A model generated the notes under the pieces. It did no database searches, was not told where the DNA came from, and was given only the letters and a program-made list of their open reading frames with translations. A DNA stretch of 64,000 nt from contig NZ_PYYB01000001.1 in assembly GCF_003044185.1 (NCBI RefSeq), positions 186,001-250,000 on the forward strand, given 5' to 3'. Source of the DNA: Paraconexibacter algicola. GTDB taxonomy: Bacteria > Actinomycetota > Thermoleophilia > Solirubrobacterales > Solirubrobacteraceae. This document shows, in pieces, positions 1-64,000 of this stretch; position 1 is the first letter of the stretch; each line of letters opens with the position of its first letter. The translations under genes and the position numbers were made by a program.

Positions 1-1310
1 TCGGCGCCGGCGCCGCCGGTCACGGTGTCCGCCGCGGCGACCAGCGGGTCGGTGACGAGCCGGTCGTCGCCGTCGCCCAGGTCCACGGTCGCCGGTCCCG
101 GCCCGGTGTCGATCACGTCGTCGCCGGCGCCCGCGGTGACGACGTCGGCCCCGGCGCCGGTGCTGACGACGTCGGCGCCCGCGGTGCCGAGCACCGTGTC
201 GGCGCCCGCGCCGGTGACGACCCGCTCGAAGCTCTCGAGCGTGTCGAGCTGGCCCGCGGTGCCGGCCGTGCCCGCGGGCAGGTCGACGGTGACCGGGGTG
301 GTCGCGTCGTCGTAGGTGACGGTGTCGATCCCCGCGCCGCCGACGAGGCGGTCGGCGCCACCGCGACCGCGGATGAGGTCGTCGCCGCGACCGCCGAGCA
401 GCACGTCGACGCCGTCGAGCGGGACGGGGTCCTCGACGGGGTCGGTGCCGACGAGCGTGTCGGCGCCCTCCCCGCCCTCGATCTCCTCGACGCCCTGGAT
501 CGTGATGGCGGTCGCGCCGTCCACGCGCACGCGGTCGGCGTCGACGGCCTCGAGCCGCAGCGGCGCCGACCGGTCGAGGAACGAGACGCGGTCGGTCCCG
601 GCGCCCCCGTCGACCGCGACGCCGGGCACCACGGGCCGCAGCACGTCGTCCCCCGGGCCGCCGAGCTGCGTGGTGCCGCCGACGAGCGTGTCGCCGTCGG
701 CGCCGCCGTCGAGCGTCAGCGAGGTGCCGGTGGCGACCGCGGTGTCCGGGCCGTCCCCGAGGCTCAGGGTGCCGGTCAGGCCGGGGACGTCGACGACGTA
801 GCGGTCGGCGGCGCGGTCGGCGCCCCCGATGTCCTGGAGCGTGCCGACGGTGCCGCGGATCTCGACCTCGTCGGGGCCGCGCTCGCTGGCGACGCGCAGG
901 GTCGTGACGGTGACGCCGAGCGCCCGGAGGGTGTCGCCGTCGCTGCCGCCGTCGAGCACGAGCGTGCCGGTGCTCACGCCGCTGACGGTGGCGTGGAGGA
1001 TGCGGGCGCTGATCTGCAGGCGGGTCGCGGCGACGCTCGTCGGGCACTCGGTGACCGCGACGCCGGCGACGGTCGCCGCCGCGCAGCCGGCCGGGAGCGT
1101 GCCGCTCGCCGCCGGGCTGAAGCGCAGCGCGCCGCCGTCGCGGGTGACGTTCAGGCCGACGGTCTCCCCCGGGTTCTGGGCGCCGACGAGCAGCTCCCCG
1201 GGCGCGACCAGCTCGAGCGTGAAGGGCGCGCCCGCCTGGCCGTGCGCCGCCGCGGGCGCGACCAGCGCGGCGGCGAGCGCGAGCCCGGTGGCGAGGCGCC
1301 GGCTCAGCAC
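1..1310 (-). CDS. Secreted RTX-like (hemolysin-type calcium-binding) repeat protein, C-terminus cut by window edge
   Basis: Reading leftward from a GTG at 1310, the frame stays open to the window edge, giving at least 436 residues. The N-terminus (about residues 1-25, LSRRLATGLALAAALVAPAA then AHG) looks like a Sec signal peptide, so the protein is probably exported. After a roughly 100-residue beta-rich segment come glycine/aspartate nonapeptides of the RTX type (GGADGDTL, GGPGDDVL, GGRGDDLI, GGAGIDTV). In known families these bind calcium as a parallel beta roll. The GTG overlaps the stop of the upstream giant gene by 7 bases, so the two are probably co-transcribed and translationally coupled. 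No adhesin or enzyme domain is visible in the part present. Function beyond a calcium-binding surface or secreted protein is unknown. Confidence 0.8.
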   Translation of the reverse strand, partial: MLSRRLATGLALAAALVAPAAAHGQAGAPFTLELVAPGELLVGAQNPGETVGLNVTRDGGALRFSPAASGTLPAGCAAATVAGVAVTECPTSVAATRLQISARILHATVSGVSTGTLVLDGGSDGDTLRALGVTVTTLRVASERGPDEVEIRGTVGTLQDIGGADRAADRYVVDVPGLTGTLSLGDGPDTAVATGTSLTLDGGADGDTLVGGTTQLGGPGDDVLRPVVPGVAVDGGAGTDRVSFLDRSAPLRLEAVDADRVRVDGATAITIQGVEEIEGGEGADTLVGTDPVEDPVPLDGVDVLLGGRGDDLIRGRGGADRLVGGAGIDTVTYDDATTPVTVDLPAGTAGTAGQLDTLESFERVVTGAGADTVLGTAGADVVSTGAGADVVTAGAGDDVIDTGPGPATVDLGDGDDRLVTDPLVAAADTVTGGAGA

Positions 1311-4300
1311 GTCGTCGTCCTCGTGGTGCCGCGGGCCAGGCAGGCGTCGGTGCGGCGGGCGGGTCCGCGGCTCAGCGTGCGCAGCGTGACGCGGCGCCCG
1401 CGAGAGGCATCGTCGCTGACCGTCACGGTCACGACGGTGCCGGTCGGGAGCGGCCGGTCGCCGAAGAGCCCGCGGAAGGAGAAGCTCGTGCGGGCCGTCG
1501 TGAACGTGCGGCTGCGCGTCACGAACGGGCAGCGGGCGCGCGGCTTAGAGGTGCAGGTGACGACGACGGTGCTGCCCGCCGGGATGCCGGACACCAGCAG
1601 CTTGCGCACGCGCAGGCCGAGCGGGGTGCGGGCGCCGAACGTCACCGACACCTTCGCGGCGGTGACCGGGAACGGCGCGTCGGCGCCGTCGCAGTTCTGG
1701 TCGATGCCGTCACCGGGGACGTCGACGGCGGAGGGCGAGATCGTCCGCGTGCTGTCGTCGCAGTCGGGGCCGGAGGGGAAGCCGTCGCCGTCGCGGTCGC
1801 GGCCCACGGTCGCGTCGCTGCCGTTGTCGGGGGCCGGGCGGGCGACGACGGGGACCGCGGGGACGAGCACGCGCTCGCAGGCGGTGATGGCGTCGTCGCC
1901 GTCGGCCTCGGCGGTGTCGGTGCCGGCGTCGCAGCCGACCGTGTCGGCGAGGCCGTCGACGGCGCGCAGGAGGTCGTCGCCCGGGCCGGCGGCGAACAGG
2001 TCGACGCCGCCCCCGCCGTCGAGGACGTCGGCGTCGTCGCCGCCGCGCAGGGTGTCGGTGCCGTCGTCGCCGGTGAGCCGGTCGGCCCCGACCCCGCCGT
2101 CGAGGACGTCGGCACCGCCGGCGCCGCGCAGGACGTCGTCGCCGGGGCCGCCCTCGAAGCGGTCGGCGCCGGAACCGCCGGTCATCGTGTCCGCTCCGGC
2201 GCCGCCGCGGTGGATCTCGAAGCCCTGGAGCGCGTCGCGCTCGCCGCTCGCGCCCTCGTCGTCGGTCCCGTCGACGGTGATGGTCACGGGCTGGTCGGCG
2301 GTGCGGGTCTCGTAGGTCACGGTGTCGACGCCGGTCTGGCCGTCGAGGACGTCGCTGCCGAAGCCGCCGTCGATCAGGTCGTCGCCGAGGCCGCCGCTGA
2401 TGCGGTTGTCGGCCTGGTTGCCGCGCAGGACGTCGTCGCCCTGGCCGCCGACGAGCCGCTCGACGCCCAGGAGCTGGTCGCCCTCGCCGGGGGTGCCGTC
2501 GTTGGCGACGCCGTCGAGCGACAGGCCGACCGCGTCGGTGCGGGTGCCGTAGTCGGCGGTGTCGTCGTCCTCGCCGCCGAGGAGCGCGTCGGCCCCGTCG
2601 CCGCCGACGAGGCGGTCGCCGTCGTCGCCGCCGTCGACGCGGTCGTCGCCCTCCCCGCCGGAGAGGACGTCGTCGCCGTCGCCGCCGAGCACGAGGTCGT
2701 CGGCGCCGCCGCCGTCGACGGTGTCGACGTCGTCCTCGCCCTCCAGGCGGTCGGGCCCGCCGCCGCCGGCGATCGTGTCGTTGCCGTCGCCGCCGCGGAC
2801 GCGGTTGGCGGCCCCGTCGCCGGTGACGACGTCGTCGCCCGGTCCGGCGGTCACGTTCTCGAAGCCGCTGAGGGTGTCCTGGCTGCTGCCGGCGGCGCCA
2901 CCGGTCCCCGCGACGAGGTCGACCACGACGTCGTCGACCTCGTCGGCGTAGCTGACGAGGTCCGCGGTCCCGTCGCCGCCGATGAGGGTGTCGAGGCCGT
3001 TGCCGCCGGTGACGGTGTCGTCGCCGGGGCCGCCGTCGAGCGTGTTGTCCAGCGCGTTGCCGACGAGGGTGTCGTTGCCGGCGCCGCCGAGGGCGCGCTC
3101 GACCGAGGTGAGCGTGTCGACCTCCCCGGGCGCACCGGCCTGGGCGGGTGGGGCCATCGCGACCGTGACCGGCTGGACGGCGGTGCGGTCGTCGTAGCTG
3201 ACGAGGTCGCTGTCGGCGCCGCCGTCGACGCCGTCGTTGCCGAAGCCGGGGCGGATCACGTCGGTCCCCGGACCGCCCTCGAAGCGCTCGTCGAGGAAGC
3301 CGCCGCGCAGCGTGTCGCCCGCGTTGCCGCCGACGAGGCCCTCGACGCCGGAGATGGTGTCCATCTCGGTCATCTCGCCGCTCGTCGCCGTGCCGTTGGA
3401 CTCCGCGGTCACCGGCTGGGTGCGGCCGGCGTAGGTCACGGTGTCGTAGGTCGTCTGGGTGCCGCCCTCGAGCACGTCGCCGCCGGTGCCACCGTCGAGC
3501 AGGTCGTTGCCCGCCTCGCCGCCGAGGACGTCGGCGGCCGCGCCGCCGACGAGCTCGTCGTCACCCGCCCCGCCGAGCAGCGACTCCGGGCCGGCGGTGC
3601 CGACGAGCCGGTCGGCCCCGGGGCCGCCGGTCGCGTTCTCGACGCCGACGAGGGTCTGGACGGCGCCGCCGCTGCGCGGCACGGTGCTCTGCCCGGCGGC
3701 GAGGTCGACGAGCACCGCGGTCGGGGCCGTCAGGTTGCCGTAGGTGACCCGGTCGGTGCCGGCGCCGCCGGTGACGGTGCCACCGCCCTCCAGCGGCTCG
3801 AGCTCGTCGTCGCCACCGGCGCCGTCGAGCGCGTTGGCGGTGGCGTCGCCCTCGAGCCGGTCGCCCAGCGGACCGCCGGTCAGGTCCTCGACGCCGGTCA
3901 GGGACATGGTGGAGCCGCTGCCGCGGGGCACGCGCGCGACCCCGGTGCGCAGGGACGCCTCGACCGCCTGCCCGGTGCTGGTGAGCTCGACGCGGTCGCG
4001 GTCGGCGCCGCCGTCGATGCGGTCGACGAGCTGCCCGGGGATCAGCACGTCGTCGCCGCTGCCGCCGTCGATGTCGTCGGCCTCGGTGTCGGCGGTCGGG
4101 GCGTCGCGGATCGTGTCGCTGCCCGGACCGCCCGCGATCCGGTTCGGTCCGGTGGTCCCGGTCAGGACGTCGTTGCCGGAGCTGCCGATCACGTTCTCGA
4201 AGCCGCTGATCTGGGCGTCGGGCGAGTTGGGCGCCTGGAGGTTGACGCTCACGCCGACGGACTCGTCGCTGTAGTCGACGGTGTCGCCGGGGACGCCCGG

Positions 4301-7300
4301 GGCGATGCGGAAGCTGGGGTTGCCGCCGATGAGGACGTCCAGGCCGGTGCCGCCGGCCATGAGGTCGCTGCCGTCGCCGCCGTCGAGGACGTCCGCGCCC
4401 CCGCGGCCGCGGAGCTCGTCGTCGCCGCCGAAGCCGTTGAACGTGTTGGCTTGGTCGTCGCCGCGCAGCGCGTCGTTGCCGCTGCTGCCGGTCAGGTCCT
4501 CGATGCTCGCGAGCGTGTCGACCTCGCCGGCCGGGAGGGTCGCGACGCCCGTGACGAGGTCGGCGGTGACCGTGCGGCCGCCCTCCCAGGAGACGTGGTC
4601 GCGGCCGGCGTCGCCCTGGTAGCGGTCGTCGCCGAGGTCCTGCTGGTTGCCGGTCCCGCCGGCCCGGAACAGGTCGTCGCCCCCGGCGCCGCGGAACTCC
4701 TGCGGTCCCGTGGTGCCGCGGAAGACGTCGGCCCCCGGGGAGCCCTCCCAGATCTCGGTGTCCTGCGCGTCGACCGTGTCCCCGCCCGCGTCCTGGGGGC
4801 CGCCGTAGACCCCGGTGAGGAGGTCGACGGTGACCGGGCTGCTGGCGAACCGCTCGGGATCGTTGAAGGTGACCAGATCCGTTCCCGTGCCCGGGTCGAT
4901 GACGTCCTGCCCGATGCCGCCGGAGATCGTGTCGTTCCCAGGGCCACCGTCGATGTCGTCGACACCGGCGCGACCGGAGAGCACGTCGTCGCCGTCGAGG
5001 CCGCGCAGCCGCTCGGTCCGCAGGGTCGTGTCGCTCATCGTCAGGGCGTCGGCCTGCGGGGAGCCGGTGACCTGCTCGACGTTCGTGGTGGCCTGGGTCG
5101 TCGTCGGGCCGAGCTGCGCGACGCCGCCGTCGATCGTGAACTGCACGCCGACGCCGGTGAGGTCCTGCCAGTCGACGTGGTCGAGGCCGGCGCCGCCGTC
5201 GTTGGCGCCCCCGCCCGATCCGGGCCGCAGCAGGTCGTCGCCGTCGCCCCCGACGAGCGTGTTCGCGGCGGCGTTGCCGATGAGCGTGTCGTCCTCGTCG
5301 GTGCCGGTGACGCTCTCGATCGAGGTCAGCGCCAGGGTCTGGCTCTCGATCGTGGCGCTGGCGTTCGGGGGGCGCAGGTCGGCGACGAGCGGCCCGGTGA
5401 CCTCGGCCGCGACCGCGTAGCTCACCGTGTCGCTGCCGGTGCCGCCGTCGATGGAGCCCGCGCCACGCCCGGGCCGCAGCAGGTCGTCCCCGGGCCCGCC
5501 GGCGAGCTCGTCGTCGCCGGCGAGGCCGACGAGCGTGTCGGCCCCCCCGCCGCCTGCGAGGTCGTTCGGGCCGGCGTCACCGGTGAGGCTGTCCCCGGCG
5601 TCGCCGCCGATGATCTTCTCGAAGGCGCCGATGGTGTCGGGCGCGGTGTTGGGCAGCACGACGGTGACCGGGGTCGTGGTCCCCTCGTAGGAGAGGGTGT
5701 CGATCCCCGGGCCGCCGCTGAGCACGTCGACCGCCGGCCCGCCGATCACGAGGTCGTCGCCGTCGGCGCCGTTGATCGAGTCCGTCCCGGCGCCACCCTC
5801 GAGGCGGTTGTCCGCGGTCGTCCCGATGATCGAGTCGTTCCCGAGGCCTCCGATGGCGTTCTCGAAGCCGCTGATGAAGGTCTGACCGACCGTCCCGGCG
5901 CCGAGGTCGATGACCAGGCCGTTCGTGTCGGTCGAGTAGTCGAGCGTGTCGACGCCCGCGCCGCCCTGCAGGTTGTCCTGACCGCCGCGCGAGGTGATGC
6001 GGTCGTCGCCGTTGCTTCCGATGAGGAGGTCGTTTCCGATGCTGCCGATGAGCACGTCGGGGAGCGGGGTGCCGACGATCTGGCGGATCTGCCCGCCGAA
6101 GTTCTGGGTGTCCGGCCCGACGACCGCCGTGCCGTCGCCCACGGAGACGCGCACGCCGGCGGTGAGGTCCTCGTAGCTGAGGGTCGTGTCGACGCTGCCC
6201 GCGATGACGTCCGCGCCGATTCCCGGGAGCACGACGTCGTTCGGGCCGATGCCCGTGAACAGGACGTCGGTGCCGCCCCGCGCCTCGATCCGGTCGGCGC
6301 CGGGGCCGCCGTCGAGCACGTTGGGCCCGTCGTCGCCGACGATCAGGTCGGAGAAGGGCCCCCCGATCACCGACTCGAAGCCGCTGATCGTGTCCCGGTT
6401 GGAGGTCTGCGCCGTGAGGTCGATCCCCAGCGGGGCGTTCTCCGCCGCGTAGGAGACGGTGTCGGTGCCGGTCCCGCCGGCGAGGGTGTCGACGCCGTCC
6501 AGGCCGACGATCACGTCGTCCCCCGGGCCGCCGTCGAGCGCGTTGACGTTGCCGTTGCCGGTGAGGAGGTCGTCGCCGCTGCCGCCGGTCAGGTTCTCGA
6601 TCGCCGTGAGCGCGTCGTTCTCCCCGACCGCTCCGTCGTTGGCGGTGTTGTCGAGACTGGCGCTGATCGCCTCGGTTCGGCCGACGTACGTGACCGTGTC
6701 GGTCCCGGCGCCCCCGTCCAGCACGTCGGTCCCGAGGCCGCCGCCGAGGACGTCGTTCCCGCCGCGGCCGAAGAAGCGCTGCGGGCCGTCGCCGCCGAGG
6801 AACGTGTCGTCCCCGTCCGTGCCGAGGATCTCGTCGAGGCCGGCGAAGGTCAGGACGCCACCGGCGGTGGTCATCGTCCCGGAGCCGACGGGCCCGGCGT
6901 AGGTCGCGCTGACGGGCACGGTCCCGACGAGCTCGATGATGCCGCGATCGCCCCCGGCCGCGAAGGTGCCCGGGGCGGGCGGCGTCTGCAGGCGGTCGCT
7001 CCCGCCGGGTGCGGTGCTCGCGAGGGTCACCTCGACGCGCTCGAGCGACGCGACCGCGTCGAGGTCCACGAGGTTCTGGACCCGCGCGGTGCTGCGGACG
7101 TTGACGGTGCCGAGGTCGGCGGGACCCTCGACGAGGACCGCCTGGGCGTCGCCGTTGCCGAGGTCGATCGAGATGTCGAGCCCCGGGGCGGTGGTCTCGG
7201 CGCGGACGCTGACCTGCTCGAACTGGTCGAGGTTCGAGCCGGTGACCGTGAGGCTCGTCGGCGGGACCGGGCAGCCGATGCTCGTCGCCCCGACCTGCAG

Positions 7301-7483
7301 CGAGAGGTTGCGGACGTCGATCTGCTCGAAGTTGGCGCCGTCGAGCGTGACGATCGCCGCGCCGCCCGCGCACGAGAACGTCGTGGCGGCCGAGGCGGGG
7401 GCGGGCACGCCGAGCACGGCGCCCATCCCGGCCGCGCCGAGCGCCACCCATGCGCGCCTGCGCAGCGAGATCCTTCGCGCCAT
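1304..7483 (-). CDS. Giant secreted RTX-like repeat protein with MopE-type metal-binding C-terminus
   Basis: 2059 residues. Residues 1-33 (MARRISLRRRAWVALGAAGM, then VLGVPAPASAA) form a signal peptide with a twin-Arg-rich n-region. Residues about 35-230 are beta-rich with no RTX motifs. From about 230 to 1840 the protein is a long run of GGxGxDxLx nonapeptides. They are arranged in higher-order modules of roughly 100-120 residues, each alternating an RTX block with a strand segment of the type DTVSYxxxTxPVxVDL and a Gly-Asp boundary. Near residue 1880 a DRDGDGFPSGPDCDDSTRTI stretch followed by GDGIDQNCDG matches the MopE-type metal-binding motif. The last 130 residues form a Cys-containing beta domain. 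There is no type I secretion partner nearby, so Sec export is more likely. A role in adhesion, biofilm matrix or calcium binding is an inference. Confidence 0.85.
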   Translation of the reverse strand: MARRISLRRRAWVALGAAGMGAVLGVPAPASAATTFSCAGGAAIVTLDGANFEQIDVRNLSLQVGATSIGCPVPPTSLTVTGSNLDQFEQVSVRAETTAPGLDISIDLGNGDAQAVLVEGPADLGTVNVRSTARVQNLVDLDAVASLERVEVTLASTAPGGSDRLQTPPAPGTFAAGGDRGIIELVGTVPVSATYAGPVGSGTMTTAGGVLTFAGLDEILGTDGDDTFLGGDGPQRFFGRGGNDVLGGGLGTDVLDGGAGTDTVTYVGRTEAISASLDNTANDGAVGENDALTAIENLTGGSGDDLLTGNGNVNALDGGPGDDVIVGLDGVDTLAGGTGTDTVSYAAENAPLGIDLTAQTSNRDTISGFESVIGGPFSDLIVGDDGPNVLDGGPGADRIEARGGTDVLFTGIGPNDVVLPGIGADVIAGSVDTTLSYEDLTAGVRVSVGDGTAVVGPDTQNFGGQIRQIVGTPLPDVLIGSIGNDLLIGSNGDDRITSRGGQDNLQGGAGVDTLDYSTDTNGLVIDLGAGTVGQTFISGFENAIGGLGNDSIIGTTADNRLEGGAGTDSINGADGDDLVIGGPAVDVLSGGPGIDTLSYEGTTTPVTVVLPNTAPDTIGAFEKIIGGDAGDSLTGDAGPNDLAGGGGADTLVGLAGDDELAGGPGDDLLRPGRGAGSIDGGTGSDTVSYAVAAEVTGPLVADLRPPNASATIESQTLALTSIESVTGTDEDDTLIGNAAANTLVGGDGDDLLRPGSGGGANDGGAGLDHVDWQDLTGVGVQFTIDGGVAQLGPTTTQATTNVEQVTGSPQADALTMSDTTLRTERLRGLDGDDVLSGRAGVDDIDGGPGNDTISGGIGQDVIDPGTGTDLVTFNDPERFASSPVTVDLLTGVYGGPQDAGGDTVDAQDTEIWEGSPGADVFRGTTGPQEFRGAGGDDLFRAGGTGNQQDLGDDRYQGDAGRDHVSWEGGRTVTADLVTGVATLPAGEVDTLASIEDLTGSSGNDALRGDDQANTFNGFGGDDELRGRGGADVLDGGDGSDLMAGGTGLDVLIGGNPSFRIAPGVPGDTVDYSDESVGVSVNLQAPNSPDAQISGFENVIGSSGNDVLTGTTGPNRIAGGPGSDTIRDAPTADTEADDIDGGSGDDVLIPGQLVDRIDGGADRDRVELTSTGQAVEASLRTGVARVPRGSGSTMSLTGVEDLTGGPLGDRLEGDATANALDGAGGDDELEPLEGGGTVTGGAGTDRVTYGNLTAPTAVLVDLAAGQSTVPRSGGAVQTLVGVENATGGPGADRLVGTAGPESLLGGAGDDELVGGAAADVLGGEAGNDLLDGGTGGDVLEGGTQTTYDTVTYAGRTQPVTAESNGTATSGEMTEMDTISGVEGLVGGNAGDTLRGGFLDERFEGGPGTDVIRPGFGNDGVDGGADSDLVSYDDRTAVQPVTVAMAPPAQAGAPGEVDTLTSVERALGGAGNDTLVGNALDNTLDGGPGDDTVTGGNGLDTLIGGDGTADLVSYADEVDDVVVDLVAGTGGAAGSSQDTLSGFENVTAGPGDDVVTGDGAANRVRGGDGNDTIAGGGGPDRLEGEDDVDTVDGGGADDLVLGGDGDDVLSGGEGDDRVDGGDDGDRLVGGDGADALLGGEDDDTADYGTRTDAVGLSLDGVANDGTPGEGDQLLGVERLVGGQGDDVLRGNQADNRISGGLGDDLIDGGFGSDVLDGQTGVDTVTYETRTADQPVTITVDGTDDEGASGERDALQGFEIHRGGAGADTMTGGSGADRFEGGPGDDVLRGAGGADVLDGGVGADRLTGDDGTDTLRGGDDADVLDGGGGVDLFAAGPGDDLLRAVDGLADTVGCDAGTDTAEADGDDAITACERVLVPAVPVVARPAPDNGSDATVGRDRDGDGFPSGPDCDDSTRTISPSAVDVPGDGIDQNCDGADAPFPVTAAKVSVTFGARTPLGLRVRKLLVSGIPAGSTVVVTCTSKPRARCPFVTRSRTFTTARTSFSFRGLFGDRPLPTGTVVTVTVSDDASRGRRVTLRTLSRGPARRTDACLARGTTRTTTC

Positions 7484-7591
7484 CCCCGCGCACGGTAGGT
7501 GCGCAGCGCGGCCGCGTGGCCCGCGCGGGCACGGTCTTCCCGGAAGTTCGCCCGATCGGCGGTCGGGCGACCTCCGGGCCGCGGAGCGCGC

Positions 7592-7885
7592 TCAGGCGCC
7601 CGCGGCGGGTGCCGAGCCGACCGGCGTGACAGCGGGCCCGGCGGGCGGCGCGACCGGCGCCGGGGCGGGCGCGACGGGCGGGGCGGCCGCGTGCGGCGCC
7701 GCGGGCGCGCCCCCACCGCGACGGCCGAGGAGGTACCCGACGACGGCGCCGAGCAGCGCGCCCGCGCCGAGCAGGCTCGTCGCGCGGGCGGGCCGGCGCC
7801 GGACCTTGGAGACGGTGCCGTGGGCGGTGTGCGCGACGACCGCCTTGGCCGCCTTGCGCTTGATCAGGGTCTTGGGGCTGCTCAT
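7592..7885 (-). CDS. Small single-pass membrane protein with Ala/Pro-rich tail
   Basis: 97 residues, family not recognised. The first 35 residues are strongly basic (Lys/Arg rich). They are followed by one hydrophobic segment at about residues 38-53 (LLGAGALLGAVVGYLLG) and then a low-complexity Ala/Pro tail to the end. This suggests a basic cytoplasmic N-terminus, one membrane span and a flexible extracytoplasmic tail. The ATG at 7885 gives a plausible protein and the reading frame agrees with the GC bias. It lies alone between the giant RTX gene and an SRPBCC gene on the same strand. The Lys/Arg-rich start could also bind nucleic acid or the cell wall. Low functional certainty. Confidence 0.6.
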   Translation of the reverse strand: MSSPKTLIKRKAAKAVVAHTAHGTVSKVRRRPARATSLLGAGALLGAVVGYLLGRRGGGAPAAPHAAAPPVAPAPAPVAPPAGPAVTPVGSAPAAGA

Positions 7886-7941
7886 GCCCTGGGGCTACCC
7901 GGTCGCCGTCGCGCCTACTCGGCGGTCGGGGCGCGCGGCCG

Positions 7942-8379
7942 TCAGCGGCGGAGCTTCTCCGCCAGGCCGTCACGCGCGTCGTGCCCGAGGCGCTCGAGGA
8001 CCCGTCCCATCACCGGGTCGGCGAGCTTGCGCACGCCCTTGAGGGTGACGTCGGCCTCGTAGGTGACGGTGCAGCCGCCGTCGGTCTCGGCCTCGATCGT
8101 GATCGTGTCGACCGACACCGCGGACTCGTTCTCCCCGCGCAGGACGATCCGCGAGGGCGCGACGCTCTCGACCGTCTCGTAGTCGAGCTCGGTGTCGTGC
8201 CCGGCCACGTGGGTGACGACGCGGTAGCGGCTCCCGACCGTCGCGGGCGGCCCGCCGCCGGTGTGCGTAGACGCCGTGATCGACGGATCCCACTCCTGCA
8301 CGGTCCGGAAGTCGGCGAGGTAGCGGAACACCTCCTCGGGCGGGCGGTCGGACGTCACGGAGGCGGTGTAGGAGGCCAT
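7942..8379 (-). CDS. SRPBCC family protein (polyketide cyclase/lipid-transport fold)
   Basis: 145 residues from the ATG at 8379, which has GGGAGG just upstream; a longer frame exists but adds only Arg/Pro-rich sequence. The sequence has the START/Bet v1-like pattern: an N-terminal strand (YTASVTSDRPPEEVFRYLAD), a W near residue 30, central GSRYRVV and TELDYETVE strands, and a long C-terminal helix ending in EKLRR. Members of this fold bind hydrophobic ligands or act as cyclases or dehydratases. The specific ligand cannot be read. It is divergent from the saccharopine-dehydrogenase-like gene at 8541 across 160 bases that contain a 13-bp palindrome. Confidence 0.8.
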   Translation of the reverse strand: MASYTASVTSDRPPEEVFRYLADFRTVQEWDPSITASTHTGGGPPATVGSRYRVVTHVAGHDTELDYETVESVAPSRIVLRGENESAVSVDTITIEAETDGGCTVTYEADVTLKGVRKLADPVMGRVLERLGHDARDGLAEKLRR

Positions 8380-8455
8380 GACCTCCCGGCTACCCGGGCG
8401 CCGAGGCGGGGAACGCGTGCTCGTCCCGCTCCCACCGATCCCCGCCGCCCGGTTT

Positions 8456-8468
8456 GTGGGGACCCCAC
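8456..8468. promoter_or_regulatory. Perfect 13-bp palindrome in divergent intergenic region
   Basis: GTGGGGACCCCAC (6-bp arms around one A) lies between the divergent SRPBCC gene (start 8379) and the gene at 8541. This is a reasonable operator candidate for either promoter. No regulator is encoded next to it, so the binding protein is unknown. Confidence 0.35.
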
Positions 8469-8540
8469 GCAGGGCGACCCCGGACCCGGCCGTAGGCTCG
8501 CGACCGTCCACCGGAAAACGATGAGGAGACGTTCCCCGCG

Positions 8541-9704
8541 ATGCCCACCACCAAGCCCGTCGTCGTCTACGGCGCCAGCGGCTACACCGGCCGCCTGGTC
8601 TGCGAGTACCTGCGCGAGTACCACATCCCGTTCGTCGCCGCCGGACGTGACGCCGGCCGCGTCGAGGAGGCGATGAAGGTCATCCCCGGCATCGAGACCG
8701 CCGACTACGAGGTCGCCGCCGTCGACCACACCGTCGAGGCGCTGACCGACCTGTTCACCGGCGCGAAGGTCGTCCTGAACATGGTCGGCCCGTTCATGAA
8801 GCTCGGGCCCGAGGCCGTCGAGGCGTCGCTGGCCGCCGGCTGCCACTACTCGGACACCAACGGCGAGCAGGACTGGATGATCGTCTGCGACGAGCAGTGG
8901 GGTCCGAAGTTCGCGGAGAAGGGCCTGCTGATCGCCCCGGGCGTCGCGCAGATGTACACGACCGGCGAGATCGCGGCGAACATCGCGCTCGAGACGCCGG
9001 GCCTCGACACGCTCGACATCCTCGTGCTGTGGAAGGGCTTCCCGACCGTCGCGTCGACCGCGACGATCTTCGAGAACCTGCTCTCCCCCCGCCACTACCT
9101 CGAGCAGAACCAGTACCAGCCGTGGACGGTCGAGCCGCACGAGGTCGTCGTGCCCGGCCAGCACGAGCTCGCGCTGGCGCTGGAGTGGGGCGGCACCGCC
9201 CACCCGGTGTGGTTCAAGCGCGACCCGCGCGTCGCGAACGTCAAGGCGCTCGGCGGCCTGTTCGACCGCGAGCGGATGAAGGGCGTCATCGAGGGCGCCG
9301 GCCAGGTCGCCGCGCAGGCGGCCGAGATGAGCCCGGACGAGGCGAAGGCGTTCCTGGCGCAGGTCGCCGCCCAGACCCAGTCGGAGATGCCGCCGCGCGA
9401 GAACCAGCGGGTCAACATCTCGCTGGACTCGGTCCACGCGTCGGGGCCGTCGGGCCGCGTGCACGTCGTGCTCAACGGCACCTGCAACTACAAGCAGACC
9501 GGTCTGCTGCAGGCGTACGTCGCGCACTGCCTGATCCACGGCTCGACCCGCCGCGCGGGGTTCGCGTCCGCCTGCCAGGCGTTCGGTCACCGCGAGCTGC
9601 TCGCCTGCCTGACCGCGTTCGGCCTGATGGCGCCGCCGTCGATCTCCGGGCACGTCGCGCCGGTCGCCACCGTGGCGCCCGCGAACTCCTACGGGGTCCT
9701 GTAG
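8541..9704 (+). CDS. Saccharopine dehydrogenase-like NAD(P)-binding oxidoreductase
   Basis: 387 residues. The N-terminus VVVYGASGYTGRLVCEYL is a Rossmann nucleotide-binding motif (GASGYTG), as in saccharopine dehydrogenase-like proteins and trans-acting enoyl reductases. GPFMKLGPEAVEASLAAGCH followed by YSDTNGE is the conserved segment after the Rossmann sheet in this family. A C-terminal hydrophobic helix region (about residues 330-360) ends the protein. A purine-rich GAGGAG lies about a dozen bases before the ATG. Substrate is unknown. True lysine-pathway activity is unlikely, because this branch is usually annotated only at family level. An SRPBCC gene follows after 17 bases and may be co-expressed. 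Confidence 0.8.
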   Translation: MPTTKPVVVYGASGYTGRLVCEYLREYHIPFVAAGRDAGRVEEAMKVIPGIETADYEVAAVDHTVEALTDLFTGAKVVLNMVGPFMKLGPEAVEASLAAGCHYSDTNGEQDWMIVCDEQWGPKFAEKGLLIAPGVAQMYTTGEIAANIALETPGLDTLDILVLWKGFPTVASTATIFENLLSPRHYLEQNQYQPWTVEPHEVVVPGQHELALALEWGGTAHPVWFKRDPRVANVKALGGLFDRERMKGVIEGAGQVAAQAAEMSPDEAKAFLAQVAAQTQSEMPPRENQRVNISLDSVHASGPSGRVHVVLNGTCNYKQTGLLQAYVAHCLIHGSTRRAGFASACQAFGHRELLACLTAFGLMAPPSISGHVAPVATVAPANSYGVL

Positions 9705-9721
9705 GCGGGCATACTGCCCCC

Positions 9722-10084
9722 GTGGGCAAGGAGCACTCGCGCAGCTTCACGGCGTCGCTGGACATCCCGGTGACGCCGTGGGACGTCTACGAGCTGTTGG
9801 CGGACGCCGACCAGCAGACCCAGTGGCGCGACCGCTTCGCGCCCTTCCAGGACGTCACCCGGGCCGAGCCGTACACGTTGGTCGCGTACGGCAACGGCCT
9901 GGTCTTCGGCATCGAGCCGGGGCCGGAGGGGTCCGGCACCACCCTGACGGTGTCGAAGTCGTGGGAGAGCTCGGGCGCGATGGGCGCGATCGGGCTGCGC
10001 CTGTTCGGCAAGAAGGCCCAGGAGGAGGAGCTGCTCGCGCTGCTGCGCCGCGTCGAGTCGGTCCTCCTGTACGACGGGATCTAG
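9722..10084 (+). CDS. SRPBCC family protein
   Basis: 120 residues from GTG 9722. The hexamer CATACT ends 6 bases before this GTG, which is the spacing expected of a leaderless transcript and supports the start. The sequence SFTASLDIPVTPWDVYELLA followed by DADQQTQWRDRF is the characteristic opening strand and helix of the START/polyketide-cyclase fold, and the protein ends with the long C-terminal helix (EEELLALLRRVESVLL). A small hydrophobic-ligand-binding or stress-related role is possible but not shown. It converges with trkH, whose stop lies 22 bases away. Confidence 0.75.
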   Translation: MGKEHSRSFTASLDIPVTPWDVYELLADADQQTQWRDRFAPFQDVTRAEPYTLVAYGNGLVFGIEPGPEGSGTTLTVSKSWESSGAMGAIGLRLFGKKAQEEELLALLRRVESVLLYDGI

Positions 10085-10105
10085 GCGCGCCCGGCGCGGG
10101 TGTCG

Positions 10106-11593
10106 TCAGGCGACGTTGCGCCGCCAGAACGCCGGGGTGAGCAGGACGAGCACGGTCAGCACCTCGAGGCGGCCGGCGAGCATGAGGAACATGAGGACGA
10201 CGCGGGCGCCCTCGGGGATCGCCTGGAAGTTCTCGGTCGCCCCGACGTCCCCGAGCCCGGTCCCCAGCAGCGCGAGGCACGCGGCGGCGCTCGTGGCCGC
10301 GCTGAGCAGGTCGAGTCCGGCGACGAGCATCGCGAACGTCCCGGCGATCGCGACGAGGAAGTACACGACGGTGAAGCCCAGGACGGCCCGCCGGACCTCC
10401 TCGCTGAACACCTTGCCGCGCGTGCGCAGCACCTGCACGGCGCGCGGGCGCAGCTGGCGCGTGAGCTCCTGCCCGACGGTCTTGCCCAGCAGCATCGCGC
10501 GGACGACCTTGATGCCGCCGGAGGTCGAGCCCGCGCAGCCGCCGATGAACATCAGCAGCAGCAGGTGCGAGCGGGCGTAGTCGGGCCAGAGGTCGAAGTC
10601 GTCGGTGAGGAAGCCGGTGCCCGACCCGACCGACGCGACGGTGAACGCGGCGGCGCGCAGTCCGTCCCAGACGCCGTCGTACTGGTCGGCGAGCACGAGC
10701 GACGCGGTGACCGCCGCGGTGCTGCCGAGCAGGATCAGCAGGAACCCGCGGACCTCGGCGGCCTGCGGCCACAGGCTGTCGCCGCGCAGCGCCCGCCAGT
10801 AGAACGCGAAGTTGATCCCGGAGGCGATCATGAAGACGATCGCGACGAGCTCGACGGCGAGGCTGTCGAACGCGCCGATCGACGCGCTGCGGGTCGAGAA
10901 GCCCCCGGAGGAGATCGTCGTGAGGATGTGGTTGATCGCGTCGAACGGGCCCATCCCGGCGGCCCAGTAGGCCCCGAACCCGACGAGCGTCAGCCCGCCG
11001 TAGATGCCGCAGATGATCTTCGCGGTGTCCGCGATCCGCGGGGTGAGCCGCTCCGCGGTGACGCCGGAGGTCTCGGCGTGGAAGATCCGCTGGGTCGCGA
11101 GACCGGCGGCGGGCGCGATCGCGACGACGAGCACGACGATGCCGACGCCGCCGAGCCACTGGGAGAGGCTGCGCCACAGCAGGATCGACTCGGGGGCGGC
11201 CTCGACGTCGACGAGGGTGGAGCCGGTGGTGGTGAACCCGGCCATGCTCTCGAAGAGGCCGTCGACGAGCCGCGGGAGCGTGCCCTCGAGCAGGAACGGC
11301 GCCGCGCCCGCCGCGCCGGCGGCGAGCCACGCGAGCGTCACGGCGAGGAAGCCGTCGCGGGCGCGCAGCGGCACGGTCCGGGTCCGGCGCGCCGCGAGGA
11401 AGCCGAGCCCGGCGAGCGGCAGCAGCACGGCGGCGGGCACCAGGAACGAGCTCGTGGTCCCGTCGTCGTGCGCGACCGCGTGCAGCGCGCAGACGAGCAT
11501 GCCGAGCGCGAGCGCCCCGAGCACGCCGGAGACGACCGGCAGGATCAGGCCCCAGTTGAACCCGGGTCCGACGCGCAGCACCGGACCGCTCAC
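10106..11593 (-). CDS. trkH: TrkH/KtrB-type potassium transporter membrane subunit
   Basis: 495 residues with about ten membrane-spanning segments. The four pore loops with selectivity-filter glycines are visible: FTTTGST, TTISSGGFST, ASVGSGTGF and LLGTGLGDVG. This matches the four-fold M-P-M architecture of TrkH/KtrB. The protein forms the K+-translocating pore in the cytoplasmic membrane and is gated by the cytoplasmic TrkA ring encoded immediately upstream. The start ATG overlaps the trkA stop by four bases (ATGA), indicating translational coupling and matched stoichiometry. Length is normal for the family. Confidence 0.95.
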   Translation of the reverse strand: MSGPVLRVGPGFNWGLILPVVSGVLGALALGMLVCALHAVAHDDGTTSSFLVPAAVLLPLAGLGFLAARRTRTVPLRARDGFLAVTLAWLAAGAAGAAPFLLEGTLPRLVDGLFESMAGFTTTGSTLVDVEAAPESILLWRSLSQWLGGVGIVVLVVAIAPAAGLATQRIFHAETSGVTAERLTPRIADTAKIICGIYGGLTLVGFGAYWAAGMGPFDAINHILTTISSGGFSTRSASIGAFDSLAVELVAIVFMIASGINFAFYWRALRGDSLWPQAAEVRGFLLILLGSTAAVTASLVLADQYDGVWDGLRAAAFTVASVGSGTGFLTDDFDLWPDYARSHLLLLMFIGGCAGSTSGGIKVVRAMLLGKTVGQELTRQLRPRAVQVLRTRGKVFSEEVRRAVLGFTVVYFLVAIAGTFAMLVAGLDLLSAATSAAACLALLGTGLGDVGATENFQAIPEGARVVLMFLMLAGRLEVLTVLVLLTPAFWRRNVA

Positions 11594-12927
11594 GCGTCAA
11601 ACGCGGCGGCGATCGCGCTGGTGCCGCGCCGCGCGTTGAAGGTGATGACGCGGTCCCCGGCCTGGACGGCCTCGCAGTCGGCGGGGAAGAGGACCCGGTC
11701 GCGGCGCACGACCGCGGCGACGCGCGTGGTGGCGAGCGACTCCGCGGCCTTGATCGACTTGCCGTCCGCCTTGCAGCCCGCGTCGACGGTGACGTCGGTC
11801 AGCTCGCCGCCGCCGAGCAGCAGGTGGATCGCCTCGACGTTGTCGCCGCGCACCACCCGCAGGATCGCCTCGGCGGTGACGAGGCGCGGGGAGAACCCGG
11901 CGTCGATGTGGAGCGCGTCGACGAGCGGCGTGTACTCCTCGCGCGAGACGACCGCGAGGCTGAGGCCGGCGCCGAGCTGCTTGGCGTTCAGCGCCGCGAG
12001 GAGGTTCGCGCGGTCGTCGCCCGCCGCGGCGACGAACGCGCCGGCCTGGTCGACGCCGTGGGCGAGCAGCGCGTCCTTGCCGATGCCCTCCTCGTGCAGG
12101 ACGGTCGCGCGCCGCAGCACCTCGGCGACCTCGCGCGCGCGCTCGATCTCGCTCTCCATGACCGTCACGTCGAACTTGCCGGTCGCCTCCAGGCGCTTGG
12201 CGAGCGGCAGCCCGATGCGGCCGCCGCCGAAGATCACGACGTCCCGGACCTGCCGGGTGTGCCCGGCGATGTGGCTGACCACGGAGCCGATGTCCTCGCG
12301 CGCCGCGGCGACGATGATGTGGTCGCCGGCGCGCGGGCGCAGGCCCGGCTCGGCGGCGACGACGCGGGTGTCGCGGATCAGCCCGACGATCTGGTGCGGG
12401 AGGGCGGCGCGGCGCTCGCGGATCGCGCGGCCGATGAGCGGCGAGCGATCGCTGACGACGCACTCCGCGACGGCGACGCGACCGTTGCCGAAGTGCTCGA
12501 CGTGCACGGCGCCGGGGAGCAGGATCGCCTCCGCGAGGTCCTCGGCGGTCGCGCGCTCCGGGTGGATGACGAAGTCGATCCCGAGCACGTCGCGCGCGAA
12601 GCCCTCGTCCTCCCCGAAGTAGTCGGGGTCACGGACGCGCGCCACGGTCTTGCCGGCCCCGAGCTGGTGGGCCGCGAGCGCGGTGATGACGTTGCTCTCG
12701 TCGCTGGCGGTGACCGCGACGACGAGGTCGGCGTCGTCGGCCCCGACCTCCTTGAGGAAGCGTGGGGAGGCGCCGTTGCCGAGCACCACGAGCGCGTCGA
12801 GCTCGGACTGCAGGGCCTCGGCCCGGCCGGGGTCCTGCTCGACGACGGTGACCGCGTGGCGCTCGGCGCTGAGGGTGCGGGCGACGTGCAGCCCGACCTC
12901 CCCCAGCCCGACGACGATGACCTTCAC
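11590..12927 (-). CDS. trkA: TrkA potassium-uptake regulatory subunit (duplicated RCK domains)
   Basis: 445 residues from GTG 12927. There are two tandem RCK units, each with a Rossmann NAD-binding domain and a TrkA_C domain. The first opens MKVIVVGLGEVGLHVARTLS with the acidic residue of EQDPGRAE, and the second opens VVIFGGGRIGLPLAKRLE. TrkA_C segments lie near residues 140-220 and 360-440. The protein binds nucleotide and gates TrkH. The gene starts 4 bases after the FKBP stop and overlaps trkH by 4 bases, so the order is FKBP-trkA-trkH on the minus strand. Confidence 0.95.
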   Translation of the reverse strand: MKVIVVGLGEVGLHVARTLSAERHAVTVVEQDPGRAEALQSELDALVVLGNGASPRFLKEVGADDADLVVAVTASDESNVITALAAHQLGAGKTVARVRDPDYFGEDEGFARDVLGIDFVIHPERATAEDLAEAILLPGAVHVEHFGNGRVAVAECVVSDRSPLIGRAIRERRAALPHQIVGLIRDTRVVAAEPGLRPRAGDHIIVAAAREDIGSVVSHIAGHTRQVRDVVIFGGGRIGLPLAKRLEATGKFDVTVMESEIERAREVAEVLRRATVLHEEGIGKDALLAHGVDQAGAFVAAAGDDRANLLAALNAKQLGAGLSLAVVSREEYTPLVDALHIDAGFSPRLVTAEAILRVVRGDNVEAIHLLLGGGELTDVTVDAGCKADGKSIKAAESLATTRVAAVVRRDRVLFPADCEAVQAGDRVITFNARRGTSAIAAAFDA

Positions 12928-12931
12928 GGGA

Positions 12932-13312
12932 TCAGCGGACGCCGATCAGGTCGACGACGAAGACGAGCGTCTCGTCCGGCCCGATCACCCCGCCGGCGCC
13001 GCGCTTGCCGTAGGCGAGCATCGGCGGGATCGTGATGCGGCGGCGGCCCCCGACCTTCATGCCGGCGACGCCCTGGTCCCAGCCCTGGATGACCTGGCCG
13101 CGACCGAGCGGGAACTTGAACGTGTCGCCGCGGTCCCAGGACGCGTCGAACTGGCGGCCGGTGCTCCAGGACACGCCGACGTAGTGGACCTCGACGACCT
13201 TCCCGGCGACCGCCTCGTCGCCGTCGCCGACGACCAGGTCCTCGAGCTCGAGCTGGTAGGACGGGTCGGTCCCGACGGGGACCTCGACGACGGGCTTCTC
13301 GCTGGATGACAT
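12932..13312 (-). CDS. FKBP-type peptidyl-prolyl cis-trans isomerase
   Basis: 126 residues from ATG 13312. The FKBP fold is clear: VVEVHYVGVSWSTGRQFDAS, FPLGRGQVIQGWDQGVAGMK, GGRRRITIPPMLAYG and a final TLVFVVDLIGV strand. The aromatic and Asp ligand-pocket residues (Y, F, D, W of QGWDQG) are kept, so it is probably active in proline isomerisation in the cytoplasm; there is no signal peptide. It is the first gene of an apparent operon with trkA and trkH. Longer in-frame upstream sequence exists but is Arg-rich and would overlap the divergent lipoprotein gene, so the shorter start is chosen. Confidence 0.93.
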   Translation of the reverse strand: MSSSEKPVVEVPVGTDPSYQLELEDLVVGDGDEAVAGKVVEVHYVGVSWSTGRQFDASWDRGDTFKFPLGRGQVIQGWDQGVAGMKVGGRRRITIPPMLAYGKRGAGGVIGPDETLVFVVDLIGVR

Positions 13313-13352
13313 GCGCCGGGACGCTACCGGGTCGCGCGCGATACTCCCTGCG

Positions 13353-14315
13353 GTGCACCGTCCCGCCCTCCTCGCCGTCCTGCTGCTGCTCGCCGGGTGC
13401 GGCGGCTCCGACGCGCCCGTCGCACCCCCGGCGGCGCCGGCCCCGGCCGCGTCGGCGACCGCCACCCCCGCCCCAACCGCGACCGCGACCCCGCGCCCGC
13501 CCGCGCGCCCGGCGCTGTGCCGGGCCACGCGCGGGATCGAGATGGGCACGCTGGTCGACGCCGCCCTCGACGAGGTCAGCGGCCTCGTGTACCGCGGCAC
13601 CCGCTACTGGGCCGTCGAGGACTCCGGCGGCCCCGCCTCCCTGTTCGCGCTCTCCGGGGACGGCGTCCCGTTCGGGACGATGGCCCTCGCCGGCGCGGCG
13701 AACGTCGACTGGGAGGACCTCGCCGCCGGCCCGGGACCGGACAGCGTGCCGTCGCTGTACGTCGGTGACATCGGCGACAACGGCGCGGTCCGGTCCGACG
13801 GCGTGCAGGTCTACCGGGTGCCGACGCCGCCCGCGGGCGCGATCCCCGGCAGCGCCCCGGCGGCGGCGCTCACGCTGCGCTACCCCGACGGGCCGCAGGA
13901 CGCCGAGGCGCTGCTCGTCGACCCGGTCCGGGACGAGCTGGTCGTGGTGACGAAGCGGGCGCTGGGTGCGCGCGTCTACCGAGGCGGGCCGCAGTCGGCG
14001 CTCGCCGCCCCGGGGTCGACGGTGGCGCTGCAGGACCGCCGCCGCGTCGACCTGGGCATCGTCACCGCCGGTGACGTCTCGCCCGACGGCCGGCTCGTCG
14101 CCCTGCGGTCCTACGGCACGCTGGCGGTCTGGCGGCGCCGCGGCGACGAGCCGCTGACCGCGACGCTCGCGCGGGCCGCGACGTGCCGCGCGCCGGCGGA
14201 CCTCTCGGTCGAGGGGCAGGGCGAGACGCTCGCGCTGCTGCGCGAGGGCCGCGCGGCCGTCACGCTCCCGGAGGGCGCGGGCGCGACCTTCCGGATCTAC
14301 GAGCCGCCGCGCTGA
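13353..14315 (+). CDS. Lipoprotein, probable beta-propeller-like extracytoplasmic protein
   Basis: 320 residues from GTG 13353, with GATACT ending 7 bases upstream (leaderless-type promoter). The N-terminus is a lipoprotein signal: hydrophobic stretch, then LLLLAGC with the lipobox Cys near residue 17, followed by an Ala/Pro/Thr linker to about residue 55. The rest has repeated strand motifs (YWAVEDSGG, SLYVGDIGDNG, ALLVDPVRDELVVVTKR, GDVSPDGRLVALRSYG) typical of beta-propeller proteins. A function such as ligand binding or phosphodiesterase-like hydrolysis cannot be assigned. It is divergent from the FKBP gene across 40 bases. Confidence 0.75.
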   Translation: MHRPALLAVLLLLAGCGGSDAPVAPPAAPAPAASATATPAPTATATPRPPARPALCRATRGIEMGTLVDAALDEVSGLVYRGTRYWAVEDSGGPASLFALSGDGVPFGTMALAGAANVDWEDLAAGPGPDSVPSLYVGDIGDNGAVRSDGVQVYRVPTPPAGAIPGSAPAAALTLRYPDGPQDAEALLVDPVRDELVVVTKRALGARVYRGGPQSALAAPGSTVALQDRRRVDLGIVTAGDVSPDGRLVALRSYGTLAVWRRRGDEPLTATLARAATCRAPADLSVEGQGETLALLREGRAAVTLPEGAGATFRIYEPPR

Positions 14316-14319
14316 CCGC

Positions 14320-14335
14320 GGGCCGCGCGCGGCCC
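14320..14335. terminator. 16-bp GC palindrome between convergent genes
   Basis: GGGCCGCGCGCGGCCC is a perfect self-complementary stretch five bases after the lipoprotein stop and before the convergent gene ending at 14406. It lacks a T tract. In this GC-rich background it is probably a bidirectional termination hairpin. Confidence 0.45.
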
Positions 14336-14405
14336 CTCGGCGGCGGATCCGCTCGCAGTCGCGGGCCCGGTCGCCGGGGCCGAGGATGGCCCGGCGTGCC
14401 GCGCC

Positions 14406-15065
14406 TCAGACCTTGCGCGCGCGTTCGGCGTCGGCCGTCTTCACGAGGTACCGCGCGACCTTGAGCGTCACGGCGCGGGCGCGCGCGTGGTCGATGTCGA
14501 GGCCGTCGTCGGCGACCGCGTCCTGGGCCTTCGCGACGAGCCCGTCGCGCAGGCGGTTGGTGGCGCGCAGGACCCCGGGCGCCTCGCGCCGGGCCCACGC
14601 GGCGAGGTCGCCGTCCTCGAGCTTCTCGAGCACCGCCCAGCCGTCGAGGACCGACGCGATCTCGCGGTGCGTGCGCAGCGCGATGTCCGCGACCCGCTGG
14701 TCGTCGTTGCCGGCGAGCGCGCGGCGCTGGTCGTCGATCCCCAGGCGCAGGTCACCGACCATCCGGCCGGCGGCGCGCAGGTCCGTGACCGACCGCGCGC
14801 CGTCGAGCAGGTCCATCGCGGCGTCCATGCTGCGCGCGTCCTTCGCGAGCTCCCCGCTCGCGGCGCCCGCGCCGGAGCCGGCGCCGAGGTCCAGGGCACC
14901 GGCGACGCTGGCCCAGGTCGCCACGAGCAGGCCGACGATCAGGGTGAGGAGCAGCGCGTTGCCGACCCGTCGTGCCCGCGGCGTCCCGGCGGTCGGCGCC
15001 GTGGCGGCGTCGCCGTCGGCGGCCGGCGGGGAGGCCTGGGTGGTCGGCTGCTCGGGCACGACCAC
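14406..15065 (-). CDS. Hypothetical single-pass membrane protein with helical extracytoplasmic domain
   Basis: 219 residues, family not recognised. An Ala/Pro/Thr-rich N-terminus of about 32 residues precedes one hydrophobic span (NALLLTLIVGLLVATWASVA, about residues 36-57). The remaining 150 residues are predicted to be almost entirely alpha-helical and charged, with repeated heptad-like spacing (MDAAMDLLDGARSVTDLRAA, LRDGLVAKAQDAV). This resembles the periplasmic sensor or coiled-coil part of envelope proteins but has no recognisable signalling domain. The flanking crotonase gene is on the same strand and ends 56 bases upstream of this start. Confidence 0.6.
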   Translation of the reverse strand: MVVPEQPTTQASPPAADGDAATAPTAGTPRARRVGNALLLTLIVGLLVATWASVAGALDLGAGSGAGAASGELAKDARSMDAAMDLLDGARSVTDLRAAGRMVGDLRLGIDDQRRALAGNDDQRVADIALRTHREIASVLDGWAVLEKLEDGDLAAWARREAPGVLRATNRLRDGLVAKAQDAVADDGLDIDHARARAVTLKVARYLVKTADAERARKV

Positions 15066-15121
15066 CGTCTACCCTCCACGGGCGCACGGCAACCCTCGTC
15101 GCGGTTCGACGGTGCGCCGAA

Positions 15122-16024
15122 CTACGGCTCGATGACGTTTCCGGGGTCGGGCTGCTCCGACGGCGGCGCCTGGGAGTAGTCGCTGAACGCCCCGTCGCGC
15201 TCTTGCACGACCGCGCCGACCCCCTCCTCCTGCGCGAGCGCGACGAAGCGGCGCGCGTCCGGGGTGTTGCGCATCAGCCCGTCGAGGATCGGGCCGAGCG
15301 TCTGCGTCGAGGCGAGCCCCATCTGCTCGTAGGCGTGGTTGACCACGAGCTTCTGCGCGGCCAGCTGCGAGGACGGGATCGACGCGAGCTGCGCGGCGCG
15401 CCGGGCGACCGTCGCCTCGAGCTCGGCGAACGGGACCGCCTCGTTGACCAGCCCGGCGTCGGCGGCCTCGCGGCCCGACAGGGCGCGGCCGAGCAGCGCG
15501 TGCTCCTTGGCCTTGGCGAGCCCGAGGCGGTAGATCCACATGCCGCTGAGCGCGGCACCCCACATGCGCGAGTACGGGGTCCCGATCCGCGCGTCCTCGC
15601 TGGCGATGACGAGGTCGCCGCAGAGCGCGAAGTCGCTGCCGCCGCCGACGCACCAGCCGTGGACCTGGACGATCACGGGCTTCGGGGTGCGCCAGACGCT
15701 CATGAACTTCTGGGTCGGGGCGTGCAGCTGGCTCGTCGCGAACGCGAAGTCCTTGCCGGGGTCCCAGGCGCCGTCGGTCGTGATCTGCTCGTCCCAGTGG
15801 TGGAAGCCGCCGCCGAAGTCGTAGCCGGCGCAGAACGAGCGGCCGATCCCGCGGACCACGAGCACCTTCACGTCGGGGTCGTGCGAGGCGCGGGTGACCG
15901 CGTCCTGGACCTCGTCGGGCATCGGCGGGACGATCGTGTTGAGCCGGTCCGGCCGGTTGAGCGAGACGGTCGCGACGCGGGTCTGCGGGTCGACCGCGTA
16001 GAGGATCGTCTCGTAGGCGCTCAT
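15122..16024 (-). CDS. Crotonase / enoyl-CoA hydratase family protein
   Basis: 300 residues from ATG 16024. Crotonase hallmarks are present: [13 protein letters not shown], the oxyanion-hole segments SFCAGYDF and [20 protein letters not shown], and the C-terminal helices. The first catalytic Glu of classical hydratases (PE in the FGxPE motif) is replaced here ([10 protein letters not shown]), while the second (AKEHALLG) is kept. True hydratase activity is therefore uncertain; an isomerase, hydrolase or other CoA reaction is possible. The start overlaps the RNase H stop as ATGA, an unusual pairing. A longer open frame continues upstream through other genes and is not the real start. Confidence 0.85.
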
Positions 16025-16521
16025 CGCACCGCGGCCTCCGCGGCGGCGACGGCGAGCTGGTCGGCGCGCTCGTTGAGCTCGGTGCCGACGTGGCCCTTGA
16101 CCCAGTGCCAGCGCACCTGCTCGTGACGCCCGACCTCCGCGTCGAGCGCCTCCCACAGCTCCTTGTTCTTCACGGGCGCCCCGCCGGCCGTCTTCCAGCC
16201 CTTGCGCTTCCAGCCGTGGATCCACGAGGTGATCCCGTCCAGCAGGTAGCGGGAGTCGGTGACGACGCACGCCCGCGAGCCCGGCGGCAGCGACCGCAGG
16301 CCCTCGAGCGCCGCGCTCATCTCCATGATGTTGTTCGTGGTGTGGGCGAGGCCGCCACTGTGCTCCTCGACCTCCCCGTCGGGCCAGACGACGAGCGCCG
16401 CCCAGCCGCCGGGTCCCGGGTTGCCCTGGCAGGCCCCGTCGGTCCAGATCAGCACCTCGCCCTCCTGGGGCTCGGGCATGGTCCCGGGGAGCTTCGCGGC
16501 ACGGCGTCGGGGAGCAGGCAT
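16021..16521 (-). CDS. rnhA: Ribonuclease HI
   Basis: 166 residues from ATG 16521. Catalytic acids are in place: [16 protein letters not shown] (Asp), [13 protein letters not shown] (Glu), [12 protein letters not shown] (Asp) and the final NERADQLA (Asp), plus the basic handle near [20 protein letters not shown]. It degrades RNA in RNA-DNA hybrids in the cytoplasm. The chosen start is supported by TATGGT ending 7 bases upstream, the leaderless geometry seen elsewhere in the window. An internal ATG at 16479 would also give a complete enzyme. Its stop overlaps the start of the crotonase gene by four bases. It is divergent from the acetyltransferase across only 21 bases. Confidence 0.92.
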
Positions 16522-16528
16522 CGCGCGG

Positions 16529-16536
16529 ACCATAAT
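16529..16536. promoter_or_regulatory. Overlapping divergent -10 elements (bidirectional promoter)
   Basis: In the 21 bases between the RNase H start (16521, minus) and the acetyltransferase start (16543, plus), a near-palindromic CCATAATGG core provides a minus-strand -10 (TATGGT, 16534 to 16529) and a plus-strand -10 (CATAAT, 16531-16536). Each lies 6-7 bases from its start codon. Both transcripts would be leaderless and compete for one site. Confidence 0.5.
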
Positions 16537-16542
16537 GGGCGG

Positions 16543-17127
16543 GTGCTCCGCCACGCCGATCCCGGCCGCGACGGCGCCGCGTGCGCCGCGATCTACCGCC
16601 CGTACGTCGAGGACGGCGTCGCCTCGTTCGAGCTGACCGCCCCGGACGCCGGGACGATGGCGGCGCGGATCCGCACGTGCGCGGCCTCGCACGCGTTCCT
16701 CGTCGCCGAGCGCGGGGGCGGGGTCGTGGGCTTCGCCTACGCCGCCGCGCACCGGGAGCGCGCCGCGTACCGCTGGTCGTGCGACGTGAGCGTGTACCTC
16801 GACGCCGCCGTCCACCGCCAGGGGGTCGGGCGGGAGCTGTACACCGGGCTCCTGTCGCTGCTGCGCCGCCAGGGCCTGTACCGGGTCCACGCGGGGATCG
16901 CGCTGCCGAACGCGGCGAGCGTCGGGCTGCACGAGGCGTTCGGCTTCCGCGCGGTCGGGACCTACGCCGGGGTCGGCTACAAGCACGGCGCCTGGCGGGA
17001 CGTCCTGTGGCTGCAGCTCGACCTCCGACCGGACGCCCCACGGACCGCCGCGCCCGCCGAGCCGCTCGGTCCCCAGCGACTCCCCGGGCCCTCAGGAAAC
17101 TCTGAGGTGGCGGATACGTCGCCTTGA
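16543..17127 (+). CDS. GNAT N-acetyltransferase, phosphinothricin acetyltransferase-like
   Basis: 194 residues from GTG 16543. The GNAT pattern matches the Pat/Bar branch: [40 protein letters not shown], the acetyl-CoA loop [13 protein letters not shown] (Q/RxxGxG/A), and [20 protein letters not shown] followed by [16 protein letters not shown]. Such enzymes acetylate amino groups of small metabolites or toxins such as methionine sulfoximine and phosphinothricin, using acetyl-CoA. The last 30 residues are a Pro/Ala extension beyond the usual domain. Substrate is unproven. Confidence 0.88.
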
Positions 17128-17151
17128 GGTTCGGGGTGGAGGATCCGGCCC

Positions 17152-17397
17152 ATGCTCTCCCTCTCTCCCGTCCAGCCCCTCCCCCTCGAGCACCGCGAGA
17201 CGCTCGCCGAGACCGCCGCGCAGGCGGCCGGCGGCGGCGCCGTCGTGGGGCTCGTCCAACTCGCCGACGGTCGCACGTGGCACGCGACCGTGGTGACTGC
17301 TGACGGCATCGTCGACGTCCGCCTGGACCCGACGGTGCGGTCGGCGGTGGTGGTGCCCAGACCCGGCGAGGTCTCCGGGCACCGCGACGCGGCCTGA
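17152..17397 (+). CDS. Small hypothetical protein
   Basis: 81 residues from ATG 17152, with GGAGG about 8 bases upstream. No family recognised. The sequence is acidic to neutral with a likely helix (ETLAETAAQAAGG) followed by alternating beta strands (AVVGLVQLADGRTWHATVVT, GIVDVRLD), which looks like a small alpha/beta or SH3-like domain. It follows the acetyltransferase after 24 bases and is followed by a strong hairpin terminator, so it may be the last gene of that unit. Confidence 0.5.
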   Translation: MLSLSPVQPLPLEHRETLAETAAQAAGGGAVVGLVQLADGRTWHATVVTADGIVDVRLDPTVRSAVVVPRPGEVSGHRDAA

Positions 17398-17456
17398 CTC
17401 CCGGCGGGGCAGCGGCTGGTCCCCCTGCCCCACGGCCGCGTCCCTGTGGACGCACG

Positions 17457-17491
17457 ACGGCCCCCGGCGCGCTGAGGCGTCCGGGGGCCGT
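17457..17491. terminator. 11-bp stem hairpin terminator between convergent genes
   Basis: ACGGCCCCCGG (17457-17467) pairs perfectly with CCGGGGGCCGT (17481-17491) around a 13-base loop, and the right arm runs into TTCG. It lies between the plus gene ending at 17397 and the minus gene ending at 17518, so it can serve both. Confidence 0.7.
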
Positions 17492-17517
17492 TCGCGTTGC
17501 GGCGGATGGAGCGGGTG

Positions 17518-18522
17518 CTACTCGGTGATCTGGAGGTAGAACCGCTTGCGGGCGCCCGCGGCGGTCACGGTGCCGTCGCTGTTGCGCGGCGAGATCACGA
17601 TCGTGTCGTTGTTCTCGGTGTTGTCCGGGGCGCAGTTGATCGAGGCCAGGCCGCAGGCGCCGATCGACAGCTCGCCGCCGAAGTTGCTGGCGACGCCACC
17701 CTGGTTGGTGTTCTGGATCGCGATCGTGCCGGTCAGACCGCGGCTGCGGGCGTCCGCACCGGTGTTGACGTACACGTTCTGGTTGCCCGCGGGGTTCCCG
17801 CCGCCCGGGTAGGCGGTGACGACGGAGAAGCCGCCGGACTGCGACTCGATCTCGCCCTGCTCGTTGATCAGCGCCCAGCGGGTCTTCAGGCCCGCCGAGT
17901 CGACGCCGTCGACGGTGTCGGCGTCGAGGCCGGCCTTGGCGCGGGAGGCGGCGACGATGTCGGCGGCGTTGGCACCGTCGACGCGGTCGGCGTTGAGGCC
18001 GGTGGCGACGCCGGTCGCGTTCGTGGTGAACGGCTTCTTCGTGTCCCCGCCGGAGCCGGCGTTGATCGTGCCGACGGTCGTACCGTTGGTCGCGTTGAAC
18101 TCGAAGGCGAAGCCGGTCGAGAGGTTGTTCGCGCGCACGCACGGGTTCTTCGGCGGCGACGCGGCGCTGCCGCCCTCGGTGGACCGGCAGCCGTAGACGG
18201 CGCCACCACCGGTGCTCGACAGGTTCGACTGCCGGGTCGAGTAGCCGCCGGTGAGGCCGGTGCTCGAGTTGATGTTGGAGATGATCTGGGTCTCCTGCGT
18301 GGTCGTGCCGTTGCGCACGCCCTCGCGGAGGTTGCCGCCGGTGGCGGCGTCGACGACGCCGGTGATGCCGATCGCGGCGACCGCGGTGGCCGCGACCACG
18401 TTGCGGGTCCGGGCGCCGCGGCCGAGGCCGAAGCGGCGCTTGCGCGGGGTGGCGTCCTGCTCGCCGCCCGCGTACTCCTCGTTCCACGCGTCGTCGAACG
18501 CGTGCTGGTCGAACTTCGTCAT
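17518..18522 (-). CDS. Putative surface protein with LDADTVDG-type repeats
   Basis: 334 residues from ATG 18522. A charged cytoplasmic N-terminus (to about residue 38) is followed by a hydrophobic span (NVVAATAVAAIGITGVVDAA), so the bulk is probably outside the membrane. The extracytoplasmic part is Asn/Thr/Gly rich with paired Cys. It contains two related repeats, GLNADRVDGANAADI and GLDADTVDGVDSAGL, separated by about 10 residues; I associate this motif with actinobacterial exoproteins. The C-terminal region (GTIAIQNTNQGG to YLQITE) is beta-rich. No enzyme motif is visible. Base composition is slightly less GC-rich than its neighbours because of Asn and Thr codons. Confidence 0.7.
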   Translation of the reverse strand: MTKFDQHAFDDAWNEEYAGGEQDATPRKRRFGLGRGARTRNVVAATAVAAIGITGVVDAATGGNLREGVRNGTTTQETQIISNINSSTGLTGGYSTRQSNLSSTGGGAVYGCRSTEGGSAASPPKNPCVRANNLSTGFAFEFNATNGTTVGTINAGSGGDTKKPFTTNATGVATGLNADRVDGANAADIVAASRAKAGLDADTVDGVDSAGLKTRWALINEQGEIESQSGGFSVVTAYPGGGNPAGNQNVYVNTGADARSRGLTGTIAIQNTNQGGVASNFGGELSIGACGLASINCAPDNTENNDTIVISPRNSDGTVTAAGARKRFYLQITE

Positions 18523-18658
18523 GAGACAGACAACCCTTCGTGAGTTTGCTGGGTCCACGTCCCGGAATGCCCGGCGCGCGCCAAAGTTGCGCCATGACGT
18601 CGCAGAAACGGCACCGCGCCGCTGCATCCGGAGGCCGCGGGCGGCATCGCGCCCGCTC

Positions 18659-18695
18659 CTGGCAGGGCGCCAACAAGCTCTTGGCAGGGTGCCAA
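18659..18695. promoter_or_regulatory. Tandem 15-bp operators upstream of tetR
   Basis: Two copies of a palindrome, CTGGCAGGGCGCCAA (18659-18673) and TTGGCAGGGTGCCAA (18681-18695), are offset by exactly 22 bp, about two helical turns. The second is a perfect 6-3-6 dyad. The TTGGCA of copy 2 would be the -35 element 18 bases from TACGGT (18705-18710), so bound repressor would occlude the promoter. The adjacent TetR protein is the obvious ligand. Confidence 0.7.
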
Positions 18696-18717
18696 CAAGG
18701 CTGCTACGGTCCCCGCG

Positions 18718-19374
18718 ATGGGCTCGCCGTCCTCCACCCCCCGCTGGACGCGCCTCGAGCACGACGAGCGTCGCGAGCAGATCCTGGCCTGTGCCCGGCG
18801 CCTCTTCCGCGATCGCCACTACAGCGCCGTCTCGACCACCGAGATCGCCGCCGAGGCCGGCGTCGCCCGCGGCCTGCTGCACCACTACTTCGGCACCAAG
18901 CGCGACCTTTACGCCGAGGTCGTCCGCACGATGGTCCGCCTGCCGCCGCCGCTCCCCGGCGACGACGTCCGGCAGCGCCCGATCCCCGACATCCTCGACG
19001 CGACGATCCATGGCTGGCTCACGATGGTCAGCCGCAACCGCGAGACCTGGTTCGCCGCCGTCGGCGCCGAGGGACTGGGCCCCGATCCCGAGATCGAGCG
19101 CATCCTCGAGGAGGCCCGCGAGGGCATCGTCGACCGCTGGATCGAGATCCTCGCCGCGCGCCACCCCGACGCCCCCCAGGACGTCGTGGCCCCGGCGCGC
19201 GCCGCGATCCGCAGCCACATCGCCCTCGCCGAGTCCGCGACCCGCGAGTGGCTCGTCCGCGGCCGCCTCTCGCGCGAGCAGACCCACACCCTGATCGTCC
19301 GGACGATGCTCGCCCTCCTCGAGGACGTGATCCCGGCGATCGCCACCCCCCTCACCGACCCCGAAGGAGCCTGA
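18718..19374 (+). CDS. TetR/AcrR-family transcriptional regulator
   Basis: 218 residues. The N-terminal helix-turn-helix is clear (REQILACARRLFRDRHYSAV, TTEIAAEAGVARGLLHHYFG, TKRDLYAEV). The C-terminal ligand domain is all-helical and unassigned. The ATG is 7 bases downstream of TACGGT, predicting a leaderless message under two operator-like palindromes. The acyl-CoA dehydrogenase gene follows after 7 bases. By analogy with FadR/PsrA/KstR-type TetR regulators it probably senses an acyl-CoA and controls its own operon. That assignment rests on the neighbour. Confidence 0.88.
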   Translation: MGSPSSTPRWTRLEHDERREQILACARRLFRDRHYSAVSTTEIAAEAGVARGLLHHYFGTKRDLYAEVVRTMVRLPPPLPGDDVRQRPIPDILDATIHGWLTMVSRNRETWFAAVGAEGLGPDPEIERILEEAREGIVDRWIEILAARHPDAPQDVVAPARAAIRSHIALAESATREWLVRGRLSREQTHTLIVRTMLALLEDVIPAIATPLTDPEGA

Positions 19375-19381
19375 CACCCTC

Positions 19382-20521
19382 ATGGCCATCACGCTGACCA
19401 ACGAGCAGCAGGACTTCGTCGCGGCGATCCGCGACTTCTGCGCGCGCGAGTGCGGCACCCGCGAGCAGCGCGATGCGCTCGACAGCCGCCAGCACCCGCA
19501 CAACGCCGAGATCTACAAGAAGATGGCCGACCTCGGCTGGCTCGGCGTCGCGATCCCGGAGGAGCACGGCGGCTCCGGCGGCGGGCTCGTCGACCTCTGC
19601 CTGTTCCTCGAGGAGACGGCGCGCGGCATGGCCCCGATCGGCGGCTTCGGCGTGACGATGATCGTCGCCGGCACCTACGAGCGGTTCGGCACCCCGGAGC
19701 AGAAGGACCGCATCCTCGGCGGCATCGCCACCGGCACGCTCGAGGCGATCGCGATGAGCGAGCCCGAGTCGGGCTCCGACGTCGGCTCGCTGAAGTGCAA
19801 GGCGGTCCGCGAGGGCGACGAGTACGTCATCAACGGCCAGAAGACCTGGATCAGCGAGGCGCACCTGTCCGAGCACATCCTGCTCGTCTGCCGCACGGAC
19901 GGCTCGGGCGCCAAGCACGAGGGCATCTCGATGATCGAGGTCCCCGCCGACGCCCCCGGCGTCGACATCCGGCGGATCGAGACGATGGGCGGCGAGGTCG
20001 TCAACGACGTCTTCTTCACCGACGTGCGCGTCCCGGTCGAGAACGTCCTGGGCCAGGAGGGCAACGGCTGGATGCAGCTGATGTCGGGCCTCAACGTCGA
20101 GCGCCTGATCATCGCCGCGCTCGCCCTCGGCATGGCCGAGCGCGCGTTCGACGACCTCCTCGCCTACGTCAAGGAGCGCGAGCAGTTCGGCCGGCCGATC
20201 GGCAGCTTCCAGGCCCTGCGCCACCGGATCGCGGACCTCGCGACCGAGCTCGAGTGCTGCCGGCTGCTGACCTACGACGTGGCTCAGCAGGTCGACGCGA
20301 ACCCCGGGGCGATGTTCCCGCGCGAGGCGTCGATGGCCAAGCTCAAGTGCACCGAGGTCGCCAAGGCGGTGACCCTCGAGGGCATGCAGATGATGGGCGG
20401 CTACGGCTACGCGACCGAGTACGACATGGAGCTGCACGTCCGGCGCAGCCTCGTGATGACGATCCTCGGCGGCACCTCCGAGGTGCAGCGCGAGATCATC
20501 GGCAAGACCTACGGGCTCTAG
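19382..20521 (+). CDS. Acyl-CoA dehydrogenase (isovaleryl/long-chain type active site)
   Basis: 379 residues, full length for the family. FAD and substrate motifs are present: AMSEPESGSDVGSLKCKA, KTWISEAHLSEH, the REQFGRPIGSFQALRHRIAD helix and GGYGYATEYDMELHVRR. At the usual medium-chain catalytic position (EGT) the protein has GGT, but a Glu is present in GLNVERLIIA (about residue 240), the location used by isovaleryl- and long-chain dehydrogenases. It should oxidise an acyl-CoA to the enoyl-CoA with electrons passed to ETF. GAAGGAG precedes the ATG. It is co-transcribed with the TetR gene and closed by a hairpin. Confidence 0.93.
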   Translation: MAITLTNEQQDFVAAIRDFCARECGTREQRDALDSRQHPHNAEIYKKMADLGWLGVAIPEEHGGSGGGLVDLCLFLEETARGMAPIGGFGVTMIVAGTYERFGTPEQKDRILGGIATGTLEAIAMSEPESGSDVGSLKCKAVREGDEYVINGQKTWISEAHLSEHILLVCRTDGSGAKHEGISMIEVPADAPGVDIRRIETMGGEVVNDVFFTDVRVPVENVLGQEGNGWMQLMSGLNVERLIIAALALGMAERAFDDLLAYVKEREQFGRPIGSFQALRHRIADLATELECCRLLTYDVAQQVDANPGAMFPREASMAKLKCTEVAKAVTLEGMQMMGGYGYATEYDMELHVRRSLVMTILGGTSEVQREIIGKTYGL

Positions 20522-20530
20522 GACCACGAA

Positions 20531-20555
20531 GGGCCCGGCCGTCCTGGCCGGGCCC
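20531..20555. terminator. 10-bp stem hairpin terminator
   Basis: GGGCCCGGCC (20531-20540) and GGCCGGGCCC (20546-20555) pair perfectly around GTCCT, ten bases after the acyl-CoA dehydrogenase stop. It also faces the convergent ferritin-like gene ending at 20589. Confidence 0.75.
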
Positions 20556-20588
20556 TCCGGGCGGGTCCAATCCGCGGGGTGGGGGCGG

Positions 20589-21314
20589 CTACTTGATGAA
20601 GCCGGTGTCCCCGACGATCTTCAGGACGCTCTTCTCGCTCTTGGGCGCGTCGAACGACGCCGGCGCCGGCAGGTCCTTCGTGGCCGTGCTCGGGTTGGCG
20701 CCGTGGTTGAGGAAGCGGATCCACGCGGCGTGGCGGGCCTCGACGGAGTGGATCGCGAGCGCGGCCTGGACGACGGCGCGCTGGGCGACGTTCGGGCCCT
20801 GGCCGGCGTAGGCGGAGACGCCCGTGTCCTCGAGCGCCTGCGCGGTCGCCTGGAACTTCGCGGGATCGGTGACGGTGTCGCCGAAGTCGAAGGTCGGCTT
20901 CTTGACCGCCTTCGAGCCGAGCACGGCGCGAAGCTGCTTGACGTGCGCGGCCTCGTGCAGCTGCGTGATCGTCGCGAACTTGCCGATCTGGTCGTTGGCG
21001 AACGGCTTGTTCTGCAGGGCCGCGAGGTAGAACTCGTTCTCGAGGTACTCGAGGGTCAGCGCGTAGTTCAGGATCTTCACGTCGTTGGCCTTCGACGGGC
21101 GCTTCGTGGAGATCGCGGCGAGCGCCGGATGGGCGAAGCCGCTGAACAGGACGCTGCCGGCGACGAACGTGCCACCGCCGACCGCGCCGCGGCGCAGAAA
21201 GGTCGCGCGGTCGATGCCGGCGGCCTCGGCCGTCTCGCGGATGGCGCCGTCGACGTCGACGGTCTCGAGCGTGATGTGGGACGGGTCGGACCCGTTGCTG
21301 CGCTTGGGGAACAT
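20589..21314 (-). CDS. Ferritin-like domain protein with Tat-like export signal
   Basis: 241 residues from ATG 21314; a longer frame to 21431 adds unlikely sequence. Around residues 34-62, FLRRGAVGGGTFVAGSVLFS then GFAHPALAA resembles a twin-arginine signal anchor placed after a roughly 35-residue cytoplasmic lead. The mature part is a four-helix ferritin-like bundle with possible metal ligands in EYLENEFYLAAL, HEAAHVKQL and HSVEARHAAWIRFL. Such exported ferritin-like proteins are common in actinobacteria and their role is not settled (metal handling or stress). No clear ribosome binding site is visible. Confidence 0.8.
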   Translation of the reverse strand: MFPKRSNGSDPSHITLETVDVDGAIRETAEAAGIDRATFLRRGAVGGGTFVAGSVLFSGFAHPALAAISTKRPSKANDVKILNYALTLEYLENEFYLAALQNKPFANDQIGKFATITQLHEAAHVKQLRAVLGSKAVKKPTFDFGDTVTDPAKFQATAQALEDTGVSAYAGQGPNVAQRAVVQAALAIHSVEARHAAWIRFLNHGANPSTATKDLPAPASFDAPKSEKSVLKIVGDTGFIK

Positions 21315-21455
21315 GTTGGGTGTTCTGCCCGACCACCCCGAGTGGATGCCTCCGCGGGCCAGCTCGGCGTGCGGACGCTCGGCGAGTGGACCGGTGCCAC
21401 GAACTGCGACCGCGGTCGTATTCCGGTGCATCGCGATGCTCCGGAAGGCGACGCG

Positions 21456-22121
21456 TCAGCCGTCGGCCGTGAGGGCCGCGCGCACGCTGCCCTCGCCCTC
21501 CCGCAGGTGACGCCGCAGCGCCGCCGGACCGTCGTCCTCGAGCGCGTCGAGCAGCTCGCGGTGGTGCTGCGCCATCGTCGCGGGCGTCCACAGCGGGCGC
21601 AGCGCGATGACGAACAGCCGGATCTCGCCCGACAGGCGCGCGTACGCCTCGGCGATGCGGCGGCTCTCCCCCGCGTGCACGAGCGCCTCGTGCACCCCCT
21701 CGTGCGCCTCGACCACCCGGCGCCACGCCGGTCGACGGGCCGCGCACACCGCGTCGAGCCGGGCGACCGCCGCGTGCACCGGGGCCGCGACCCGACCGTC
21801 GTGCCGCTCGAGCATCCGGTGGGCGGACTCGAGCTCGAGCGCGGCCCGCACCTCGAAGAGCCCGCGCAGCCGCTCGACGTCGAGCGCCGCGACCGCGGCC
21901 CCCCGGTTGCGCTCGACGGAGACGAGCCCCTCGTCCTGGAGCGTGCGCAACGCCATCCGGGCGGTGTGGCGCGCGCAGTCGAACTCGTCGACGAGCACGC
22001 GTTCGACGAGGCGGTCGCCGGGGGCCAGCGCGCCGTCGAGGATGCGGGCGCGCAGCGCCGCCACGACCTCGGCGACCGCGCCGGCGGTCGGGTCAGCGGG
22101 AGCTGGTCGCGAGGCGGGCAT
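21456..22121 (-). CDS. GntR-family regulator, FCD/FadR subfamily
   Basis: 221 residues from ATG 22121. The winged-helix domain (VVAALRARILDGALAPGDRL, VLVDEFDCARHTARMALRTL, QDEGLVSV) is followed by an all-helical FCD domain. Metal or ligand residues of the FCD core are visible (EVRAALELESA, EAHEGVHEALVHAG, HHRELLDALEDDG). The start lies inside the 3' end of the MFS gene (29-base overlap), so the two are one transcript. Two FadR-type operator dyads precede the MFS gene, so this regulator probably controls its own operon in response to a carboxylate-like ligand. Confidence 0.88.
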   Translation of the reverse strand: MPASRPAPADPTAGAVAEVVAALRARILDGALAPGDRLVERVLVDEFDCARHTARMALRTLQDEGLVSVERNRGAAVAALDVERLRGLFEVRAALELESAHRMLERHDGRVAAPVHAAVARLDAVCAARRPAWRRVVEAHEGVHEALVHAGESRRIAEAYARLSGEIRLFVIALRPLWTPATMAQHHRELLDALEDDGPAALRRHLREGEGSVRAALTADG

Positions 22122-23328
22122 CGACCGCCGATGGTGCCGCATCCCGCGGCGGGACGGCGGGCCTCGGCGCCGCGGCGAGGAACCAGCGGGCGGCGACGAG
22201 CGCCGCGAGCGTCCAGGCCCCGGCGCACAGCCCGAGCACCACGGTCCACGCGGCGCCGGTGGCGGCGACGGCACCGCCGACGGCGGCGCCGGTCCACATC
22301 GACGTGTAGAGGCCGCCGAGCGCCCGGCCGTGCACGGCCGCCGGGGCGCTGCGCACGACCTGGAGGCCGACGAGGGTCAGGTAGCACCAGTAGGCCAGCG
22401 AGAAGGCGGCGACGCCCACGACCGCCGCGCCGGGTGCCCCCGTCGACGCGGCTACGGCCAGCCCGGCGATCCCGACGGCGAGGACGGCGACCATCGGACC
22501 GCGCGGCCCACGGCGGTCGGCGACGCCGGCGACGACCCCGGTGAGCACCATGCCCAGCAGGCCCCCGACGAGCGGGACCGCACGGGCGCCGCTCTCGGAG
22601 AGACCGGCCCCGTCGGGCCCGAGCAGCGGGGCGGCGCGGGTGACGACGGTCCAGTAGGCGATGAGGACGAGGAACGCGCAGGCGTAGGCGGAGAGCAGCC
22701 CGGGGGTCGGCCGCAGCGCCGCGGCGGGCGCGCGGCCCGGGACGGCAGGACGGCCGGTGGGCGCCGCCGCAGGGGCCGGCGCGACGGTCAGCGTGGCGAC
22801 GGCGGCGAGGCCGACCAGCGGAAGGCCGATCGCGCCGAGCGCGAGCGTCGCGGTCGCGCCGAGGGGCCCCTCCGCGAGTCCGGCGAGCAGCGGGACGAGC
22901 AGCGTGCCCACCGCGACGGCGACGCTCATGCCGCCGATCGACCGGCCGGCGCGCCCCGGGCCGCCGAGCCGCGCGAGGGCGGCCTGCGCGGCGGGCGGGA
23001 AGCCGGCCGCGGCCAGACCCTCGAGCGCCCGGCCGACGAGCCAGCCGCCGTCCCCGAGCGGCAGCAGCAGCACGACGCCGCCGACGAGCAGCAGCAGCGT
23101 CGAGGCGCGCATCGCGGCGGGCGCGCCGTGACGGTCGGCCCAGGCGCCCCAGGGGAGGAAGGCGAGGGCGAACGCGGCACAGAAGGGGACGACCGACCAG
23201 GCGGGGTCGTCGGGCGCGCGGCCGCCGTCGAGCGCGGCGGCGAAGGCCGCGATGCCGTACACGACGGCCGCGCCGGTCCAGATCCGCAACGGCGCGCGGC
23301 GGGACGATTGTTCAACAATCGAGGGCAC
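22093..23328 (-). CDS. Major facilitator superfamily transporter
   Basis: 411 residues with about twelve hydrophobic segments in two halves. The loop 2-3 signature appears as LPWGAWADRHGAPAAMR, and the second-half counterpart as GVVAGVADRRGPRGPM. The central loop is Pro/Ala rich. It is an integral membrane carrier; substrate is unknown, but coupling to an FCD-type GntR gene suggests an organic acid, sugar acid or amino acid. The assigned GTG at 23328 places an operator palindrome over codons 3-8. A start slightly further in (TTG near codon 14) would put that operator fully upstream and cannot be excluded. Confidence 0.85.
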   Translation of the reverse strand: MPSIVEQSSRRAPLRIWTGAAVVYGIAAFAAALDGGRAPDDPAWSVVPFCAAFALAFLPWGAWADRHGAPAAMRASTLLLLVGGVVLLLPLGDGGWLVGRALEGLAAAGFPPAAQAALARLGGPGRAGRSIGGMSVAVAVGTLLVPLLAGLAEGPLGATATLALGAIGLPLVGLAAVATLTVAPAPAAAPTGRPAVPGRAPAAALRPTPGLLSAYACAFLVLIAYWTVVTRAAPLLGPDGAGLSESGARAVPLVGGLLGMVLTGVVAGVADRRGPRGPMVAVLAVGIAGLAVAASTGAPGAAVVGVAAFSLAYWCYLTLVGLQVVRSAPAAVHGRALGGLYTSMWTGAAVGGAVAATGAAWTVVLGLCAGAWTLAALVAARWFLAAAPRPAVPPRDAAPSAVDARLATSSR

Positions 23329-23370
23329 GTGGCGAGGCTAGCAGCCCCGCCGCGTGATTGTCCAACAATC
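23305..23370. promoter_or_regulatory. Pair of FadR/GntR-type operators before MFS-gntR operon
   Basis: CGATTGTTCAACAATCG (23305-23321) is a perfect 17-bp palindrome. GATTGTCCAACAATC (23356-23370) is a second copy with one mismatch, centred 50 bp away. Both fit the TNGTNNNACNA consensus known for FadR/FCD-type GntR proteins. One overlaps the start of the MFS coding region and one lies in the promoter region. Confidence 0.8.
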
Positions 23371-23387
23371 GCTGTCGGCCGGCGCGA

Positions 23388-24236
23388 CTACAGGTCGAGC
23401 AGCCCCAGGCGCACACCCAGCGGCAGCGCGTTCGCGCGGAAGCGCTCGGTCCCGGTCGCGAGCGTCACCGCCACACCCCCGTTGGCGTTCGCGTAGCGGA
23501 CCGCCCGGGTCACGTCGCTGACCCCGTTGCTGAGCGGCACCGGCGCGATCGACAGCGTGCTCAGCACGCCGAGCGCGCGGCCGGAGCGGTCCAGGAACGC
23601 GCTGCCCGAATCCCCGGGGATGCCTGGCGTCAGCGTGTAGACCGGGTGGTTCCAGCCGCCGCCGTTGGCGCCGAGGCTCACCCCACGCTTCGGGCTCAGC
23701 AGCTTCAGCCCGCCGCGCAGCGACGAGTTGCCGTAGCTGTAGACGGTGTCGAGCAGCCGCGTGCCGGACGACGAGGGCGCCGTCGGGCCGCCCCAGTGCG
23801 GGATCGACGGGTTGACGCGCCCGTGGTCGGCCCGGTCGAGCTTCACGAGCGCGAAGTCGTTGTACTGGCAGGTGTCGTCGTCGCGCTCGCCCCGCCCCTG
23901 CATCGTCAGCCACGAGCTGTAGACGAGCGTTCCGGGCCGTGACGCCCCGCGGACCGTGACCGCGGTCCCCAGCGGCAGCGACTTCGCCTCGCAGCCGTTC
24001 GTGTCCGTCGCCTCCCCGGTCCCCGCGCAGTGCGCGGCCTGGCCGAGGTAGACGCCGCCCGACGCGTCGGTGAAGACGAAGTTCGCGGTGCACTGCGAGC
24101 CCGCGGTGAACGTCTGCACCCCGGGCGTGACGGTCGCCGACGCCGCGGGCGCCCAGGCGGGCGCAGCGGCGGCGGGGGCCGCGGCGATCCCGGCGCAGAC
24201 GGTGGCGGCGGCGAGGAACGTGGACAACCTGGTCAT
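23388..24236 (-). CDS. Secreted trypsin-like (S1) serine protease
   Basis: 282 residues. A Sec signal peptide covers about residues 1-25 (LSTFLAAATVCAGIAAAPAA). The catalytic triad is identifiable: His69 in GQAAHCAG, Asp127 in NDFALVKL, Ser210 in PGDSGSA. Four Cys could form disulfides. The arrangement matches chymotrypsin-fold exoproteases and it should act outside the cell. GGGAGAA sits just before the ATG. It runs on the same strand as the MFS-gntR operon, but operators in the 59-base gap indicate a separate promoter there. Confidence 0.88.
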   Translation of the reverse strand: MTRLSTFLAAATVCAGIAAAPAAAAPAWAPAASATVTPGVQTFTAGSQCTANFVFTDASGGVYLGQAAHCAGTGEATDTNGCEAKSLPLGTAVTVRGASRPGTLVYSSWLTMQGRGERDDDTCQYNDFALVKLDRADHGRVNPSIPHWGGPTAPSSSGTRLLDTVYSYGNSSLRGGLKLLSPKRGVSLGANGGGWNHPVYTLTPGIPGDSGSAFLDRSGRALGVLSTLSIAPVPLSNGVSDVTRAVRYANANGGVAVTLATGTERFRANALPLGVRLGLLDL

Positions 24237-24353
24237 GGCTTCTCCCTGCTCGGTGACGGTTCGACGCGACGAGCTGACCCTGCGACGGCCCTGCCGACCG
24301 TCTCCCCCAGGGTGACACAGCCCGGCATCGAAGGCGTAAGGTCAAGCGTTCCC

Positions 24354-26327
24354 GTGCGCGACCGTCCGCCGCCCGCCCCACCGACCGTCGAACCCGCACG
24401 CGCCACCCGGCGCGACGAGGACCTGTCCCTCGCGCTCCGCGCGGCGAACATGGGCTGGTGGGAGTGGGACCTGCCCGACGGCGAGATCCGCTGGTCCCAG
24501 GGGCACGAGGACGCGCACGGTGGCACCGCGGCCCCGCTCACGTACGAGGACTACCTGCGCACCGTCCACCCCGACGACCGCGAGCGCATGGACGCGCTCA
24601 TCCGCGACGCGGTGGGGACCCGCGGCTCCTACGAGACGGAGTTCCGCACCGTCTGGCCGGACGGCAGCGTCCACTGGATGTACGGCGTCGGGCGCGTGTT
24701 CTGCGACGACGAGGGCACGCCCGTGCGGCTCGCCGGCGTCGCCCGCCTGATCGACGAGGAGCGCAGCGCCCGCGACGCGCTCGCCGAGGCGCAGCGGCGC
24801 TTCGAGCGCCTGGCGAACGTCGCCCCGGTCCTGCTGTGGGTGGCGGCCCCGGACGGGCGCTGCACCTTCGTCAACGAGAGCCTCTGCGCCTTCACCGGCC
24901 GCAGCTTCGAGGAGCACGTCGCCGGGGTCTGGCACGAGATCGTCCACCCGGACGACCTCGACGGGGTCGTCCGTCGCCACCGCGAGGCGTTCGCGAGCCA
25001 CGGCGAGCTCGAGATGGAGTACCGGATGCGTCGTCACGACGGCACGTACCGCTGGGTCCTCGACCGCTGCCGCCCGCTCGTCGACGGCGACGGGACCTTC
25101 CGCGGCTACGTCGGCGGCTGCGTCGACATCCACGAGCGGCGCGAGGCCGACATGGAGCGCGAGCGGCTGCTGGCCGCCGAGCAACGCGCGCGCGTCCAGC
25201 TCGAGGAGGCGCACGCCCGCAGCTCGTTCCTCGCGCGGCTCGGCGGTGTCCTGGAGCGCTCCCTGCACCTCGACGACACCCTCGCCGAGGTCGTCGTCCT
25301 GCTGCGCGACCAGCTCGCCGACAGCGTCGCGGTCGACGTCGTCGAGCGCCAGGGGCGCCGTACCCGGCGCCGCGGCCAGGTGAGCGTGCCGGGCGGCCCC
25401 GCCCGCCCCGAGGACTGCCCGACGACCCGCTCGGTCCCGCTCGTCGCCCGCGGCCGGCACGTCGGCGCCGTGGTCCTCGGCTGGCGCGCCGAGCGCCATC
25501 AGCCGTCGGCAGCCGACGCCCGCCACGTCGGCGACATCGCACAGCGTCTCGCGCTGTGGATCGACAACGCCCTGCTCTACGGCGAGCGCGAGCAGGTCGC
25601 CGACGCGCTCCAGGCGAGCCTGCTGCCGCCCGACCTGCCCGCGATCGACGGGATGCAGACCGCCGCCCGGTACGTCTCGGCGGACGCCGCCACCGACGTC
25701 GGCGGTGACTTCTACGACCTCTTCCCCGCCGCCGACGGCGGTTGGGTGCTCGCCGTCGGCGACGTCTGCGGCAAGGGCGCCGACGCCGCCGCGGTCACCG
25801 CGATGGCCCGCTACACGCTGCGGGCGACCGCCGCGATGGGCGAGGCCTGCCCGGACCGCGGCCTGGCCATCCTCAACCAGGCGCTGCTACGCGAGGAGAC
25901 CCCGGAGCGGTTCCTCACCGCGGTCCTCGCGCACGTCTCCCCGGTCGACGCCGGCGGGCACGCCCACGTGCAGCTGGCGTGCGCGGGCCACCCCTCACCG
26001 CTCGTGCTGCGGGCCGACGGGACGATCGAGGCCGTGTCGTCGCACGGGGCGCTCATCGGCGTCCTGGCCGGCGCCCACTGGCCCGTCTCCGCCGTCGACC
26101 TCGGCCCGGGCGACGCGCTGCTCGTCGCCACCGACGGCGTCACCGAGGCGGACCGCGACGCGCCGCTGGACGCGCCGGCGCTGGCCGCGCTGCTGGGGCG
26201 CGAGCTCGGCGGGGCGCCCGCGGACGCCCAGCAGGTCGCGACCGCGGTCGAGGCGATCGCGCGCCGCCGCGCCGTCGGCGTGCTGCGCGACGATGTCGCG
26301 ATCCTCGTCGTGCGGGTCCGGGACTGA
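24354..26327 (+). CDS. PAS-PAS-(GAF-like)-PP2C serine phosphatase (RsbU/RsbP-like)
   Basis: 657 residues from GTG 24354. Two PAS domains occupy about residues 25-135 (SLALRAANMGWWEWDL, HPDDRERMD) and 145-265 (NVAPVLLWVAAPDGRCTFVN, HPDDLDGVV). A GAF-like segment spans roughly 290-410. The C-terminal SpoIIE/PP2C domain carries its metal-binding acids in DVGGDFYDLF, GDVCGKGADAAAVTA, LVATDGVTEA and LRDDVAILVV. In partner-switching systems such phosphatases dephosphorylate the STAS antagonist on receiving a signal, here probably light, redox or a small ligand through PAS. Its likely substrate is the STAS protein at 30048. No membrane segment. Confidence 0.9.
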   Translation: MRDRPPPAPPTVEPARATRRDEDLSLALRAANMGWWEWDLPDGEIRWSQGHEDAHGGTAAPLTYEDYLRTVHPDDRERMDALIRDAVGTRGSYETEFRTVWPDGSVHWMYGVGRVFCDDEGTPVRLAGVARLIDEERSARDALAEAQRRFERLANVAPVLLWVAAPDGRCTFVNESLCAFTGRSFEEHVAGVWHEIVHPDDLDGVVRRHREAFASHGELEMEYRMRRHDGTYRWVLDRCRPLVDGDGTFRGYVGGCVDIHERREADMERERLLAAEQRARVQLEEAHARSSFLARLGGVLERSLHLDDTLAEVVVLLRDQLADSVAVDVVERQGRRTRRRGQVSVPGGPARPEDCPTTRSVPLVARGRHVGAVVLGWRAERHQPSAADARHVGDIAQRLALWIDNALLYGEREQVADALQASLLPPDLPAIDGMQTAARYVSADAATDVGGDFYDLFPAADGGWVLAVGDVCGKGADAAAVTAMARYTLRATAAMGEACPDRGLAILNQALLREETPERFLTAVLAHVSPVDAGGHAHVQLACAGHPSPLVLRADGTIEAVSSHGALIGVLAGAHWPVSAVDLGPGDALLVATDGVTEADRDAPLDAPALAALLGRELGGAPADAQQVATAVEAIARRRAVGVLRDDVAILVVRVRD

Positions 26328-26342
26328 GCGGACGGGCGTCCG

Positions 26343-27476
26343 GTGCCGCCCGACAGCAGGACGCTCAGCGCCACCGAGTTCGCCGAGATCACCGGGGTCT
26401 CGCGCGAGCGGCTGCGGACCTGGGAGCGCCGCCACGCCTTCCCCGAGCCGGTGCGGATCGGCCGCGGGGCGCGCCGCTACCTCGTCGACGACGTGCCGCG
26501 CGTGGTCGCCGTGCGCCGCTCGGTCGATCGCGGCATCCCGCTCGAGACCGCGGTGTCGGCCGCGCGCACGCAGCCCGCGGCCGGGATCAGCGATGCGGCG
26601 CGCAGCGCGCTGGCCGAGCACGCCCCGATCGCGCTCGTCGTCGTGTCCGGCCCGGAGCCGCTGCGGATCGAGGAGGTCAACGCGCTGGTCCGCGCGCGCC
26701 CCGGCGCGCCGAGCCCGGGCGACGACCTGCTCGAGCTCGCCCCGTGGTACGCCGACCATCCGGGAGCCGCGACGCTGCGGAGCCTCTTCGCGTCGACCTC
26801 GGTGGCGGCGGCGTGCGAGCACCCCGACTGGACCGCCGGGATGGTCGGGACGGCGAACGCGATCGCCTACCGGCTGCCGCAGGAGGCGGGACGCCCGCCG
26901 CTGGTGGCGCTCGTCGGGATCGACACGGCACGCGAGCGGCAGCTGCGCCGCGACCTCGACGCGGTCGCGCAGGAGCGCGCGGCGCTGCGCGCGACGCTCG
27001 AGCAGCGCGGTCGCTGGTCGGCGGCGACCGACGCGGTCGTGCGCGCGGCGCGGGCGCGCGGCGGGATGCAGGCGCTCGCGGAGGCGGCGGACGGCCTCGT
27101 GCGCAACACCGGCGCGCTGGACGCCGCGGTCGCCCCGTACATGACCGGGGCGCTCGTGCTCGGCCGGTCGAGCCGCGGCCGGCTGGGGCCCGGGACGATC
27201 ACGGTGACCGCCTACGAGGAGCTGGCCGCGGCGCTGCGCGACGGCACCCCGACCTGGCTCGGGGCGGGGGCGGGAGCGGCCGTCGGCGTGCCCCCCGAGC
27301 TCGCGGCGCACGTGGTGCCCGTGGTCGCGGCGGGCGAGCCGCTCGGGGCGCTCGTGCTGCTGTTCGACGAGGAGGACGATCTGCAGGACGTGCCGACCGA
27401 GGTGCTCCTGACGATCTCGACCGTCCTCGGGTTCGTGCTCGTGCGCGAACGCGTCGTCGACCAGCTGCGCGACTGA
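26343..27476 (+). CDS. MerR-type DNA-binding domain fused to sensory (GAF/DICT-like) region
   Basis: 377 residues from GTG 26343. The first 75 residues form a MerR HTH (TLSATEFAEITGVSRERLRT, WERRHAFPEPVRIGRGARRY). Two alpha/beta regions follow (about 90-200 and 230-375); the second looks GAF-like (MTGALVLGRSSRGRLGPG, VVPVVAAGEPLGALVLLFDE). A connecting helix lies at about 200-225. It follows the PP2C phosphatase gene after 15 bases, so the two are probably one transcript. The likely role is a transcription factor tied to the stress island. The sensory assignment is by pattern only. Confidence 0.78.
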   Translation: MPPDSRTLSATEFAEITGVSRERLRTWERRHAFPEPVRIGRGARRYLVDDVPRVVAVRRSVDRGIPLETAVSAARTQPAAGISDAARSALAEHAPIALVVVSGPEPLRIEEVNALVRARPGAPSPGDDLLELAPWYADHPGAATLRSLFASTSVAAACEHPDWTAGMVGTANAIAYRLPQEAGRPPLVALVGIDTARERQLRRDLDAVAQERAALRATLEQRGRWSAATDAVVRAARARGGMQALAEAADGLVRNTGALDAAVAPYMTGALVLGRSSRGRLGPGTITVTAYEELAAALRDGTPTWLGAGAGAAVGVPPELAAHVVPVVAAGEPLGALVLLFDEEDDLQDVPTEVLLTISTVLGFVLVRERVVDQLRD

Positions 27477-27579
27477 GGGCCTCGCGCCCGCCGGCCGATC
27501 TCGTCCATCGGTCCATGCCCGTTTCCGGCCGATCGCGCCGGGCACCCCTGCGGCACCGATCCCCGGAAAAGGAGTCCCC

Positions 27580-27738
27580 ATGATCTCCGCGATCATCGCC
27601 GTGCTCGTCGCGGCTCTCGTGTACGCCCTGTGCCTCGCCCTCGGGCTCCCCTCGATCGTCGGCATCGTCGCCGCGATCCTCGTGCTGCTCGGCGGCATCC
27701 CGACCGGGGTGTACGGCGGACGCGGCCGCCGGGCCTGA
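27580..27738 (+). CDS. Small hydrophobic membrane protein (52 residues)
   Basis: This short gene has ATG 27580 preceded by a strong AAAAGGAG ribosome binding site with six bases of spacing. The product is two hydrophobic stretches (AIIAVLVAALVYALCLAL and IVGIVAAILVLLGGI) joined by a Pro-Ser turn, then a basic tail (YGGRGRRA), i.e. a hairpin-like two-span membrane protein with the C-terminus probably inside. Similar tiny proteins occur in general-stress regulons. It sits between the stress regulator and CsbD. Function unknown. Confidence 0.72.
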   Translation: MISAIIAVLVAALVYALCLALGLPSIVGIVAAILVLLGGIPTGVYGGRGRRA

Positions 27739-27742
27739 GCCT

Positions 27743-27839
27743 CCGGGGGCGCCGCGACCCGCGGCGCCCCCGGACGACGACGGGCGCGCCGCGACCCGCG
27801 GCGCCCCCGGACGACGACGGGCCGCCCCAGGGCGGCCCG
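27743..27839. terminator. Cluster of hairpin terminators between convergent genes
   Basis: Three hairpins occur in a row. The first is a perfect 14-bp stem CCGGGGGCGCCGCG / CGCGGCGCCCCCGG with a 3-base loop (27743-27773). The second is an 8-bp version (27786-27803). The third is a 9-bp stem CGGGCCGCC / GGCGGCCCG (27818-27839). They separate the plus-strand small membrane gene from the minus-strand csbD gene. Confidence 0.75.
27749..27822. repeat. Tandem duplication, 2 x 37 bp
   Basis: Bases 27749-27785 and 27786-27822 are identical 37-bp copies containing the core hairpin and the stretch CGGACGACGACGGGC. This looks like a recent slippage or hairpin-associated duplication inside a terminator. 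Confidence 0.85.
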
Positions 27840-27878
27840 CTGTCGTTCCGGTCGCGCGCGTCGTGCGCGCGCGGGGAG

Positions 27879-28067
27879 CTACTTCTTCAGCTTGTCCTTC
27901 ACCGAGTCCAGGGCGCCGGAGACGGCGTCCTTCACGTCCTCGGCGGCCTCCTTGACCTTGCCGGTCAGCTCGTCGGCCTTGCCCTCCTGGCGCAGCTCCT
28001 CGTCACCGGTGAGGTCGCCAGCGGCCTGCTTGGCCTTGCCCTTGATCTGGTCGGTGGTGCCAGCCAT
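27879..28067 (-). CDS. CsbD family stress protein
   Basis: 62 residues, highly charged, with the family signature MAGTTDQIKGKAKQAAGDLT then GDEELRQEGKADELTGKVKE. CsbD proteins are small helical proteins induced by the general stress sigma factor in Bacillus; their biochemical role is unknown. GGAAAGGAA precedes the ATG. It lies 41 bases downstream of the sigma-factor gene on the same strand, consistent with membership of the same stress regulon. The gap contains an AACTAC/GTAGTT inverted repeat. Confidence 0.93.
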   Translation of the reverse strand: MAGTTDQIKGKAKQAAGDLTGDEELRQEGKADELTGKVKEAAEDVKDAVSGALDSVKDKLKK

Positions 28068-28088
28068 GTCGGTTCCTTTCCAGAGGGG

Positions 28089-28106
28089 AAACTACGTACG
28101 TGTAGT
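28089..28106. promoter_or_regulatory. Inverted repeat between sigma gene and csbD
   Basis: AACTAC-GTACGT-GTAGTT (6-bp arms, 6-base loop) is an AT-richer island in the 41-base gap. It could be a weak attenuator, an operator or part of a csbD promoter. Confidence 0.35.
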
Positions 28107-28108
28107 TC

Positions 28109-28924
28109 TTACCCGGCGCGACGCGCGCCGAACCCGCGGACGTCGCGCTCGCGCGCCATGTCCGCCGGGGCGTCGAGGCGCTCGCGCATGTCGTTGAGCG
28201 AGCGGCGCAGCAGGCGCGAGACGTGCATCTGGGAGACGCCGACGCGATCGGCGATCTCGCGCTGCGTGAGGCCCTCGAAGAACCGCAGGCGCACGATCTC
28301 GCGCTCGCGCTCGGCGAGGGCGCCGAAGCCCTCCATCACGAGCAGGCGGCGGTCGGCCTGCGCGAACTCGACGTCCTCGCCGCCGAGCACGTCCATGGCG
28401 GTGCGGTCCTCGCCGAGCGGCTCGTCGAGCGACGCGGCCGAGTAGCTCTGCGCGCCCTGGAGCGCCTCGAGGACGTCCTCCTCGGTGCGCTCGACGGCCT
28501 TCGCGAGCTCGGCGATGCTCGGCGCGCGACCGAGCTCCGTCGAGAGGCGCTCGGTGGTCTTCGAGAGCTTGGCGCTGAGCTCCTGGAGGTCGCGCGGGAT
28601 GCGGACCGACCAAGCGCGGTCACGGAAGTGGCGCTTGATCTCGCCGGCGATCGTGGGAGCGGCGAAGGTCGAGAGGCGCACACCGCGGTCGGGATCGAAA
28701 CGGTCGATGGCGTTGATCAGCCCGACGCAGCCGACCTGCACGAGGTCGTCCAGCGGCTCGCCGCGGTCGGCGTAGCGACGCGCGATGTGGCGGACGAGCG
28801 GGACCATCCGCTCGACGAGCTCCTGCCGGGCACGGCGGTCACCGAGGTGGTGGTAGCGGTGCAGCAGCTCGGCCTCGGCGGCGGCTGCATCGGTGGAGCT
28901 GACGGGTGCGGGTACGTTCTGCAT
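28109..28924 (-). CDS. SigB/SigF-type RNA polymerase sigma factor
   Basis: 271 residues from ATG 28924, which has GGGAGGA in good position; a longer upstream frame is rejected. Region 2 is clear (LVRHIARRYADRGEPLDDLV, QVGCVGLINAIDRFDPDRGV, then LSTFAAPTIAGEIKRHFRD). Region 3 follows, and region 4 carries the HTH (LTQREIADRVGVSQMHVSRL). This is the SigB/SigF/SigG class of group 3 sigma factors, controlled by an anti-sigma kinase and a STAS antagonist. Both partner types are encoded divergently just across the 273-base gap. It probably directs the general stress response including csbD. Confidence 0.93.
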   Translation of the reverse strand: MQNVPAPVSSTDAAAAEAELLHRYHHLGDRRARQELVERMVPLVRHIARRYADRGEPLDDLVQVGCVGLINAIDRFDPDRGVRLSTFAAPTIAGEIKRHFRDRAWSVRIPRDLQELSAKLSKTTERLSTELGRAPSIAELAKAVERTEEDVLEALQGAQSYSAASLDEPLGEDRTAMDVLGGEDVEFAQADRRLLVMEGFGALAEREREIVRLRFFEGLTQREIADRVGVSQMHVSRLLRRSLNDMRERLDAPADMARERDVRGFGARRAG

Positions 28925-29197
28925 GGTGGTCCTCCCTGATGGGTGGTGCGCGATGACCAGCACTCTGGACCACGTCGGTGCGCCAACAAGGTGGTCAAAG
29001 GTGGTCAAGGGAGACCGCGTGCGCCGAAGCTCCGGTTTTCGAAGGTGGACAAGACCGGTCACGCGGACTTTTGCCATTCGATCGGGGCGGATGTCTGATG
29101 TCACCGAGGTTTCATCTCGCGCGCGCACGGGAAGGACCGAGCCGCCAGTCACCGAAGACGTCCGCGATACTCGCCCTCCACGAGCGCACGACGTGGC
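28925..29197. promoter_or_regulatory. Divergent promoter region with AAGGTGGTCAA repeats
   Basis: This 273-base gene-free stretch separates the sigma gene (minus) and the anti-sigma operon (plus). It holds three copies of an 11-mer: AAGGTGGTCAA at 28988-28998 and 28998-29008 (10-bp period, one shared base) and AAGGTGGACAA at 29042-29052. No clear -10/-35 pair of the SigB type was found. Confidence 0.4.
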
Positions 29198-29629
29198 ATG
29201 AGCGATCCCACCAGACCAGACCTCGAACTCACGCTGCCGGCCCGTCCGGAGAACGTCGCCGTGGTCCGGCACGTCCTCGGTTCGCTGTCCGAGGCGCTCG
29301 ACGTCCGGCCCGAGCTGCTCCACGACGTGCGGCTCGCGGTGAGCGAGGCGTGCTCCAACGTCATCGTGCACGCCTACCGCGACGCCGAGGGGCTGCTCGA
29401 GCTCACCGCCCGCGCGCTGCCCCGCCGCGAGCTCGAGATCGTCGTGCGCGACCGTGGTCGCGGCATGGGCCCGCGGGCGGACTCGCCCGGGCTCGGGGTC
29501 GGCCTGCCGCTGATCGCCGCGCTGAGCTCCGCGGTGGAGATCGGCACCGCCGACGACGGCGCCACCGAGGTGCGCATGACCTTCGCCCTGGACGAGCCCG
29601 CGCACGGTGGCGACACGGTGGCCGCGTGA
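29198..29629 (+). CDS. RsbW-like anti-sigma factor / serine kinase (HATPase_c_2)
   Basis: 143 residues. The GHKL ATP-binding boxes are intact: N box VSEACSNVIVHAY (Glu and Asn), G1 DRGRGMG and G2 GLGVGL. Such proteins bind the sigma factor in unstressed cells and phosphorylate the STAS antagonist. It is divergent from the sigma gene and first in a tight three-gene operon whose members overlap by four bases. The downstream STAS protein is the expected phosphorylation substrate. Confidence 0.9.
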   Translation: MSDPTRPDLELTLPARPENVAVVRHVLGSLSEALDVRPELLHDVRLAVSEACSNVIVHAYRDAEGLLELTARALPRRELEIVVRDRGRGMGPRADSPGLGVGLPLIAALSSAVEIGTADDGATEVRMTFALDEPAHGGDTVAA

Positions 29630-30051
29630 CCGGCGCCGAACCGACGACCCTCGCCGCCCGCCAGCTCGACGGCGTGCGACTCGACCTCGCGATCGGCCCG
29701 CTCCTCGCGCCCGCGCTCGCGCGGACCGTCGGGGCGCTCGCCGCCCGCGCCGACCTCACGCTCGACCGGCTCGACGACGCGGTGCTCGTCGCCGACGCGA
29801 TCAGCCACGGCGCGACCGCCGAGGCCGTCGACGACCGTCTGCCGATCCGGGTCGAGACCCGCCCGGGCGCCCTGACCCTGCGGATCGGGCCGCTGCGCGA
29901 CGGCGGCGCGCGCCGCCTGCTGGACGGCGCCGACGACGCCGTTCCCGGCGCCCAGATCATCCAGCGGCTCGCCTCGCGCGCCCGGGTGAGCGGGGGCGGC
30001 AGCCGCAACGAGTACCTCGTCGTCGAACTGCTGCAGGAGGGGACCCCTTGA
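29626..30051 (+). CDS. Degenerate RsbW/HATPase-like protein in anti-sigma operon
   Basis: 141 residues from GTG 29626; GTGA overlaps the preceding stop. The layout follows the preceding kinase: an N-terminal helix, a helix aligned with the N box (LDDAVLVADAISHGA in place of VRLAVSEACSNVIVHA), and a C-terminal sheet ending YLVVELLQ. The catalytic Glu and Asn are replaced by Asp and His, and no DxGxG box is present (PLRDGGARR). It probably lost ATP binding and may act as a binding partner or decoy for the sigma or STAS protein. Family assignment is by weak pattern and position. Confidence 0.6.
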   Translation: MTGAEPTTLAARQLDGVRLDLAIGPLLAPALARTVGALAARADLTLDRLDDAVLVADAISHGATAEAVDDRLPIRVETRPGALTLRIGPLRDGGARRLLDGADDAVPGAQIIQRLASRARVSGGGSRNEYLVVELLQEGTP

Positions 30052-30407
30052 ACGACGCCTTCGACTTCCGTGTCGAGACCGAGCAGGCCGCGGACGGCAT
30101 CTCCGTCCTGGCCGTGTCCGGCGAGGTCGACCTGTTCACCGCGCCCGAGCTGAAGGTCGCCGCCCAGCAGGCGCTCGACGCGGGCGCGACCCGCCTGGTC
30201 GTGGACCTGACGGCGACCCGCTTCCTCGACTCGACCGCGCTGGGGGTCCTGATCGGCCTGGTCAAGCGCGTCCGACCGCTCGGCGGCGATCTCACGATCG
30301 TGAACACGGACCCGACGACCGCCAAGACGTTCACGATCACCGGTCTGGACGAGATCTTCACCGTCGTCGCCACCCGCGACGACGCGATCGCCGCGCTCGC
30401 CGGCTGA
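30048..30407 (+). CDS. Anti-anti-sigma factor (STAS domain, RsbV-like)
   Basis: 119 residues from a TTG start at 30048 with AGGAGGGG upstream; TTGA overlaps the stop of the preceding gene. STAS motifs are clear: VLAVSGEVDLFTAPELKVAA, and RLVVDLTATRFLDSTALGVL with the phosphorylatable Ser in FLDSTALG. When unphosphorylated it should bind the RsbW-like kinase and release the sigma factor. The probable phosphatase is the PP2C protein at 24354. It ends the three-gene operon. Confidence 0.92.
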   Translation: MNDAFDFRVETEQAADGISVLAVSGEVDLFTAPELKVAAQQALDAGATRLVVDLTATRFLDSTALGVLIGLVKRVRPLGGDLTIVNTDPTTAKTFTITGLDEIFTVVATRDDAIAALAG

Positions 30408-30456
30408 GCGGGGCCCGGCTCATGCCGCGCCCGGCGGATGCCGACAGGAGGTCGTG

Positions 30457-30729
30457 ATGCCGTACCGCCACGAGACCGTCGTCGTCGTCACCGCCCAACA
30501 CCGGATAACCGGCTCGATCACGCTCGCCCGGGACGGCTACCGCAGCCGCGTCTCCGACGTCCTCAACGCGGGCGAGCGGGAGTTCGTGTCGCTGACCGAC
30601 GCGCTCGTCGAGCGGCTCGACGGCAGCGAGGAGGCGCGTCGGCATCCGTTCGTGACGATCAACCGCCACCAGATCGTCTTCGCGCTGCTGCCGGACGGCG
30701 AGGACGACACGCCGCCCGACGCGCCGTAG
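30457..30729 (+). CDS. Conserved hypothetical protein (DUF6812-like)
   Basis: 90 residues from ATG 30457, five bases after a perfect AGGAGG; a GTG directly before it is too close. The sequence is an all-beta small domain: ETVVVVTAQHRITGSITLAR, GYRSRVSDVLNAGEREFVSL, TDALVERL and VTINRHQIVFALLP. The arrangement looks like an OB/Sm-like barrel family often annotated only as DUF6812. It follows the STAS gene by 49 bases and may belong to the same island. Function unknown. Confidence 0.7.
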   Translation: MPYRHETVVVVTAQHRITGSITLARDGYRSRVSDVLNAGEREFVSLTDALVERLDGSEEARRHPFVTINRHQIVFALLPDGEDDTPPDAP

Positions 30730-30770
30730 AGCTACCCTGTCGGGTGACACGCGCCCTGCGGGCGCATCCA

Positions 30771-30857
30771 GGAGAGGTGCCGGAGTGGTTGAACGGGCAC
30801 GACTGGAAATCGTGTGTGCGTTAACGCGTACCGAGGGTTCGAATCCCTCTCTCTCCG
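30771..30857 (+). tRNA. tRNA-Ser (anticodon GGA)
   Basis: 87 bases with a class II variable arm. The acceptor stem GGAGAGG pairs with TCTCTCC plus discriminator G (30850-30857). The anticodon stem CACGA/TCGTG encloses loop CTGGAAA with anticodon GGA at 30805-30807. The T arm is GAGGG-TTCGAAT-CCCTC. CCA is not encoded. It decodes UCC and UCU. Confidence 0.97.
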
Positions 30858-30878
30858 CTCGCCGCCCCGGCCGTGCCC

Positions 30879-31364
30879 TCAGGCCGCCGCTGCCGGGCGG
30901 CCGGCCGTCGCGGACTCCAGCACCTCACGCGTGCGGCGCTGGCGGTGACGGAACGTCGGGCCCATCAGGCGCCGGACGACGAGCGCGTCCGCGAGCCGTC
31001 CGAGACGGCCGAAGGGCAGGGCGTACTGGACGTGGTCGGTGAGCTTCGTGCGGCCGTCCGGCAGCTCCTCGAAGCGGTGCTGGTGGACGAACGTGCGGAA
31101 CGGCCCGTCGAGCGTCTCGTCGACGAGCAACGTCGGCTCCACGAGCTTCGTCACGCGGACGCGCCAGCGCTGCGGGACCGGGAGCGGCAGCACCAGGACC
31201 TTCAGGACGACCTCGTCGCCCTCGTCGAGCGGGAACTCCCCCTCGACCCCGAGGATCGGCTGCGCGGGATGCCCGATGACCTTCGCGTTGCGCGTGTCGC
31301 GGTGGAACGCGAACACGTCCGCGACCGGCGCGTCGATGATCGTCTCGGCGTGAAAGGTGCCCAT
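30879..31364 (-). CDS. SRPBCC family protein (ligand-binding, cell division inhibitor-like)
   Basis: 161 residues from ATG 31364; the longer frame adds an Arg-rich lead and is rejected. The fold pattern is present: FHAETIIDAPVADVFAFHRD, VPQRWRVRVTKLVEPTLLVD, the central GPFRTFVHQHRFEELPDG strand turn, KLTDHVQYALPFGRLG and a long final helix. This matches the group with the GPF..W.H.H.F motif, sometimes annotated as SRPBCC/cell-division-inhibitor-like. The role is unknown. It lies convergent to the tRNA gene. Confidence 0.8.
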   Translation of the reverse strand: MGTFHAETIIDAPVADVFAFHRDTRNAKVIGHPAQPILGVEGEFPLDEGDEVVLKVLVLPLPVPQRWRVRVTKLVEPTLLVDETLDGPFRTFVHQHRFEELPDGRTKLTDHVQYALPFGRLGRLADALVVRRLMGPTFRHRQRRTREVLESATAGRPAAAA

Positions 31365-31479
31365 GCCCGGTCTACGGCCCGCGGCGCGCCCGCGATCGCG
31401 CATCGCACCCCGGATCGTGCGTCGCGCGGACGTCCGCCGCGGCCCGCGGCCCGACGCCATCGACCGGACCGGCCAACCA

Positions 31480-31530
31480 GGCCGTTCTGGGTGATCCGGG
31501 GCCCATATCTGGCACTGGGATCACCCAGAA
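31480..31530. repeat. 51-bp hairpin repeat, copy 1
   Basis: The element begins GGCCGTTCTGGGTGATCC and ends GGATCACCCAGAA. Its 13-bp arms (31485-31497 and 31518-31530) are perfect complements around a 20-base loop. It matches copy 2 at 48 of 51 positions, and the arms are invariant. Confidence 0.9.
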
Positions 31531-31796
31531 GCGGGCCTGGAGGGCGGCCCGCGGCGGGCGCGGCGCGAGCCGGCGCGAGCGCGGCGTGAACCGGCGCGGG
31601 CGCGGGCGAGCCGACGCGGGCGCGGGCGAGCCGACGCGGGCGCGGCTCGGGCGCGGCGCGGGCGCGGCGCGAGCCGGCGCGGGTGCAGCGCCCGGCGCGG
31701 GCGCGGCGAGGTCGCGGCCTGGGCGCGGCGCGGGCCCGGGGCGGGCCCAGGGCGGGCCGGCGCGCGGAGCAGGGGGCCCGGCGACGCACACGCTGC

Positions 31797-31847
31797 GGCC
31801 GTTCTGGGTGATCCGGGGCCCGTATATGGCACTCGGATCACCCAGAA
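31797..31847. repeat. 51-bp hairpin repeat, copy 2
   Basis: Second copy in the same orientation, 317 bp from the first, with perfect 13-bp arms at 31802-31814 and 31835-31847. The three differences from copy 1 are all in the loop. Confidence 0.9.
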
Positions 31848-31963
31848 CTCGCCGGCGCGGGATGCCCGGGACGCTTCGCGGGACCGGTGCGTGGCGTCCG
31901 CACCCCGCGCGCCGCGGCCGGCCCTGGGCGCGACGGAGCGTCCAGCCCCCGCCCCGGACGCGC

Positions 31964-32010
31964 GACCGCCGTACGAACCCCGCGCCCAGCGCAGGGTTCG
32001 TACGGCGGTC
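31964..32010. terminator. 17-bp perfect stem hairpin downstream of yceI-like gene
   Basis: GACCGCCGTACGAACCC (31964-31980) pairs without mismatch with GGGTTCGTACGGCGGTC (31994-32010) around a 13-base loop. It lies 64 bases beyond the stop of the minus-strand YceI gene. A factor-independent terminator without a T tract is the simplest reading; a protein-binding site is possible. Confidence 0.6.
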
Positions 32011-32073
32011 AGGGTGCCGGAGTGCTCGGGCGAGCCGCCGGTCGCGTCGCGCCAGGCCGGGGCCCGGGCCCGC

Positions 32074-32589
32074 TCAGGCCGGGGCGAGCGCGAGGTCGAG
32101 CTCGACGTGCACCTCGCGGCCGACCGCGACGCCGCCGGCCTCGATCGGCTGCGGCCACGTCAGGCCGACCAGGCGGCGGTCGAGCGTGAACGACGCGCGC
32201 ACGCCGCGGTCGTTCGGGGCGAGCGTCACGAGCACCGTCGCCGGCCGGCCGCGCACCCACACGGTCGCCGGGACCTGGGCGGCCAGCGGCGCGTCGACGC
32301 GGAGCTCGAGCCGCGGGTGCTTGCGCGTCGCGAACAGGAAGCCGCGCAGGTGGGCGTCGCGCGGCGGGTTGCCGGTGCTGATCGAGGCGGCGTCCACGCT
32401 GCCACGCGCGGTCAGGTGCCCGTCGGCGACCTCGAGCTCGCCCTCGGGCGCGGCGCCGAAGCGACCGCGGACCATCTGGACGCGGAAGTGCTTGACCGAG
32501 AACGTCGCGGTCGAGCTGCCGGTGACGACGGAGCGTCCCTCGGGGAGCAGCTCGGCGGACGCGCGACGGGTGGCGGCGGGGGTGCTCAT
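32074..32589 (-). CDS. YceI family protein
   Basis: 171 residues. It has the YceI lipocalin-like barrel pattern: SSTATFSVKHFRVQMVRGRF, GELEVADGHLTARGSVDAAS, STGNPPRDAHLRGFLFATRK and VELDLALAPA at the C-terminus. YceI proteins bind isoprenoid-type lipids. No signal peptide is visible here, so it is probably cytoplasmic. It stands alone, flanked by strong hairpins on both sides. Confidence 0.88.
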   Translation of the reverse strand: MSTPAATRRASAELLPEGRSVVTGSSTATFSVKHFRVQMVRGRFGAAPEGELEVADGHLTARGSVDAASISTGNPPRDAHLRGFLFATRKHPRLELRVDAPLAAQVPATVWVRGRPATVLVTLAPNDRGVRASFTLDRRLVGLTWPQPIEAGGVAVGREVHVELDLALAPA

Positions 32590-32626
32590 GCCCGGGGTAC
32601 GGGCGCGGCGCCGCCAGGGGGCACCG

Positions 32627-32658
32627 CCGGGGCGCCGCCCACGCGGGCGGCGCCCCGG
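32627..32658. terminator. 14-bp stem hairpin terminator
   Basis: CCGGGGCGCCGCCC (32627-32640) pairs perfectly with GGGCGGCGCCCCGG (32645-32658) around ACGC. It lies five bases after the stop of the minus-strand acyl-CoA dehydrogenase gene. Confidence 0.8.
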
Positions 32659-32662
32659 CCGG

Positions 32663-33808
32663 TCACTCCCGGCCCGTCCTGCCCCCGAGGGTCAGGAGGA
32701 GCACGTCTTCGGCGCCCTCGCCGATCGCCAGCTGGCCGGCGTCGCGGCGCAGGCGGTCGAGCTCGCAGCCCGCCACGTAGGACCGCGACGCGGCGAGCCG
32801 CGAGGCGTCCTCGGCGTTCTCGCGCGCGGCGCGGGCGGCCGCGACCTTCGCGGCCGCGCAGAGGTCACGGGCCTCCGGGTCGTCGGCGTCGATCGCCTGG
32901 GCGGCCCGGCGGGCGAGCGCGTCGGCGGCCATCAGCCGCGTGCGCATCTCCCCCAGCCGGATCCGGGTGTGGGACTGGTCCAGCAGCGGGCCGTCCCCGA
33001 TCCGCCGGGTCCGGGACTCCTCGAGCGCCAGCTCGACCGCGCGCTCGGCGATGCCCAGGCCCCGGGCGGCGACGTTCACGCGCCCGAGGTTCAGCGCACC
33101 GAGCATGACGCGGGCCCCGCGCCCGGGCTCGCCGATGACCTCGGCGGTGGGCGCGTGGTGGTCCCGCAGCCGCCACCAGGCGGACTCGACGCCCCGGTAG
33201 CCGGGCTTGTCGATCAGGCCGCCCTCCCAGGTCGCCGACCAGCCCGGCTCGCGCGGGATCGCCAGGCACGTCAGGCCCTCGGCGGTGCGCACCAGCGCGA
33301 ACGGCAGCGTCGCGCTCATGCCGCCCGCGATCCAGCGCTTCTCCCCGCTGAGCAGGAAGCCGCCGTCGGGGTGCGGGGTCGCCGCGAGCGCGAGCTGGGC
33401 CAGGTCGCTGCCCGCCTGCGGCTCGGTGATCGAGAAGCTCGCCCGCAGCTGGCGGGACGCGATGCCCGGCAGCCAGCGACGCTGCTGCTCGACGGTGCCG
33501 TGGGTCTGGAGGATCGCCCCGGCGAGCGCGTGCGTGTTGACGAGCCCGGTCATGGCGATCCAGCGGCGGGCCAGGCGCCGCCAGGCCTCGAGCGCGCCCT
33601 CAGCCCCGATGCCCGCCCCGCCGTGCTCCGGCCCGACGGTGAGCCCGAAGGCTCCCGCGGCGGCGAGCTCGTCGACGACGGCGTCGGGCAGCTGGTCCTC
33701 GGCGTCCCAGGTCTCAACGTGCCCGTCGACGGAGCGCGCGAGCAGCTGCTCGATGCGCTCCACCGGGGCGGGGACGGTGGACGAGGGACGGACGTCGATC
33801 GTGGTCAT
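32663..33808 (-). CDS. Acyl-CoA dehydrogenase family protein
   Basis: 381 residues from ATG 33808 with GGAG upstream. Motifs: GLTVGPEHGGAGIGAEGALE, SFSITEPQAGSDLAQLALAA, LSGEKRWIAGG and the C-terminal QLAIGEGAEDVLLLTLGG. The Glu in GEGAED corresponds to the medium-chain-type catalytic base, unlike the other two dehydrogenases in the window. It is probably an FAD enzyme oxidising a CoA thioester. The gene starts 7 bases after the SdhA-like flavoprotein stop, so the two are one operon and may act in one pathway. Confidence 0.88.
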   Translation of the reverse strand: MTTIDVRPSSTVPAPVERIEQLLARSVDGHVETWDAEDQLPDAVVDELAAAGAFGLTVGPEHGGAGIGAEGALEAWRRLARRWIAMTGLVNTHALAGAILQTHGTVEQQRRWLPGIASRQLRASFSITEPQAGSDLAQLALAATPHPDGGFLLSGEKRWIAGGMSATLPFALVRTAEGLTCLAIPREPGWSATWEGGLIDKPGYRGVESAWWRLRDHHAPTAEVIGEPGRGARVMLGALNLGRVNVAARGLGIAERAVELALEESRTRRIGDGPLLDQSHTRIRLGEMRTRLMAADALARRAAQAIDADDPEARDLCAAAKVAAARAARENAEDASRLAASRSYVAGCELDRLRRDAGQLAIGEGAEDVLLLTLGGRTGRE

Positions 33809-33815
33809 TCGGTGG

Positions 33816-35534
33816 CTACTCCAGGAGGCGCCCGGCGACGTCGAGGTCGCCGGCCTTCTCGCGGACGACGGCGTCCGCCTCGGGGATGGCACGGACGTCG
33901 ACGGTGCCGTCGAGCGTCCAGGTCAGGTTGTGCTGCTGGCCCGGGTCGGTGTCCGGGTGGTCGGCGCGCTGGTGCGCGCCGCGGCTCTCGCGCCGCTCGC
34001 GGGCGAGCGCCATGGTCGAGCGCGCCGAGAGGATCAGCGCACGCAGGTCGAGCAGGTGCGCGAGGTCGTCGTAGCCCGCGAGGTCCGGGGAGACCTGCAC
34101 GTCGGCGGCCGCCTCCTCGATCCCGTCGAGCTCACGCAGGCCCGCGTCGAGGCCGGCCTCGTCGCGCACGACGCCGCAGCGCTCCCACAGCAGGTCACGG
34201 ACCGCGCGCTGGAGCGGGCGGGCGAACTCGCTGCCGCGGACGGCGAGCGCGTCGTCGAGCTCCTCGAGCGCCGCGGTCGTCTCGCCGCGGTCGCGGGCCG
34301 GGCCGGCGCCCTCGAGCGCCCGCTGCGCCGCGTGCTCGCCGACGAGCCGGCCGAACACGACGCACTCGGCGAGGCTGTTGCCGCCCAGCCGGTTGGCGCC
34401 GTGCAGGCCGGCGGCCGCCTCGCCGCAGCACCACAGGCCCGGCACGTCCGTCTCGTGCGTCGCCGGGTCCACGAGCACGCCGCCCATGGAGTAGTGGGCG
34501 GTCGGGGCGACCTCCATCGGCTGCCGCGTGATGTCCAGCATCGAGAGGTCCAGGAACTGCCGGTACATCCGCGGCAGGCGCTCGCGCACGAGCGCCGGGT
34601 CGAGGTGGGTGACGTCGAGCAGCACGCCGCCGCCCGGGGTGCCGCGTCCCTCGAGGATCTCCGTGTAGTTCGCCAGTGCGACGCGGTCACGCGTGGAGAG
34701 CTCCTTGCGGACCGGGTCGTAGCGCTCCATGTAGCGCTCGCCCTCGACGTTGCGCAGGATGCCGCCCTCGCCGCGGACAGCCTCGGTCACGAGCGTGCCG
34801 GACGCGTACTCGGGATCGACCATGCCGGTCGGGTGGAACTGGACGAGCTCCATGTCCTGCAGGCGGGCACCGGCGAGCGCGGCGAGACGGAACGCGTCGC
34901 CGCAGTTCTCGTCGCGGCGCGAGGAGGAGCGCCGCCAGGCGCGGGTGTGGCCGCCGGCGGCGAGGACCACCTGGTCGGCGTAGATGACGTGCCGCTCGCC
35001 GTCCTCGAGGTCGAACGCGACCGCGCCGAAGACCCCGTCGGGCCCGACGAGCAGGCGGCTGACGTAGAGGCCGTCGACCCAGTCGACCGCGCGCGCCTTG
35101 GCGGCGCGCACGAGCGCGTGCTGGATCTCGCGGCCCGTGTAGTCCCCCGCGAAGCAGGTGCGCCGCCAGCGGTGCGCGCCGAAGAACCGCTGCGAGAGGC
35201 GCCCGTCGTCCTCGCGGTGGAAGCGCGCGCCCCACCCGGCGAGCTCGTCGACCGCCCGCGGGCTGTGCTCGACGAGCTGCTGCACGATCTCGGGGTGCCC
35301 GAGCCAGTAGCCCTCGTGCAGCGTGTCGGCCGCGTGCTGCGCATCGTCGTCCTGCGGGTCCATCGTGCCGAGCGCGGCGTTGATGCCGCCGGCGGCGAGG
35401 ACGGTGTGCGCGTCCGTGCGGGCGCGCTTGCCGACGACCAGGACCTGGACCCCCGCGTCCGCGCACGCGATCGCGGTGCGCAGTCCCGCTGCTCCGGCTC
35501 CGATGACGAGGACACCTGTTCTGTGCTGCCGCAC
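33816..35534 (-). CDS. SdhA/FrdA-like FAD-dependent flavoprotein
   Basis: 572 residues from GTG 35534, with AGGAGG spaced six bases. Features of the succinate dehydrogenase/fumarate reductase flavoprotein are present: dinucleotide motif VLVIGAGAAGLRTAIACADA, the covalent-FAD His context DAHTVLAAGGINAALG, HPTGMVDPEYASGTLVTEAV then RGEGGIL, SMGGVLVD and GANRLGGNSLAE. L-aspartate oxidase is related but lacks the His before TV. No iron-sulfur or membrane-anchor subunit gene is adjacent; instead an acyl-CoA dehydrogenase follows. It may be a soluble fumarate reductase-like enzyme or use subunits encoded elsewhere. Confidence 0.85.
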   Translation of the reverse strand: MRQHRTGVLVIGAGAAGLRTAIACADAGVQVLVVGKRARTDAHTVLAAGGINAALGTMDPQDDDAQHAADTLHEGYWLGHPEIVQQLVEHSPRAVDELAGWGARFHREDDGRLSQRFFGAHRWRRTCFAGDYTGREIQHALVRAAKARAVDWVDGLYVSRLLVGPDGVFGAVAFDLEDGERHVIYADQVVLAAGGHTRAWRRSSSRRDENCGDAFRLAALAGARLQDMELVQFHPTGMVDPEYASGTLVTEAVRGEGGILRNVEGERYMERYDPVRKELSTRDRVALANYTEILEGRGTPGGGVLLDVTHLDPALVRERLPRMYRQFLDLSMLDITRQPMEVAPTAHYSMGGVLVDPATHETDVPGLWCCGEAAAGLHGANRLGGNSLAECVVFGRLVGEHAAQRALEGAGPARDRGETTAALEELDDALAVRGSEFARPLQRAVRDLLWERCGVVRDEAGLDAGLRELDGIEEAAADVQVSPDLAGYDDLAHLLDLRALILSARSTMALARERRESRGAHQRADHPDTDPGQQHNLTWTLDGTVDVRAIPEADAVVREKAGDLDVAGRLLE

Positions 35535-35703
35535 GACGAACCTCCTGTGGGCTCCGACCCGTTGAAGTTGGTGCCCTGGATACGGGTGCGGGCGCGCGCG
35601 ACGACCGCCCGTCCGTGTGCCCTGCGTCACACGAGCAGGTGTTCGGGCGCGACGGCGCGCGAGCTGGCGCGTCCCGGCTCGTCCGGGCGCGCCGGCGGGC
35701 CGC

Positions 35704-36357
35704 TCAGGCGCCGTGGCGGCGGCCGCCGGCGAGCGCGGCGACCGCACCCAGCCCGACGTAGATGCCGCCGGTCAGCAGGTGCCCGCGGCCGGCCAGCACC
35801 CCGCCGGACCGCGCGCGCAGGCGCCGCGCCACGCGATCGGCGGCCACGGCGCAGACCACGTTGCTGAGCAGGCCCAGCGCGGCCAGCACGAGGCCGAGCG
35901 TCACGACCTGGAGCACGACGGTCCCCCGCTCCGGGTCCAGGAACTGCGGCAGGAACGCGAGGAAGAACAGCGCGACCTTCGGGTTCAGCACGTTGACGAC
36001 GATGCCGTCGCGGTAGACGCGCCGCAGCGACACCGGGACCGGCGGCGCCGCCTCCCCACCGGTGCCGGCCGACCCCGCGCGCAAGGCCCGCACCCCCAGG
36101 AGGACGAGGTAGGCCGCGCCCGCGTAGCGCACCGCGTCGAACGCGGTGGCCGACGAGGCGATCAGCGCCGACAGCCCACCGGCCGCCGCGGCGATGTGGA
36201 CGAGCGTGCCCGTCTCGACGCCGAGCCCGGAGACGATCCCCGCTCGCCGGCCCTGCGCCACCGCGCGGGTCGCGATGTACAGGTGGTTCGGTCCCGGGAT
36301 CGCGACGAGCGCGGCCGCGGTCGCCGCGAACAGGAGCAGCGTGTGGAGCGTGGGCAC
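35704..36357 (-). CDS. LysE/RhtB family amino-acid exporter
   Basis: 217 residues with six hydrophobic segments. It opens LLLFAATAAALVAIPGPNHL with the family PGPN motif, then GIVSGLGVETGTLVHIAAAA, and NVLNPKVALFFLAFLPQFL (the NPK motif). It is an inner-membrane exporter of amino acids or derivatives. GTG start at 36357, eight bases after the stop of the M29 aminopeptidase gene, so co-transcription is likely; exporting amino acids released by peptidase action would be a sensible link but is inferred. Confidence 0.92.
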   Translation of the reverse strand: MPTLHTLLLFAATAAALVAIPGPNHLYIATRAVAQGRRAGIVSGLGVETGTLVHIAAAAGGLSALIASSATAFDAVRYAGAAYLVLLGVRALRAGSAGTGGEAAPPVPVSLRRVYRDGIVVNVLNPKVALFFLAFLPQFLDPERGTVVLQVVTLGLVLAALGLLSNVVCAVAADRVARRLRARSGGVLAGRGHLLTGGIYVGLGAVAALAGGRRHGA

Positions 36358-36365
36358 GGGCCGGA

Positions 36366-37601
36366 TCAGATCTTCCAGGCGCCGCCGACGAGCACGGGCA
36401 CGCGGTCACCGCCGCCGCGCGGCGTGGCGTGCACGTCGACGTCGGGCCCGCCGATCATGAAGTCGATGTGGATCTGCGACTGGTTCAGCCGCGGGTGGTC
36501 GGCCTCCCCGGCGGTGAACTGGTACGCGGAGCCGATCGCGATGTGGCTCGCCGCGTTCTCGTCGAGCAGCGTGTCGAAGAAGACCGTGTCGAGCGCGCCG
36601 ATGCGCCCGTCGCCGTCGACGAGCGCGACCTCGCCGAGCCGCGCGGCGCCCTCGTCACGGGCGGCGTAGCCGCGCAGGACGTCGGCGTGCTCGTCGGCGT
36701 CGATGCGCACGGCGCGGCCGTCGCGGAACTCGACCTCGAGGCCGCGGATGATCGAGCCACCGACGACGAGGGGCTTCGTCGACCGCACGACGCCGTCGAC
36801 GCGCAGCGGGTCGGGGGCGGTGAAGATCTCCTCGCTGGGGAGGTTCGGCATGTGCGTGATCCCGTCGACGGTCTCGAAGCGCGCCGCCATCCAGGTCGAG
36901 GTCGGCAGCAGCCCGACGGTGAGGTCGGTCCCGGGGCCGGTGAAGTGCAGCGCGTCGTAGCCGATGTCGGTCATCCGCGCGGCGGTCGACACGAGCGCGT
37001 CGGCGCGCGCGGTCCAGGCGGCGATCGGGTCCTCCTCGTCGAGCCGGCAGACGTGCACGATCTGCTCGCAGAGCTTCGCGTAGGCGGCGACGGGGTCGAG
37101 CTCGGGGTGGACGAGCTGCGCCCACTGCGGCGTCGGGCACGGCACCGCGGTCCAGTTCGTCGTGCGCTCGTTGACGACCTGCCCGGACTCCTTCAGGAAC
37201 GGCAGCGGGTCCTTGCCGACCCGCGCCGGGTCGAGGTCGTCGAGCAGCCCCGGGGCGGACGGCCCGGTGAGGCCGATCCGCGCGCAGCGCTGACGGCCGA
37301 GCTCGAGGATCCGCTCCCCGTACCAGGAGGGCACGAACGGCAGCAGCTCCTCGCGCGAGAACTCGACACGGGCCCGCTTGACGTGGAGGTCGAAGTACTG
37401 GACGTCCACGAACTTCGCGCCCGCCCGGTACGCGCTCGCCGCCAGCGCCCGGGCGAGGTGCTCCTTCCCGATCTCGGCGCCGATGGCGACGATCTGCTCG
37501 GGCTGGACGTTGGCGCCGAAGCCGACGACGAGGTCCGCGAAGCGGGCGAGCGTGGCCTCGTCCATGCCGCCGCTCGCCCCGGGGTGCTGATCCGTGCTCA
37601 T
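36366..37601 (-). CDS. M29 family (thermophilic-type) metallo-aminopeptidase
   Basis: 411 residues, normal length for family M29 (AmpS/AmpT). The C-terminal metal-binding region is recognisable: the Glu of GEVALVDG, the Asn/Ala-rich NAASHIAIGSAYQF stretch with His and Tyr, NQSQIHIDFMIGGPDVDVHA with His and Asp ligands. The N-terminal domain is alpha/beta (VVGFGANVQPEQIVAIGAEI). It releases N-terminal amino acids from peptides in the cytoplasm. TATCGT ends 7 bases before the ATG, predicting a leaderless message, although the preceding gene stops only 18 bases away. Confidence 0.92.
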   Translation of the reverse strand: MSTDQHPGASGGMDEATLARFADLVVGFGANVQPEQIVAIGAEIGKEHLARALAASAYRAGAKFVDVQYFDLHVKRARVEFSREELLPFVPSWYGERILELGRQRCARIGLTGPSAPGLLDDLDPARVGKDPLPFLKESGQVVNERTTNWTAVPCPTPQWAQLVHPELDPVAAYAKLCEQIVHVCRLDEEDPIAAWTARADALVSTAARMTDIGYDALHFTGPGTDLTVGLLPTSTWMAARFETVDGITHMPNLPSEEIFTAPDPLRVDGVVRSTKPLVVGGSIIRGLEVEFRDGRAVRIDADEHADVLRGYAARDEGAARLGEVALVDGDGRIGALDTVFFDTLLDENAASHIAIGSAYQFTAGEADHPRLNQSQIHIDFMIGGPDVDVHATPRGGGDRVPVLVGGAWKI

Positions 37602-37619
37602 GGCACGGACGATAGTGCG

Positions 37620-39578
37620 CTAGGAGGTCCCGACCGGTCGCAGGCCCGCCGGGGAGCGCCGGTCGGCCGCCGGGCGGCGCGGACCCTGCGGGCCCGCGGG
37701 CGGCGCGGCGAGCCGCGCCAGGCCCCACGCGAGCGCGACGAGCAGCGCGGCGGCGATGCCGAGCACGACCGCGTACCCGACGCCCCAGAGCCAGCCCGAC
37801 ACGCCACCCTTGGCCTCGCGCTGCAGGAACTCCTTCTCGCCCTGGAAGGCGCGGGTGAAGGAGGCCGGGGCGGGCACGGCGGGCGCCGGGATCGCCTTGT
37901 CCTCGGGCAGGTAGATCGGCACGGTGGCGAGCTCGCCCCGCGTGTGCAGGCGGATCAGGGTCTTCCAGTCGCCGTGCAGCGGGAGCGGCTCGGTGCTGCG
38001 GTAGCGGCCGGGTCCGACCTGCTCGAGGCGGTCGACGTGGAGCTTGGTCCCGCCCTGCCAGGCGGTGACGGTCAGCCAGCGGGCGTCGTCGGCCTTCGAC
38101 GCGGGACGGATCGTGACCTCGGCCGTGGCCTCGCGCTGCTGGCCGCTGCCCGCGACGTCGGCCAGGCGCACGTCGGCGCTCAGCCCCTGCGGCGTCGAGG
38201 TCATGAGGCCGTAGCCGACGACCGCGGCGACGACGAGCCCGCACACGCCGGGCAGGGCGATGCGGCGGATCATCGGGGCGCTCGCGGGGGCCACGCGCGG
38301 GGTGTCCTCGCCCTTGGCGATGGCCTGCGGGGCGCGGAGCATGGCGCCGACCCAGCCGCCGAGCGCGCCCGCCGCGATGCCGGTCACGAGCCCGACAGCG
38401 AGGGTCTCGGGGAGCATGTCGGCGGGCCACGGCAGCGTCATCCAGACGTGCGTCCAGACCTGCTCGGTGAGCAGGCCGACGGTGCCGACCGCGGCGCCCG
38501 CGATCGCACCGAAGCGGACCGGGTCACGGCGGACGGCGACGAGCAGCGCGACGCCCTCGACGACGAGCGCCGAGCCGAGGTACAGCGGGAAGTGCGGGGT
38601 GGTCTCGCCCAGGCCGGGGCCGACGATCAGCGCGAGGCCGCCGCGGACGAGGACGAAGTAGAAGACCGCCCACAGCGCGGCGCCGGGGCCGAGGAACACG
38701 CGCGCGCTGACGAGCGCGACGCCGGCGGCGACGGTGATGAGCGCGGGCTGGAGGATCAGCGCGAACTGCGGCACGCCGAAGTCGAACTCGGCCTGGAAGG
38801 TCGAGAGGCCGACGAGGAAGCCACCGGCGATCCCGAGGAACCGCATGCGCATGAAGAACGCCCACGTCCGGGAGCCCGGGGTGCCGGCGCCGCCCTCGCG
38901 CGTGGCGGTCTCCTCACGCTCGAGCGCGCGGGCGCCGCCGCCCTCGACGAGCAGCACGCTCATGCCGACGAGGGTCATGCCCGCGCCGCCGATGAGCATC
39001 AGGTGCGTCGGGCCCCAGAGCGTGACGTCCTGGCCGAACAGCCGGTGCCAGACGTCGTCGAGCGGGAAGCCGACGAGGCTGAACGCGGAGCAGCAGATCA
39101 TCAGCACGCCGCCGAGCGGGGCGTACCAGCCGCGGGTGACGCGGACGGCGCCGCGGCTGGGCCTGCTGCCCTGCGGCGAGAGGACGATCGCGAGGAAGCC
39201 GGCGGCGAAGATGCCGAAGAGGCCGGCGAGGATGAAGTAGTGCGCGGGGTTGGCGAGCGGGCCGGCGTCGCGGCCGTCGTCGATGTGCAGCGCGATGTCC
39301 CAGTACATGCCGAGGACCGCGACGAGCAGGGCGACGCCCGCGAGCGCGCCGGGGAGGGCGGCCCAGGCGGGCATCCCGCTGGTGCGCTCGGCAACGGCGC
39401 CGGCGCGCGCGAGGACCTGGCTGCGGCCGGTGCGGTGGGTGTAGCCCAGCCAGCCGAGGACCGCGGTCGCGACGCCCGCCATCGCGCTGGCGAGCAGGAC
39501 CTCGCCGATGGCGGCGCCCCCGGCGGGCTCGGCCGCAGCCTGGACGACCGTGGCGAGCGACGTGGTGTGGAAGCTCAT
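37620..39578 (-). CDS. Large polytopic membrane protein with conserved His motifs and FixH/YtkA-like C-terminal domain
   Basis: 652 residues, family not recognised. There are about twelve hydrophobic segments in the first 480 residues. Histidines are in unusual contexts near membrane boundaries: MYWDIALHIDDGRD, NPAHYFILAGLFG, DVWHRLFGQDVTLWGPTHLM, TPHFPLYLG. They resemble heme or copper ligand settings. Residues about 480-585 form a soluble beta domain (ATAEVTIRPASKADDARWLT, GRYRSTEPLPLHGDWKTLIR) that looks like the FixH/YtkA fold linked to copper or oxidase assembly. One more span follows (about 605-630). It is divergent from a MerR regulator. A respiratory or metal-related role is an inference. 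Confidence 0.75.
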   Translation of the reverse strand: MSFHTTSLATVVQAAAEPAGGAAIGEVLLASAMAGVATAVLGWLGYTHRTGRSQVLARAGAVAERTSGMPAWAALPGALAGVALLVAVLGMYWDIALHIDDGRDAGPLANPAHYFILAGLFGIFAAGFLAIVLSPQGSRPSRGAVRVTRGWYAPLGGVLMICCSAFSLVGFPLDDVWHRLFGQDVTLWGPTHLMLIGGAGMTLVGMSVLLVEGGGARALEREETATREGGAGTPGSRTWAFFMRMRFLGIAGGFLVGLSTFQAEFDFGVPQFALILQPALITVAAGVALVSARVFLGPGAALWAVFYFVLVRGGLALIVGPGLGETTPHFPLYLGSALVVEGVALLVAVRRDPVRFGAIAGAAVGTVGLLTEQVWTHVWMTLPWPADMLPETLAVGLVTGIAAGALGGWVGAMLRAPQAIAKGEDTPRVAPASAPMIRRIALPGVCGLVVAAVVGYGLMTSTPQGLSADVRLADVAGSGQQREATAEVTIRPASKADDARWLTVTAWQGGTKLHVDRLEQVGPGRYRSTEPLPLHGDWKTLIRLHTRGELATVPIYLPEDKAIPAPAVPAPASFTRAFQGEKEFLQREAKGGVSGWLWGVGYAVVLGIAAALLVALAWGLARLAAPPAGPQGPRRPAADRRSPAGLRPVGTS

Positions 39579-39631
39579 GACGCGACTATTACACGATCTG
39601 ATGTCACATAAACAAGTGGTACGTTCGGTCT
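39579..39631. promoter_or_regulatory. Divergent promoter region between membrane protein and merR
   Basis: This is an AT-rich island. Minus-strand -10 AATAGT (39590 to 39585) ends six bases before the ATG at 39578; plus-strand -10 TACGTT (39620-39625) ends six bases before GTG 39632. A minus-strand TTGTTT (39615 to 39610) lies 19 bases from its -10, the long spacer typical of MerR-activated promoters. Confidence 0.5.
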
Positions 39632-40378
39632 GTGAGCGAGTTCACGCAGAGTGGTGAGCTGACGATCGAGCAGCTGGCCGCCGAGGTCGGCATGTCGGTG
39701 CGCAACATCCGCGCGCACCAGTCCCGCGGGCTGCTGGACCCGCCCGAGGTCCGCGGCCGCACCGGCTACTACGGGCCCCAGCACGTCGACCGGCTGCGGC
39801 TGATCCGCGACATGCAGGCCGACGGGCTGAACCTCGCCGCGATCTCGAAGCTCGTCGGGACCGGCGGCGAGGAGTTCGCCGGCTTCCGCCGCGCGCTCGC
39901 GACCCCGTTCGAGACCGCGGGCGCCCAGATCATGGACGGGCCCGAGGTCCGCGCCGCACTCGGCGGCGCCGTCTCGGAGGAGGTCATCGACCGGGCGCAG
40001 AAGCTCGGGCTGTTCCGGCCGCTCGGCGACGACCGCTTCGAGGTCACGAGCCCCCGGCTGCTGCGCGCCGCCGAGGAGATCACCGCGATCGGCCTGCCGC
40101 ACGAGGTCGGCCTCGACGTGCTCGAGAAGCTCGACCGCCACGCGCAGTCGATCGCCAAGATCTTCGTCGAGCTGTTCCTCGAGGAGATCTGGAAGCCGTT
40201 CCAGAAGGCCGGGATGCCCCCCGAGGACTGGGCGCGCGTCCGCGACGCCCTCGAGCGGCTGCGGCCGCTGGCGGGCGAGTCGCTGCTGGGCATGTTCGAG
40301 CCGGCGATGAGCGAGGCGGTCGAGCGCGCCGCCGACCGCGTCGCCGACAAGCTCGGCCGCGACGCACGCCGGTCCTGA
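39632..40378 (+). CDS. MerR-family transcriptional regulator
   Basis: 248 residues from GTG 39632. The MerR DNA-binding domain is at residues 9-80 (LTIEQLAAEVGMSVRNIRAH, QSRGLLDPPEVRGRTGYYGP, QHVDRLRLIRDMQADGLNLA). The C-terminal 165 residues are helical with no Cys cluster, so metal sensing through thiols is unlikely. Similar long MerR proteins regulate lipid or fatty-acid genes in actinobacteria. It is divergent from the 652-residue membrane protein, which is a likely target given the 19-base promoter spacer. Confidence 0.85.
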   Translation: MSEFTQSGELTIEQLAAEVGMSVRNIRAHQSRGLLDPPEVRGRTGYYGPQHVDRLRLIRDMQADGLNLAAISKLVGTGGEEFAGFRRALATPFETAGAQIMDGPEVRAALGGAVSEEVIDRAQKLGLFRPLGDDRFEVTSPRLLRAAEEITAIGLPHEVGLDVLEKLDRHAQSIAKIFVELFLEEIWKPFQKAGMPPEDWARVRDALERLRPLAGESLLGMFEPAMSEAVERAADRVADKLGRDARRS

Positions 40379-40405
40379 GCCCGGCCGGTCCCCTAGGGTC
40401 GGCAC

Positions 40406-40702
40406 ATGGAGCTCCACCACGTCCTCGTCTACGACTACGTCGCGGACATCCTCGAGCGCCGCGGCCCGCACCGCGACGCCCACCTCGCCCACGCGGGCGC
40501 GGCCCGCGACGCCGGCCGCCTGCTGTCGCTCGGCGCGCTCGGCGACCCGCCCCACGGCGCGCTGGGCGTCTTCGCCCCGGGGGTCACGGTCGAGGAGGTC
40601 GAGGCGTTCGCCGCCGAGGACCCGTACGTCCTCGCCGGGCTCGTCACCGCCCGCCGCGTCGAGCCGTGGACCGTCGCCGTCTCCGCCACGGTGGGAGGAT
40701 GA
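40406..40702 (+). CDS. YciI-related protein
   Basis: 98 residues. The small ferredoxin-like alpha+beta fold of the YCII family is recognisable: HHVLVYDYVADILERRGPHR, DAHLAHAGAARDAGRLLSLG, LGDPPHGALGVFAPG and DPYVLAGLVTARRVEPW. The family's His and Asp residues (the His after the first helix; EDPY) are kept. TAGGGT ends six bases before the ATG (leaderless). The stop overlaps the next reading frame region, where a glutathione S-transferase gene begins. A catalytic role is unproven. Confidence 0.85.
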   Translation: MELHHVLVYDYVADILERRGPHRDAHLAHAGAARDAGRLLSLGALGDPPHGALGVFAPGVTVEEVEAFAAEDPYVLAGLVTARRVEPWTVAVSATVGG

Positions 40703-40707
40703 GCGCC

Positions 40708-41376
40708 ATGTCCGACACCCCCCGCCTGTGGACGTTCAGCACCTCGCCCTTCGCCGGCAAGGTCCGCGTCGCCTTCGCCGAGAAGGGCCTGGAGCTCGAG
40801 CTGCACGAGATCCATCCCGCCAGCCGCCCGGCCCGCCTGCGCGAGCTCACGCCGATCGGGCGCGTGCCGGTGCTGGAGGTTCCCGGCGCCCCGCCGATCT
40901 TCGAGTCGTCGGTGATCTGCGAGTGGCTCGAGGACACGCACCCGGAGCCGCCCCTGTGGCCCGCCGACCCGGGCCTGCGCGGCTGGGCGCGCGCGTGGGC
41001 GAAGTGGATCGACGACCACGTCACCGCGAACTACTTCCTCGGGATGCGCAAGCTCGCGTTCGGCAAGGCGCCCGACGACCCCGAGGACATCACCGAGCAG
41101 CTGCACGCGAAGTGCGTCAAGCGGCTCGCGACGCTCGAGCCGGTCCTCGCGCAGCACGACGGCCCGTACCTGTGCGGCGACGCGTTCACGCTCGCCGACG
41201 TCGGAGCGATGCCCGTCGCCGCGCGCCTGCCCGCGTGGACGCCGCACCTCGTCGAGGCGGTCGACGCCCTGCCCGCGGTCAGCGCCTGGTTCGCCGCCCT
41301 GCGCGACCGGCCGACCGCGGCCGCCCTGGACGCCAAGGGCGACCCGGTCCACCGCGCCGAGCCGACGCCGGCCTGA
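40708..41376 (+). CDS. Glutathione S-transferase family protein
   Basis: 222 residues from ATG 40708, nine bases after GGGAGG; an in-frame ATG at 40699 overlapping the YciI stop is an alternative. The thioredoxin-like N-domain has TFSTSPFAGKVRVAFAEKGL, PIGRVPVLEV (cis-Pro) and FESSVICEWLEDTHPEPPLW (ES motif for the thiol ligand). The all-helical C-domain has LCGDAFTLADV. It probably conjugates or reduces small electrophiles. Since many actinobacteria lack glutathione, the natural thiol may differ. Confidence 0.88.
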   Translation: MSDTPRLWTFSTSPFAGKVRVAFAEKGLELELHEIHPASRPARLRELTPIGRVPVLEVPGAPPIFESSVICEWLEDTHPEPPLWPADPGLRGWARAWAKWIDDHVTANYFLGMRKLAFGKAPDDPEDITEQLHAKCVKRLATLEPVLAQHDGPYLCGDAFTLADVGAMPVAARLPAWTPHLVEAVDALPAVSAWFAALRDRPTAAALDAKGDPVHRAEPTPA

Positions 41377-41387
41377 CGCCCGGCGGC

Positions 41388-41416
41388 GCGCCGGTCGCGC
41401 GTCGCGCGACCGGCGC
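41388..41416. terminator. 13-bp stem hairpin between convergent genes
   Basis: GCGCCGGTCGCGC (41388-41400) pairs perfectly with GCGCGACCGGCGC (41404-41416) around GTC. It lies between the GST gene (ends 41376) and the carbonic anhydrase gene (ends 41428), serving both. Confidence 0.75.
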
Positions 41417-41427
41417 CGCGGGATCGC

Positions 41428-41928
41428 TCAGGCGACCTCGCGCAGCTCGCCGGTCGCGACGTCGAAGATCGCGCCGCGGACCTCGCCGACGTTCTTCAGG
41501 AACGCGCTCTCCTTGATCGTCTGCACGGACTCGCGGACGCTCGCCTCGAGGTCGGTGATCGTGCGCAGCCCCCAGGCGGGACGGCGGCCGGCGTGCTCGC
41601 GCATGAGCGCGTCGAACGCCTCGTCGGTCGTCTTCGTCAGGCCGCAGTCGGTGTGCTGGATGACGAGGACGTCGAGGGTGTTGAGGACGTGCTGCGACAC
41701 GCTGAGGGAGCGGATCGTGTCGTCGGTGACGACGCCGCCCGCGTTGCGGATGATGTGCGCGTCGCCCTCGTCGAGGCCGAGGAGCGAGAAGAGCCGCAGG
41801 CGCGCGTCCATGCAGGCGACGACCGCGATCGCCCGACCGGGCTCCGCCGTCTTGTCGGTGGCGTGGTAGCCGTCGGGCGCGTCCTTGTAGCGCGCGGCGT
41901 TGTCGAGGAGCTGATCGATGGTGCCCAT
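41428..41928 (-). CDS. Beta-class carbonic anhydrase
   Basis: 166 residues from ATG 41928. Zinc ligands and catalytic dyad are visible: VACMDARL (Cys, Asp, Arg) and QHTDCG (His, Cys), with HIIRNAGGVVTDDTIRSLSV between. It interconverts CO2 and bicarbonate in the cytoplasm. The protein is shorter than plant-type enzymes and matches the short actinobacterial beta class. It is encoded just downstream of the CoA hydrolase/transferase gene, 14 bases apart on the same strand. Confidence 0.94.
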   Translation of the reverse strand: MGTIDQLLDNAARYKDAPDGYHATDKTAEPGRAIAVVACMDARLRLFSLLGLDEGDAHIIRNAGGVVTDDTIRSLSVSQHVLNTLDVLVIQHTDCGLTKTTDEAFDALMREHAGRRPAWGLRTITDLEASVRESVQTIKESAFLKNVGEVRGAIFDVATGELREVA

Positions 41929-41942
41929 GGCCCGGAATCGAA

Positions 41943-43259
41943 TCAGATGACGGGCGAGCGGCCCTTGGAGGCCCGCTCGGCCGCCTCGCGCAGCTCGTCG
42001 CGGAACGCGGGCGCGGCGATCTCGGCGAGCGCGAGACCCCGCTGGTGCACGGTCAGACCCTCGAGCTCCGCGGCCCCGTGCTCGGTGATGACGACGTCGA
42101 CCTGGTGGCGGGGCGTGGTGATCACGGCGCCGGGCCCGAACCACGGCACGATCCGCGAGCGCACCTCGCCGCCGACGGTCGTCGTCGACGGCAGGCACAG
42201 CAGCGCCCGCTGCGCGAGCGACGTCCCCGGCCCGGCGATGAAGTCCTCCGCACCGCCGATCCCGGAGAACTGCCCGCCGTCGATGGTGTCCGCCACGACC
42301 TGCCCGTGGATGTCGACGGCGAGCGCGCCGTTGATCGTGACCATGCCGGCGTTGCGGGCGATGACCTCCGGGGCGTTGACGTGCTCGACCGGGAGGAACG
42401 CGACGTCGCGGTTGTCGTGCAGCCAGTCGTAGAGCTCCTGGCTGCCGAACGCGAACGTCGTGACGCTCACGCCGTCGAGATGGCCCTTGCGGTTGGTGAC
42501 CTTGCCGGCCTCGTGCAGGCGCATGCACCCGTCGGTGAACATCTCCGTGTGCAGGCCGTAGCCGCCGCCCTCGTCCTGCGCGAGCCGCGTGGCGATCGCG
42601 CTGGGGATCGAGCCGATGCCGGTCTGCAGCGTCGCGCCGTCGGCGATGAACCGGCGGGCGTGCGCGGCGATCGCCTCGTCGACGTCGCCGGCGGGCGCCT
42701 CGGGCAGGGCGATCGGGCCGAGCTCCCCGGCCACGAGGACGTCGATCTCGTCGACGTGCAGGGCGTGCCGGTGCTCGGGCGGGGCGCCGAACGTGCGCGG
42801 GAAGCGGTCGCTCGTCTCGACGACGAGCAGCCGGTCGGGGTCCGCGCCGGCGGCGCGCAGTGCGGCGATCGTGCCGCCCGCGTGCAGCGAGAGGCTGCAC
42901 CAGCCGTCGGCGTCCGGCGGGGCGGCGGCGGTGACCATGACGCGCGGCGGGGACTTCTCCAGCAGGGGCGCGAAGCGGCGGAAGTCCGCGGGCGCGAACG
43001 AGATGTTGGCCCCCTGGTCGCGCAGGGCCCGCTCGAACGGGCCGAAGAACCCCGAGAGGTAGTGGACGCCGGGCCGCGAGAACAGCTCGGTGCCGACCGC
43101 GAGCAGCGCCCCCGCGACGCGCAGGTCCTCCCAGTCGGTCCGTTGTCCCAGCGCGGCGAGCAGCGACGGCGGCTGGCCGGGGCCGAGCGGGATGCCCAGC
43201 GTGTCGCGGGTCTGCAGCAGGGCGGCGGCGTCGGCGGGCGTGACGGGAGTGGGCGGCAT
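41943..43259 (-). CDS. Acetyl-CoA hydrolase/transferase family protein
   Basis: 438 residues from ATG 43259 with GAGGGG directly upstream. Family motifs: ADGATLQTGIGSIPSAIATR, LHTEMFTDGCMRLHEAGKVT (the Glu of HTEM/F is the probable catalytic carboxylate), FAFGSQELYDWLHDNRDVAF, and VITEHGAAELEGLTVHQRGL near the end. It transfers CoA between carboxylic acids or hydrolyses acyl-CoA. Substrate is unknown; 4-hydroxybutyrate- or acetate-type transferases are alternatives. Probably co-transcribed with the carbonic anhydrase gene. Confidence 0.9.
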   Translation of the reverse strand: MPPTPVTPADAAALLQTRDTLGIPLGPGQPPSLLAALGQRTDWEDLRVAGALLAVGTELFSRPGVHYLSGFFGPFERALRDQGANISFAPADFRRFAPLLEKSPPRVMVTAAAPPDADGWCSLSLHAGGTIAALRAAGADPDRLLVVETSDRFPRTFGAPPEHRHALHVDEIDVLVAGELGPIALPEAPAGDVDEAIAAHARRFIADGATLQTGIGSIPSAIATRLAQDEGGGYGLHTEMFTDGCMRLHEAGKVTNRKGHLDGVSVTTFAFGSQELYDWLHDNRDVAFLPVEHVNAPEVIARNAGMVTINGALAVDIHGQVVADTIDGGQFSGIGGAEDFIAGPGTSLAQRALLCLPSTTTVGGEVRSRIVPWFGPGAVITTPRHQVDVVITEHGAAELEGLTVHQRGLALAEIAAPAFRDELREAAERASKGRSPVI

Positions 43260-43271
43260 CCCCCTCGACGC

Positions 43272-43277
43272 TATACG
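43272..43277. promoter_or_regulatory. Shared divergent -10 (TATA core)
   Basis: The sequence GCTATACGGT in the 30-base gap between the CoA hydrolase/transferase (minus, start 43259) and an SRPBCC gene (plus, start 43290) reads TATAGC on the minus strand and TATACG on the plus strand over the same bases. It is a second candidate bidirectional promoter. Confidence 0.4.
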
Positions 43278-43289
43278 GTGCCGCGCACC

Positions 43290-43715
43290 ATGCAGAAGAT
43301 CGCCATCGAGCACGACTTCACGGTGCCGGTGGAGCGCGCCTACGCGTTCCTGTCCGAGCACGAGAACCTCTCCACCCTCTTCCCGGCGAAGGTCACCCGC
43401 GTCAAGGACGGCGACGACGGCACCCGCAACGGCGTCGGGTCGGTCCGCAAGCTGCAGATCGCGATCCTCCCGCCGTTCGAGGAGACGAACATCAAGGTCG
43501 TGGAGAACGAGCTCGTCGAGTACCGGATCACCAAGGGGTCGCCGCTGCGCGACCACCAGGGCCGGATGACGTTCAGCGCCCGTCCCGACGGCGGCAGCCA
43601 CCTGCGCTACGAGATCGAGTTCCGCGCCGTCGTGCCGGGCCTCGACGCGATCGTCGCGAAGGCCCTCAAGCGCGACATCGCCAAGGGGCTGGCGAAGGTC
43701 GACCACCTCGCCTGA
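43290..43715 (+). CDS. SRPBCC family protein
   Basis: 141 residues from ATG 43290. IAIEHDFTVPVERAYAFLSE then HENLSTLFPAKVTRVKDG is the opening of the START/polyketide-cyclase fold. GTRNGVGSVRKLQIAILPPF followed by EETNIKVVENELVEYRITKG and the terminal helix (DAIVAKALKRDIAKGLAKV) complete it. A hydrophobic ligand is likely. It precedes the alpha/beta hydrolase gene by only five bases, so they form one operon. Confidence 0.85.
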   Translation: MQKIAIEHDFTVPVERAYAFLSEHENLSTLFPAKVTRVKDGDDGTRNGVGSVRKLQIAILPPFEETNIKVVENELVEYRITKGSPLRDHQGRMTFSARPDGGSHLRYEIEFRAVVPGLDAIVAKALKRDIAKGLAKVDHLA

Positions 43716-43720
43716 GCGCC

Positions 43721-44725
43721 GTGGGAGCCCGCCGCACGCTGCTGACCGCGCTGGGCGGCGCCGCCGGGACGGCGGCCGCCTGGGAGCTGCAGCGCCGCCG
43801 TGACGGCGCGCGCGTGGCGCGCGACCCCGAGCACGAGCTCCTGCACCGGCCGCTGCACGGCCGCGCGCAGGAGGTGGTCTCGCAGGACGGCACGACGCTG
43901 CACGTCGAGGAGTTCGGTCCGGCGGACGGGCCGACGCTCGTGCTCGCGCACGGCTGGACCTGCCAGATCCGCTTCTGGACCCGCCAGATCCAGGCGCTGT
44001 CGCCGGACATCCGCGTCGTGGCCTACGACCAGCGCGGCCACGGCCGCAGCGGGCGCGCGGCCGACGACGAGTACGGGATCGAGCGGTTCGGCCACGACCT
44101 CGCCGCGGTGCTCGAGGCGACCGTTCCGGAGGGTCGGCGTGCGGTCGTCGCCGGGCACTCGCTCGGCGGCATGAGCATCGTCTCCTACGCGGGGCTCCAC
44201 ATGGGCGAGGTCCGCGATCGGCTCGCGGCCGCGGCGCTCGTGAACACCGGGATGGGCGACCTGATCCAGAAGGCCCTGATCCTGCCGGTGAGGACGCCCC
44301 TGGCGAGGGTCGAGCAGCTCGTCGGCTCCGCGGCGCTCAGCGCGCCGCTGCCGCTGCCCGCCGGCCCGACGCCGCTCGCCCACCGGGTCGTGAAGTACGT
44401 GGCCCTCTCGCCGGACGCGACCCCCGCCCAGGTCGCCTTCAGCGAGGAGCTCGTCGTCGACTGCCGGCCCGACGTGCGCGGTGCCGTCGGCGGGGCGCTG
44501 ACCCGACTGGACCTCCATGCCGCGGTCGCGCGGCTCGACGTGCCGACGCTGGTGATCTGCGGGGAGCGCGACAAGCTCACGCCGCCCGAGCACGCCGAGC
44601 GACTGCACGCGGAGCTGCCGCGCCCGCTGGGGCTGCTGCGGCTGCCCGGCGGTCACATGGGTCCGCTCGAGCACGCCGACCGCGTCTCGGCCGCGTTGCG
44701 GCGGCTCGTCGGCGACAGCCGGTAG
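43721..44725 (+). CDS. Alpha/beta hydrolase
   Basis: 334 residues from GTG 43721. An N-terminal hydrophobic/Arg segment (LLTALGGAAGTAAAWELQRR) may be a signal anchor. The hydrolase core has LAHGWTCQIRFWTRQ (oxyanion HGW), nucleophile elbow VAGHSLGGMS, acid near LVICGERDKLTPPEH, and catalytic His in LPGGHMGPLEH. It probably hydrolyses esters. It shares an operon with the SRPBCC gene just upstream; the pair could handle one hydrophobic substrate. It converges with the TetR gene at 44743. Confidence 0.9.
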   Translation: MGARRTLLTALGGAAGTAAAWELQRRRDGARVARDPEHELLHRPLHGRAQEVVSQDGTTLHVEEFGPADGPTLVLAHGWTCQIRFWTRQIQALSPDIRVVAYDQRGHGRSGRAADDEYGIERFGHDLAAVLEATVPEGRRAVVAGHSLGGMSIVSYAGLHMGEVRDRLAAAALVNTGMGDLIQKALILPVRTPLARVEQLVGSAALSAPLPLPAGPTPLAHRVVKYVALSPDATPAQVAFSEELVVDCRPDVRGAVGGALTRLDLHAAVARLDVPTLVICGERDKLTPPEHAERLHAELPRPLGLLRLPGGHMGPLEHADRVSAALRRLVGDSR

Positions 44726-44742
44726 CCGCTCGCCGATCGGCG

Positions 44743-45372
44743 CTAGTCGCGGCTGATCGACTGCAGCAGCGTGCGGGTGAAGTCGACGATCCGGTCCGGG
44801 TCGTTGGCGTGCGGGTCCTCGAGCACCAGCCGGGCGGTGTCCTCCAGGACGGTGATGAGCAGCCGCGTGAACAGCGCCGGGTCGAGGCCCCTCGGCCCGC
44901 CGCGCTGCTCGAGCCCCCAGGCGATGACCGGGACGATCAGGCCGCTGACCGCGTCCTTGGCCCGCTGGATGACGCCCCGCAGCTCGGCGGGCGCCCCGTC
45001 GATCGGCAGCAGCGCGAGCCGCCAGGTGATGGGGTCGTCGTGCACGCCGCGCAGGAAGCCGTGCAGGGCCTCCAGCAGCAGCGCGTCGGGGTCCTCCCCG
45101 ACGGGCGCGTCGGGGACCACCCGGCGGATGCCCTGCAGCGCCCGGTTCTCGGTTCGCGCGATGAGCGCGTGCTGCATGCCCTCGAGGTTGCCGAAGTGCG
45201 CGTACACGACGGTACGCGCGATGCCCGCCTCGCGGGCGATCCGGTCGATCGACGCCGCGCCGTAGCCCTCGGACAGGACGAGGTCGGCGAGCACGTCGAG
45301 CAGCTGCTCGCGGCGCTCGTCGGCGGACATCCTCCTCGTCGGTCGTGCGGCCACGGACACAGTGTCGCGCAC
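44743..45372 (-). CDS. TetR-family transcriptional regulator
   Basis: 209 residues if started at GTG 45372. A start at the downstream ATG (MSADERREQLLDVLADLVLS) directly after AGGAGG is possible but has no spacing. The HTH reads EGYGAASIDRIAREAGIART then VVYAHFGNLEGMQHAL. The C-terminal ligand domain is helical and unassigned. It converges with the hydrolase gene; the RTX-like gene ends 27 bases upstream of the start codon on the same strand. Confidence 0.87.
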   Translation of the reverse strand: MRDTVSVAARPTRRMSADERREQLLDVLADLVLSEGYGAASIDRIAREAGIARTVVYAHFGNLEGMQHALIARTENRALQGIRRVVPDAPVGEDPDALLLEALHGFLRGVHDDPITWRLALLPIDGAPAELRGVIQRAKDAVSGLIVPVIAWGLEQRGGPRGLDPALFTRLLITVLEDTARLVLEDPHANDPDRIVDFTRTLLQSISRD

Positions 45373-45399
45373 GCCGTGGACGCCGCGGACGCGCCAGGG

Positions 45400-46845
45400 T
45401 CAGCCGATGACGATCTCGCAGTTGCGGGTGACGTCGCGCGAGTCCTTCTCGACGCGGTCGCGGCCCGGCCCGCAGTCGATGACGTCGCGGCTGCCGCCGA
45501 CGGCGCGGATCGTGTCGTCGCCGCGCCCGCCGAGGATCCGGTCGACGCCGAATCCGCCGTTGAGGGTGTCGTCGCCGTCACCGCCGACGAGGGTGTCCTC
45601 CCCGCGGCCGCCCTCGAGCTCGTCGTTGCCGGGCCCGCCGACGAGGCGGTCGTTCCCGGTGCGGCCGAACAGGGAGTCGGCGCCGCTGTCCCCGTAGAGC
45701 TTGTCGCTGCCGCCGGCGCCCTCGAGGAAGTCGTCGCCGCCACGGCCGCGGATCGTGTTGGCGCGGTCGGTGCCGACGATCCGCTCGGCGATGCCGCGCC
45801 CGGGGCAGCGCTGGCGGCGCAGCTGGCAGTTGGGGAGCGTCTCGTACTCGAGCGCCTTGCGGACGAGCTCGTCGTCCCACGGGACACCGGCCGCGACGAA
45901 GCGGTCGCGGAAGTCGGTGAAGCGCGGGACGCGGGCGCCCGCGTCGCGGACGGTGAAGGTCTCGCAGCCGGCGAACCCGACGGTGCGGGGCAGCCGGTTG
46001 GCGGCGCGGCGACGGGCCGCGTCGGGCGTGAGGACGACGACGTCGGCGCCGTCGCCGCAGTCGGCGACCTGGACGGACCCGCCGACGTGCAGGACGTCGT
46101 TCCCCGGTCCGCCCTCGAGCGTCGCGGACTCCCGGTCGCCGGAGACCCAGAGCGTGTCGTCGCCGTTGCCGCCGACGAGTCGGCCCGAGCCGGTGTCGAC
46201 GAGCAGGTCGTCGCCGTCGCCGCCCACCGCCGCCCGGCCGCGGAACTGGCCGCTACCGGCGAACAGCGCGTCGTTGCCGGGCCCGCCGTCGAGGCCGTCG
46301 TTCCCGGTGCCGCCGCTGAGCAGGTCGTTGCCGGGCCCGCCCTCCAGCCGCGCGTCCTTGCCCGCGTTGCCGATGAGGACGTCGTCGCCCTCGCCGCCGT
46401 CGAGGAGCTTGTCGTCGCCGAAGCGGGACTCGCCGAGGAAGTCGTTGCCGGCCTGGCCGCGCAGCGTGTCGTCGCCGTCGTAGCCGTCGAGGCGGTCGTT
46501 GCCCGGCCCGCCCTCGAGCGTGTCGTTGCCGGTGAAGCCGTAGAGGACGTCGTCGCCGTCCTCGCCGCGCAGCAGGTCGTTGCCGGAGCCGCCGTCGAGG
46601 TCGTCGTTCCCCGGCCCGCCGAACAGCCGGTCGGCGGCGGTCCCCCCGCTCAGCAGGTCGTTGCCGCCGAGGCCGAACAGGGTGTCGGCCGAGCCGCGGC
46701 CGCGGAGCGTGTCGTTCTGCTCGGTGCCACGCAGGGTGTCGGCGAGGCGGCCGCCGTCGCGGGTGGCGGCGAGCGCGGGGACGGCGGCGGCGAGCCCGGT
46801 GACGGTGAGCAGCAGGGCGACGGGGCGGGAGCGGATCTGGACCAT
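45400..46845 (-). CDS. Secreted RTX-like calcium-binding repeat protein
   Basis: 481 residues. A signal peptide spans about residues 1-27 (PVALLLTVTGLAAAVPALAA). Two RTX blocks of GGxGNDxLxG nonapeptides (about 33-270 and 365-455) flank a non-repeat domain (about 275-360) with Cys residues (GFAGCETFTV, LPNCQLRRQRCPGRG). It ends with the pattern DVIDCGPGRDRVEKDSRDVT then RNCEIVIG, a Cys-paired tail. The giant protein at 1304 has a related sequence (VGCDAGTDTAEADGDDAITA followed by CERV) before its C-terminal domains. Secreted or surface location is expected. Confidence 0.9.
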   Translation of the reverse strand: MVQIRSRPVALLLTVTGLAAAVPALAATRDGGRLADTLRGTEQNDTLRGRGSADTLFGLGGNDLLSGGTAADRLFGGPGNDDLDGGSGNDLLRGEDGDDVLYGFTGNDTLEGGPGNDRLDGYDGDDTLRGQAGNDFLGESRFGDDKLLDGGEGDDVLIGNAGKDARLEGGPGNDLLSGGTGNDGLDGGPGNDALFAGSGQFRGRAAVGGDGDDLLVDTGSGRLVGGNGDDTLWVSGDRESATLEGGPGNDVLHVGGSVQVADCGDGADVVVLTPDAARRRAANRLPRTVGFAGCETFTVRDAGARVPRFTDFRDRFVAAGVPWDDELVRKALEYETLPNCQLRRQRCPGRGIAERIVGTDRANTIRGRGGDDFLEGAGGSDKLYGDSGADSLFGRTGNDRLVGGPGNDELEGGRGEDTLVGGDGDDTLNGGFGVDRILGGRGDDTIRAVGGSRDVIDCGPGRDRVEKDSRDVTRNCEIVIG

Positions 46846-46900
46846 GCCCGCTTCAACACCCCGGCGGCCCGGAGTTGCGGCGCGCGCCGCCGATCTCGCG

Positions 46901-48142
46901 TCAGCGGCGTCGCAGCGGGTCGGCCGGGTCGCGCTCGTCGACGCCGTGGGGCGAGCCGTAGTCGGCGAGCAGGTCGAGGAACGGCTGTGCCTCGAACGCC
47001 TCCGGCCCGAGCACCCCGGCGCCGCTCCAGACGCCTTCGGCGAGCAGCTCGAGCGCGACGACCGGGTTGATCGCGGTCTGCCAGACGACCGCCTGGCAGC
47101 CGTCCTCGCGCATCGTGCGCTCGTTGTCGACCACGTGGTAGAGGTAGGTGGCGCGCGGCTGCCCGTCCTTGCCGGTGCCGGTGACGATCGTGCCCGCGCA
47201 GGTGCGGCCGGTCATCTTGTCGCCGAGCGTCGCCGGGTCCGGGAGGGCGGCGGCGACGACGTCGCGCGGGGAGACCAGCTGCCCCCGCACGTCGATCGGC
47301 GTCGTGCCGTCGAGGCCGAGCAGGTTCAGGGTGCGCAGGACGCCGATGAACTCCTCCCCGAGGCCGTACTTGAACGTCACGCGGTTGCAGTCGACCCATC
47401 GCGGGATCAGCACGACCTCCTCGTGCTCGACGTTCACGCACTCGACCGGGCCGATGCCCTCGGGGAACTCGAAGACCTCGGGCTCGCTGAACGGCTCGGT
47501 CACGTAGAAGCCGCGCTCCTTCTCCCAGATCAGCGGCGGGTTCAGGCACTCCTCGATCGTCGTCCAGATCGAGAACGTCGGGGCGAAGGCGTAGCCCGCG
47601 ACCTCGAGGTCGGCGCCGTCGCGGACCCCGATCTCGTCGATCGCCGAGAACATCGTGTCGGCGGCGTGACGGGCGAACACGTCGCTGGCGCCCGGCTCGA
47701 CCCCGATCCCGACGAGCGCGAGCTGCCCGTCGGCCTCCCACGCGTCGTGCTCGGCGAACTGGGCGTCGCCGAGCATCACGCCCGTGCGGGCGTACGGCTC
47801 CTCGGGGTGGCGCTCGGAGAGCGTCATCGCCATGTCGAGGTAGGTCACGCCGGCGCGCCGCGCGGCGGCGAAGATCGGCGGGTTGAGCCGCGGGTCGCAC
47901 GCGTTGAGGACGTGCGTGGCACGGTGCTCCTCGATGACCGCGACGATCGCGTCCGCGTCGGAGGCGTCGCACGCGACGCCGCTGATGCGGTCGTCCCCGG
48001 TGCGGGCGGCGGCGGCCCGGGCGCGGTCGGCGTCGAGGTCGCCGAGGACGAGCGTCTGGAAGAACGAGCGGTGTCGGGCGATGGAGGCGACCGCGGCACC
48101 GACGCCGCCGGAGCCCACGACCAGGATGCGCATGTCGGGCAT
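46901..48142 (-). CDS. Saccharopine dehydrogenase family protein
   Basis: 413 residues from ATG 48142 (ATG 48133 also possible). The Rossmann motif is MRILVVGSGGVGAAVASIAR, with the Asp of GDLDADRAR suggesting NAD preference. The substrate domain has ACDPRLNPPIFAAARRAGVT then YLDMAMT, GIGVEPGASDVFARHAAD, and the C-terminal hydrophobic VWQTAINPVVALELLAEGVW then SGAGVLGPEAF region, typical of the lysine-pathway-type enzymes. It is closer to true saccharopine/carboxynorspermidine-type reductases than the protein at 8541. The physiological reaction is not determined. Confidence 0.88.
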   Translation of the reverse strand: MPDMRILVVGSGGVGAAVASIARHRSFFQTLVLGDLDADRARAAAARTGDDRISGVACDASDADAIVAVIEEHRATHVLNACDPRLNPPIFAAARRAGVTYLDMAMTLSERHPEEPYARTGVMLGDAQFAEHDAWEADGQLALVGIGVEPGASDVFARHAADTMFSAIDEIGVRDGADLEVAGYAFAPTFSIWTTIEECLNPPLIWEKERGFYVTEPFSEPEVFEFPEGIGPVECVNVEHEEVVLIPRWVDCNRVTFKYGLGEEFIGVLRTLNLLGLDGTTPIDVRGQLVSPRDVVAAALPDPATLGDKMTGRTCAGTIVTGTGKDGQPRATYLYHVVDNERTMREDGCQAVVWQTAINPVVALELLAEGVWSGAGVLGPEAFEAQPFLDLLADYGSPHGVDERDPADPLRRR

Positions 48143-48184
48143 GGCCGCGACCCTGGCCGCTGGCCGCACCGCCGTCAAGGGCGG

Positions 48185-48400
48185 TCACTCCTCGGTGGCG
48201 AACCAGCGGTGCGCCTCGTGGACGACGCGGCGCTCCTCCTCCAGGCGCCACAGCGTCGGGGCGAGCACGCGGGCGGCGATACCGGTGGCGGCGGCGAGCT
48301 GCTCGAGCGTCGCCCCCGGCTCGTCGACGAGCGCCTGCAGGACGGTGCGGTCCCGGGCGGGACGGCCGTACGGGGACTCCGCGTCGGTGGGGACGGTCAT
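48185..48400 (-). CDS. Small winged-helix-like protein
   Basis: 71 residues from ATG 48400; an ATG at 48436 would add 12 residues. TVLQALVDEPGATLEQLAAA then TGIAARVLAPTLWRLEEERR and VVHEAHRWFATEE is a winged helix-turn-helix pattern (helix-turn-helix followed by a beta wing). It may be a small DNA-binding protein, or the HTH half of a lost larger gene. Neighbours give no target. Confidence 0.6.
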   Translation of the reverse strand: MTVPTDAESPYGRPARDRTVLQALVDEPGATLEQLAAATGIAARVLAPTLWRLEEERRVVHEAHRWFATEE

Positions 48401-48446
48401 CGTCCCGGGTACGACGGGCGCCCGCGCGGGGCGCACCGCGGACGCG

Positions 48447-48728
48447 TCAGGCGGCGCTCGCGTCGCCGAACCGCTTGCGGTTGCGCTCGACGGCCTTCTG
48501 GCGCTCGACCTCCCGGTCCTTCGGCGGGGCCGAGGTGACGAGGCGCTCGAGCAGCTCGTGCGAGGCGGCGGTCACGGCGGCGACCGCGGCGTCGAACGCC
48601 TCCTGGTTGGCCTGCGAGGGCTTCGTGGAGCCGCTGATCTTGCGCACGTACTGCAGCGCGGCGGCGTGCACCTCGTCGGCGGTGGCCGGCGGCTCGAAGT
48701 TGTGGAGCGTCCGGATGTTGCGGCACAT
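48447..48728 (-). CDS. DUF2277 family protein
   Basis: 93 residues. The sequence MCRNIRTLHNFEPPATADEV then HAAALQYVRKISGSTKPSQA is the invariant signature of DUF2277, a family of small proteins widespread in bacteria without a known function. The CRNI Cys and the YVRK basic patch are conserved in this family. The C-terminus is basic (REVERQKAVERNRKRFG). It stands alone before the divergent VanW gene. Confidence 0.92.
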   Translation of the reverse strand: MCRNIRTLHNFEPPATADEVHAAALQYVRKISGSTKPSQANQEAFDAAVAAVTAASHELLERLVTSAPPKDREVERQKAVERNRKRFGDASAA

Positions 48729-48857
48729 GCGACGACCGTAACGGGATGTGCCGGCGCCCGCCAGGGGCACCGCAAGGACGCCCACCGGAACGCACGTCCC
48801 GTTGCAGCCCGTGCCGTGCGGCACGCCCGCGGACGGACGTCCGGTAGAACCTGACCG

Positions 48858-50540
48858 GTGGCCGCCCCCGCCCCACGTCGCCCCCGCGTCCCGGTTCCGC
48901 TGCTCGTCCTCGCGCTGCCGGTCGCCGTCGTCCTGATCGCCGTGCTCGGCCTGCGCGTCGCCTACGCCGACCGTGCCCTGCCGGGCACCGAGCTCGCGGG
49001 CGCGTCGGTCAGCGGCAAGACCGAGGACGAGATCCGCACCGAGCTCGAGCAGTTCGCCACCCGCACGATCGTCGTCCGGGCCGGCGACCGCCGGCTGCGC
49101 GTCGACCCCGTGGAGGCGGGCTACGCGGCCAACATCGAGGCCACGCTCGACCGCGTCATGGACGCCGGTCGCGACGGGGCTCTCGGCGGCCTGCTGTCCA
49201 CCGTCGGCGGGATCACCGGTCGCCACGAGGTCCTGATCGACACGCGGATCGACACGACCCGCCTCGACCGCACCGTCACGCGGATCGCGCAGAGCGTCGA
49301 CCGCGAGGCCTTCCCGGGGGCGCTCGACGTCGACGCCGAGCTCCTCGAGGTCGGCGCGCGCCCGCCGCGCAGCGGCCGCGAGATCGACCGCGACGACCTG
49401 CGCCAGCGGCTGCTGCGCGCGCTGCAGACCGGCCGCCGCGACGTGCGCGCATCGGTGCAGACCACGCGCGTCGCGTCGCGCGCCGACGTCGAGCGTGTCG
49501 CGCAGGAGGCCCAGGACTACCTCGACGCCCCCGTCCGCGTGACCGGGATCGGCGAGCCGCTCACGCTCGAGGCCTCGAAGGTCGCGCCGATCCTGCGCCT
49601 GTCGACCGCCGGGGACGACGGCACCGTCAGCCTCGGCACCAGCGCCGCGGAGACCGAGAAGCTCGTCGCGTCGATCGCCGCCCGCCGCGACCGCAAGGCC
49701 CGCGACGCCGAGCTCTCCGCCCCGGGCCGCTCGACGATCGTCGACGGAAAGGGCGACGTGACATGGCGCCCGAAGCGCGCCGACGTGCGGGTCGTCCGCG
49801 ACGGCCGCAGCGGCCGCGTCGTGCAGCGCGAGCGCAGCGCCGAGCGCGTCACCGCCGCGGTCCGCGCGGGCGAGCACGACATCGCGCTGGCCACCACCGA
49901 GACGAAGCCCGCCGTCGGGGCCGACGCCGCCCGCGGGCTCGACCGCCTGATCGGCACGTTCACCACCCGCTACGAGCCGGGACAGCCGCGCGTGACGAAC
50001 ATCCGCCGGATCGCCCGGACGGTCGACGGGACGCTCGTCGCCCCGGGCGCGACGTTCTCGCTCAACGGCCGGGTCGGGCAGCGCACCGAGGCCGACGGCT
50101 ACGTCGAGGCCCCGTTCATCGCCGACGGCAAGATCGTGCCGTCGGTCGGCGGCGGCGTCTCGCAGTTCTCCACCACGCTCTACAACGCCGCCTACTTCGC
50201 CGGGCTGCGCCTCGACGCGCACATGCCCCACAGCCTCTACATCGCGCGCTATCCCCCCGGCCGGGAGGCGACGCTGAACTTCCCCGACATCGACCTGCGG
50301 TGGACCAACGACACCGACGCCCCGGTGCTCATCCGCACGTTCACCGACGAGACGTCGGTGACGGTCAGCCTCTACGGGGACAACGGGGGCCGTCGCGTGT
50401 CCGCGGACACCGGGGCGCGCCGCCCCGTCGCGGGCGGCGACTTCGCGATCACCGTCACCCGCGTGGTGCGGTACGCGGACGGGCGCGAGGTCCGCCAGCC
50501 GTACACCACGACCTACGACCAGCCCGCCGAGGGCGAGTGA
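48858..50540 (+). CDS. VanW family protein with peptidoglycan-binding-like domains
   Basis: 560 residues from GTG 48858; TAGAAC ends seven bases upstream. A membrane anchor spans about residues 13-34 (PLLVLALPVAVVLIAVLGLR). Next are two PG_binding_4-like repeats (about 45-170 and 175-320; TELAGASVSGKTEDEIRTEL, the GREIDRDDLRQRLL motif). The VanW domain is at about 380-510 (FTTRYEPGQPRVTNIRRIAR, GATFSLNGRVGQRTEADGYV, VPSVGGGVSQFSTTLYNAAY, PHSLYIARYPPGREATLNFP). Such proteins act at the cell wall, possibly as L,D-transpeptidase relatives or wall-binding factors. Confidence 0.92.
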   Translation: MAAPAPRRPRVPVPLLVLALPVAVVLIAVLGLRVAYADRALPGTELAGASVSGKTEDEIRTELEQFATRTIVVRAGDRRLRVDPVEAGYAANIEATLDRVMDAGRDGALGGLLSTVGGITGRHEVLIDTRIDTTRLDRTVTRIAQSVDREAFPGALDVDAELLEVGARPPRSGREIDRDDLRQRLLRALQTGRRDVRASVQTTRVASRADVERVAQEAQDYLDAPVRVTGIGEPLTLEASKVAPILRLSTAGDDGTVSLGTSAAETEKLVASIAARRDRKARDAELSAPGRSTIVDGKGDVTWRPKRADVRVVRDGRSGRVVQRERSAERVTAAVRAGEHDIALATTETKPAVGADAARGLDRLIGTFTTRYEPGQPRVTNIRRIARTVDGTLVAPGATFSLNGRVGQRTEADGYVEAPFIADGKIVPSVGGGVSQFSTTLYNAAYFAGLRLDAHMPHSLYIARYPPGREATLNFPDIDLRWTNDTDAPVLIRTFTDETSVTVSLYGDNGGRRVSADTGARRPVAGGDFAITVTRVVRYADGREVRQPYTTTYDQPAEGE

Positions 50541-50556
50541 CCGCACCGACGTGCGG
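50541..50556. terminator. Short hairpin after vanW-like gene
   Basis: CCGCAC-CGAC-GTGCGG forms a 6-bp stem with a 4-base loop immediately after the stop codon. It is a weak terminator candidate before the convergent lipoprotein gene. Confidence 0.4.
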
Positions 50557-50626
50557 GCGCCGCCCTGCACGTCGCGGCCCGGAGCCGCCACAGACCCCGG
50601 ACCACCGCGCAGGGCGGGTCGCCCGC

Positions 50627-51172
50627 TCAGGTCGTGCCGCCGGCCGCCGCGCCCTGGGCCTGCGACGGGGCCTGGGAGGCCTGCGGGTCGGTGCCCTGCG
50701 GCGGCCTGCCACCCGGGGGCGGCCCGGCGGGCGGACCGAGCTCGCTGAGCGCCTTGGCCACCTCGTCGGCGTCGAGGTCGAGCGCCTCGGCCAGGTCGGC
50801 GGCCATCGTCTCCGCGCTCGGGGGACCGCTGCTCGAGGACGCGTCGGGACGCGTCGAGGCCATCGCCGCCTGCAGCTTCGCGGTGCTCACGCCCAGGGCC
50901 GAGGCGAGCTCGCCGAGGTCGGGCGGCCCGCCGGTGCCGCCGGACGGCGGGGCACCGGTCGCGCCCGCGGGCGGCTGACCGCTCTGCCCGGACGGGGCGG
51001 CGGAACCCGCCTGACCGGTCACGGCGGGCGCCGCCTGCTGGGCGGCCGCCTGCGTGCCGGAGCTCGCGGCGGCGCCGCCCGCCCGGTCGTCGCCGGAGGC
51101 GCCGCAGCCCGCGGCACCGAACATCGCCGCGGTGCCGAGGAGCACGGCGGCCTTGCGCTTGATGGGAGACAT
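50627..51172 (-). CDS. Small lipoprotein with Ala/Gly/Pro-rich linkers
   Basis: 181 residues. The N-terminus has a basic start, hydrophobic core and lipobox FGAAGC (Cys near residue 23). A Gln/Ala/Pro/Gly-rich linker separates it from two short helical motifs: LGELASALGVSTAKLQAAMA and MAADLAEALDLDADEVAKAL. Related motifs recur in actinobacterial lipoproteins of unknown role. The tail is low complexity (PPAGPPPGGRPPQG). Membrane-anchored, outer face. Function unknown. Confidence 0.75.
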   Translation of the reverse strand: MSPIKRKAAVLLGTAAMFGAAGCGASGDDRAGGAAASSGTQAAAQQAAPAVTGQAGSAAPSGQSGQPPAGATGAPPSGGTGGPPDLGELASALGVSTAKLQAAMASTRPDASSSSGPPSAETMAADLAEALDLDADEVAKALSELGPPAGPPPGGRPPQGTDPQASQAPSQAQGAAAGGTT

Positions 51173-51236
51173 GCGAGCAGCGTCGTGCCCGCCGGTGGGA
51201 GGAGCCTGGGCCGATCCTGCGAGCTTCCTGGGACCG

Positions 51237-52112
51237 TCAGCCGTCCGTCGCGAGCAGCTGCGCGCGCAGCGTCTCGCGGGCCGCGGGCTCCGCGAGATCG
51301 CCGCGGGCCGCCTGCGCCAGCAGCGCGACGGTCGCCTCCCCCGGGACCGGCCGGCCGCCGTAGCGCCCGCCGAGCCCCCAGAGCGCGACGGGGTCGCCGG
51401 CCGCGTCCTCGAGCGGCACCGCGATCCACCACCGCAGGTCCAGCCGGTCCCCGGGACCGCCCGGGGACCGCGGTCGCGACGCGTCGTGCTCGACGAGACG
51501 GGCGCCGCCCTCGCGCATGGCGGCCCAGGTCGCGGTCCCCGGCTTGGTCGGGGGCGGGGAGGTCGACAGCCAGGCCCCGAGCTCGGGGGCGTCGCGCACC
51601 TCGGCGGCGGCGCGACGCAGCACGCCCTCGCCGATCAGATCGATGCAGCTGACGTCGGCGACCGTGGCGAGCGCGAGCGCGCACAGCGGCACGAGGTCGG
51701 GCGCGGTCGGCGGGGGCGCGGGCCGCGCGAAGGTCATCCGCACGACGGTGCCGCGACCGTCGGGGCCCGGGCCGATGTCCAGCGCCTGCGCGTGCACGCC
51801 GACCGACGCGAGGCCGTGGCCGAGCCCCGGGGAGTCGTCACGCACCCCGAGCCCGACGCCGTCGTCGGCGACCGCGACGACCAGCCGCGGACCGTCGGCG
51901 CGCAGGGTCAGGCGGACGGTCCCGGGCTCGGGCGCGTCCCGGTAGGCGTGCAGGACGACGTTGCTGACGACCTCCGAGACGGCGAGCGCGACCCCGGCGA
52001 CGACCTCGGGGGCGGCGCCCTGCTCGGTCGCGAACGCGACGGCCCGGCGGCGCAGGGCGCTCACCGAGGCCGGGACCGCCGGCAGCTCCTCGTCGGCTGC
52101 GTCGTCCGTCAC
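51237..52112 (-). CDS. HATPase_c_2 ATPase fused to GAF-like domain (anti-sigma-type regulator)
   Basis: 291 residues from GTG 52112, with TAAGGT ending seven bases upstream. Residues 15-130 form an RsbW-type ATP-binding domain with N box VSEVVSNVVLHAY, G1 DDGVGLG and G2 GLGHGLA. Residues about 140-285 are an alpha/beta region with a GAF-like pattern (LCALALATVADVSCIDLIGE, RLDLRWWIAVPLEDAAGDPV, ALWGLGG). Anti-sigma-type kinases usually stand alone, so the fused sensor is unusual and suggests ligand control of kinase activity. No sigma gene is adjacent. It may cross-talk with the stress island near 28-30 kb. Confidence 0.82.
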   Translation of the reverse strand: MTDDAADEELPAVPASVSALRRRAVAFATEQGAAPEVVAGVALAVSEVVSNVVLHAYRDAPEPGTVRLTLRADGPRLVVAVADDGVGLGVRDDSPGLGHGLASVGVHAQALDIGPGPDGRGTVVRMTFARPAPPPTAPDLVPLCALALATVADVSCIDLIGEGVLRRAAAEVRDAPELGAWLSTSPPPTKPGTATWAAMREGGARLVEHDASRPRSPGGPGDRLDLRWWIAVPLEDAAGDPVALWGLGGRYGGRPVPGEATVALLAQAARGDLAEPAARETLRAQLLATDG

Positions 52113-52130
52113 CCCGGGGACCTTAGTGCG

Positions 52131-52658
52131 TCATCGCGTCGCGCCCGTCGGGCCCGGCGCGCGACCGCGGCGCGGTCGCGGCACCCAGGCGGGCGTCGCC
52201 GCCCGGTAGGCGTCGTAGGCCGGACCGAACCGCTCCCGCAGTCGCGGCTCCTCGTAGCGGCGCACGAGCAGCCCGAGCGTGCCCAGGTACGCGGCGACCG
52301 CGACGAGCAGCACCGGCCGGGCGAGCACGAGCGCCTGGCCGAGCACGACCACGGCGGTCGCGAGGTGCTGCGGGTTGCGGACCACCGCGTAGGGCCCGCC
52401 GGTCACGAGCGTGGCGGTCGGCGCGGCCGGGGTCGGGGTCCCCTGTCCGCGCAGCGCGAAGTCCGCGAAGCAGCGCACGAGCACCACCAGCCCGCCGACG
52501 ATCAGCAGCGCCCCGGCGACGGTCAGCGCCGGCGAGGTGCCGGACCCGCGGTCCCAGCCGCCGGTGACGAGGAACGGCCCCAGGCCGGCCTCGAGCCCGG
52601 GACCGACGAGGAAGAACAGGGCGCTGCCGAGGACGGCGGCCCGCCGCGGCAGCGCCAT
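52131..52658 (-). CDS. Isoprenylcysteine/phospholipid methyltransferase-like membrane protein
   Basis: 175 residues with four or five membrane spans. The C-terminal motif GGPYAVVRNPQHLATAVVVL and later RRYEEPRLRERFGPAYDAYR match the methyltransferase motif of the ICMT/PEMT family (RNPxH and the EExxLxxxFGxxYxxY pattern). Such enzymes methylate lipids or small substrates at the membrane with S-adenosylmethionine. It sits between the ATPase-GAF gene and an acyl-CoA dehydrogenase gene on the same strand, with only 4 bases to the latter's stop. Confidence 0.85.
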   Translation of the reverse strand: MALPRRAAVLGSALFFLVGPGLEAGLGPFLVTGGWDRGSGTSPALTVAGALLIVGGLVVLVRCFADFALRGQGTPTPAAPTATLVTGGPYAVVRNPQHLATAVVVLGQALVLARPVLLVAVAAYLGTLGLLVRRYEEPRLRERFGPAYDAYRAATPAWVPRPRRGRAPGPTGATR

Positions 52659-52662
52659 CGCG

Positions 52663-53850
52663 TCAGTAGCTCTTCGGCAGCCCGAGCGAGTGCTCGGCGA
52701 CGTAGTTGAGGATCATCTCGCGGCTGACCGGCGCGATCTTGTTCAGCCGCGCGCCCCACCACATGTCCGACAGGCCGTACTCGAGCGCGATGCCGTTGCC
52801 GCCGTGGGTTTGGATCGCCTGGTCGACCGCGTGCACGCAGGCCTCGGCGGCCGCGTACTTCGCCATGTTCGCCGTCTCGCCCGCGCCCTTCCAGCCCGCG
52901 TCGTAGAGCGCGCACGCCTTCTGGTTCATGAGCCGGGCGAGCTCGAGCTCGATCTTGCACTGGGCCAGCGGGTGCGAGAGGCCCTGGTGGGTGCCGATCG
53001 GCTTGCCCCACACGACCCGCTCGTTGGCGTACTCGGCCGCCTTCGTCAGCGCGCGGTCGGCGGCGCCGAGGCTGCCCGCGGCGGCCATGATCCGCTCCGG
53101 GTTCAGCCCGTCGAACAGGGCGCCCAGGCCGCCCTGGTCGCCGCCGATGAGCCGCTCCTCGGGCACCTGGACGTCGTCGAAGTAGAGCGTCCACTGCTTG
53201 TCCGGCAGGCGCAGCGCGGTCGGGATGTTCTCCTTGGAGAAGCCCGGCGAGTCGAGGTCGATGATGAACAGCAGCGGCAGGCCCAGCGAGCCGTCCTCGA
53301 GCTCGCGGCGGGCCACGACGAGCAGCGCGGTGGCGTGCTCCACGGCGGAGATGTAGGTCTTCTGGCCGCGCAGGGTCCAGGTGCCGTCGTCGTTGCGCCT
53401 GGCGCGCGTCGTGATGTTGTGGGTGTTCGTGCCCGCGTCGGGCTCGGTCACCGCGAAGGAGATCCGCTCGGTGCCGGTCGCGAGCCCGGGGAGCCAGCGG
53501 TCCTTCTGCTCCTCGTCGCCGTGGAGCATGAGGATCGATCCGGCGATCGCCGGGGAGACGACCATCAGCAGCTGCGTGCAGCCGTGGCGGCCGAGCTCCT
53601 CCTGGACGAGCGCGAGGCCGGTCATGCCGAGCCCGCCGCCGCCGTACTCCTCGGGGATGTTCACGCCCGTGAAGCCCTTCTCCGACAGCGCGTCCCACAT
53701 CTCGGTCGGCGGGACGCCGCGCTCGTGGCAGTCGAGCATGTACTTCGCCCCGTACTTGGCGGTGACCCCGGCGACCGACTCGCGGAGCATCTCCTGCTCC
53801 TGGGTCGGCACGAGGCGGATGACGGGCTCGGCGGCGGTGGGTGTGGACAT
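52663..53850 (-). CDS. Acyl-CoA dehydrogenase family protein
   Basis: 395 residues from ATG 53850, with GGAGAGG upstream. Motifs: NIPEEYGGGGLGMTGLALVQ, SFAVTEPDAGTNTHNITTRA, TYISAVEHA, VVWGKPIGTHQGLSHPLAQC and THGGNGIALEYGLSDMWWGA. The usual C-terminal catalytic EGT is replaced (IAPVSREM), while GLNPERIMAA carries a Glu at the isovaleryl/long-chain-type position. It probably oxidises a branched or large acyl-CoA. The downstream methyltransferase-like gene starts four bases on and is likely co-transcribed. Confidence 0.9.
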   Translation of the reverse strand: MSTPTAAEPVIRLVPTQEQEMLRESVAGVTAKYGAKYMLDCHERGVPPTEMWDALSEKGFTGVNIPEEYGGGGLGMTGLALVQEELGRHGCTQLLMVVSPAIAGSILMLHGDEEQKDRWLPGLATGTERISFAVTEPDAGTNTHNITTRARRNDDGTWTLRGQKTYISAVEHATALLVVARRELEDGSLGLPLLFIIDLDSPGFSKENIPTALRLPDKQWTLYFDDVQVPEERLIGGDQGGLGALFDGLNPERIMAAAGSLGAADRALTKAAEYANERVVWGKPIGTHQGLSHPLAQCKIELELARLMNQKACALYDAGWKGAGETANMAKYAAAEACVHAVDQAIQTHGGNGIALEYGLSDMWWGARLNKIAPVSREMILNYVAEHSLGLPKSY

Positions 53851-53901
53851 CGGGACCTCTCCAAGTCTCGGATACGTGACGGCGGCGTCATTCTGTCAGG
53901 C

Positions 53902-55074
53902 ATGACCCCCTCGCCGGGCACCTGGCGCCGCGTCGCGCTCGGCATGTTCGCGGTCGGCTGGGGCGCCAACCAGTTCTCGTCGATGCTCGTCGTGTACCGC
54001 GACGAGCTCGGCCTGTCGTCGGGCACGCTCGCGGCGCTGTTCGGCGTCTACGCGCTCGGGCTGGTCCCCGGCCTGCTGATCGGCGGACCGGCCTCCGACC
54101 GCTACGGGCGGCGGCCGCTCGTCGTGGCGTTCGTCGCGCTGTCGCCGCTGGCGTCGCTGCTGCTGATCGTCGGTCGCGACGGCGCGGAGGGTCTCGCCGT
54201 CGCGCGGCTGCTCGCGGGCGTGTGCTCGGGGGTCGTGTTCGCGGCGGGGAGCGCGTGGGTGCAGGAGCTCTCGGCGGGCGCTCCGTCCGGGGCCGGGGCA
54301 CGACGGGCGGCGGTGGCGCTGACCGCGGGCTTCGGCAGCGGTCCGGTGGTGGCGGCGCTCGTCGCGCAGGTCGCCGCGGCCCCGCGGGTGCTGGCGTTCG
54401 TCCCGCACGTCGTGCTCGGGGTCGTCGCGCTCGCCGTGCTCGTGCGCGCCGGCGGCGTGCCGGAGACCGCGCCGCCTGCGCACGGCCGGATCCGGATCGG
54501 GCTGCCGCGCGCGGTCCGCGGCGGCGCGTTCGTCCGGGTCGTCGTGCCGACCGCGCCGTGGGTGTTCGCGGCGGCGGCCATCTCCTTCGCGGTCCTGCCC
54601 GAGCGGGTCGGGGACGACGTGCCGGTGGCGTTCGCGGGGCTCGTGACCGGCGTGACGCTCGGCTGCGGCGTGCTGGTGCAGCCGCTCGCCCGGCGGGTGG
54701 AGGACCGCCGGCCGCTGCGGGCGGGCACGCTCGGCCTGGTCGCGGCGACGGCGGGCGCGGCGCTGGGCGCCGGCGTGCTGGCGCTCGGCGCGCCCGTCCT
54801 GCTGCTCGTATGCGCCCCGGTGCTCGGGGCGGCGTACGGGCTGTGCCTCGTGTCCGGGCTGCGGCTGTCCGAGCGCCTGGCCGCGCCGCAGGAGCGCGGG
54901 GCGACGCTCGCGGTGTTCTACGCGCTCACCTACGTGGGGTTCGGGGCGCCGTACGCGCTGACCGCCGTCGCGGGCCTCACCGGCGACGTGGGCGCGCTGC
55001 TGGCGGCGGCGGCGCTAGCGGCGGCGACCGCGGGCTGGGTCAGCCGCGTCCGGACGGACCGGGCGCCCACCTGA
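53902..55074 (+). CDS. Major facilitator superfamily transporter
   Basis: 390 residues from ATG 53902; CATTCT ends seven bases upstream. Twelve hydrophobic spans are expected. Motif A between helices 2 and 3 is GGPASDRYGRRPLVVAFVAL, and the domain 2 equivalent is near QPLARRVEDRRPLRAG. FAVGWGANQFSSMLVVYRDE at the first helix is common in drug and sugar efflux MFS proteins. Substrate unknown; a drug-type exporter next to soxR would make sense. Its last 35 bases overlap the 3' end of the soxR gene on the other strand. Confidence 0.88.
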   Translation: MTPSPGTWRRVALGMFAVGWGANQFSSMLVVYRDELGLSSGTLAALFGVYALGLVPGLLIGGPASDRYGRRPLVVAFVALSPLASLLLIVGRDGAEGLAVARLLAGVCSGVVFAAGSAWVQELSAGAPSGAGARRAAVALTAGFGSGPVVAALVAQVAAAPRVLAFVPHVVLGVVALAVLVRAGGVPETAPPAHGRIRIGLPRAVRGGAFVRVVVPTAPWVFAAAAISFAVLPERVGDDVPVAFAGLVTGVTLGCGVLVQPLARRVEDRRPLRAGTLGLVAATAGAALGAGVLALGAPVLLLVCAPVLGAAYGLCLVSGLRLSERLAAPQERGATLAVFYALTYVGFGAPYALTAVAGLTGDVGALLAAAALAAATAGWVSRVRTDRAPT

Positions 55075-55492
55075 CCGGCCCCGGGCCGTGCTCGGCGAGC
55101 CGGTCGCCGGGGTTCGCCAGCGCGCAGCGCGCGAGCGACAGGCAGCCGCAACCGATGCACTCCCCCAGGCCCGCCTTGAGCGTCTGGAGCTCGGCGATGC
55201 GCTCGTCGATCCGGGCGTCCCAGGTGGCGGACAGGCGGGTCCAGTCCCGCTTGGTCGGGGCCCGGTCGCCGGGGAGCTTCGCGAGCTCCTCCCCGATCTC
55301 GGCGAGCGTCAGCCCGATGCGCTGGGCGAAGACGATGAAGGCGATGCGGCGCAGCACCGTGCGCCGGAAGCGGCGGTGGCCGGAGCCGCTGCGCTCCGAG
55401 GCGATGAGGCCCTTCTCCTCGTAGAAGCGCAGGGCGGAGGCGGCGACGCCGCTGCGCGCCGCGACCTCCCCGATGAGCAGCAGGTCGGACAT
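55040..55492 (-). CDS. soxR: Redox-sensitive transcriptional activator SoxR
   Basis: 150 residues from ATG 55492. The MerR-type HTH (LLIGEVAARSGVAASALRFY, EEKGLIASERSGSGHRRFRR) is followed by a dimerisation helix and the [2Fe-2S] cluster motif CIGCGCLSLARC (Cys-x2-Cys-x-Cys-x5-Cys) typical of SoxR. It senses redox-cycling compounds. A SoxR box with a 19-base promoter spacer lies directly upstream, so it controls its own gene. The 12 bases upstream of the start contain another in-frame ATG, but the promoter -10 supports 55492. Confidence 0.95.
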   Translation of the reverse strand: MSDLLLIGEVAARSGVAASALRFYEEKGLIASERSGSGHRRFRRTVLRRIAFIVFAQRIGLTLAEIGEELAKLPGDRAPTKRDWTRLSATWDARIDERIAELQTLKAGLGECIGCGCLSLARCALANPGDRLAEHGPGPVRWAPGPSGRG

Positions 55493-55499
55493 GCACCGC

Positions 55500-55530
55500 A
55501 CCCTAGGACTTCAAGTGCGATTGAGCTCAA
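55500..55530 (-). promoter_or_regulatory. SoxR box in a 19-base-spacer promoter
   Basis: On the minus strand, -35 TTGAGC (55530 to 55525) and -10 TAGGGT (55505 to 55500) are 19 bases apart. Between them TCAA-N6-TTGA (55511-55524) matches the core of the known SoxR box. The -10 ends seven bases before the soxR ATG. Confidence 0.8.
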
Positions 55531-55570
55531 GGGGCGGCGGGCCGGACGAGGCGCGACCCGCCGCCGGCCC

Positions 55571-56437
55571 TCACTCCGCCGGGGCGAACTGCGCGAGGCC
55601 GTCCTTGATGACGACGTCGCCGGCGTCGTTGACGGTCTCGAACACGAGCGTGTCGGGCGCCGAGCGGTGCAGCGTCGTGGTGATCGTCTGCCCGGGCAGG
55701 GCGGGCCGGTTGAAGCGGACCGCGAGGCGCTTGAGCCGCGTCGGGTCCTCGGGGCTGCCGGTGCGGATCGCGGCCACCGACGTGAAGGCCATCGTGCAGA
55801 GCCCGTGGATGATGATGCCGGGGAGGCCGACGGACTTCGCGAAGTCGTCGTCGAGGTGGATGGGCATCGGGTCGCCCGACGCGGGCGAGTAGCGGAACGT
55901 CTGGTCATCGTCGAAGCGCTGCTCCACGACCGCGACCGGCTCGGTGCCGCGCACGTCCTCGGGGAAGCGGTGGTCGTCGGGCCCCACGCCCCCGCCCGCC
56001 TCGGCGATGACGCCGCGGAAGAACGAGGTCATCAGCTGCTCGCAGACGAGACCGCCGTCGGCCGCGTCGCGCGTCTCGGACTTCACGACGAGCGTGGTCC
56101 CGGACGACTTCGCCTGGATCCCGATGCCGGCGCCGCGGACGCTGAGCGTCATGCCCGGCGTGATCGGCCGGTGGAAGCGGAAGTCCTGCATGCCGTGCAC
56201 GACGCGCATGAGCACCTCGTTGGGCACGAGCGTGCCGATCAGCGGGAACAGGCCCTCGAACGGCGGGACGACGTTGAAGACCGGCGAGGCGAGGTCCCCG
56301 GACGCGTGCTGGGGGATGTCGTCGTTGGTGGCTTGGGCGTAGGCGACGAGCCGGTCGCGCTCGACGACGAACTCGCGCGGCTCGGTCCACTGGTCGAGGG
56401 CGTCGACGTTGAAGGCGGTCGTGGTGGGGGTGCTCAT
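55571..56437 (-). CDS. MaoC-like dehydratase (double hotdog)
   Basis: 288 residues. Two hotdog domains: the N-terminal half lacks the catalytic signature (FRFHRPITPGMTLSVRGAGI), and the C-terminal half has TFRYSPASGDPMPIHLDDDF then AKSVGLPGIIIHGLCTMAF, with the catalytic Asp and His of the hydratase-2 motif. It probably hydrates enoyl-CoA to 3-hydroxyacyl-CoA with R stereochemistry. TAAGGT ends six bases before the ATG (leaderless). It is divergent from an alpha/beta hydrolase gene. Confidence 0.9.
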   Translation of the reverse strand: MSTPTTTAFNVDALDQWTEPREFVVERDRLVAYAQATNDDIPQHASGDLASPVFNVVPPFEGLFPLIGTLVPNEVLMRVVHGMQDFRFHRPITPGMTLSVRGAGIGIQAKSSGTTLVVKSETRDAADGGLVCEQLMTSFFRGVIAEAGGGVGPDDHRFPEDVRGTEPVAVVEQRFDDDQTFRYSPASGDPMPIHLDDDFAKSVGLPGIIIHGLCTMAFTSVAAIRTGSPEDPTRLKRLAVRFNRPALPGQTITTTLHRSAPDTLVFETVNDAGDVVIKDGLAQFAPAE

Positions 56438-56495
56438 GCGCGAACCTTACCGAGCATTCGTTCTGTATGTGGATCTTCCGTAGGATCCAGAGCGC
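56438..56495. promoter_or_regulatory. Divergent promoter region
   Basis: Minus-strand -10 TAAGGT (56449 to 56444) serves the MaoC gene. Plus-strand TAGGAT (56481-56486) lies nine bases before the hydrolase ATG. The region is less GC-rich than its surroundings. Confidence 0.45.
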
Positions 56496-57422
56496 ATGCT
56501 CGGTTTCGCGACCTCCCGCTGGGTGCGGGCGCCCGACGGCACCCGCCTGCACGCCGCCGTCAGCGCGCCGCCCGGACGCCGGAAGGCGCGCAGCGCGATC
56601 GTGCTCGTCCACGGCTTCACGATGGACCACACGTTCTGGGACCGGCAGGTCGAGGTGCTGCGCGAGCACCACCTCGTCATCGCGATGGACCAGCGCGGGC
56701 ACGGCCGCAGCGACCCCGCCGGGCGCGACGGCTGGCACCACCACGTCCTCGGCCGGGACGTCGAGGCCGTCGTGCGCGCGCTCGTGCCCGACGGCCTGTC
56801 GGCCACGGCGGTCGGGCACTCGATGGGGGGCATGGCGCTCATGGGCTGGGCCGCCGTGACCGCCCACGCCCCGCACGAGCGGCAGCTCGACGCGGTCGTG
56901 CTGGCCAACACCACCGCGCACGGCGTGCCCAACGGGATCGTCCTGCGGCTCCCGCCGTGGATCTCCGCGCAGTTCGTCTACGGGCTCGCCCCGCTCGTCA
57001 GCCTGCCGCTGCCGCTCGACGGTCGCCTCGCGCCCGTGGTCCGGCCGCTCCTGCGCCACCTCGCGTTCGGGGAGCGCGCCTCCCGCCGCGACGTGGCGAC
57101 CACCGAGCGGCTGTTCTTCGGCACCGACCCGCGCCAGCGCGCGGACGCCGCCCGGTTCCTCTGGCGGCTCGACGCGCGCGACGGGATCGAGGCGCTCGCC
57201 GGGGTCGACGTCACCGTGCTGGTCGGCGGCCGCGACCGGCTGACGCCCGCCGCCCGCGGCAACGAGATCGCGCAGGCGCTCGACGCGCCCGTGATCCTGC
57301 TCGCGCGGTGCGGCCACCAGGCGCCGATGGAGGACGCGGGCGCGGTGACCGAGGTGATCCTCCACGCGGCCAACCAGGCCCGCCGGCTCGCGCGGCGACG
57401 CGCGCGGACGGCCTCCGGCTGA
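56496..57422 (+). CDS. Alpha/beta hydrolase
   Basis: 308 residues. Core motifs: LVHGFTMDHTFWDRQ (oxyanion HGF), VIAMDQRGHGRSDPAGRDGW, nucleophile elbow AVGHSMGGMALMG, acid in VTVLVGGRDRLTPAA and catalytic His in LLARCGHQAPMED. An inserted hydrophobic lid region (about residues 145-190) suggests an esterase or lipase-type substrate. A basic C-terminal tail (ARRLARRRARTASG) follows. It converges with the MarR gene 11 bases away. Confidence 0.9.
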   Translation: MLGFATSRWVRAPDGTRLHAAVSAPPGRRKARSAIVLVHGFTMDHTFWDRQVEVLREHHLVIAMDQRGHGRSDPAGRDGWHHHVLGRDVEAVVRALVPDGLSATAVGHSMGGMALMGWAAVTAHAPHERQLDAVVLANTTAHGVPNGIVLRLPPWISAQFVYGLAPLVSLPLPLDGRLAPVVRPLLRHLAFGERASRRDVATTERLFFGTDPRQRADAARFLWRLDARDGIEALAGVDVTVLVGGRDRLTPAARGNEIAQALDAPVILLARCGHQAPMEDAGAVTEVILHAANQARRLARRRARTASG

Positions 57423-57433
57423 CCGGGCCGCCG

Positions 57434-57943
57434 CTATCGATCCGCCCCGGAGACCTCCTCGGCGCAGGAGCTCTCCGCGGTCGCCCTCGCGGTCGCGCGC
57501 TGCAGCAGGCGGTGGAGCGTCGCGCGCTCCTTCGTCGTGAGGTCGGCCAGGACCTCGTCCTCCACTGCGGCGAGCGCGAACTCCGCACGGGCCAGCAGGT
57601 GCTGCCCGGCCTCGGTGAGCTCGACGACATGCCGGCGCCGGTCCTCCGCGGAGCGACGACGCAGCACCCAGCCGTGCTCCTCGAGCTCGTTGAGCAGGCC
57701 GACGAGGTTGGTGCGGTCGATCTGGATCGCCCCGGCGAGGTCCTGCTGGGCGATGCCGGGCGAGTCGCGCAGCACGGTCAGCGCGATCAGGTGCCGTGAC
57801 CGCAGTCCCAACGGCTCCAGCGCGGCCTCGCTGCGCAGCCGCATCAGCCGCGCGAGGTGCACGACGAAGACGGCTGATCGGGGCGGAGCCTGGTTGACCA
57901 CGGGGAGCTCGGTGATGGGCCCACGATACTCCCCGACCGCCAT
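57434..57943 (-). CDS. MarR-family transcriptional regulator
   Basis: 169 residues from ATG 57943; the true start may lie a little further in, since the first 20 residues are not conserved in type. The winged helix is clear: LIALTVLRDSPGIAQQDLAG, AIQIDRTNLVGLLNELEEHG, WVLRRRSAEDRRRHVVELTE. One Cys near the C-terminus (SSCAEEVS) might be a redox or quinone sensor. It is divergent from the azoreductase gene, and an inverted repeat lies between them. Confidence 0.9.
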   Translation of the reverse strand: MAVGEYRGPITELPVVNQAPPRSAVFVVHLARLMRLRSEAALEPLGLRSRHLIALTVLRDSPGIAQQDLAGAIQIDRTNLVGLLNELEEHGWVLRRRSAEDRRRHVVELTEAGQHLLARAEFALAAVEDEVLADLTTKERATLHRLLQRATARATAESSCAEEVSGADR

Positions 57944-57964
57944 CCAGCGGTGTGCTACAACTCA

Positions 57965-57997
57965 TTTGCGTTTCACAACACATCTATCTGACGCAAA
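57965..57997. promoter_or_regulatory. TTTGCGT/ACGCAAA inverted repeat between marR and azoreductase
   Basis: Perfect 7-bp arms TTTGCGT (57965-57971) and ACGCAAA (57991-57997) are separated by 19 AT-rich bases in the 71-base divergent gap. The position and symmetry fit a MarR-type operator controlling both genes. Confidence 0.6.
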
Positions 57998-58014
57998 GGA
58001 GTCCGAACCACGTC

Positions 58015-58656
58015 ATGCCCCACCTCCTGCACATCGACTCGAGCATCCAGGGCGAGCGCTCGGTCAGCCGTCGACTCACCGCGCGCGCCGCCGAGCGCTG
58101 GCGCTCGGCCCACCCCGGTGGCACGTCCACCTACCGCGACCTCGGCGCCGCGCCCCTGCCGCATCTCGACAGCGACTCAGGGACCGCGCGCATGCTCCCC
58201 CCGGAGGCGCACACCCCGGCACAGGCGACGTCCTACGCGCTGAGCCAGGAGCTGGTCGGCGAGATCCTCGCCGCCGACACCATCCTGCTCGGGATGCCGC
58301 TCTACAACTTCGGCGCCCCGAGCTCGGTGAAGACCTGGGTCGACCACCTGATCCTGCCGGGAGTGGCGTTCGACCACGAGACCCAGGAGGGTCTGCTGGG
58401 CGACCGCGACCTGCTCGTCCTTGCCTCGCGCGGAGGCGGCTACACGCCCGGCTCGCCCAAGGAGGGGTGGGATCACGCCGAGACGTGGCTGCCCCATGGC
58501 CTCAGCATGACCGGGCTGCGGCCGCGCTTCATCACCGCGCAGCTCACGCTCGCCGACGTGAATCCGGCGATGGCCGATCTCAAGCCGCTCGCCGCCGAGA
58601 GCCTCGCGGCGGCCGAGCGCGAGATCGACGCCCAGTGGACGGGCGTGACGGCCTAG
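58015..58656 (+). CDS. azoR: FMN-dependent NADH-azoreductase
   Basis: 213 residues from ATG 58015, with AAAGGAG upstream. Flavodoxin-like fold: LLHIDSSIQGERSVSRRLTA, the LLGMPLYNFGAPSSVKTWVD then HLILPGVAF segment for FMN binding, and LVLASRGGGYTPGSP. These match AzoR. It reduces quinones and azo compounds with NADH in the cytoplasm, protecting against electrophile stress. Expression is probably repressed by the divergent MarR protein. Its stop shares bases with the stop of the convergent cupin gene. Confidence 0.92.
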   Translation: MPHLLHIDSSIQGERSVSRRLTARAAERWRSAHPGGTSTYRDLGAAPLPHLDSDSGTARMLPPEAHTPAQATSYALSQELVGEILAADTILLGMPLYNFGAPSSVKTWVDHLILPGVAFDHETQEGLLGDRDLLVLASRGGGYTPGSPKEGWDHAETWLPHGLSMTGLRPRFITAQLTLADVNPAMADLKPLAAESLAAAEREIDAQWTGVTA

Positions 58657-59069
58657 GAGAACTCCCAGCCGTACTCCCCGGCCAGGCGAAGGAGCTCTGG
58701 ACCGTCGATCTGGGCGTCCTGCGACTCCTGCCCGATCGCCGCGAAGAACTCCTCGATCCCGGCGGGGGAGAAGATCACGACGCGCTCGAGCGGCTCGTCG
58801 CCCGCGGTTCCGCCGGCGTGCAGCAGACCCGGCGGCAGGTGCACGGTGCTCCCGGCGGGGACCTCCATCCGCTCGTCCTCTCCACCGAGCGCGAGCCACA
58901 TGGTCCCGCCGGTCACGTGGATGGTCTCGGACTCGACGAGGTGTCGGTGCGGGGGCAGCTCCCACCCGGGCGGCGCCTCGTCGACCAGCAGCGTGAAGGC
59001 CCCGGCCGTGTCCTCTCCGGTCAGCCGGATCTCGGTCCGGACCCCGCCGGGCAGCCACAGGTCGTGCAT
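58653..59069 (-). CDS. Cupin domain protein
   Basis: 138 residues from ATG 59069. A single cupin barrel: ELPPHRHLVESETIHVTGGT (metal ligands His, His, Glu in the first motif) and VPAGSTVHLPPGLLHAGG (second motif, His). The remaining C-terminal 35 residues are helical. It probably binds a metal and may be an enzyme or ligand-binding protein. It converges with azoR, the two stops sharing the four bases CTAG. Confidence 0.9.
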   Translation of the reverse strand: MHDLWLPGGVRTEIRLTGEDTAGAFTLLVDEAPPGWELPPHRHLVESETIHVTGGTMWLALGGEDERMEVPAGSTVHLPPGLLHAGGTAGDEPLERVVIFSPAGIEEFFAAIGQESQDAQIDGPELLRLAGEYGWEFS

Positions 59070-59095
59070 GCCGGCGATCCTCGCAGGTGCGGGCG

Positions 59096-60535
59096 CTACA
59101 GCGAGCGCGCGCGCTGGCCCTTCGTGCGCTTGGCGAGCGTGACGGCGGCCGCGGCGTCGACGATCCCCCAGCCGAGCTCGCGGTCGTACCCGCCGCTGCG
59201 CCGCGCCGTCCCCTTGACGATCCGGATCACCTGGCGGGCCGTGAGCCGCTTGTTCGCCGCCCGCACGAGCGCGACGACCCCGGCGACCTGCGGCGTCGCC
59301 ATCGACGTGCCGCTGAGGTACGCGTACGCCTGGCTGCCGCGGTAGTCGGCGCGGCAGCCGCAGGGCGGCACCGACGGGCCGAACACGCTGAACGATCCGG
59401 TGTCGAGGATCGTCGCGGTGCGCGGGAACAGGGAGAAGATGCCGCCGGGGCCCGGGGCGGTCCCCGCGGCGTCGTAGCGGAAGCTGCCGTAGGCGGCCAC
59501 CGAGATCTGGGAGCCGCGCCCGGCGTACGCGGCGCGACGGCCGTCGACCGTGGCGGCGGTGACGACCAGGCCCCGCCCCTGGGCGATCTTCGAACCGGTG
59601 CCGGTCGGCTGCAGGTAGTTCGCCGGATCGCCCTGCTCGGTGACGGCCTCGTCGGCCGCGGCCGCGACCATCACGACGTCGCGGTCCAGCGCGTAGTCGA
59701 TCGCGCGGCGCAGCACGGCGGGGGCGCGCGGGCGGTTGTTCGCACCGAAGCTGAAGTTCAGGACGCGGGCCCCGGCCTTCACGGCGGAGACGATGCTCGC
59801 GGCGACGCTCGTGTCCGACAGGTCGGTCTTCACCACCACGAGCCGGCAGTTGTAGCCCGCGCCGGCGATCCCGGTGCCGTTGCCCGCGTCGCCGCAGGCG
59901 AGCCCCGCGACGTGGGTGCCGTGCCCCTCCTCGTCGGTGCGCGCACGGTCGGACGTCGCGTGCTCGTCGATCGCCCGCACGACCTTGCGCTGCAGGTCCG
60001 GGTGGTCGACGTCGGCGCCCGAGTCGATGACTCCGACGCGGATGCCGCCGCCGCGCGCGACGCCCCAGGCGGTCGGCAGCCGCAGCCCGTAGGCCCACCA
60101 CTGCACCGGCGTCCCCGGGTCCGTCCCGGGGGCGCCCTCGGCATCGATCAGCGCCGGGTCGTTGGGCAGGACGTCGGCGCGGTACGCGAGCCGCCGCGCG
60201 ACGGTCTGGACGCTGTCGACCCCGGCGGCCCGCCGCAGGCCGCGGGCGACGCCGGCCGCGTCGACTCCGGTGGCGACCTCGAGCTCGGTCAGGCCGATCT
60301 CGGGCACGCGGCGCACGACGCGCACGGCGGACGAGGCGGCGGCCCGCGCGGTGGTCGTCGTGGCGCCGGCGGTGGCGCCGGGCTCGGCCAGCACGCTGAG
60401 CCGGGTGCCGGCCTGCGCAGGGGTCGTGGCGGCGAGGCCGAGCAGCAGCGCGGCGGCGACGGTGCGGGCGGCCCGCCGGGCCGTGGCGGGCGGCGGCGGG
60501 ACGCGACGGCGGACGGTCGACGGCGTGGGACGCAC
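59096..60535 (-). CDS. Secreted subtilisin-like (S8) serine protease
   Basis: 479 residues from GTG 60535; a longer frame is rejected. The signal peptide is at about residues 20-42 (VAAALLLGLAATTPAQA). An inhibitor-like propeptide follows to about 120. The catalytic triad is visible: Asp171 in GVIDSGADVDHPD, His205 in GHGTHVAG, Ser411 in SGTSMATPQVAG, with the oxyanion Asn likely replaced or in ANNRPR. Cys pairs (PPCGC) occur near the active Ser. It is an extracellular protease of the subtilase family. Confidence 0.92.
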   Translation of the reverse strand: MRPTPSTVRRRVPPPPATARRAARTVAAALLLGLAATTPAQAGTRLSVLAEPGATAGATTTTARAAASSAVRVVRRVPEIGLTELEVATGVDAAGVARGLRRAAGVDSVQTVARRLAYRADVLPNDPALIDAEGAPGTDPGTPVQWWAYGLRLPTAWGVARGGGIRVGVIDSGADVDHPDLQRKVVRAIDEHATSDRARTDEEGHGTHVAGLACGDAGNGTGIAGAGYNCRLVVVKTDLSDTSVAASIVSAVKAGARVLNFSFGANNRPRAPAVLRRAIDYALDRDVVMVAAAADEAVTEQGDPANYLQPTGTGSKIAQGRGLVVTAATVDGRRAAYAGRGSQISVAAYGSFRYDAAGTAPGPGGIFSLFPRTATILDTGSFSVFGPSVPPCGCRADYRGSQAYAYLSGTSMATPQVAGVVALVRAANKRLTARQVIRIVKGTARRSGGYDRELGWGIVDAAAAVTLAKRTKGQRARSL

Positions 60536-60671
60536 CCCCACAGTCTGCCGTGCCGGGCCGCGCGACGGCGCCGATAGCAGCCCCGGCGACGATCTTCGGA
60601 CGGAGGGTTCGAGGTCGCACGCTCGGGGAACACTCAGCGGACTCCCGCACTTCACCGCCACCCTGATCCCC

Positions 60672-61439
60672 ATGGCCATCCTCCCCCACGCGCTGACGCC
60701 CCGGACCCCGCCGGCCCCCGGCACCACCCCGCTGCGCGTGGTCGCCCATGGCGCGCGCAGCGTCCGCGGGCTGCGCCGGATGCGCAACGAGGACGCGGTC
60801 CTCCTGGCCTCCCCGCTGCTGGCGGTCGCCGACGGCGTCGGCGGGCACGCCGGCGGGGACGACGCGTCCGCACTGACGGTCGCCGCGCTGCGCCGCGCCG
60901 TGCCGGACGGTGCGGTGCGCGATCCCGAGGACGCGCTGCTCGACGCACTCGACGAGGCGAACGCCGCCGTGCGCGCGGCCGCCCGCTCCCGGCGCGTCGA
61001 GGGCATGGCCAGCACGGTCGTCGCCGCGCTGCTCACCGCCGAGGGCGTGACCGTCGCCCACGCCGGGGACAGCCGCGCCTACCTCTGGCACGACGGCCGG
61101 CTCGAGCGGCTCACCGACGACCACTCGCTCGTCGCCGTGCTCGAGGCACGCGAGCAGATCACCGAGGACGAGGCCCGCCGTCACCCGCTGCGGTCCTCGA
61201 TCCTGCGGGCGATCGGGCTCGACGACGAGCTCCGCGCCGACGTCGACACCGTGCCGGTCGCGCCGGGCGACGTCCTCGTCCTCTGCACCGACGGCATCAG
61301 CGACCAGCTGACCGACGCCGAGATCGCCGACGTGCTCGCCTCCACGACCGACCCGGACGAGGCCTGCGACGTGCTCGTCGCGCTCGCGCGCGAGACCGGC
61401 GGCGACGACACGACCGTCGTCGTCGCGCAGCTCGGCTGA
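60672..61439 (+). CDS. PP2C-type serine/threonine phosphatase
   Basis: 255 residues from ATG 60672. All PP2C metal-binding motifs are present: RRMRNEDAVLLASP, LLAVADGVGGHAGGDDAS, VAHAGDSRAYLWHDG, TDDHSLVAVL, LCTDGISDQLTD and the final GGDDTTVVVAQL. It is a soluble Mg/Mn-dependent phosphatase, typically the partner of a Hanks-type kinase, but none is adjacent. It sits 52 bases upstream of a two-component pair on the same strand. Confidence 0.93.
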   Translation: MAILPHALTPRTPPAPGTTPLRVVAHGARSVRGLRRMRNEDAVLLASPLLAVADGVGGHAGGDDASALTVAALRRAVPDGAVRDPEDALLDALDEANAAVRAAARSRRVEGMASTVVAALLTAEGVTVAHAGDSRAYLWHDGRLERLTDDHSLVAVLEAREQITEDEARRHPLRSSILRAIGLDDELRADVDTVPVAPGDVLVLCTDGISDQLTDAEIADVLASTTDPDEACDVLVALARETGGDDTTVVVAQLG

Positions 61440-61491
61440 CGCCGGGGCGGCGGCGGGCCCCCGCCGCGGCCCGTCCTGGGATGATCGGCGC

Positions 61492-62580
61492 ATGTCCTCG
61501 GTGGCCGGCGACCTCACGGCGCAGCAGCCCGAGCGCCCCCCGCGCCGCGGACGGCTGACCGGCCTGCGCGACGCGCACCCGGGCGCCCTGATCTCGGCCG
61601 CCGGGCTCGCCGTCGTCGTGGCCGGGCTCGCGTGCACGCTCGTCTGGGCGCTGCTGGGCGCGGACACGACCTACTGGCCGGTGTGGGTGTGGATCGGCGG
61701 CGGGGCGCCGGTCGCGGCCGCCGCCGCTGTGCGGGTGTCGTGGCGGATCCCGGCCGGACCGGCCCGCTGGGCGAGCGCGCACGCCGGGGTCGGCGCGGTC
61801 GCGGCCACGCTGCTCGCGTGCATCTGGCTGCTGACCGGCGGCGGCTTCTGGCTGGCCTGGGTCCTCTTCGGGATGGGCCTGGCGCTGTCCGTCCACGCGC
61901 TGCTGGCGTTCGCCGACCGGCTGCCGCCGCGACCGCGCGAGAAGGTCCTGTCGGCGCGCGTCGACGAGCTCGTCCGCACCCGCCGCGCCGCGCTCGACGA
62001 GCAGGCGATCGCGCTCGCCCGCATCGAGCGCGACCTCCACGACGGGGCGCAGGCCCGCCTGGTCGCGCTGAGCCTCGCGCTCGGCCGGGCCGAGCAGCGC
62101 CTCGGCGAGGACCACGACGCCGCCCCCCTGGTCCGCGACGCGCGCCGCGAGGCGACGGCGGCGATCGCCGAGCTGCGCGACCTCGCGCGCGGGATCGCGC
62201 CGCCGATGCTGCAGGAGCGCGGGCTCGTCGCCGCCGTCGAGGCGCTCGCGCACCGCTCCTCCGTCGCGGTGGACGTCCGCGGAGCGCTCCCCGACCGGCT
62301 GCCCCCATCGACCGAGCGCGCCGCGTACTTCGTCGTCGCCGAGTCGCTCACCAACGTCGCCAAGCACGCGCCCGACGCGCGCGCGACCGTGTCGCTGTTC
62401 GCCTCCGACGGCGCGCTGTGGGTCGAGGTCGCCGACGACGGCCCCGGCGGCGCCGACCCGGCCGGCACCGGGCTGCTCGGCCTGCGCTCCCGCGTCGAGG
62501 CGCTCGACGGCCGCCTGACCGTCACCGACCTGGACCCGACCGGCACGCGGGTGCGTGCGGAGCTGCCGTGCGCGTCGTGA
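61492..62580 (+). CDS. Sensor histidine kinase (HisKA_3, NarL-type)
   Basis: 362 residues. Four membrane spans lie within residues 33-138. The dimerisation/phosphorylation helix is LARIERDLHDGAQARLVALS (His183), followed by a HATPase_c domain with AAYFVVAESLTNVAKHA (N box), VADDGPGGADPAGTGLLGLR and LDPTGTRVRAEL. The sensor is membrane-embedded with almost no extracellular loop, as in intramembrane-sensing kinases such as DesK or LiaS. It overlaps the response-regulator start by 13 bases. Confidence 0.93.
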   Translation: MSSVAGDLTAQQPERPPRRGRLTGLRDAHPGALISAAGLAVVVAGLACTLVWALLGADTTYWPVWVWIGGGAPVAAAAAVRVSWRIPAGPARWASAHAGVGAVAATLLACIWLLTGGGFWLAWVLFGMGLALSVHALLAFADRLPPRPREKVLSARVDELVRTRRAALDEQAIALARIERDLHDGAQARLVALSLALGRAEQRLGEDHDAAPLVRDARREATAAIAELRDLARGIAPPMLQERGLVAAVEALAHRSSVAVDVRGALPDRLPPSTERAAYFVVAESLTNVAKHAPDARATVSLFASDGALWVEVADDGPGGADPAGTGLLGLRSRVEALDGRLTVTDLDPTGTRVRAELPCAS

Positions 62581-63224
62581 TCGCCGAGGACCACGTGCTG
62601 CTGCGGGCGGGGATCGTGGCGCTGCTGGCGGACCACGACATCGAGGTCGTCGCCGAGGTCGAGGACGGCGAGGGCCTGCTCCGCGTGCTCGGCGGGCACA
62701 AGCCCGACCTGGCGATCGTCGACGTGCGGCTTCCGCCGACGTTCACCGACGAGGGCATCCGCGCGGCGATCGAGGCCCGCCGGCGCTGGCCGCAGCTCGG
62801 CGTGCTCGTGCTCTCGCAGCACGTCGAGGAGGCGTACACGTCGGAGCTGCTGGCCTCCGGCGGCGGCGGGCTGGGCTACCTGCTGAAGGAGCGCGTCGCC
62901 GAGGTCGCCGACTTCGTGGATGCGGTGCACCGCGTCGCCGACGGCGGCACCGCCCTGGACCGCGAGGTCGTCGCGCAGCTCGTGCGCCCGGCCGAGCGCG
63001 TGCAGGACGGTCGCCTCGCCGACCTCACGCCCCGCGAGCGGGACGTGCTCGGCCTCATGGCGGAGGGCCGCTCCAACGCCGCGATCGCCCGCGAGCTCGT
63101 CGTCACGGCGGGCGCGGTCGAGAAGCACGTCACGAGCATCTTCGGAAAGCTCGACCTGCCGGCCAGCTCCGACGACCACCGGCGCGTCCTCGCCGTCCTC
63201 GCCTGGCTGCAGGACCAGGGCTGA
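62568..63224 (+). CDS. NarL/FixJ-type response regulator
   Basis: 218 residues from GTG 62568. The receiver has acid pocket AEDH (Glu7, Asp8), phosphorylation site Asp52 in LAIVDVRLPP and Lys in LGYLLKERV. The C-terminal LuxR HTH is LTPRERDVLGLMAEGRSNAA then IARELVVTAGAVEKHVTSIF. It is the partner of the overlapping kinase gene. The desaturase gene begins 84 bases downstream and may be a target. Confidence 0.94.
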   Translation: MRVVIAEDHVLLRAGIVALLADHDIEVVAEVEDGEGLLRVLGGHKPDLAIVDVRLPPTFTDEGIRAAIEARRRWPQLGVLVLSQHVEEAYTSELLASGGGGLGYLLKERVAEVADFVDAVHRVADGGTALDREVVAQLVRPAERVQDGRLADLTPRERDVLGLMAEGRSNAAIARELVVTAGAVEKHVTSIFGKLDLPASSDDHRRVLAVLAWLQDQG

Positions 63225-63237
63225 GCGGGACGGCACC

Positions 63238-63250
63238 GGGGGTTACCCCC
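63238..63250. promoter_or_regulatory. GGGGGT-T-ACCCCC palindrome upstream of desaturase gene
   Basis: A perfect 13-bp palindrome lies in the 84-base gap between the response-regulator stop and the desaturase start. It is a candidate binding site for the adjacent NarL-type regulator. A weak terminator is an alternative. Confidence 0.4.
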
Positions 63251-63308
63251 ACCCCGGCCGGTGGCACCCCCCATCGCTGCGCCGCGCGGCCGCCGCGACG
63301 ATCCGCTC

Positions 63309-64000
63309 GTGTCCCTGATCGAGTCCGCCCCGCCCACGAGCGCGTCGCCGGCCCCGGCACGCGACGACGTCCAGCCCTGCCACAACGAGACGCTGGACCG
63401 CTTCCTCACCGGCCTGGTCACCGGCATCCCGATCCTCGCGCTCGGCATCGTCGGCTGGCAGCTGTGGAACTCGCTGCTGCACGTCAGCGACCTGATCGTG
63501 CTGGCGATCATGTACGTGATCACCTGCCTGGGGATCACCGTCGGCTTCCACCGCCTGTTCACGCACCGCAGCTTCAAGACGGGACCGCGCACGCGCGGCG
63601 TCCTCGCGGTCATGGGGATGATGGCGATCGAGGGCCCGGTGATCTCCTGGGTCGCCGACCACCGCAAGCACCACGCGTTCAGCGACCACGAGGGCGACCC
63701 GCACTCCCCGCACCTGCACGGTCACGGCCTCAAGGGCGCGCTGCACGGCCTGTTCCACGCGCACGTCGGCTGGATCTTCATGCACGACCAGCGCGGCTCG
63801 CACGACCGCTACGCCCCCGACCTGCAGGACGACCCCGTCGTCTCCTGGGCCAACGGCAAGTTCTTCTACTGGGTGCTGCTGGGCCTGGCGCTCCCGTTCG
63901 GCCTCGGCTGGCTGATCGGCGGCTCGCTGGCCACCGCGCTCACCGGCCTGCTGTGGGGCGGCGCCGTGCGGATGCTGCTGCTGCACCACGTCACCTACTC
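63309..64000 (+). CDS. Acyl-CoA/fatty-acid desaturase (delta-9 type), C-terminus cut by window edge
   Basis: The first 230 residues from GTG 63309 are present. Membrane spans occur at about 32-52 and 55-75, with more near 180-210. Two of the three di-iron histidine boxes are seen: HRLFTH (about residue 82) and HRKHH (about 119, in WVADHRKHHAFSDHEGDPHS). The third (HxxHH) would follow the edge after LLLHHVTYS. The protein introduces a double bond into saturated acyl chains using oxygen and electrons, adjusting membrane fluidity. Placement beside a DesKR-like two-component pair is suggestive. Confidence 0.92.
   Translation, partial: MSLIESAPPTSASPAPARDDVQPCHNETLDRFLTGLVTGIPILALGIVGWQLWNSLLHVSDLIVLAIMYVITCLGITVGFHRLFTHRSFKTGPRTRGVLAVMGMMAIEGPVISWVADHRKHHAFSDHEGDPHSPHLHGHGLKGALHGLFHAHVGWIFMHDQRGSHDRYAPDLQDDPVVSWANGKFFYWVLLGLALPFGLGWLIGGSLATALTGLLWGGAVRMLLLHHVTY

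Follow-up and report, generated by a model that had tools for sequence, protein, structure and literature searches.

A probable REP/REPIN-like family of 50-bp extragenic palindromes in a Paraconexibacter algicola genome without RAYT

The spread of the best-studied short palindromic repeats is tied to RAYT transposases. REPINs consist of conserved inverted ends which enclose a variable spacer and stand at a perfectly conserved distance (PMC3116915). Tagged REPs lie outside genes, are overrepresented between convergent and between unidirectional genes, and form several families within one genome; their CGTC group has no transposase dedicated to it (PMC3733652). TIRtron-derived TIR repeats, which are longer, partly self-complementary and family-forming, flank a TIRYT gene by definition (PMC3733652).

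In the window, that is the whole 64,000-nucleotide stretch of DNA that was analysed, the preliminary description had pointed to two hairpin repeats, 31480-31530 and 31797-31847. Sequence comparison and repeat search bear this pair out: 48 of 51 positions are identical at an offset of 317 bp, both copies share one orientation, perfect 13-bp arms and 20-base loops, and all three mismatches fall inside the loop. The DNA between the copies is indeed GC-rich and of low complexity. About 5e-12 such pairs are expected by chance in 64 kb. The true unit measures 50 bp (31483-31532 and 31800-31849), since likeness stops at both of these borders. Both elements are located upstream of a SRPBCC gene and downstream of the stop codon of a YceI gene. 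The features of the locus are listed below, R1 being a covariance model built from an alignment of 28 copies.

30879-31364, minus strand: SRPBCC / polyketide cyclase-like flanking gene (codon model; PF10604, E 5.7e-07)
31483-31532, no strand: copy 1 of the palindromic element, 50 bp, scoring 64-65 bits with R1 on either strand (family member G000:C1:217483)
31485-31497, plus strand: left outer arm of copy 1, TTCTGGGTGATCC, near-invariant across 44 copies
31503-31512, plus strand: core of copy 1, CCATATCTGG, consensus CCRNATNYGG with ATAT off the dyad (column counts)
31518-31530, plus strand: right outer arm of copy 1, GGATCACCCAGAA (sequence/repeat search and column counts)
31546-31790, no strand: GC-rich low-complexity filler between the copies (repeat families D1-D3)
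31800-31849, no strand: copy 2 of the palindromic element, 50 bp, scoring 69-70 bits with R1 on either strand (family member G000:C1:217800)
31802-31814, plus strand: left outer arm of copy 2 (sequence/repeat search and column counts)
31820-31829, plus strand: core of copy 2, CCGTATATGG (sequence and column counts)
31835-31847, plus strand: right outer arm of copy 2 (sequence/repeat search and column counts)
31964-32010, minus strand: separate strong hairpin I3, an inverted repeat with 22-nt arms, 95% complementary, and a 3-nt loop
32074-32589, minus strand: YceI-like flanking gene (codon model; PF04264, E 4.4e-19)

Hairpin I3, which separates the elements from the YceI gene, is a candidate terminator of that gene. 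Filler comparable to that between the two copies occurs at several other clusters (e.g. L076, about 1300-1560; also L009). The sole Rfam 15 match is a tRNA gene at 30771-30857, downstream of the SRPBCC gene, which from its sequence we take to be probably a tRNA-Ser.

For the preliminary description, a genome holding these two copies only would have counted against its reading. A search of the 4.74-Mb genome with R1 revealed about 44, arranged in 22 clusters of one to four; the 13-base arm by itself occurs 22 times. Every copy is 50 positions long, free of insertions and deletions, and follows the consensus CG(T/A)(T/A)CTGGGTGATC-6 variable-CC(R)(N)AT(N)(Y)GG-6 variable-GATCACCCAG(T/A)(T/A)CG. 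Its conserved parts are two outer 10-bp arms (CTGGGTGATC/GATCACCCAG) and the CC..AT..GG core: between clusters, pairwise identity reaches 0.90 in the arms, 0.78 in the core and 0.41 in the spacers, against a flank background of 0.38. The 6-bp spacers have drifted to near flank background. Half-sites standing alone were not found anywhere in the genome at 0 or 1 mismatch.

The motif ATAT lies one base left of the dyad in 14 copies and one base right of it in 13, but on both sides in a single copy (expected 5.1, p 0.007). We considered this anti-palindromy as a relic of one asymmetric ancestor present in two orientations; the signal exists, but position pairs are mostly unlinked, and it is more simply described as displacement of ATAT to one side of the dyad. 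Shuffling of half-sites by recombination at the core is likewise unsupported, the halves being weakly linked. A diverged subgroup (C1:446050, C1:1158227, C2:38874) has left arms AACTGGGCGG and comes nearer to a perfect outer palindrome. Two diverged members, C1:272879 (L062) and C1:1158227 (L066), have in common a left flank that holds another palindrome, GGCTTCCGCGGAAGCC.

It had also been proposed that both window copies encode a shared peptide, FWVIRGPY..GSPR. The quoted translations are correct and the frame is open in both copies, but this openness is incidental: variation over the 44 copies shows no codon-position periodicity, so a shared translated frame is unsupported, and other frames are open or closed equally by chance. 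Moreover, the copies sit between genes. We consider the chance that the elements are a translated peptide repeat practically negligible.

Next, we examined the genomic position of the family, with genes called by a simple codon-usage model rather than taken from curated annotation. All clusters are intergenic, one element overlapping the last bases of a predicted gene. The elements are located about 10-110 nt past stop codons, mainly between convergent genes, which account for 12 of 25 intergenic sites compared with a baseline of about 11% (p 4e-6). Neighbouring gene calls are weak at four of the 25 sites, and the test is no weaker when these sites are dropped. At one locus (L077) strand differed between two runs of gene calling; a Pfam histidine kinase match on the plus strand favours the first run.

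For comparison a complete genome of the same genus was available (G007; RuvB 79% identical). Downstream of rpsG, G007 has a similar hairpin and then, within a few bases, the apparent start of the same convergent gene, whose identity was judged by eye and not by alignment. The gap there is almost nothing in G007, while in this genome it spans about 560 bp and holds three elements with GC filler. Similarly, the convergent pair of a lipoyl ligase-like and a DUF gene (L065; tblastn) is separated by 19 bp in G007 and by about 360 bp with three elements here. Gain versus loss is polarised at these two loci only, because G007, the sole sister genome, is distant. GC-rich filler makes up much of the gap expansion.

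Copying between loci is evident in at least one case. Segments C1:163002-163124 (L061) and C5:96972-97094 (L076), on different contigs, are inverted copies of one 123-bp dimer; their linker and spacers are 83% identical, and some flank is also alike. Local tandem duplication is evident at other clusters. Since flank homology between loci is convincing in two cases only, copying of most elements is deduced from the shared unit itself. Taken together, about 44 intergenic copies, mainly at gene 3' ends, gained relative to the sister genome and including a copied two-element unit, lend good support to the earlier proposal of an interspersed REP-like element.

Scanning 800 kb of G007 (L121-L160) de novo for recurrent palindromes revealed other families of the same build, nearly all of whose copies are fixed in length; shuffled sequence yielded no family. 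The clearest are the following.

Family A, 47 bp: CGGCGTGCGGTC-N23-GACCGCACGCCG (e.g. L131:2311-2357, L136:812-858)
Family B, 47 bp: CCGACTGACAG-N25-CTGTCAGTCGG
Family C, 49 bp: GGTGAATGAAG-N27-CTTCATTCACC

Two further families, D and E, in the size class of 45-51 bp, are less certain, and the remaining groups from the scan are GC-rich matches of low complexity, most of them coding-like. With 124 matches over both strands, family A amounts to about 60 copies in G007; it is absent from the 39 other genomes searched, this one included. Its outer arms are conserved at 0.92, the centre being more variable, and 9 of 12 of its loci are convergent, compared with a baseline of 16% (p 9e-6).

Such a position invites the explanation that the palindromes are transcribed hairpins, serving between convergent genes as bidirectional terminators or as stabilisers of mRNA 3' ends. 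The predicted hairpins are very stable (-28 to -38 kcal/mol, z -5 to -8.6), the location shortly after stop codons of chiefly convergent genes suits this role, and family A often takes up the larger part of the space separating two stop codons. TRIT hairpins of Mycobacterium tuberculosis (Gardner 2011, cited in PMC3526491), reportedly sequence-conserved terminators, likewise represent a lineage-specific common hairpin at gene 3' ends of an actinobacterium. Unlike TRIT, our elements have a conserved core that is unpaired and show no covariation, and at some loci a separate hairpin lies nearer the gene: at rpsG a conventional conserved hairpin comes before the element, and in the window hairpin 31964-32010 is closer to the YceI gene. 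Terminators, moreover, need no shared sequence, no T-run follows the stem, and the L065 convergent pair does in G007 with a 19-bp gap and no hairpin.

Variation among copies lends no support to structured RNA, which had been offered as one possible identity of the repeats. Variable positions pair less often than shuffling would predict: symmetric variable positions form 4.89 pairs, against 5.62 for halves taken from different copies (p 0.003), a deficit arising partly because ATAT is displaced to the left or to the right of the dyad, hardly ever both ways. A hairpin kept by base-pair covariation was rejected in the first copy set as well, where symmetric-pair matching was no higher than in any shuffle, and the elements have no Rfam 15 match above gathering score. 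In view of all this, a function as transcribed 3'-end hairpins is quite improbable.

A look for a RAYT-type transposase gene in the genome had been suggested. The corresponding domain, PF01797 (Y1_Tnp), has 0 matches both in this genome and in complete G007, while the same search detected it in G005, G014, G018, G035 and five control genomes. Matching flanks, as target-site duplication of a MITE would leave them, are not in excess. At 0 or 1 mismatch, no solo arm was found in this genome that might mark an end shared with an autonomous IS. Phage or plasmid origin was rejected, no match of note being obtained.

In our opinion, the copies are best regarded, with a probability of about 0.6, as a species-specific, REP/REPIN-like family of extragenic palindromes that spreads without RAYT, its arms presumably held constant by a protein. 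The elements would spread within the genome as discrete 50-bp units or dimers through the action of a putative enzyme, and would persist at gene 3' ends, where insertion does least harm. Arms and core would be kept because recognition by a sequence-specific protein requires both halves, spaced at a fixed distance. This protein could be the mobiliser itself, or a host protein acting on the double-stranded palindrome. Any effect on the host, be it as a 3'-end hairpin, a supercoiling site or a roadblock, would be secondary.

The same conservation could be read differently, with the 50-bp palindrome as a duplex site of a dimeric or tetrameric chromosome-architecture or regulatory protein, kept in place and non-mobile. 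Conserved arms and core beside spacers at background, fixed length and missing base-pair covariation would all be expected of such a site. Neighbouring elements are, besides, spaced by 73 bp (five times), 74, 83, 84 and 95 bp, post hoc near multiples of the helical turn. Over all spacings below 130 bp, however, phasing is not significant (p about 0.06-0.09), none is seen among neighbours in G007, and the spacings are not independent, because of the five 73-bp linkers three seem to be related. Helical phasing of neighbouring elements is suggestive only, and some 73-bp spacings are inherited. A static site also accords poorly with the two-element unit copied between loci together with its linker and some flank, with gaps expanded relative to the sister genome and with the several unrelated families of that genome. 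We therefore hold such a non-mobile host site to be unlikely, and the same applies to the idea that the putative protein touches the core and both arms at helical distances that do not vary. A protein-binding palindrome may nonetheless form part of the answer.

By anatomy and position, the elements appear close to REPINs and tagged REPs, and with about 44 intergenic copies they are multi-copy extragenic palindromes, as REPs are. With REPINs they share conserved inverted ends around a less conserved spacer, fixed distance, extragenic location, tens of copies, hairpin-forming ability and species-specific families (PMC3116915). They differ in size, being 50 bp long where REPIN GI ends are spaced 71 bp (PMC3116915), and in the absence of a RAYT gene. 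REPINs show compensatory changes, whereas variable paired positions here match less than shuffles; neither half, moreover, is a repeated palindrome in its own right, and halves are never seen alone. GTAG- and CGTC-tagged REPs resemble them in having many extragenic palindrome families per genome, enrichment at convergent and unidirectional genes, dimers and clusters (PMC3733652), and the CGTC families also in lacking a dedicated transposase. Tagged REPs are, however, 20-40 bp long (PMC3733652), compared with 46-51 bp here, and carry an unpaired GTAG or CGTC end tag, which our elements lack, both their ends reading CG(T/A)(T/A)C or its complement. CGTC families have an 8-9 bp stem and a 4-5 nt loop, in contrast to outer arms and a conserved core within a 20-nt centre. 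TIR repeats are likewise longer, partly self-complementary and family-forming, but neither this genome nor G007 possesses the Y1_Tnp gene that would have to be flanked. Because of these differences in tag, size, compensatory change and RAYT, we do not file the elements as REPs or REPINs.

It is conceivable, though we put it forward tentatively and with some doubt, that the genus carries a new class of repeats, 45-51 bp long and fixed in length, with conserved arms and core, drifting spacers, RAYT-free spread and arms of each species' own. If so, species-own arm sets imply a fast-changing mobilising or recognising protein, with genomic sites renewed along with it. Two congeneric RAYT-less genomes with differing families of the same build represent a comparative system for finding another mobiliser or a fast-evolving DNA-binding protein. 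The same pair allows us to ask whether the repeats are selfish or serve gene ends.

The family is narrowly distributed. The R1 search gave nothing convincing in 150 related genomes, and an exact-pattern search of 85,000 GTDB species genomes gave one chance match only, a cyanobacterial sequence (L080) that reads as argS-like coding sequence; the same pattern is absent from the viral contigs searched. In the open-access papers searched, such repeats are not described for this bacterial group, which is weak evidence of novelty. Small samples of G003 (300 kb), G006 (100 kb) and, from other genera, G025 and G014 (200 kb each) contain no convincing comparable family. A hairpin after ruvB in G006 was dismissed as a family, no other copy of it being seen. 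Downstream of rpsG in the same genome (L097), repeated CGCACGATCTGC / GCAGATCGCACG motifs were observed, which may represent another species-specific palindrome family.
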